Source of the DNA: Candidatus Altimarinota bacterium
Lineage (GTDB): Bacteria > Patescibacteriota > Gracilibacteria > CAIRYL01
DNA length: 14,212 nt
Assembly (NCBI GenBank): GCA_027053135.1
Contig: JALUEA010000054.1
Span: 1-14,212 of the forward strand
Direction: 5' to 3'
In this document: positions 1 through 14,212 of the stretch, piece after piece
Position numbering within the stretch: the stretch's first letter is position 1
Layout: every line of letters starts with the position of its first letter
Program-made: the position numbers and the translations under genes
Notes under the pieces: generated by a model
Databases searched by the model: none
Told to the model about the DNA's origin: nothing
The model's input: the letters and a program-made list of their open reading frames with translations, nothing else

Positions 1-42
1 ATCTTATATAATATAAACACTTCTTTTTTATCTTTTGCAAGA

Positions 43-2100
43 TTATCGATCTGCTTCTGATGTTGAAATATCTCCTGATAAGGATTCTACAACAGAAGAC
101 TGTTTCCCAACTCTTTCAGATTTTTGATTCTCTTCTTGAGAAGAAATCATAATGGTTTCTGGAATATATGAAATATAATCCAGATGTAAAACAATATTAG
201 AATACGAAAGAGACTTCATTAAATCTTTTAAATCTTCTGTAATCTCATTTTGAGATACAAATTTCGGACTATCTCCGTTATCCGTCTTATTCTGTTTTTC
301 TGTATCTTCTCCTGATGTATATTCTGATAATAATTTCTTTATAACCTCATCTGATAACTCTCCTTTTTCAGATAATATTTTCATTTTATTCAGTATATCT
401 TCCGCACTCACTGTTTTCTCCATTTTCTCATTTTCAATCAGTTGTTTCTTCTTCTTATTTTGTATATACAAAACCCTTGCGGATACTATTATTTTTTCAA
501 TTTCTTTTGTCTCAGTATTTTCATGTATATCAATATTAATATTTTCAATTTCAACCCCTTTCATTTCTGGACGCGATAAAAATTCTTGAATACTATTGGT
601 AATATCTCTTTGAATAATTTGATTTTTCGTTAATTTTTTCTTTGATTTTTGTTTTGGACTTCCTGCAATCGTTACCCATTTAATAGTAACTTTCTCATCA
701 AAATTTTGAGCAAATTTATCAAGAAATGCTTTCTTAATCTTATCTGTTAAGAACTCTCCATCTGGAACACTTACAATAGATGATATTTCCCATATATTTT
801 TATCTTTTTCCGTTGCCGAAATCTGAAGCGATGTAAAAGTAGGAATTAATTCATGAGAATATGTTTGAAATGCAGTCAATAAATTTTGTCGCATTTTATT
901 TGAAACATTTGGAGAACTAAAATTTGCCGTTCTAATAGTTTCAAAATCAATAACAACCTTTTTATGAAAATAATTTTCCAACTCTGAAATAATAGCTGAT
1001 TTACTCGAAGTAAAAATTTTAACATTTTCAGGAACCTGCAACTGTCCAACCAGTTCTATAGATGTATCTGTTACATTAAGAACTTTTAATTCTTTTAATT
1101 TTCCTTCTGGAATTTTTTCTGGAATAACTTTTTGAAGTAAGTTTCGTGATTTTTGTTCTACAGAAATTTTAGTAGAAATATCTGATAATGAAGAATATAA
1201 AGGAATAGAAGTACACAAAATAATTACTAATAAAGTAAATATTTTTCGAAAAGAAACCTGTTTTTTAATTTCTTGTGTTGGAGTAAACCCATACGCAATT
1301 AATACGACTACTCCTACCAGAATAATAGCTAAAAAGTTGACAAAAAATAAAAGAAAACTTCCCCATGCAGCTGATATATTACCAAGTGAAAGCTCAATCC
1401 CAACAACCGCAAGAGGAGGCATTAAACTCGCTGCCATTGCAACTCCTGCAACACTAGAAGAAAGCCGAGTAAACCCTAACGAAAGCAATGCAATGATTGC
1501 TGAACAAATAGCTATAAATAAATCTAAAATATTTGGAGATGTTCGCGCTAAAATCTCTGGTTGCTCTATTTTAAGCGGAATTAATATCGCAAATACAAAA
1601 GAAATAAATATTGAAACAATAACACTCCTCAATAAAAATCCTGTTGCTTTCCAAAAAAAACTCGATTGCCCTGTTGCCATTGCAAAACTCATTCCTTGCA
1701 TCGGACGAATCAACGGAGCAATAAGCATTGCTCCAATAATAACTGCGACAGAATTTTGTAATAACCCAAATGTTGCAATTAAAGTTGAAAGAATAATTTC
1801 CATCCAATATAACCGATCTGGAGAATTCTGCTGTTTGATTAATAACGCAATTTCTTTTTTCTTTGTATCCGATTGCTCTAAAAATTCAAATTTTTCAAAA
1901 CTAAATTTTTCTTTTACTCTCGACCAAAAAGTCTGATTTTTCCGTTTTTCTCTCTCTTCAAAGTCAGGAATTTCCTTTTTTTTATGCTCTAAAATCTCTC
2001 GAGCTTCTTCCTTCAATGCTTTTTTTTCCTCACTTGTAAGTTTTCGTTCTTCCAACGGTTCTTGGTATTCTCTTTTATTATTTTCTTGATTTCCCTCCAT
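43..2100 (-). CDS. DUF389 (TIGR00341/TIGR00271-like) multi-pass membrane protein with long soluble ends
   Basis: The 685-residue protein starts at the only plausible ATG and ends with TAA. Residues 1-95 are highly charged and probably helical and cytoplasmic. Residues about 100-303 hold some six or seven hydrophobic segments. DUF389-type signatures are NSVAVIIGAMLIAPLIRPM (116-134) and GVAMAASLMPPLAVVGIEL (219-237). The remaining 380 residues are soluble. They contain two similar alpha/beta stretches (about 339-389 and 425-478), then Lys/Glu-rich and low-complexity segments. The function of DUF389 proteins is not established; a transport or sensory role would be a guess. Typical members are shorter than this one. 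The gene lies downstream of rpoC but is separated from it by a strong terminator and has its own candidate -10 box, so it is probably transcribed independently. Family assignment is fairly confident; function is unknown. Confidence 0.85.
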   Translation of the reverse strand: MEGNQENNKREYQEPLEERKLTSEEKKALKEEAREILEHKKKEIPDFEEREKRKNQTFWSRVKEKFSFEKFEFLEQSDTKKKEIALLIKQQNSPDRLYWMEIILSTLIATFGLLQNSVAVIIGAMLIAPLIRPMQGMSFAMATGQSSFFWKATGFLLRSVIVSIFISFVFAILIPLKIEQPEILARTSPNILDLFIAICSAIIALLSLGFTRLSSSVAGVAMAASLMPPLAVVGIELSLGNISAAWGSFLLFFVNFLAIILVGVVVLIAYGFTPTQEIKKQVSFRKIFTLLVIILCTSIPLYSSLSDISTKISVEQKSRNLLQKVIPEKIPEGKLKELKVLNVTDTSIELVGQLQVPENVKIFTSSKSAIISELENYFHKKVVIDFETIRTANFSSPNVSNKMRQNLLTAFQTYSHELIPTFTSLQISATEKDKNIWEISSIVSVPDGEFLTDKIKKAFLDKFAQNFDEKVTIKWVTIAGSPKQKSKKKLTKNQIIQRDITNSIQEFLSRPEMKGVEIENINIDIHENTETKEIEKIIVSARVLYIQNKKKKQLIENEKMEKTVSAEDILNKMKILSEKGELSDEVIKKLLSEYTSGEDTEKQNKTDNGDSPKFVSQNEITEDLKDLMKSLSYSNIVLHLDYISYIPETIMISSQEENQKSERVGKQSSVVESLSGDISTSEADR

Positions 2101-2127
2101 TGTTCATTCAAATATAAAAAGTATACT

Positions 2128-2157
2128 ATTATAAATAAGATACAATAAAACAATTAT
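2128..2157 (-). promoter_or_regulatory. Candidate sigma-70 promoter of the DUF389 gene
   Basis: On the minus strand a perfect TATAAT lies at 2133-2128, about 28 bases before the DUF389 ATG. The -35 region is poor: TTGTTT occurs nearby but with only about 14 bp spacing. The call therefore rests mostly on the -10 box, its position just upstream of the gene and the terminator before it. In such A+T-rich DNA a chance TATAAT is quite possible. Confidence 0.35.
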
Positions 2158-2169
2158 TCAATCCTATTT

Positions 2170-2183
2170 GTACAGTACTGTAC
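2170..2183. repeat. Perfect 14-bp palindrome, possible operator
   Basis: GTACAGTACTGTAC equals its own reverse complement and contains three GTAC units at 5-bp steps. It sits between the rpoC terminator and the DUF389 gene, about 37 bp upstream of the candidate -10 box, a position suited to a dimeric regulator. The only centre available for an RNA hairpin is two bases, so a DNA site is more likely than an RNA structure. No regulator is identified. Confidence 0.5.
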
Positions 2184-2220
2184 TCTATTTCATATGTATT
2201 GAAAAGAAAATATTCTCTAC

Positions 2221-2249
2221 AAAAAACATCTCCCTTTATGAGAGATGTT
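2221..2249 (-). terminator. Intrinsic terminator after rpoC
   Basis: Read on the minus strand, AACATCTC (2249-2242) pairs perfectly with GAGATGTT (2232-2225) around a 9-base loop and runs into six consecutive T (2226-2221). It begins about 45 bases after the rpoC stop codon. An 8-bp stem with a T tract is a standard rho-independent terminator and would end the rpoB-ssb-rpoC transcript. The T run after the stem on the plus strand is interrupted and weaker. Confidence 0.8.
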
Positions 2250-2294
2250 CTATTTTCTTCCTTTTCTTCCTTTATGTCTTCTTTATACGAAACA

Positions 2295-5200
2295 TTACAC
2301 TTCTTTTTTCTGTCTATTTCGTTCATATTTTTCTCGAAATACTGCCCCTGCAGGAATAAGTTTTCCAATAATAACATTTTCTTTTAATCCTTCTAATTTA
2401 TCTTTTTTCCCTGAGATAGAAGCATCTACAAGTACTCGAATAGTTTCTTGAAACGATGCTGCTGATAACCACGAATCTGTTGTTAAGGCACTTCGTGTAA
2501 GTCCTAATAATTGTCGTTCAAATACTGGAGCTTTTTTATCAGGATTTTCTCGAATAAATTTCATAATCTTGTAATATCCTGTTAATTCTCCATTTACTAA
2601 CTCATCATAATCTCCCTTATCTATAACTCTTACTCGAGAGAACATTTCTCGAACAATCACTTCCATATGTTTATCATGAATTGTTTGTCCTTGTGATGCA
2701 TAAATACCTTGTACTTCTCGTGTAATATATCGTTGCACCGTAGCAAAATCTGTTTGTTGTAACAGTTCTCGAAGATTTAAATGTCCTGAAATTAAAGGAT
2801 CCCCAGCTTTCACCATTTGCCCATCTTCCACTAAGAAATTCTCATTTCCTTGAAATTCATACTGATCGACGATTTTCTCATTATGCCGTACTACAATTTC
2901 CGTATCAGTAATTTTTTCTACGGTACCAGGATAATTCGCTCGTAAAATAGTTGTTCCTTTTGCAACTATTTTTCCTGCTTTTATCGTATCTCCTTCAGAA
3001 ACTAAAATTTTCATTACCGATAATATTGGATACACATCCACTCCTTTTTCCTGTTCCTCAACATATACCGTTAAAGAAGTATTGGTTCTTTCAAATCGAA
3101 CCTTTCCGTTAATTTTTGAAAGTGTTGCAGGTGTTTTTGGATTTCGTGCTTCAAACAATTCTTCAACTCGTGAAAGCCCCTGAGTAATATCATTTCCAGA
3201 ATCTGCCACTCCTCCCATATGAAACGTTCGCATTGTAAGCTGTGTTCCTGGTTCTCCAATTGATTGAGCCGCAATAATTCCAACAGGAGTACCAATTTGA
3301 ACAAGTTGATCATCTCCTAAATCTCGACCATAACATTTTTGACATACTCCTTTCTCAACAGAACAATCTAAAATTGACCGAATATCAACTGATTGAATAT
3401 TTTTTTCATTAATTTTTTTTAGCATATCTCTATCAATTTCTTGATTTCGCACCCCTATAAGTTCTCCATTTTCATCTGCTAAATCTTTCACAAGGTATCG
3501 CCCAAGTAACCGCTGATCAAATGTTACCCCCAATGATTTAGAATCCTCTCGTGTAATAGTGTATGGATATTCATTTCCACAATCTTCCATTCGAATAATA
3601 ATATCTTGAACAGAATCAACAAGTCGTCGAGTTAAATACCCAGCTTCTGCTGTTTTCAAGGCTGTATCAGATTTTCCTTTTCGTCCTCCATGTGTTGCAA
3701 TAAAATACTCTACTATAGAGAACCCTCCTTTTAAATTTGATTTAATAGGAAGTTCAATAGTTCTTCCTCCAGGATTCGCTACTAACCCTTTCATTCCACA
3801 TAACTGCGTAATTTGTCCCCAGTTCCCTCGTGCACCAGAATCAATCATATAATAAATATGATTTTCTGGTTGTTTTTTAAACTCTTCTACCATGGCATCT
3901 GATATATCATTTTTTGCATCTGCCCATATTTTAATAGAATAATTATATCGTTCATCATCTGAAAGTAAGCCTTTATTATATGCATCATTTACTTTCTCCA
4001 ATAATTTTGTTGATGTATCTAATATATTATGTCGTGCTTCTGGTACAAGCATATCATTCATACCAATAGATAAACCAGATTTTGTAGAATATTTAAACCC
4101 TAACTCTTTAATATCATCAGCAAATTTTACAACTCTCTCTGGAGACACTTTTTCAAAAATTTCTGTAAATAAGGCATCAATTGCTTTATTTCGAAAAACA
4201 TCATTTCTATATCCTAATTCATCTGGAATAATCTCATTAAACAAAGCTCTCCCATATGAAGTATTTTCAATAATTTCTCCATTTATTCGAATAGAAATTC
4301 GTGCCTGAATATCTAAATTTCCTGTATCATACGCATACTTTGCCTCTTCAAGAGATCCATAAATATTCCCTTCTCCCTTACGACCCTCATGAATAGTTGT
4401 AATATAATATGCCCCAAGTACCATATCTTGACTTGGTGTAATAATTGGACTTCCTGAAGAAAGTTTTAAAATATTCGTTGTTGATAACATTAACTCCTTC
4501 GCTTCTTTTTGAGCTTCATCAGATAATGGTAAATGCACCGCCATTTGATCTCCATCAAAATCTGCATTATACGCTGCACAAACAAGAGGATGAATTTGAA
4601 TTGCTCGTCCTTCAATTAATACTGGAGAAAACGCCTGAATACCAAGTCTATGAAGTGTTGGAGCACGATTCAACAGTACATATTTATTTGAAATCACTTC
4701 TTCAAGTAAATCCCATACAATTTCTGCATTTGAAGCAATAATTTTTTCTGCTCCTTTTACATTATGGGTATATTCATTTTGAATTAACGCTCCAATTACA
4801 AATGGTTTAAATAATTTTAATGCCATCTTTTTTGGAATACCACACTGATGAAGTTTTAATTGTGGACCAACAACAATTACAGACCGACCTGAATAATCAA
4901 CTCGTTTTCCTAAAAGATTTTGCCGAAATCGTCCTTGTTTCCCTTTCAACATATCAGAAAGAGATTTTAATTGTCGTTTATCTGATGCAAATGCAACTCG
5001 ACCAGAACGAGGAGAATTATTCAATAAAGTATCTACTGCTTCTTGAAGCATTCGTTTCTCATTTCTACAAATAACTTCTGGGGCTCCTATAGACAATAAT
5101 CGTTTTAAACGATTGTTTCTGTTAATAATTCGTCTATAAAGATCATTCAAATCAGATGCTGCAAATCGTCCTCCATCAAGTTGAACCATTGGTCTCACAT

Positions 5201-6125
5201 CTGGCGGAATAACCGCAAGAGTGGTAATTAACATCCATTCTGGTTTAATACCAGATTTTTTAAGTGATTCAAAAAATTGTATATTTCGAATAATTTTTAT
5301 TTGTTTATGCCCTGTTGCACCATCTCGTTGTTCTTTTAGAGTTTCTAACTCTTTATCAATATCAATTTTTTCAAGAAGAAGTTTAATAGCTTCTGCTCCT
5401 GTCCCAGCAGTAAACATATGCCCAAACTTCATACTCAAGTTTCGGTATTCAATTTCAGTAATAACAGATTTTACTTGAATTTTTTCTAATTCACTTTCTG
5501 CCTGTCTCATTGCTTCTTGCAAGTTTTCTAACTGCTCTGCAAAATCAGCTTGCAATGCTTCTAAATCAGAAGTATTTAATTTCCCATCACGAATTTCTGC
5601 TTGTACTCGAACTTCCTCTCGTTTAAAAGTATCTTGAATTTCTTTTTTTGCTTTTTTTGCTTGATCTACTAAATTCATTTTTATATTTTCCCGTTCAGAC
5701 TCATCAACATCTGTTATAATATAAACAGAAAAATATAACACTTGCTCCAATATTTTTACAGGAAGATCTAAAGCCATACCAATTCGTGATGGTGTCGATC
5801 GTACATACCATGTATGAGCTACTGGTACACATAAATCAATATGTCCCATTCGTTCTCGACGCACAATAGATTTCGTTACTTCTACACCACACTTTTCACA
5901 AATAATCCCTTTATATCGGATTCTTTTATATTTTCCACAATAACATTCATAATTTTTTGATGGTCCAAAAATTCGCTCACAAAATAACCCATCAAGTTCT
6001 GGTCGTTGTGTTCGATAATTGATCGTTTCTGGCTTTGTAACCTCTCCATGTGACCATTCATGAATAAGTTCTGGCGAAGCAATTTTTAAAGAAATTGACG
6101 CAAAATTATTATCAATTTGTTTCAT
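2295..6125 (-). CDS. rpoC: DNA-directed RNA polymerase subunit beta' (RpoC)
   Basis: This is the 1276-residue beta' subunit, which carries the Mg2+-binding half of the RNA polymerase active site. The N-terminal zinc finger has C61, C63, C76 and C79. The catalytic loop NADFDGDQMAVHLP begins at N520, giving metal-binding D522, D524 and D526. The second zinc site is C849, C921, C928 and C931. The trigger-loop region includes AAQSIGEPGTQLTMRTFH around residues 948-966 and lacks the large insertion found there in E. coli. A charged coiled-coil-like insert lies at about 140-220 in the clamp. The ATG start gives the usual N-terminus, and there is no Shine-Dalgarno site; the upstream bases read TTGTTTT. 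The start is 50 nt after the ssb-like gene rather than next to rpoB, and the stop is TAA. The gene is complete. Confidence 0.98.
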   Translation of the reverse strand: MKQIDNNFASISLKIASPELIHEWSHGEVTKPETINYRTQRPELDGLFCERIFGPSKNYECYCGKYKRIRYKGIICEKCGVEVTKSIVRRERMGHIDLCVPVAHTWYVRSTPSRIGMALDLPVKILEQVLYFSVYIITDVDESERENIKMNLVDQAKKAKKEIQDTFKREEVRVQAEIRDGKLNTSDLEALQADFAEQLENLQEAMRQAESELEKIQVKSVITEIEYRNLSMKFGHMFTAGTGAEAIKLLLEKIDIDKELETLKEQRDGATGHKQIKIIRNIQFFESLKKSGIKPEWMLITTLAVIPPDVRPMVQLDGGRFAASDLNDLYRRIINRNNRLKRLLSIGAPEVICRNEKRMLQEAVDTLLNNSPRSGRVAFASDKRQLKSLSDMLKGKQGRFRQNLLGKRVDYSGRSVIVVGPQLKLHQCGIPKKMALKLFKPFVIGALIQNEYTHNVKGAEKIIASNAEIVWDLLEEVISNKYVLLNRAPTLHRLGIQAFSPVLIEGRAIQIHPLVCAAYNADFDGDQMAVHLPLSDEAQKEAKELMLSTTNILKLSSGSPIITPSQDMVLGAYYITTIHEGRKGEGNIYGSLEEAKYAYDTGNLDIQARISIRINGEIIENTSYGRALFNEIIPDELGYRNDVFRNKAIDALFTEIFEKVSPERVVKFADDIKELGFKYSTKSGLSIGMNDMLVPEARHNILDTSTKLLEKVNDAYNKGLLSDDERYNYSIKIWADAKNDISDAMVEEFKKQPENHIYYMIDSGARGNWGQITQLCGMKGLVANPGGRTIELPIKSNLKGGFSIVEYFIATHGGRKGKSDTALKTAEAGYLTRRLVDSVQDIIIRMEDCGNEYPYTITREDSKSLGVTFDQRLLGRYLVKDLADENGELIGVRNQEIDRDMLKKINEKNIQSVDIRSILDCSVEKGVCQKCYGRDLGDDQLVQIGTPVGIIAAQSIGEPGTQLTMRTFHMGGVADSGNDITQGLSRVEELFEARNPKTPATLSKINGKVRFERTNTSLTVYVEEQEKGVDVYPILSVMKILVSEGDTIKAGKIVAKGTTILRANYPGTVEKITDTEIVVRHNEKIVDQYEFQGNENFLVEDGQMVKAGDPLISGHLNLRELLQQTDFATVQRYITREVQGIYASQGQTIHDKHMEVIVREMFSRVRVIDKGDYDELVNGELTGYYKIMKFIRENPDKKAPVFERQLLGLTRSALTTDSWLSAASFQETIRVLVDASISGKKDKLEGLKENVIIGKLIPAGAVFREKYERNRQKKEV

Positions 6126-6175
6126 AAAACAATTTTATTAAGAATATAATATTTTTAAATTTTGAAGAATTACAG

Positions 6176-6601
6176 CTACGTATTATTCTCGTCTGCAATA
6201 TAAAAATCTGATTTAGAAGCTGAAAAAAATATTTTCTCTTCCTCTTCTGTTACCGATTCATGCTTTTGAGAAGAAAGGAGTATTATTTTTTGAGCAATTA
6301 TTTCTGTTTTAAATACTTTAATATTTTTTTTATTTACAAAACTTCGTGTTTTAATTAAACCTTCTATATACACCATATCAGCAACTCGACATTCATGAAG
6401 TATATCTGATAATTCATCCCAGGCAACAACATTATGAAACTCTGAAGAGGAATAGTTCTCATCACCATGGGTCTGCAAAACAAATAAAGCAAGTTTTCTC
6501 CCTGAAGTAAGAATTTTTTGTTCTGGCTCTCTTGAAATACTTCCCAACAATGTTACAGAATTAACCGTTTTGATTGTATTTACACTTTTCATACTACTCA
6601 T
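6176..6601 (-). CDS. SSB-type single-stranded DNA-binding (OB-fold) protein, between rpoB and rpoC
   Basis: The 141-residue product has an SSB-type OB fold at about 13-110. The typical strand pattern is NSVTLLGSISREPEQ (14-28), then SGRKLALFVLQT (33-44), FHNVVAWDEL (55-64), VYIEGLIKTRSF (77-88) and KTEIIAQKIILL (98-109). This matches the SSB family order LxGxLxxdPE, f.lat, WhnVvaw, vyveGrl.tR and tEivA. The tail is short (111-141) and ends ADENNT, without the acidic DDDIPF-like tip that canonical SSBs use to recruit replication and repair proteins. The gene starts 12 nt after the rpoB stop and ends 50 nt before rpoC, so it is almost certainly in the same transcript. A second in-frame ATG at codon 4 is an alternative start. 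It may be a diverged SSB paralog with a role linked to transcription, or the main SSB placed here. Family confident, role inferred. Confidence 0.85.
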   Translation of the reverse strand: MSSMKSVNTIKTVNSVTLLGSISREPEQKILTSGRKLALFVLQTHGDENYSSSEFHNVVAWDELSDILHECRVADMVYIEGLIKTRSFVNKKNIKVFKTEIIAQKIILLSSQKHESVTEEEEKIFFSASKSDFYIADENNT

Positions 6602-6613
6602 AAAACATACAAA

Positions 6614-9600
6614 CTATTCCTCTTTTCCCTCTTCTTCCTCTCTAACAGGCATATCTCCATGAACTTCTGCATCTAACTCCTCATCAGTTTCATGAATATT
6701 TGTATTGAGTTCAGATACTTTATCTTCCTCTGGAATTTCTGCCGTATCATCTGTATATATTTCATCAAGTTTTAATTCTATATGCTCATCTCTTTCATTT
6801 TCTAAATCTACTTCTAAACCAAGACCTTTCAATTCATGAAGCAATACATTAAACGACTCTGGAATAGATGGTTTTCCAAGCGGTAATCCTTTTACAATAG
6901 ATTCATATGCTTTCGAACGACCAATAACATCATCAGATTTAATAGTAAGCATTTCTTGAAGAATATGTGAAGCTGAATATGCTTCTAGTGCCCATACCTC
7001 CATTTCACCAAATCTCTGTCCTCCTTGCTGTGCTTTTCCTCCAAGAGGTTGTTGCGTTACAATAGAATATGGACCAACAGAACGTGCATGAAGTTTATCT
7101 TCAACAAGATGATTTAATTTAATCATATATGTAACCCCCATTGTCGTTTTAAATTGAAATGGATCTCCAGTTTTTCCATCAAATAATTGTGTTTTTCCAT
7201 CTTCTGGAAGTCCTGCATCTTTCAAAAACTGTGTAATTTCTTCAGAAGAAATTCCATTTAATACTGGCGTAGCAAATTTTACCCCCATTACTTTTCCTAC
7301 AAGTCCTAAATGTGTTTCTAATACTTGCCCAATATTCATACGCGAAGACACTCCCAGTGGATTCAAAATAATATCTACTTGTGTTCCATCTGCTAAAAAT
7401 GGCATATCTTCTCGTGCAACAATTTTCGAAACAACTCCTTTATTTCCGTGTCGTCCCGCCATTTTATCTCCTACTTGAATCTTTCGAGTTTGTGCTACAT
7501 ATACACGAATTTGTTTTAAAACTCCTTGATGTAAATCATGTCCTTTTTCTTTTGTAAAAATTTGAATATCAATAACCTTTCCTCCTTCTCCTCCAGGAAG
7601 ACGAAGTGAAGAATCTCTTACATCTTTCGCTTTTTCTCCAAAAATAGATTGTAATAACTGTTCTTCAGGAGTAAGTTCAACCTCTCCTTTTGGAGTAATT
7701 TTCCCCACCATAATATCACCATCATTTACCCAAGAACCAATTCGGATAATTCCATCTTCATCAAGATTTGCAAGTTTCGCATCCCCTACATTTGGAATAT
7801 CCCGTGTTACTTGTTCATTTCCTAACTTTGTTTCTCGTACATCTATAGAAAAACTCTCTATATGGATAGAATCATAATATCCGTTTTGTGCGACTTTATC
7901 AGAAATAATAATAGCATCTTCATAATTATATCCTTCCCATGGCATATACGCCACAATAAGATTTTGCCCAAGTGCTAATTCTCCATTTTCTGTAGAAGCA
8001 CCATTTATCAATGTATGCCCTTTTATTACTCTTTCTCCTTTTGAAACATTTGGTCGAAAATGAAAACATGTTGTTTGATTTGATCGCACATAATTTGGAA
8101 TTTCATATGTTCTTCTTTTTCCAGAATCGTATTGAATAGTAATTTCTCGTGCATCAACCTCTATAACTTCTCCATCTTCATCAGCGACAATTGCTGTCCC
8201 TGCAGCTCGTGCAACTTCCCCCTCAAGCCCAGTTCCAACAATTGGAGCATGAGGACTAATAAGAGGAACCGCTTGTCGTTGCATGTTCGACCCCATCGAA
8301 GCACGCGTATTATCATCATTTTCCAAAAATGGAATAAGTGCTGTTGTTTCCGAAACAATTTGTTTCGAAGAAATATCAAAATGCGTTATTAAATCTGCAG
8401 AAACAAGAGAAGCTTCTCCCTTAATTCGTGCTGGAATCATGTCTCCTATAACATTTCCGTAATCATCGACATTTCCTGCAAGTTGCCCAACTATAATTGA
8501 TTCTTCTTCTGAGGCATCTAAATAATGAATATCTCCATCTACAAAATGCCGTAACTTCACTGTGTCTTTTCCAGACTGTGCAATCTTTTTAGCTAAATCT
8601 TCTGTAATAACATCACCACTTTTCCCACCAGCAATATCTTCATTCAGAATTCGCCCAATTAAATCTCCTGTAACAGGAAGCTCTTTTTTCACTACCTGAA
8701 GAGGAGTTGTAATAAATCCATATTTATTTACTTTTGCATATGTTGCAAAATGCAATACTAACCCAATATTTGGCCCCTCTGGAGTAGCAATAGGACAAAT
8801 TCGTCCATAATGAGACGAATGAACATCTCGAACATCAAAACCTGCTCGTTCTCGAGAAAGTCCTCCAGGTCCCATTGTAGAAATACGCCGTTTATGCGCT
8901 AATTCTGCTAATGGATTAATTTGATCCATAAATTGAGACAATTGAGAACTCGCAAAAAATTCTCTCATTGCTGCAGTAATAGGTCGAGAATTAACAATTT
9001 GAACAGCCATAATAGCATCTAAGTCAACTACTGTCATCCTATCTTTTGCAATTCGATCAACTCGCATCAACCCAACTCTAAACTTATTCATTACAAGCTC
9101 TCCAACACTTCGTATTCGTCGATTTTGAAGATGATCAATATCATCAACTTTTCCACCTGTTTTTGCAGTAAGCTGAATTAACTCCTTCATGATTGGAAGG
9201 AAATCTGATACTTGAAAAATTCTATTTTCTCGTGTATCAGGTTTATTAAGATTAAATCGTTTATTTAATTTATACCGTGCTATAGGCCCTAAATCATATT
9301 TTCGAAAATCAAAAAACATTGAATCAACCAAAGATTTTGCATTCTCTGCTGTTGCCATATCCCCTGGTCGAATTTTTCTATAAATAGATTGATATGCCTC
9401 TTCCACTGTTTTTGCAGAATCTTTTTCAAGCGTATTCATAAGAACTTCTCTATCTGCGTCGTGCATCTCTCCAAACGCTTCAAGAATATCTGCGTCGGTT
9501 TGATACCCAAAAATTCGCAACAGTTGTGTTGCTGGAAATTTTCGTTTTCGATCAATCTTCGCATACAACATTTTTTTCTTATCCGATTCTATTTCAAGCC

Positions 9601-10123
9601 ATACTCCTCGACGAGGAATTATTTTTGTAGAAAACGCACCTGGAACACCTGGTACTCGAGAAAAAAATGCTCCTGGAGACCGAACAATCTGATTTACTAC
9701 AACTCGTTCAATACCATTAATAATAAATGTTCCTTTTTCTGTCATCAACGGCATAACACCAAGAAACACTTCTTGTTGTTTAATTTCACCAGTTTCTTTA
9801 TTTACAAGTTTAACTTCTACTTTTAAATTTGCCTCATATGAAAGATTATCTCTTTTTGCTGTTTCTGGATCAATTTTTGGCTCTTCTAAAGAATGCTTTA
9901 AAAAATGAATCTCAACTTTTTTCCCAGAAAAATCTTGCAATGGAGAAATTTCTTGAAGCATTTCATGAATTCCATTTTTCAAGAAATCCTCATATGAATC
10001 CAATTGTACTTGAATTAAATTTGGCAAATATTCTGCATCTTCACTTTCCGAGAAAAAGTATCGTCCATTCACCACCTTTGTAGGCTGCTGAGTAAACAAA
10101 TCTTTCTTTACCGCTTTTGACAT
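6614..10123 (-). CDS. rpoB: DNA-directed RNA polymerase subunit beta (RpoB)
   Basis: The beta subunit, about 1169 residues. I chose the ATG at 10123 (MSKAVKK) over an in-frame TTG two codons upstream. The rifampicin-pocket segment FFASSQLSQFMDQINPL has D400, and H410 and S415 follow; these correspond to E. coli D516, H526 and S531, all unchanged. ATPEGPNIGL follows. The catalytic lysines are K887 and K895 in GDKMAGRHGNKG, and the switch and clamp-contact region is GGQRFGEMEVWALEAY. The usual GVPSRMNIGQ is GVSSRMNIGQ here. After the normal end of the family (near LGLEVDLENE) comes an acidic tail of about 55-59 residues ending REEEEGKEE. The gene is preceded by a good promoter and 95-nt leader, with no rplJ/rplL upstream. 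It is followed after 12 nt by the ssb-like gene. No Shine-Dalgarno site is visible; TTTTGTTT precedes the ATG. Confidence 0.98.
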   Translation of the reverse strand: MSKAVKKDLFTQQPTKVVNGRYFFSESEDAEYLPNLIQVQLDSYEDFLKNGIHEMLQEISPLQDFSGKKVEIHFLKHSLEEPKIDPETAKRDNLSYEANLKVEVKLVNKETGEIKQQEVFLGVMPLMTEKGTFIINGIERVVVNQIVRSPGAFFSRVPGVPGAFSTKIIPRRGVWLEIESDKKKMLYAKIDRKRKFPATQLLRIFGYQTDADILEAFGEMHDADREVLMNTLEKDSAKTVEEAYQSIYRKIRPGDMATAENAKSLVDSMFFDFRKYDLGPIARYKLNKRFNLNKPDTRENRIFQVSDFLPIMKELIQLTAKTGGKVDDIDHLQNRRIRSVGELVMNKFRVGLMRVDRIAKDRMTVVDLDAIMAVQIVNSRPITAAMREFFASSQLSQFMDQINPLAELAHKRRISTMGPGGLSRERAGFDVRDVHSSHYGRICPIATPEGPNIGLVLHFATYAKVNKYGFITTPLQVVKKELPVTGDLIGRILNEDIAGGKSGDVITEDLAKKIAQSGKDTVKLRHFVDGDIHYLDASEEESIIVGQLAGNVDDYGNVIGDMIPARIKGEASLVSADLITHFDISSKQIVSETTALIPFLENDDNTRASMGSNMQRQAVPLISPHAPIVGTGLEGEVARAAGTAIVADEDGEVIEVDAREITIQYDSGKRRTYEIPNYVRSNQTTCFHFRPNVSKGERVIKGHTLINGASTENGELALGQNLIVAYMPWEGYNYEDAIIISDKVAQNGYYDSIHIESFSIDVRETKLGNEQVTRDIPNVGDAKLANLDEDGIIRIGSWVNDGDIMVGKITPKGEVELTPEEQLLQSIFGEKAKDVRDSSLRLPGGEGGKVIDIQIFTKEKGHDLHQGVLKQIRVYVAQTRKIQVGDKMAGRHGNKGVVSKIVAREDMPFLADGTQVDIILNPLGVSSRMNIGQVLETHLGLVGKVMGVKFATPVLNGISSEEITQFLKDAGLPEDGKTQLFDGKTGDPFQFKTTMGVTYMIKLNHLVEDKLHARSVGPYSIVTQQPLGGKAQQGGQRFGEMEVWALEAYSASHILQEMLTIKSDDVIGRSKAYESIVKGLPLGKPSIPESFNVLLHELKGLGLEVDLENERDEHIELKLDEIYTDDTAEIPEEDKVSELNTNIHETDEELDAEVHGDMPVREEEEGKEE

Positions 10124-10210
10124 AAACAAAAAATATAATAAAAATCAAGAAAATCACTATAAAATGACTTCTTTCTTCTTACTACTCAATCAATTCCCAA
10201 AAAGAACCTC

Positions 10211-10230
10211 TATAATGTGAAGACATTATA
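10211..10230. repeat. Perfect inverted repeat overlapping the rpoB -10 box
   Basis: TATAATGT, a GAAG spacer, then ACATTATA: two perfect 8-bp arms. The right arm read on the minus strand supplies the TATAAT of the rpoB promoter. The left arm presents a second TATAAT facing dnaG, but I see no -35 partner for it. A dimeric regulator bound here would cover the rpoB -10 element and start site. Part of the symmetry may be fortuitous, since a -10 box is itself A/T rich. Confidence 0.6.
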
Positions 10231-10252
10231 CTGTTTTTGTAAAAAAATACAA
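10225..10252 (-). promoter_or_regulatory. Sigma-70 promoter of the rpoB-ssb-rpoC operon
   Basis: On the minus strand, -35 TTGTAT (10252-10247) and a consensus -10 TATAAT (10230-10225) are separated by 16 bp that contain an A/T tract. Transcription would begin near 10218, giving a leader of about 95 nt before rpoB. The -35 lies in a small inverted repeat TTGTA/TACAA (10237-10252, 6 A between the arms), and the -10 lies in the larger repeat at 10211-10230. This is the best promoter match in the window and fits the RpoD encoded next door. Confidence 0.7.
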
Positions 10253-10334
10253 GAAAAAATAAAGCTATTTTCTAGAGTATCTTCCAATACGCATTCCTAT
10301 TTCCATATTTTATATATCATAAAAGCGTACAGTA

Positions 10335-10343
10335 TGGTATTAT
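10335..10343 (+). promoter_or_regulatory. Weak candidate extended -10 promoter for dnaG-rpoD
   Basis: TGG followed by TATTAT (10338-10343) resembles an extended -10 element. It would start transcripts about 65 nt before the dnaG ATG. No convincing -35 box lies 16-18 bp upstream. GTACAGTA (10327-10334), identical to eight bases of the palindrome at 2170-2183, overlaps its upstream edge. Other A/T-rich hexamers in this gap could serve equally well. Confidence 0.3.
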
Positions 10344-10413
10344 TTCGATAAAAAATACTTTTTTGTTTCATCATCTTTCATTTTTTACACTTCATATTTT
10401 CATTGTATTTTCC

Positions 10414-12243
10414 ATGAACACAAAACATTCAATAGAAGAATTAGAAGCATCCGTTTCTATAGTTGATGTCGTATCTCGATATAGAAATCTTGTTAAAAGT
10501 GGAAAAAACTATAAAGCACTCTGTCCTTTTCATGACGACAAATCTCCATCTTTACTTATAAACCCAGAACAAAATTTTGCGTGGTGCTTTGCATGTCAAA
10601 ACGGAGGAAATATTTTTTCTTTTGTACAAAAAATAGAAGGATGTTCTTTTCCAGATGCTATTAAAATTATCGCAGAAATAGGAGGACAAGATGCATCAAA
10701 TTACCTTTTTCCATCAACAAAAACACCAGGAGAACAAAAACAACAAAAAGAATACAAAGAGCGACTTCGAGAAGTACTCGATGAAACACAAAAATTTTTT
10801 AGAAAAAATTTTACTAACAAAGATAATAAAGAAGCTCAATACTATATTTATTCTATTCGAAAATTTTCAGAAGATATTATACAAAAGTTTGGAATAGGAT
10901 TTGCTCCTAATTCATACTCTGCACTGCGAAAACATTTATTATATAAAAAATTTTCTCGAAAAGAAATGCTTGATGCAGGAGTCGTTTCTGGAGAAGAGGA
11001 AACAATCCACAATAAAGATGTAATTGATAAATATAGAAATAGAATAACTTTTCCAATACGAGATCCACTGGGGAAGCTATGTGGATTTGGAGGAAGAATA
11101 CTTAATGATGGACAACCAAAATATTTAAACTCTCCAGAGTCAGAACTCTATATAAAATCAAAAAACTTATACGGATTTTATGAAGCAAAAAATGCTATTC
11201 GAAAACATGATTCGGTACTTTTTGTTGAAGGAAATTTAGATGTTATGACATGTCATCAATATGGTATTGAAAATGTAATAGCAATATCTGGTGTAGGGTT
11301 TTCAGAATTTCAAGCACAACTTATAAAACGATTTACAACAAATGTACTTCTTGCTCTTGATAATGATGAAGCAGGTATAAAAGCAACAGAACGAATACTT
11401 CCCGTTTTATTTTCACAGAATATTTCAGCAAAAACACTTCAAGTAGAACCAAAATTTGGAAAAGATCCCGATGAAATATTACGTAATAATTCAGAAATAT
11501 TTTTATCTGCAGTAAAAAATGCAAAACCATCTATTGATGTATTACTTCACCAACTCAAAACCGAATATACAAAAAATAGTACAGCATTTACAGTAGATAA
11601 AAAACGACAAATACTCAATCGCGTCTTTCCTATTATTGCATCTCATCCATTTCCTTTAGAAAAAAAATATGATATAGCCAGTATTTCAAAAATATTACAA
11701 ATAGATGAAAGCATAGTAAATGATGAATTCAATACATTTATAGGGAAAAAACACACCGCAAAACTCAAAAAGAACAAAAAATATAAACAAGATTTATCTT
11801 CTATAAGCGAAATTCCACGAAAATTATATTTTTGGGGAGTCCTTCTTAAATTCTTCCCAGAAATGATATATGTATTTTCTGTAATAGAGGCAAATTTTTT
11901 CGCATCAACAGAAGAAAAAGAGTTGTATAATGTATTACATAATGCGTATAATGAAAATCGCAAAATTTCCATGAAAGAGGTACTTGCTAAATTTTCTTCT
12001 GAATTTCAAAATGATATTATGCGATCTATGCTATATGCAGAGCAATATCTTGGGAAATTATCTGCATTACAACGCAAAACAGAAATTAAAAATTTAGTAT
12101 ATTCAATTGGGAAAGAATTAGTTACAGAACGATTTAATTACTTTAAAACCAAAATTGAAACAGACTCCTCTCCACGAAATATTCAGCAATTTCAATTTTA
12201 TGCAGATGCATTAAAAAAAATGAAAACAACAAGCCTTTATTAG
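10414..12243 (+). CDS. dnaG: DNA primase DnaG
   Basis: The 609-residue primase makes RNA primers for chromosome replication. I chose the ATG at 10414 (MNTKHSIEEL). A TTG 17 codons upstream stays in frame but adds a hydrophobic stretch unlike any DnaG N-terminus. The CHC2 zinc-binding domain has C37, H40, C58 and C61. The RNAP-like core carries YRNRITFPIRDPLG (207-220), GFGGRIL (224-230) and PKYLNSPE (235-242). The TOPRIM domain has EGNLD with E272, LALDNDEAG with D316 and D318, and KDPDE (350-354). The usual SGTALT motif is SGVGFS (292-297). The C-terminal helicase-binding region (about 455-609) is poorly conserved. The gene ends in TAG and is followed after 18 nt by rpoD. This dnaG-rpoD pairing is the conserved part of the macromolecular synthesis operon; rpsU is absent. 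Confidence 0.96.
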   Translation: MNTKHSIEELEASVSIVDVVSRYRNLVKSGKNYKALCPFHDDKSPSLLINPEQNFAWCFACQNGGNIFSFVQKIEGCSFPDAIKIIAEIGGQDASNYLFPSTKTPGEQKQQKEYKERLREVLDETQKFFRKNFTNKDNKEAQYYIYSIRKFSEDIIQKFGIGFAPNSYSALRKHLLYKKFSRKEMLDAGVVSGEEETIHNKDVIDKYRNRITFPIRDPLGKLCGFGGRILNDGQPKYLNSPESELYIKSKNLYGFYEAKNAIRKHDSVLFVEGNLDVMTCHQYGIENVIAISGVGFSEFQAQLIKRFTTNVLLALDNDEAGIKATERILPVLFSQNISAKTLQVEPKFGKDPDEILRNNSEIFLSAVKNAKPSIDVLLHQLKTEYTKNSTAFTVDKKRQILNRVFPIIASHPFPLEKKYDIASISKILQIDESIVNDEFNTFIGKKHTAKLKKNKKYKQDLSSISEIPRKLYFWGVLLKFFPEMIYVFSVIEANFFASTEEKELYNVLHNAYNENRKISMKEVLAKFSSEFQNDIMRSMLYAEQYLGKLSALQRKTEIKNLVYSIGKELVTERFNYFKTKIETDSSPRNIQQFQFYADALKKMKTTSLY

Positions 12244-12261
12244 TATTTTTTTCTTTAATTT

Positions 12262-13614
12262 GTGGCAAAAGTAACAACATTTATTAGTCAACCATCTGAC
12301 GAAGATTTAAGTAAATTCCCAGAAAAAGTTTTAGAACTCATTCAACAAGGACGAGTTAATGGATTTGTAACTCATCAAGAAGTAATGAAAGCTCTCCCTG
12401 ATGCAGAGAAAGATTTACCACTCTTAGATGATTTATACAATTTATTTTTTGATATTGGAATTACTGTTATAGAAGCAAAAGAAGCACTGTCTTTTGACAG
12501 TGAAGATGCCAATATCGTCAACGACGATAAAGATATTGAAGACGAAACCAAAATAACAAAACAACTTACTTTCCTTCTCGGGTCACAAATATCAAATACA
12601 GAAAAAAAAATACTTGAAATTGATGATCCAGAAGAATCAGATATTCCCCCTCATGAAATTGATGAAGAAGGAATTATAAAAGAAGATGAGGAAGCACAAA
12701 GACTTGATGATGATCGAAAAATTAATATAGAAGATATTACCAACGATTCTGTTCGAATGTATTTATCTGAAATAGGAAAAGTTGACCTCTTAACAAAAGA
12801 CGAAGAAGTACAACTTGCCAAACAAATTGAAAAAGGAAATGCATCAGCGAAACAACATTTAGCAGAAGCTAATTTACGGCTTGTTGTATCAATTGCAAAA
12901 AAATATATGGGGCGAGGGCTTTCATTCCTCGATTTAATTCAAGAAGGAAATATTGGATTGTTTCGTGCTGTTGAAAAATTTGATTACAGAAGAGGATTCA
13001 AATTTTCTACATATGCAACATGGTGGATTCGACAAGCTATAACTCGTGCTATTGCTGACCAAGCACGAACAATTCGTATTCCAGTCCATATGGTAGAAAC
13101 AATAAACCGACTAACACATACGAAAAGAAGACTTGCACAAGAATTAGGACGAGATGCAACAATTGAAGAACTTGCAGAAGAAATGGACCTTGATAAAAAA
13201 AAAGTTCAGTATATAATAAAAATTTCTCAAGATATTGTTCCTCTTGAAGCTCCAGTAGGAAGTGAAGAAGATTCAAAACTTTCAGATTTTATAGAAGATA
13301 AAGATGCTCCATCTCCTGAAGAATCTGCATCAAATCAAATCTTGAAAGATAATATTCAATCAATGTTAGAATATCTTTCTCCTCGAGAACGAAAAATTAT
13401 TGAAATGCGATTTGGATTAACAGATGGAGTATCTCACACTCTCGAAGAAGTAGGACAAGATTTTGGAGTTACACGAGAACGAATTAGACAAATTGAGGCA
13501 AAAGTTTTACAAAAATTACGAGATCATCCTATGAATGTTCGTATTAAGGAAAATTATATTGCCGATAAAAACACCGCAACGAAAATCGTTCGAAAAAAAG
13601 TCAAACCAAGCTAG
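12262..13614 (+). CDS. rpoD: Primary RNA polymerase sigma factor RpoD (sigma-70)
   Basis: The 450-residue group 1 sigma factor directs the core enzyme to -10/-35 promoters. It starts with GTG (MAKVTTF). A region 1.1-like head occupies about 10-75, and an acidic linker about 76-157 is rich in Asp and Glu. Region 1.2 begins near [12 protein letters not shown] (161-172). Region 2 spans about 203-270 and includes [19 protein letters not shown] and the -10-reading helix [17 protein letters not shown] (251-267). Region 3 runs about 275-350. Region 4 has [15 protein letters not shown] and the helix-turn-helix [14 protein letters not shown] (401-414) for -35 binding. The -10-contacting residues look canonical, which fits the TATAAT box before rpoB. 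The gene lies 18 nt behind dnaG, too close for an independent promoter, so the two are presumably co-transcribed. It ends in TAG, with no hairpin terminator before greA. Confidence 0.97.
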
Positions 13615-13685
13615 AAATTATTCTATATTTCTGTACAATAAAAAAGAAACTATTCAAAATCAGTACTTTATAACTCATTAACTAT

Positions 13686-14153
13686 ATGTCTCAAATAATT
13701 GTAACAGCCGAAGGATATCAAAAAATGCAAGAAGAACTTGAATACCTCAAGACAACTCGTCGAAAAGAAATAGCTGACCGACTCAAAGAAGCTATTTCAT
13801 ATGGAGACCTTTCTGAAAATTCTGAATACCAAGAAGCAAAAGAAGAACAAGCATTTCTTGAAGGGAAAATTGCTGCATTAACCAAAGAAATTCAAAATGC
13901 CGTAATTGAAAAGAAAACAGGAACAAAAAACTCTATTTATCTTGGATCAAAAATACAATTAAAAATCAATAACGGTCCTGTAGAAGAGTACGAAATCGTT
14001 GGAGCAAGAGAAGCTGACCCTTTTTCCAACAAAATTTCAAATGAATCACCTGTAGGACAGGCATTATTAGGACGAAAAAAAGGAGAAATATTTTTTGTTG
14101 ACGCTCCTGCCGGTAAAATTGAATATGAAATTATAAAAATAGAAAACAAATAA
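13686..14153 (+). CDS. greA: Transcription elongation factor GreA
   Basis: The 155-residue protein is full length for the family (about 158 in E. coli). The N-terminal coiled coil (about 1-75) inserts into the polymerase secondary channel. Its acidic tip GDLSENSEY carries D41 and E44, the residues that stimulate cleavage of backtracked RNA. The C-terminal FKBP-like domain (about 80-155) includes the family pattern SPVGQALLGRKKGE (121-134). D41/E44 and overall similarity favour GreA over GreB. It follows rpoD by 71 nt. That gap has no terminator hairpin and only weak promoter-like sequence (TATAAC at 13669 without a good -35), so read-through from dnaG-rpoD is likely. The ATG has no Shine-Dalgarno site. 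The 59 bases after the stop are A/T rich and show no GC-stemmed terminator. Confidence 0.96.
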   Translation: MSQIIVTAEGYQKMQEELEYLKTTRRKEIADRLKEAISYGDLSENSEYQEAKEEQAFLEGKIAALTKEIQNAVIEKKTGTKNSIYLGSKIQLKINNGPVEEYEIVGAREADPFSNKISNESPVGQALLGRKKGEIFFVDAPAGKIEYEIIKIENK

Positions 14154-14212
14154 AAATATATTTAATGCACCAAAAAAATAAAAAAACTACTATATTATAG
14201 ATATTTATATAG

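Follow-up and report, generated by a model that had tools for sequence, protein, structure and literature searches.

A tip-less SSB-family gene behind rpoB in Patescibacteria, probably displaced from the ribosomal operon

In a draft genome of Candidatus Altimarinota bacterium (assembly GCA_027053135.1; 129 contigs, 76% complete), a gene of the SSB family lies between rpoB and rpoC, and relatives from nine families of its class, a group of uncultured bacteria whose genomes are small, carry such a gene directly behind rpoB. The account that we favour, at a probability of roughly 45%, is that the gene encodes an SSB paralog that was displaced and lacks the canonical tip; it would be co-expressed with RNA polymerase and may have a role at transcribed DNA. 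Since most bacteria have rpoB and rpoC side by side, a conserved insertion between the two merits attention. The gene provides a specific candidate for a cellular SSB that works with RNA polymerase, for which phage N4 and archaea offer precedents, and the loss of the tip, the relocation and the persistent link to rpoB make predictions that experiments on purified proteins can test.

An SSB-family gene separates rpoB from rpoC

The window, meaning the whole stretch of DNA that was analysed, comprises 14,212 nt (positions 1-14,212 of contig JALUEA010000054.1). Its central features are the following.

2295..6125, minus strand: rpoC, 1276 aa
6126..6175, minus strand: spacer between ssb and rpoC, 50 nt
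6176..6601, minus strand: SSB-family gene, 141 aa, without the canonical SSB tip (PF00436, PDB SSB matches, AlphaFold2 and Foldseek, tail comparison)
6200..6244, minus strand: C-terminal segment [DE]EEK-x-FF-[ST]-ASK-x-DFY, residues 120-134 (alignment and tails; model confidence low)
6269..6568, minus strand: OB-fold domain, residues about 12-111 (aligned ranges and pLDDT by block)
6602..6613, minus strand: spacer from the rpoB stop to the ssb ATG, 12 nt
6614..10123, minus strand: rpoB, 1169 aa from ATG, six Rpb2 Pfam domains

The arrangement proposed by the sequence-only reading, an SSB-family ORF between rpoB and rpoC on one strand with spacers of 12 and 50 nt, is confirmed, and a scan of the 50-nt spacer between ssb and rpoC returned no terminator-like site. 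An alternative start of rpoB is possible at a TTG at 10129. Divergent from rpoB, dnaG, rpoD and greA follow one another at 10363-14153 (plus strand), so that core transcription genes, primase and SSB stand together in the window. Downstream of rpoC, a gene at 43-2100 (minus strand) encodes a DUF389-domain protein of 685 aa.

Against PF00436 the product scores 65.2 bits (6.2e-18; family cut-off 26 bits), which identifies an SSB OB-fold domain; the best match among PDB SSBs has an E-value of 1.8e-11, and the OB fold is further backed by an AlphaFold2 model and Foldseek matches. Fold and family are those of the SSB encoded in the order rpsF-ssb-rpsR (PF00436, TIGR00621; SsbA type), from which the window SSB differs in its place behind rpoB, in the missing [LIVM]PF tip, in a shortened loop of the OB fold that the alignment shows for its genus, and in a TIGR00621 score of 53.4 bits, half a bit short of the cut-off of 53.95. 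In E. coli SSB, the aromatic residues that stack with ssDNA are W40, W54, F60 and W88, according to the portion of the literature consulted. Alignment with this protein reveals that the W40 stretch is deleted in the window SSB and that W54 is replaced by F, F60 by W and W88 by F, such that three of the four stacking positions stay aromatic. Nucleic-acid binding is therefore plausible from the alignment, but in an altered form. In the source genome's genus, ssb evolves under purifying selection (six pairs, dN/dS 0.14-0.31, compared to 0.06-0.10 for the RpoC N-terminus) and has diverged far, the genus occupying the longest inner branch of one SSB tree. The SSB of the same-genus genome G002 (L308, cut at a contig end) has a W where other members of the genus have F; judged from this residue, the gene may have begun to diverge fast only recently in the history of the genus.

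The rpoB-ssb linkage is conserved in nine families

We surveyed the source genome together with 98 relatives (G000-G098), nearly all from the same class or nearer, and counted as linked any same-strand SSB gene within 300 nt behind rpoB. The 3' end of rpoB is visible in 93 of the 99 genomes (all except G007, G042, G065, G087, G089 and G093), and an SSB gene sits directly behind it in 35 of these 93, the source genome included, representing 9 of the 22 families with data. Every genome is linked in f1, the source genome's own family (7/7), and in f2 (1/1), f4 (1/1), f10 (10/10), f12 (1/1), f18 (5/5), f21 (2/2) and f23 (1/1); f5 is divided (7/13), and the linkage was found in none of the remaining 13 families with data. 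A census with an SSB profile built from strand-correct translations gave the same 35 of 93 genomes and the same 18 rpsF-linked SSBs.

The draft state of the source assembly, with its 129 contigs, would allow for a join of rpoB and rpoC contigs or for a recent random insertion in a single genome, two artefacts against which the sequence-only reading had cautioned. Other same-genus assemblies share the gene order, and 35 of 93 genomes as well as five named records have an SSB gene behind rpoB, which shows that ssb is conserved in this position within the lineage; both artefacts are ruled out, and we give them practically no weight. The five records come from a one-genome-per-species scan: among the best 80 SSB loci listed, five lie behind rpoB (L137, L138, L140, L141 and L142), all named Peregrinibacteria, Peribacteria or Patescibacteria, with L138 seemingly the same contig as G027:C9, one of the 35 linked genomes. 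Among the same 80, the 72 loci from outside Patescibacteria include none with an rpoB or rpoC match in the flank. Of 30 genomes sampled from other Patescibacteria classes, 29 show the rpoB-rpoC junction. None of these junctions has an SSB gene, also with the strand-correct profile, and in 28 of them the two ORFs are no more than 46 nt apart. The gap in one of these genomes (L339, G119) measures 731 nt and has no SSB match.

Among the 35 linked genomes, 25 have rpoC as the gene next after ssb; in the other ten, rpoC lies elsewhere (seven genomes of f5), the locus breaks off with its contig (G002, G091) or a different gene intervenes (G005). In f5, rpoB and rpoC are separated, and 7 of 13 genomes still have an SSB gene behind rpoB while 6 lack it, although the case of G023 is borderline (285 nt, weak score). 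The rpoB-ssb link thus outlasts the rpoB-rpoC link in this one family. Another f5 genome, G049, carries two tandem SSB genes behind rpoB (L263, 3369-3776 and 4243-4710), one of them very divergent. On a tree of RpoB/RpoC pieces the linkage label needs at least 11 changes, against a mean of 27 after shuffling, a rough figure since G091 and G023 were labelled as unlinked and G002 was absent; the linkage has therefore been gained or lost repeatedly. ORFs matching both SSB and RpoB or RpoC do not occur in the loci examined, and gene fusion thus lends no support to a contact with the polymerase.

The junction also admits other genes in the class. A sodium/calcium exchanger gene lies between rpoB and rpoC in G022 of f16 (L050, 2722-3669; L048), G068 shows a gap comparable in size, a dCTP deaminase-like gene takes this place in G015 of f9 (L127, 210-797), and a gene for an SLH protein stands between ssb and rpoC in G005. 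The junction is permissive, which weakens the argument that a gene between rpoB and rpoC works with the polymerase. A gene resembling the exchanger also precedes rpoC in G091 of f21 (L034, 135-1136). It is quite possible, if less than probable, that a second SSB took over and the old ssb merely moved to another strong and constant operon, its product being a general auxiliary ssDNA binder unrelated to the RNA polymerase machine. Such passive relocation would fit both the entry of unrelated genes into the gap and the patchiness of the linkage, but it sits less well with a position behind rpoB that recurs in nine families and is retained in the 7 of 13 f5 genomes that have rpoC elsewhere.

The gene very probably derives from the ribosomal operon

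SSBs of the same type elsewhere in the class sit between rpsF and rpsR, a position that is not known to imply a ribosomal role. We could read the rpsF locus in 59 genomes, among them 33 of the 35 linked ones. In 26 of the 59, ssb is behind rpoB and rpsF and rpsR are adjacent, as in the source genome (L288); six (from f4, f18 and f23) have both an rpoB and an rpsF copy, 12 the rpsF copy alone and 10 neither, two have no visible rpoB end and three could not be assigned. Hence rpsF-rpsR is free of ssb in 26 of the 32 resolved linked genomes, with both copies in the other six. The adjacency in G028 and G037 (f11), both in the group with neither copy, is not solid, as one ORF matched both queries. 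All 13 SSB loci read in other Patescibacteria are at rpsF-rpsR, although one shows rpsR only. As far as the excerpts consulted go, ssb lies between rpsF and rpsR also in S. aureus, B. subtilis and Thermotoga (PMC5531588, PMC2964679), a further point in favour of passive relocation.

In a 99-row tree of OB domains, the rpoB-linked and rpsF-linked SSBs of the class form one group (support 96/81), which stands beside 6 of 10 rpsF-linked SSBs of other Patescibacteria (98/95) and apart from the tip-bearing SSBs of the class. Two further trees recover the group with support of 98 and 99/97. With other domain limits and with linker columns included, the free search did not return the group and the bootstrap was not settled; constraining the group gave a likelihood 1.19 higher and did not lead to its rejection (p-AU 0.54). 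The best trees do not unite the rpoB-linked SSBs in one clade, and a one-clade constraint was not rejected in any of three trees (p-AU 0.35, 0.16 and 0.23). The 99/97-support, 99-row and linker-column trees leave out L226 609-1016 (the divergent second SSB of G049), L146, L255 and L256; the first domain of 4 of the 15 two-domain SSBs is in the 99-row tree, and none is in the linker-column tree. The support-98 tree kept L255 and L256 and places both outside the rpoB/rpsF group. Taken together, it is very probable that the gene is the phylum's ribosomal-operon ssb, displaced to rpoB.

The rpoB-linked SSBs lack the canonical C-terminal tip

The window SSB ends in ...DFYIADENNT and has no acidic, partner-recruiting tip ending in PF. 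A [LIVM]PF tip is found in none of the 37 rpoB-linked SSB proteins and in none of the 20 complete rpsF-linked SSBs of the class (L028, L136 and L139 among them), compared to 45 of the 48 unlinked class SSBs seen. Most of these 48 are top-scoring PF00436 matches, and the count omits repeats and a tip-bearing cut piece (L299 of G088); a separate group of 30 SSBs was chosen for having the tip, which makes its 30/30 circular and 45/48 the fair count. We rely on the counts alone, since the Fisher p of 6e-24 for tip against linkage ignores shared descent. At the rpsF-rpsR loci of other Patescibacteria, 11 of 13 SSBs have the tip. The three unlinked SSBs without it, L255, L256 and L310, are further tip-less proteins of G031 (f18), G062 and G091 (both f21) with neither rpoB nor rpsF in their flanks.

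Many rpsF-linked class SSBs keep an acidic end with a final F (DDDNMF, GENMF, DENIEF), so that their tip is altered rather than missing. Among the rpoB-linked proteins, those of f18, f21 and f23 end in DLGL and that of f12 in DDLNF, and no acidic end like these is seen in f1, f2, f5 and f10. Four same-genus proteins share the segment [DE]EEK-x-FF-[ST]-ASK-x-DFY in place of the acidic tail and tip of other SSBs. A motif [DE](x)[FY][ILMV]P occurs in 16 of 37 rpoB-linked and 1 of 11 rpsF-linked tails, but was picked after the tails had been inspected and is not relied on. In genomes with both copies, the rpoB and rpsF copies differ in their tails, which speaks against mere relocation.

A second SSB is present in the genus

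The sequence-only reading had offered, as one option, that the lineage places its only SSB here. For the genus this does not hold: four same-genus genomes, G001-G004, have three PF00436 matches each, two of them within one ORF of 284-312 aa that ends in PEDLPF and is located away from rpoB-ssb. The two-domain SSB was not found in the source assembly, which yields one SSB even at E-values up to 10 or with a two-domain profile; the simplest reason is a gap in the assembly, which is 76% complete, and we rejected the single SSB of the source genome as a trait of the lineage. From these gene contents, the rpoB-linked gene is probably not the genus's housekeeping SSB. The option may hold for four f10 genomes, G016 (98% complete), G045 (93%), G059 (88%) and G094 (90%), in which PF00436 finds nothing above the cut-off other than the rpoB-linked protein. 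A sole SSB argues for a general role there, again as expected if the gene had moved passively.

A possible role at transcribed DNA

In order to rationalise these observations, we favour a model in which a separate class SSB, of one or two domains and with an xDLPF or xDIPF tip, presumably handles replication and repair. The ribosomal-operon copy has lost the canonical tip; nine families have a copy directly behind rpoB, mostly before rpoC, and most of the linked genomes read no longer have ssb at rpsF-rpsR. The SSB would thereby be made from the RNA polymerase operon at a matching dose, as an OB-fold ssDNA binder that may no longer recruit replication and repair enzymes through its tip. Most likely it would cover ssDNA exposed by transcription, such as the non-template strand or the margins of R-loops, its altered tail with or without contact to the polymerase. 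A stronger version, in which the SSB moved operon, exchanged its tip for a polymerase-docking tail and became a dedicated RNA polymerase accessory factor that guards the non-template strand or suppresses R-loops, appears rather unlikely.

Two known systems bear on this model. The phage N4 SSB is a transcription activator of E. coli RNA polymerase that contacts the C terminus of beta-prime, and its C-terminal residues, rather than ssDNA binding, matter in late transcription (PMC4496689, seen in part). It is a phage protein, and the tie of the window SSB to the polymerase is one of gene linkage. Archaeal ssDNA binders of the SSB/RPA type interact with RNA polymerase, and Pyrococcus RPA stimulates transcription in vitro (excerpts of PMC3820547 and PMC2246294), in another domain of life than that of the window SSB. 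In searches of the open-access PMC literature, no title or opening of an abstract named an ssb between rpoB and rpoC.

A tip-less derivative of ssb might also serve replication restart with PriA, in the manner of the primosome factor PriB, and the observations hint that a ribosomal-operon ssb, once displaced, independently took a PriB-like course. As an account of function, however, this is improbable. The fold does not tell PriB and SSB apart here. By sequence, TIGR00621 recognises three relatives as SSB (at least 140 bits), which stay far below the PriB_gamma cut-off (19-26 bits against 72), and the window SSB is not among the hits of the PriB model TIGR04418 at an E-value of 0.001. PriB lies between rpsF and rpsR, which are adjacent without ssb in the source genome, whereas copies of the present gene sit behind rpoB in nine families; PriB lacks the SSB tail and tip, and the window SSB is missing the canonical tip but has a different tail of about 30 residues. 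Genomes with the rpoB-linked gene and genomes lacking it both carry PriA, in no clear association, and PriA was not found in the own-genus genomes G000, G001 and G004 (assemblies 76-87% complete). As to partners of the SSB on the polymerase side, an acidic RpoB tail was considered and dropped, as such tails occur both with and without a neighbouring SSB gene.
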